5,176 nucleotides of DNA, from assembly GCA_003697105.1 (NCBI GenBank), contig RFFQ01000092.1:1-5176 (forward strand), given 5' to 3'. Shown here in pieces: positions 1 through 5,176 of the stretch (positions are counted from its first letter, which is position 1; every line of letters starts with the position of its first letter). Under the pieces are notes generated by a model, which had not been told where the DNA came from, did not search any database, and saw nothing but the letters and a program-made list of their open reading frames with translations. The translations under genes and the position numbers were made by a program. The stretch is from Gemmatimonadota bacterium. GTDB lineage: Bacteria; 4572-55; J002.

Positions 1-413
1 TCGAATTCGAGGATACATTTCGACGCTCAAAAAACGAAAGCAAAATATTCTCGAAACATTGACACTTACCTTTACAGCTGAGCAGGCTGTGTAGTTACAA
101 AATATTTTCAGTTTGACCCTTTCCATCGTATGAGTTGCAGAGATAGTGCCAAATATCAGCCGCCTGCCGGGTAGTCCACGGCATAATTCTTGTTTCTGAA
201 TAGCATGCTGTTGTTTTCCTAAAATCTTTGTGCCTTCGTGGTTTTAAATCCCCGGCGTAAGGCTGTTCACCACCAAGAGGCGAAAGGCAAAAATGGCGGA
301 ATTTGATGATGATGTTTGGCTGGATGTTTAATTTTTCAGGGATTTCGCCGCTTGTATCATCGCCACAGAAAGACGCTTGTTTTTGTTGTATTATATATGC
401 GATATATCCTTAC
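1..413. other. Upstream region without a recognisable gene
   Basis: I find no convincing gene in this stretch on either strand. All three forward frames are open at the left edge and close early: frame 1 at 79-81, frame 2 at 92-94 and frame 3 at 60-62. A short C-terminal tail of an upstream gene may therefore be present, but the frame cannot be chosen. No tRNA, rRNA or CRISPR pattern is visible. The only structure I can point to is the imperfect inverted repeat at 226-293. The rest looks like AT-leaning intergenic DNA. Confidence 0.6.
226..293. repeat. Imperfect inverted repeat, possible dispersed-repeat remnant
   Basis: The left arm (226-245) reads CTTTGTGCCTTCGTGGTTTT. The right arm (268-293) contains CACCACCAAGAGGCG followed by AAAGGCAAAAA. 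The reverse complement of the right arm resembles the left arm: TTTGCC followed by a CTTGGTGGTG-like end. The arms flank a spacer of about 22 bp. 'Ctttgtgccttcgtggt'-type sequences resemble short dispersed intergenic repeats I recall from several bacterial genomes. That recollection cannot be tested here. Pairing is imperfect and no T-run follows a stable stem, so a terminator is not supported. Confidence 0.35.
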
Positions 414-442
414 TTGACAGGTATTACTGTTTTGTCTATAAA
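414..442 (+). promoter_or_regulatory. Sigma70-type promoter candidate for the cyclase gene
   Basis: A perfect -35 box TTGACA lies at 414-419 and a near-consensus -10 box TATAAA at 437-442. They are separated by exactly 17 bp, the optimal spacing for housekeeping sigma factors. Transcription would start near 449-450 and give a leader of about 55 nt before the start codon at 504. This is the best promoter match I found in the 500 bp upstream. With only 31 bp between the two genes, it probably also drives the downstream gene. No operator-like palindrome is obvious around it. Confidence 0.7.
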
Positions 443-493
443 TGAGTACGTTGTTTTTTATCTTTCTTCACGCGCATGGGTTTGACCCTGCTC

Positions 494-498
494 AAGGA
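494..498 (+). promoter_or_regulatory. Ribosome binding site deciding the cyclase start
   Basis: AAGGA lies 5 nt before the ATG at 504. It is only 2 nt before the in-frame TTG at 501, which is too close, and 11 nt before the ATG at 510. The ATG at 504 is therefore the preferred start, with 510 as a less likely alternative. The choice alters only the first two or three residues. Confidence 0.6.
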
Positions 499-503
499 AT
501 TTG

Positions 504-3500
504 ATGGCTATGCTCAATTTGTTACCTCATTTTATTGTTGATCGGTTCAAGTGTAATCAGAATCAGGGTCAATTTCAGGCGGTGGGAATGTTTGTGGATA
601 TTTCGGGTTTCACCTCCATGACCGAAATTTTAATGCAAGGTGGGGAGGAAGGGGCAGAAATTCTCTCCAATATTCTCAATTTGGTATTTGAACCTACCGT
701 GAACGCGGTGTACCGGGGTGGTGGTTTTATCTCCAAATATGCCGGTGATGCGTTTACTGCCTTCTTTCCGGTTACCCCAGACCAAACCCCAACTTCATTG
801 ACTCTCTCCACACTCCTCTGCGCAGAAAAAGTTCAACATATTTTTCAGACTTTTGGATTTCAAGAGACGAAGTTCGGTAATTTTAAACTTGAGGTAAAAA
901 TCGGTCTTTCGTTCGGCGATTGTGATTGGGCAATTGTCGGTGATGAAAGTAAAGCATTTTTCTTTCGGGGGGAGTTGATTCATGGGATTACCGCTTCTGA
1001 AGATCGGGCAACAGAGGGGATGGTTGTTTTTGATGAAAAGATGATCTCCTATATCGATAAAGAGATTGTTTCTTTTGAGCCGTTATCATCTGGTTTTTAT
1101 GTGTTTCGATCTCTGAACCGGAAATTGCTGAAACATTACCAACTTCCTAAAGTTCTACCACGTTCCCGATTGAGTAAGTCGGTTGCGCGTCAATTTTTGC
1201 CTCTTTCTGTCATTGATTATAACAAGGCGGGTGAGTTCCGAAATGTAGCATCCGTATTTATCTCATTTGAAGGGCTTTCGACACTAGAAGAACTCCATTT
1301 GTGGGTATCAGCGGTGTTGGAGGGTGTCAATAAATTCTCCGGTTATTTCCCGGATTTGGAATATTCGGACAAAGGCTGGGTGATCTTGTGTACGTTTGGG
1401 GCGCCGATTGCCCATGAGAATAATATCAGCCGCGCCTTAGAGTTTATCCTCGATCTACAGGAAAGAGTCCGGGCGATCAAAACGTTGGAACCGCTACGAT
1501 TTCGGGTGGGAATCACTTATGGCAAGGTTTATGCTGGAATCATCGGTGGTAAAAAGCGCTGTGAGTATGCGACCATTGGTGATGTCGTCAATTTGGCGGC
1601 GCGGTTTATGATGAAAGCCGATTTTGGCCAGATTTGGGTCTCTGAGCGGGTTTCTGATGCGGTAAAGCACTATTTTGAGATCGAATACCTAGATCGCTAC
1701 CGCTTTAAGGGGAAATCGGAGCCTATCCCTGTTTACCGGTTAAAAGGGAAGCGGAGTTCTGTTCAGGTAACATTTGCCGGTCGGTTTGTTGGGCAACGCT
1801 CTCAATTGCAGAAGGCAAAAAAAGTACTGCGAGCGCTATCGGAGCATCAGTTTGGCGGTGCTTTATACATCTATGGGGAAGCCGGGATGGGCAAATCTCG
1901 GTTTATTCACGAGCTACGCGAGCAGTTTCAAGATTATCAGTGGGCGTATTTGCGATGTGATAACATGCTCCAGAAGTCGTTTAACCCCTTTACGAGCTAT
2001 TTAGCCGAACTGTTTGATCTGAACCAACAAAGCCGCCGTCAAAATCAAGCTCGTTTTAAGACCATCTACCGGGATTTGATCCAATCGGCGAGTGACCATC
2101 CTGAAATTGTCACCGAATTGCACCGGTTAGAGTCCCTGATTGAAGGCTTTTTAGGTATTCATGACCCTAAGGCGGATTCCCTATACAATCAACTGGATAC
2201 GAAACTCCGGTACGTGAACACACTTTATGCACTCAAAGAGATTTTTAAGGCGTTGAGCCTGAAAGCACCATTAGCTCTTGTAGTAGAAGACATCAAGTGG
2301 ATTGACCCGGATTCGGTGCGAGTCCTCCAAACACTGTGTCGTAACATTGATGATTTTCCGATATTGTTAATTTTAACCAGCCGTTATAACGATGACCAAT
2401 CGAAACCCTCACTGAACCTAGATTGTCAAGAAGATCAGATTGAATTAACACCCCTTTCCGGCGAAGAGATTGAAACGTACGCGAAATCCCTCTTAAATGG
2501 GGATATTTCATCGAAACTGGCGCAAAATCTAAAGCAAAATACACAGGGAAATCCGTTGTTTATCGAACAAAATATTCTTTATTTTCGAGAGTCAAAGGCC
2601 ATTATTCCGCATACGGTGACCGATGAGACGGGACGCGATTATACGATGTGGGACCTGGTTAAAGATGAGGTTTCCGTGCCGTCTTCGATTAGCGATTTGC
2701 TGATTGCCCGAATCGACCGTTTATCGAGTGAATTAAAGGAGATGACACAAGCGGCTTCTGTTGTCGGGCGTGAGTTTGATTATGTTTTGTTACTTTCCGT
2801 ATTGCAACGAATTAACAAAGAGCTTGAGATGACACGCTTTAAAACCTATTTGAATATAGGTCAGCAAGAGAATATTTGGCGGACGGTAGGTCATGTGAAG
2901 TATGCCTTTACCCATTCTATGATGCAGAGCGCGGTGTATCAAATGCAGTTGAAACAGCAAGTGCGGGAGTTACACCGGATGGTAGCGGAAGCCATTGAAC
3001 TGTTTTATCTCAATGATAAACAAGCGTATGCTGATTTGGCGTTTCATTATGACCGGGCAGAAAACCGCGAAAAAGCTATGGAGTATCTCTTCAAAGCGGC
3101 AGAAACGGCTAAACATAACTATGAAAATGAGAAAGCATTGGAGTTTTATTCGCGTTTGATCGAATACCATGAGGCAGAATATGACGGAGCAACGGATAAT
3201 ATCCCAGGGGTGACGGACTCTGAGGATGCTCATCAGGATTCAGACCGATCTTACATCAATTTATTGACTGAGAAAGGTAAACTGTTTCAAAAGATGGGGC
3301 GCTGGGAGGAAGCGGACCAGATTCTAAAACGGGCATGTGATCTGGCAGTTAAAAGTGGAAATCAACGTCGAATGGGTAAAACCTATCTCAATTACGGGAT
3401 GATCAAGTTGCATAAAGGTGATTACGATAATGCCCAAAAGTACTTGAAACTGGCGCAGGAGAGTTCTCAAAAAGCAAATGATGATTATAATCTGGTTACC

Positions 3501-4460
3501 ATTATCGGCAATATTGGTGTACTCCATGCCTATCAAGGGAAAATGGAAGAAGCTATCCAGTATTTTAACCAACAATTAGAGCTTGCCGAGAAAACCCATA
3601 AAAAGGAAGGCATTTCGTTTGCCGTCGGTAATCTGGGCATCATTTATGACCAATTGGGACAATTTGAACAGGCGATGTCCTTTTATCAGCGAAAGTTAGA
3701 CCTTGCTCAGGAAATGAACGATAAAACTCAGATTGTTAATGTTACTATGAATATCGGTGCGGCGTACCTCACCCAAGGACAGTACGGCTCCGCAATGGAA
3801 TATTTGGAACGATCCCTTGAATTAGCTCAAACGATCGGTGACAAACAGGGTATTGTGGAAGCGTTACTGAATATTGGTCTGATTGAGTACGAATTGGGCA
3901 AGTTCAGTTTAGCTATGAAACGACTCGGGGATTGTCTTCGGTTAACGGATGAACTCGGTGCACGTTTGCACAAAGCGTTTGCGTTGACAACATTAGGGCG
4001 AACGTACAAAGATACGCGTTCGTATCCGCAAGCAGAATTACATCTAAATCAAGCCATTGATTTATGGAAGAATTTGGGCGCACGCTATTATATGGCACAA
4101 GCACTGGTTGAAAAAGCCGAGTTGCTCTTTATTCAAAATCAGTATGACGAAGCTACGACCTTAGTTCAAGATGGATTGGAACATGCCCAACAAACTGGTT
4201 ATGCGGAATATGTATTTAAGGCAAACCTACTTTACCATCGCATTCGTTATCAATTGGGGGATGTTACCGGGGCAATTTCAGCCCTGCAAGCGATGTTACA
4301 CGGTAATCTCTCAGAACAAGATCGTGCCGACCTTGCATTTGTCCTTTGGGAAATGACCGGCGAAGAGGATTTTCGTGAAACTGCTACCGATATTTATCGG
4401 AAATTGTATGACGTTACTCCAAAGTCGTATTACAAAAAGCGCCTAAAACAATTAACTTGA
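504..4460 (+). CDS. Soluble adenylyl cyclase-like protein: tandem class III cyclase domains, STAND/AAA ATPase, TPR array
   Basis: This 1318-residue protein has no signal peptide or membrane segment, so it is probably a cytosolic signalling protein. Class III cyclases make cAMP or cGMP from the nucleoside triphosphate. Cyclase domain 1 (about 23-180) has FVDISGFT with metal-ligand D32, KYAGDAFTAF with D82, and K132, but no NxxxR motif. Domain 2 (about 244-415) has S254 at the first metal position but keeps DKG (289-291) and NLAAR (N363, R367). One composite active site is therefore expected, as in C1-C2 of mammalian soluble cyclase ADCY10. The ATPase (about 425-640) has Walker A GEAGMGKS (458-465), Walker B LVVED (E595, D596) with WID (599-601), and TSR (625-627). 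GNPLFIEQ (682-689) and a helical arm (about 725-840) follow, as in COG3899-type predicted ATPases. The C-terminus is TPR, with repeat glycines at 925, 965, 1005, 1045, 1085, 1125 and 1165, after an acidic linker (about 893-916). Purine-contact positions look altered (D284, A356), so cyclase activity and product are uncertain. The ATPase and TPR parts probably sense or scaffold a partner. The domain assignment is secure; the ligand and output are unknown. Confidence 0.93.
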   Translation: MAMLNLLPHFIVDRFKCNQNQGQFQAVGMFVDISGFTSMTEILMQGGEEGAEILSNILNLVFEPTVNAVYRGGGFISKYAGDAFTAFFPVTPDQTPTSLTLSTLLCAEKVQHIFQTFGFQETKFGNFKLEVKIGLSFGDCDWAIVGDESKAFFFRGELIHGITASEDRATEGMVVFDEKMISYIDKEIVSFEPLSSGFYVFRSLNRKLLKHYQLPKVLPRSRLSKSVARQFLPLSVIDYNKAGEFRNVASVFISFEGLSTLEELHLWVSAVLEGVNKFSGYFPDLEYSDKGWVILCTFGAPIAHENNISRALEFILDLQERVRAIKTLEPLRFRVGITYGKVYAGIIGGKKRCEYATIGDVVNLAARFMMKADFGQIWVSERVSDAVKHYFEIEYLDRYRFKGKSEPIPVYRLKGKRSSVQVTFAGRFVGQRSQLQKAKKVLRALSEHQFGGALYIYGEAGMGKSRFIHELREQFQDYQWAYLRCDNMLQKSFNPFTSYLAELFDLNQQSRRQNQARFKTIYRDLIQSASDHPEIVTELHRLESLIEGFLGIHDPKADSLYNQLDTKLRYVNTLYALKEIFKALSLKAPLALVVEDIKWIDPDSVRVLQTLCRNIDDFPILLILTSRYNDDQSKPSLNLDCQEDQIELTPLSGEEIETYAKSLLNGDISSKLAQNLKQNTQGNPLFIEQNILYFRESKAIIPHTVTDETGRDYTMWDLVKDEVSVPSSISDLLIARIDRLSSELKEMTQAASVVGREFDYVLLLSVLQRINKELEMTRFKTYLNIGQQENIWRTVGHVKYAFTHSMMQSAVYQMQLKQQVRELHRMVAEAIELFYLNDKQAYADLAFHYDRAENREKAMEYLFKAAETAKHNYENEKALEFYSRLIEYHEAEYDGATDNIPGVTDSEDAHQDSDRSYINLLTEKGKLFQKMGRWEEADQILKRACDLAVKSGNQRRMGKTYLNYGMIKLHKGDYDNAQKYLKLAQESSQKANDDYNLVTIIGNIGVLHAYQGKMEEAIQYFNQQLELAEKTHKKEGISFAVGNLGIIYDQLGQFEQAMSFYQRKLDLAQEMNDKTQIVNVTMNIGAAYLTQGQYGSAMEYLERSLELAQTIGDKQGIVEALLNIGLIEYELGKFSLAMKRLGDCLRLTDELGARLHKAFALTTLGRTYKDTRSYPQAELHLNQAIDLWKNLGARYYMAQALVEKAELLFIQNQYDEATTLVQDGLEHAQQTGYAEYVFKANLLYHRIRYQLGDVTGAISALQAMLHGNLSEQDRADLAFVLWEMTGEEDFRETATDIYRKLYDVTPKSYYKKRLKQLT
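3261..4246 (+). repeat. TPR array coding segment of the cyclase protein, strict 40-residue register
   Basis: This covers roughly residues 920-1247 of the cyclase. Landmark positions recur every 40 residues: G925, G965, G1005, G1045, G1085, G1125, G1165, then A1205 and H1245. Examples are NYG, NIG, NLG, NIG and NIG at the start of helix A, with Gly-x-(Phe/Tyr/Met)-x-x-Ala before helix B. Forty rather than 34 residues per unit matches the longer TPR subclass of LGN/Rapsyn-like and bacterial regulator arrays, which bind peptides or partner proteins in a superhelical groove. A more degenerate helical pair precedes the array at about 842-890. Confidence 0.85.
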
Positions 4461-4478
4461 TTTGTTCCATTTTAGTCT

Positions 4479-4487
4479 AAGGAGAGG
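4479..4487 (+). promoter_or_regulatory. Strong Shine-Dalgarno sequence of the repeat-protein gene
   Basis: AAGGAGAGG, with AAGGAG at 4479-4484, ends 7 nt before the ATG at 4492. It lies inside the 31-bp gap after the cyclase stop codon. It is a better match to the anti-Shine-Dalgarno sequence than the AAGGA before the cyclase. This suggests more translation per transcript for the exported protein than for the cyclase. No terminator hairpin or clear promoter fits in the gap. Confidence 0.8.
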
Positions 4488-4491
4488 TACT

Positions 4492-4560
4492 ATGCACCGT
4501 ACATATTTATTTCTCGGTGTTGTGTGTGGTTTTCTGATATATGTTGGTTCGGTTTTCGCC
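4492..4560 (+). other. Sec signal peptide coding segment
   Basis: This segment encodes residues 1-23. A short basic N-terminus (His2, Arg3) precedes a hydrophobic stretch rich in Leu, Val, Gly, Phe and Ile, then Gly-Ser-Val-Phe-Ala before Gln-Asp. Val at -3 and Ala at -1 satisfy the signal peptidase I rule. The protein is therefore expected in the periplasm, at the cell surface or outside the cell. A final location would depend on a C-terminal domain that lies beyond the window. Confidence 0.82.
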
Positions 4561-5176
4561 CAAGATACCGACTTTCGCTTAATGGCGCCCGCGGGGGCGG
4601 GTCGCGCTGAAGGGGATAGTGTGTTGCTGCAGGTAAATCTGGACGGAGTGACGATTCCATTAGGGCTATCTCCGAATCGAGCTTTTCGCAGTTTCCAAAT
4701 TGGTTCCAGCGATGCCGTAGGTCGTGTGGGCGGTTTACCATATTTTTCTGTAGGGGAAGCCGGAGAAACTCGGATCAATTTATTTAATGATGGCAGCCGT
4801 GCGTTCCGTAGTTTTCAAATTGGTTCTAGCGACGCAGTGGGCCGTACAGACCCGGATACATTGTTGATGGTGAGTGATGAGGGGGTTACGATCCCATTGG
4901 GCCCGCAACTGTCGGGTCGGGCGTTTCGTAGTTTTCAAATCGGTTCAAGTGATGCGGTCGGTCGTGCCGGTACTGTGCCGTATCTACGAGTAGGAGAAGA
5001 AGGTACCCAGATTAATTTACTCTCTGACCCGATTCGAGCATTCCGTAGTTTTCAAATTGGCTCTAGCGACGCGGTGGGTCGTACAGAACCGGATACGTTG
5101 TTTATGGTTAGCGATGAAGGCGTCACGATTCCGCTTGGTCCGCAACTGTCAGGTCGGGCATTTCGCAGTTTTCAAA
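4492..5176 (+). CDS. Secreted tandem-repeat protein of unknown function (3' end outside window)
   Basis: The first 228 codons are present, with no stop before the window edge. Residues 1-23 form a Sec signal peptide: His-Arg near the start, a hydrophobic core (about 5-19) and a likely signal peptidase I site after Val-Phe-Ala (21-23), leaving Gln24 as the mature N-terminus. Cys12 lies in the core but is preceded by Gly-Val-Val, which is not a lipobox, so a lipoprotein is unlikely. After a short linker (24-38) the protein consists of 40-residue repeats (39-78, 79-118, 119-158, 159-197, 198 onward). Each ends in RAFRSFQIGSSDAVGR and begins with a variable half containing an LxV..(D/E)EG..I.L-like pattern that suggests paired beta-strands. 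There are no cysteines in the mature part seen. The family is not recognised. A beta-propeller, beta-solenoid or surface/matrix repeat protein are possibilities inferred from repeat length and strand-like pattern only. It probably shares a transcript with the cyclase gene upstream. Confidence 0.88.
   Translation, partial: MHRTYLFLGVVCGFLIYVGSVFAQDTDFRLMAPAGAGRAEGDSVLLQVNLDGVTIPLGLSPNRAFRSFQIGSSDAVGRVGGLPYFSVGEAGETRINLFNDGSRAFRSFQIGSSDAVGRTDPDTLLMVSDEGVTIPLGPQLSGRAFRSFQIGSSDAVGRAGTVPYLRVGEEGTQINLLSDPIRAFRSFQIGSSDAVGRTEPDTLFMVSDEGVTIPLGPQLSGRAFRSFQ
4606..5176 (+). repeat. In-frame tandem repeat array, 117-120 bp units, two alternating types
   Basis: The units are A1 4606-4725, B1 4726-4845, A2 4846-4965, B2 4966-5082 (one codon shorter) and A3 5083 to the edge. 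The last 16 codons of each complete unit (4678-4725, 4798-4845, 4918-4965, 5035-5082) encode an identical peptide, and a fifth copy starts at 5155. A units carry GVTIPLG in the variable half. B units carry (L/V)PY followed by (R/Q)INL. The higher-order period is therefore about 79-80 residues. The array continues past the window, so copy number is unknown. Confidence 0.93.

Follow-up and report, generated by a model that had tools for sequence, protein, structure and literature searches.

Described relatives

Trimeric autotransporter adhesins such as BpaC possess heads built from YadA head repeats (PF05658), 14-aa layers with the strand-turn pattern SFxIG, which in BpaC are near-identical within the gene and are connected lengthwise, down the fibre, by chains of hydrogen bonds (PMC9543794). 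Related secreted fibres, the mosaic adhesive trimers (MATs) of Bdellovibrio, are reported to bind surface glycans, and the available text of PMC10769870 describes for them a beta-rich domain of ~130 aa after the signal peptide, binding parts at the C-terminal tips and, in an S74 subset, a self-cleaving chaperone with the signature SDxxxK; tandem units of the kind discussed below are not mentioned in that text. Soluble adenylyl cyclase (ADCY10) combines twin cyclase domains with an ATPase and TPRs.

Here we analyze a locus in which a gene with the ADCY10 architecture is followed by the beginning of a gene for a repeat protein that is probably secreted. We propose, with a probability of about 0.7, that the product of the latter is the N-terminal part of an S74-type surface fibre that is secreted and probably trimeric. 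Judging from its sequence and those of its relatives, it most likely represents a variant of the S74-type fibre proteins that has yet to be characterised, and not a categorically new system. It shares the SFxIG pattern with the YadA layers, but its units are ~40 aa long, contain two additional predicted strands and are missed by the YadA model. Its paralogues carry the SDxxxK chaperone of the MAT subset, whereas the ~130-aa N-terminal domain of the MATs is absent from the window protein, in which the repeats start at residue 63 and which is not matched by the NCBIfam model of the MAT N-terminus (NF053851). One of the Bacteroidota relatives described below (L160) scores on this model, below the cut-off.

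Layout of the locus

The window, i.e. the whole stretch of DNA analyzed, is a complete contig of 5,176 bases (G000:C162) from a genome of 4.18 Mb in 199 contigs that is 96.9% complete. It carries two genes, both on the + strand: the cyclase-ATPase-TPR gene (504..4460, ~1,319 codons, start ATG at 504 or 510) and, 31 bases on, the gene for the predicted secreted repeat protein (4492..5176, start ATG at 4492), inside which the contig ends after 228 codons. The ~500 bases upstream (1-500) hold no convincing gene or Rfam match. The second gene is preceded by a strong Shine-Dalgarno sequence, AAGGAGAGG (4479..4487, + strand). It opens with a predicted signal peptide, MHRTYLFLGVVCGFLIYVGSVFAQ (4492..4563), recognized by inspection from a charged start, a hydrophobic core and the end VFAQ; the paralogues start alike, with the same features, and cleavage is predicted near A23/Q24. 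A lead-in stretch, SVLLQVNLDGVTIPLGLSPN (4618..4677), which by eye is similar to the QTVFAVYNEGVRVYV of the Bacteroidota relatives, precedes the repeats.

The motif RAFRSFQIGSSDAVGR occurs in four full copies, starting at residues 63, 103, 143 and 182 (nt 4678, 4798, 4918 and 5035), and in a fifth copy cut by the contig end, of which RAFRSFQ remains (residue 222, nt 5155). Each ~40-residue unit comprises one such strand-turn motif and two more predicted strands (LFMV / GVTIPLG). The true period is two units, A-B-A'-B', of 79-80 aa: unit 1 (type A, 4678..4797), unit 2 (type B, 4798..4917), unit 3 (type A', 4918..5034) and unit 4 (type B', 5035..5154), followed by the beginning of unit 5 (5155..5176), all on the + strand. 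Spacer identity is 92% between B and B' and only 25% between copies 1 and 2 (A versus B), and by this comparison the B/B' pair is younger than the split between A and B.

Constancy of the motif and scatter of its codons

The sequence-only reading had found the 16-residue motif identical in all four complete repeats, with synonymous differences at 10 of 16 codons between the first two copies, and had counted 13 synonymous codon differences against two replacements (D120/E199, L125/F204) between residues 119-149 and 198-228; all of this was reproduced exactly. Over the six pairs of motif copies, 51 of 96 codon comparisons differ synonymously and 0 of 96 by a replacement. At the nucleotide level the four copies are at least 18 changes apart, all of them silent; as only 25% of single changes are synonymous, the probability of this outcome is ~1.9e-11 if the changes are treated as independent. 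The 10 codon differences between copies 1 and 2 compare with 10.6 expected from two independent draws from the codon usage of the genome, from which it follows that the copies are old and that their codons have been scrambled by drift. Taken together, the four copies lie slightly below saturation (51 codon differences against 63.4 expected, P=0.012). Active diversification of the codons can be rejected, since the differences are no greater than under random choice: the scatter of the codons reflects no more than saturation. The motif copies are therefore old and under strong purifying selection in every copy, which bears out both the selection postulated earlier and the statement that the repeats are neither a recent duplication nor an assembly artefact. 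The two-unit period, the gene-specific character of the motif and the reading of codon scatter as saturation had been missed.

Paralogues in the same genome

A first scan of the genome contigs and a viral scan with the window protein found no relative. A search of the same genome based on the repeats identified one gene (C48), and a search for the S74 domain identified three Peptidase_S74 genes, C48, C76 and C96. The fragment matches the C48 protein within its N-terminal repeats (BLASTP E 4e-6). A further match, in C53 (E 0.026), falls in a protein of membrane type whose end is OmpA-like; we regard it as unrelated. In all three S74 genes a signal peptide is followed by tandem units laid out as in the window gene, each gene having a motif of its own: RAPARSFAIGQGSSLNRE in two copies in C48, RDAIGEF[AMT]ILGQ[ST]NLRE in eight copies in C76 (one of them ending in RD), and RPGGGGGYQFRGRGGGGR and variants in four copies in C96. 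Each motif is followed by an LxVxxDGVxIxL-like stretch. YadA-head repeats come after the N-terminal units in C48 and C96, and all three proteins have Peptidase_S74 with SDxxxK near the end and then a coiled-coil-like tail. In the paralogue at L050 6240-8423 the corresponding place in the repeats is taken by a motif made up almost wholly of Gly and Arg (RPGGGGGYQFRGRGGGGR). Copies 1 and 2 of this motif do not differ even at the nucleotide level, so that this paralogue is partly a recent duplication.

The N-terminal motif of C48 is recognized as a YadA-head repeat, with a score reached by 0 of 5000 shuffles. For the window motif alone, scored with a PSSM from the heads of the paralogues, P=0.11, and PF05658 gives no match at E<=1, so that its assignment as a YadA head is unproven.

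Relatives in Bacteroidota

A scan of named genomes for the S74 domain yielded 79 loci. Ten of them, all Bacteroidota by title, possess units at the N-terminus with the pattern K..KGGFAVGG....K or KAARR[TS]GFVVTGRSATK, followed by LxVxxDSVRIYV and spaced by 38-43 residues. In these proteins (e.g. L093, L160, L128, L150) the ~40-aa unit has its motif and strands in the same order as in the window protein, and it likewise stands after similar lead-in strands and, there, before YadA-head or related repeats and S74. The motif core is GGFAVGG or GFVVTGR in the Bacteroidota, as against RSFQIGSSDAVGR in the window, and several of the Bacteroidota proteins add an N-terminal domain or collagen repeats. 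One of them (L150 3-4640) has collagen-like repeats and then nine KAARR[TS]GFVVTGRSATK units.

For two of the paralogues the relationship extends past the units: C48 and C96 are collinear with Bacteroidales S74 proteins, including the repeats and beyond (35% identity, E 2e-57, and 32%, E 9e-82, respectively). In hhalign comparisons all units from the source genome match the Bacteroidota units with a probability of 96% (E 2.9e-9). The four window units alone score 24.2 against 16.7 for the best of 200 column-scrambled controls (0/200 reach their score); the units of C48 and C96 also beat all controls, and those of C76 are not significant (6/200 controls reach the score). Against an HMM of the Bacteroidota units the window fragment reaches a suggestive 7.6 bits; among shuffles of the window protein, 6 of 4000 tiled ones and 2 of 4000 plain ones score higher. 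L150 and L118, the best two of the 79 S74 proteins against the fragment, match it in the repeats (E 0.011 and 0.018).

The motif had not been recognized earlier as belonging to any named family, and this stands: neither Pfam nor NCBIfam has a model for the unit, and sequence searches of Pfam, NCBIfam, PHROGs and the PDB with the fragment returned nothing meaningful. For L150, PHROGs yielded only families without a stretch passing on its own. A profile search of the PDB with the units returned designed trefoils, a surface-layer protein and similar entries through sub-threshold stretches, with none passing for the top matches; we regard these as repeat artefacts. Relatives do exist, namely the three genes of the same genome and the ten Bacteroidota S74 proteins, but they belong to no named repeat family. 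Over 386 genomes sampled across the domain, the profile of the units found only their own genome and one marginal match (E 0.007), and it found none in a class-mate genome (G001). Neither GGFAVGG nor a name for the repeat was found in open-access papers. A repeat that stands at the N-terminus of S74-type fibres in several Bacteroidota, and for which Pfam and NCBIfam hold no model, extends by these comparisons to a sparsely sampled phylum.

Uniformity within genes

Across 11 genes, motif identity within a gene is 0.79-1.00 and spacer identity 0.20-0.55; between the four genes of the source genome the values are 0.19-0.50 and 0.20-0.36, respectively. Copies 1 and 2 of the window are as divergent as units of different genes (spacers 25% against 20-36%, synonymous sites saturated), yet their motifs are 100% identical, as against 19-50% between genes. 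In the Bacteroidota, the six positions that follow the core are largely gene-specific: their identity is 0.88 within genes (mean per gene 0.75) and 0.34 between them, which 0 of 10,000 label shuffles reach. Codon differences there approximate independent choice in L093, L128 and L100, and are fewer in L150. On the sequences compared, a uniform motif with scattered codons characterises the repeat class in general.

This pattern may mean that the motif copies of one gene co-evolve as protein, without homogenisation of the DNA, so that a gene-specific "code word" stands in every layer as neighbours must match. We put this forward tentatively and, on balance, lean against it. The uniform-motif pattern would also arise if each gene had simply expanded a single unit that then stayed under purifying selection for a long time. 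Within-gene uniformity combined with randomised codons offers a clean natural way to test if the layers of a repeat have to match one another.

A putative fibre and the alternatives

The missing half of the window gene can be predicted from its paralogues, and the fold, too, is deduced from relatives. After the signal peptide, the run of ~40-residue units would be followed, as in the relatives, by YadA-head, GIGT or similar repeats, and the missing part would be expected to include a self-cleaving chaperone domain of the S74 type, through which the trimer is assembled. A role of the fibre in adhesion is probable.

The AlphaFold monomer of the window protein has a pLDDT of 41 and no usable fold; in this low-confidence model, strands recur periodically at SFQIG, L.MV and VTI. 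The N-terminus of C48 reaches a pLDDT of 57 and is confident only in its YadA-head part, with which Foldseek found nothing below E 0.37. Since the monomer model gives no usable fold, the arrangement of the units is proposed by analogy to the layered heads: most likely the motif copies stack as successive layers, packing against each other and against two other chains. A change in one copy would then be tolerated only if the others match, which would leave each gene with a single motif as its synonymous sites become random.

It had been suggested that each copy makes the same contact, either with a repetitive ligand or with neighbouring repeats in a regular fold. The regular fold agrees, by inference, with the position of the paralogue and Bacteroidota units before YadA-head and S74 trimeric-fibre modules, and for the contact the evidence leans to neighbouring layers. 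It is rather unlikely that the copies lie exposed and each bind a repetitive ligand, for instance a surface glycan or a polymer, with selection for binding keeping them alike. With three Arg, three Ser and one Asp the motif is indeed polar and charged, glycan binding is reported for the Bdellovibrio fibres, and a gene-specific motif would fit one ligand per fibre; however, the MAT binding parts described in the available text of PMC10769870 sit at C-terminal tips and not in N-terminal repeats, and the core of the unit (F-x-V/I with flanking K/R) is common across phyla, which suits a structural role.

We consider it improbable that the gene encodes a secreted beta-repeat protein built from the ~40-residue unit that has no S74 chaperone and does not form trimers. 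Such a protein would accord with the lack of a Pfam match for the fragment and with the search for S74 domains, which found three and no fourth in a genome 96.9% complete, all three in complete genes elsewhere. On the other hand, assembly breaks are common at repeats, and the three genes of this genome with the ~40-residue unit all have S74; this count is partly circular, as these genes were noticed partly via the S74 search and the outside relatives were collected by it, but C48 was found from its repeats alone. Recent duplication or gene conversion alone, with no special constraint, is very improbable and as a sole explanation is refuted by the silent changes: the likeness of the B and B' spacers and the slight deficit of synonymous differences over the four copies (51 vs 63) speak for it, and the absence of replacements among at least 18 changes, all synonymous (P ~2e-11), the saturation of copies 1 and 2 and the low identity of their spacers speak against it.

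The upstream cyclase gene

The product of the upstream gene contains two Guanylate_cyc domains, AAA_16 and TPR according to Pfam, i.e. a twin class III cyclase, an ATPase and a TPR array, and matches adenylate cyclase type 10 in the PDB (E 1.5e-26). It thus resembles ADCY10 in its domains, but it is bacterial and paired with a gene for an exported, probably fibre-forming protein, and its cyclase activity is predicted. C48 and C76 are each located downstream of a cyclase-AAA-TPR gene 41-44% identical to that of the window; C96 is not preceded by a cyclase paralogue, and C161, a fourth cyclase paralogue, lacks a fibre neighbour of this kind. The pairing of a cyclase with a surface-protein gene is recurrent. 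We suggest that the upstream gene is probably a co-transcribed signalling partner of the fibre gene, and that there may be a link between cyclic-nucleotide signalling and the production of the fibre.

The four paralogous genes with the ADCY10 architecture lie at 504-4460 of the window, L013 3701-7453, L049 6412-10335 (- strand) and L051 2554-6456. The class-mate genome G001 has nine such cyclase genes, several of them followed by genes for exported proteins (with FG-GAP-like repeats, TonB-dependent receptor-like, or with a T9SS-type tail). The two cyclase domains of the window protein (residues ~25-420) look complementary by eye: the first retains the metal-binding Asp pattern (FVDISGFT, YAGDAF) and the second retains the NLAAR pattern.
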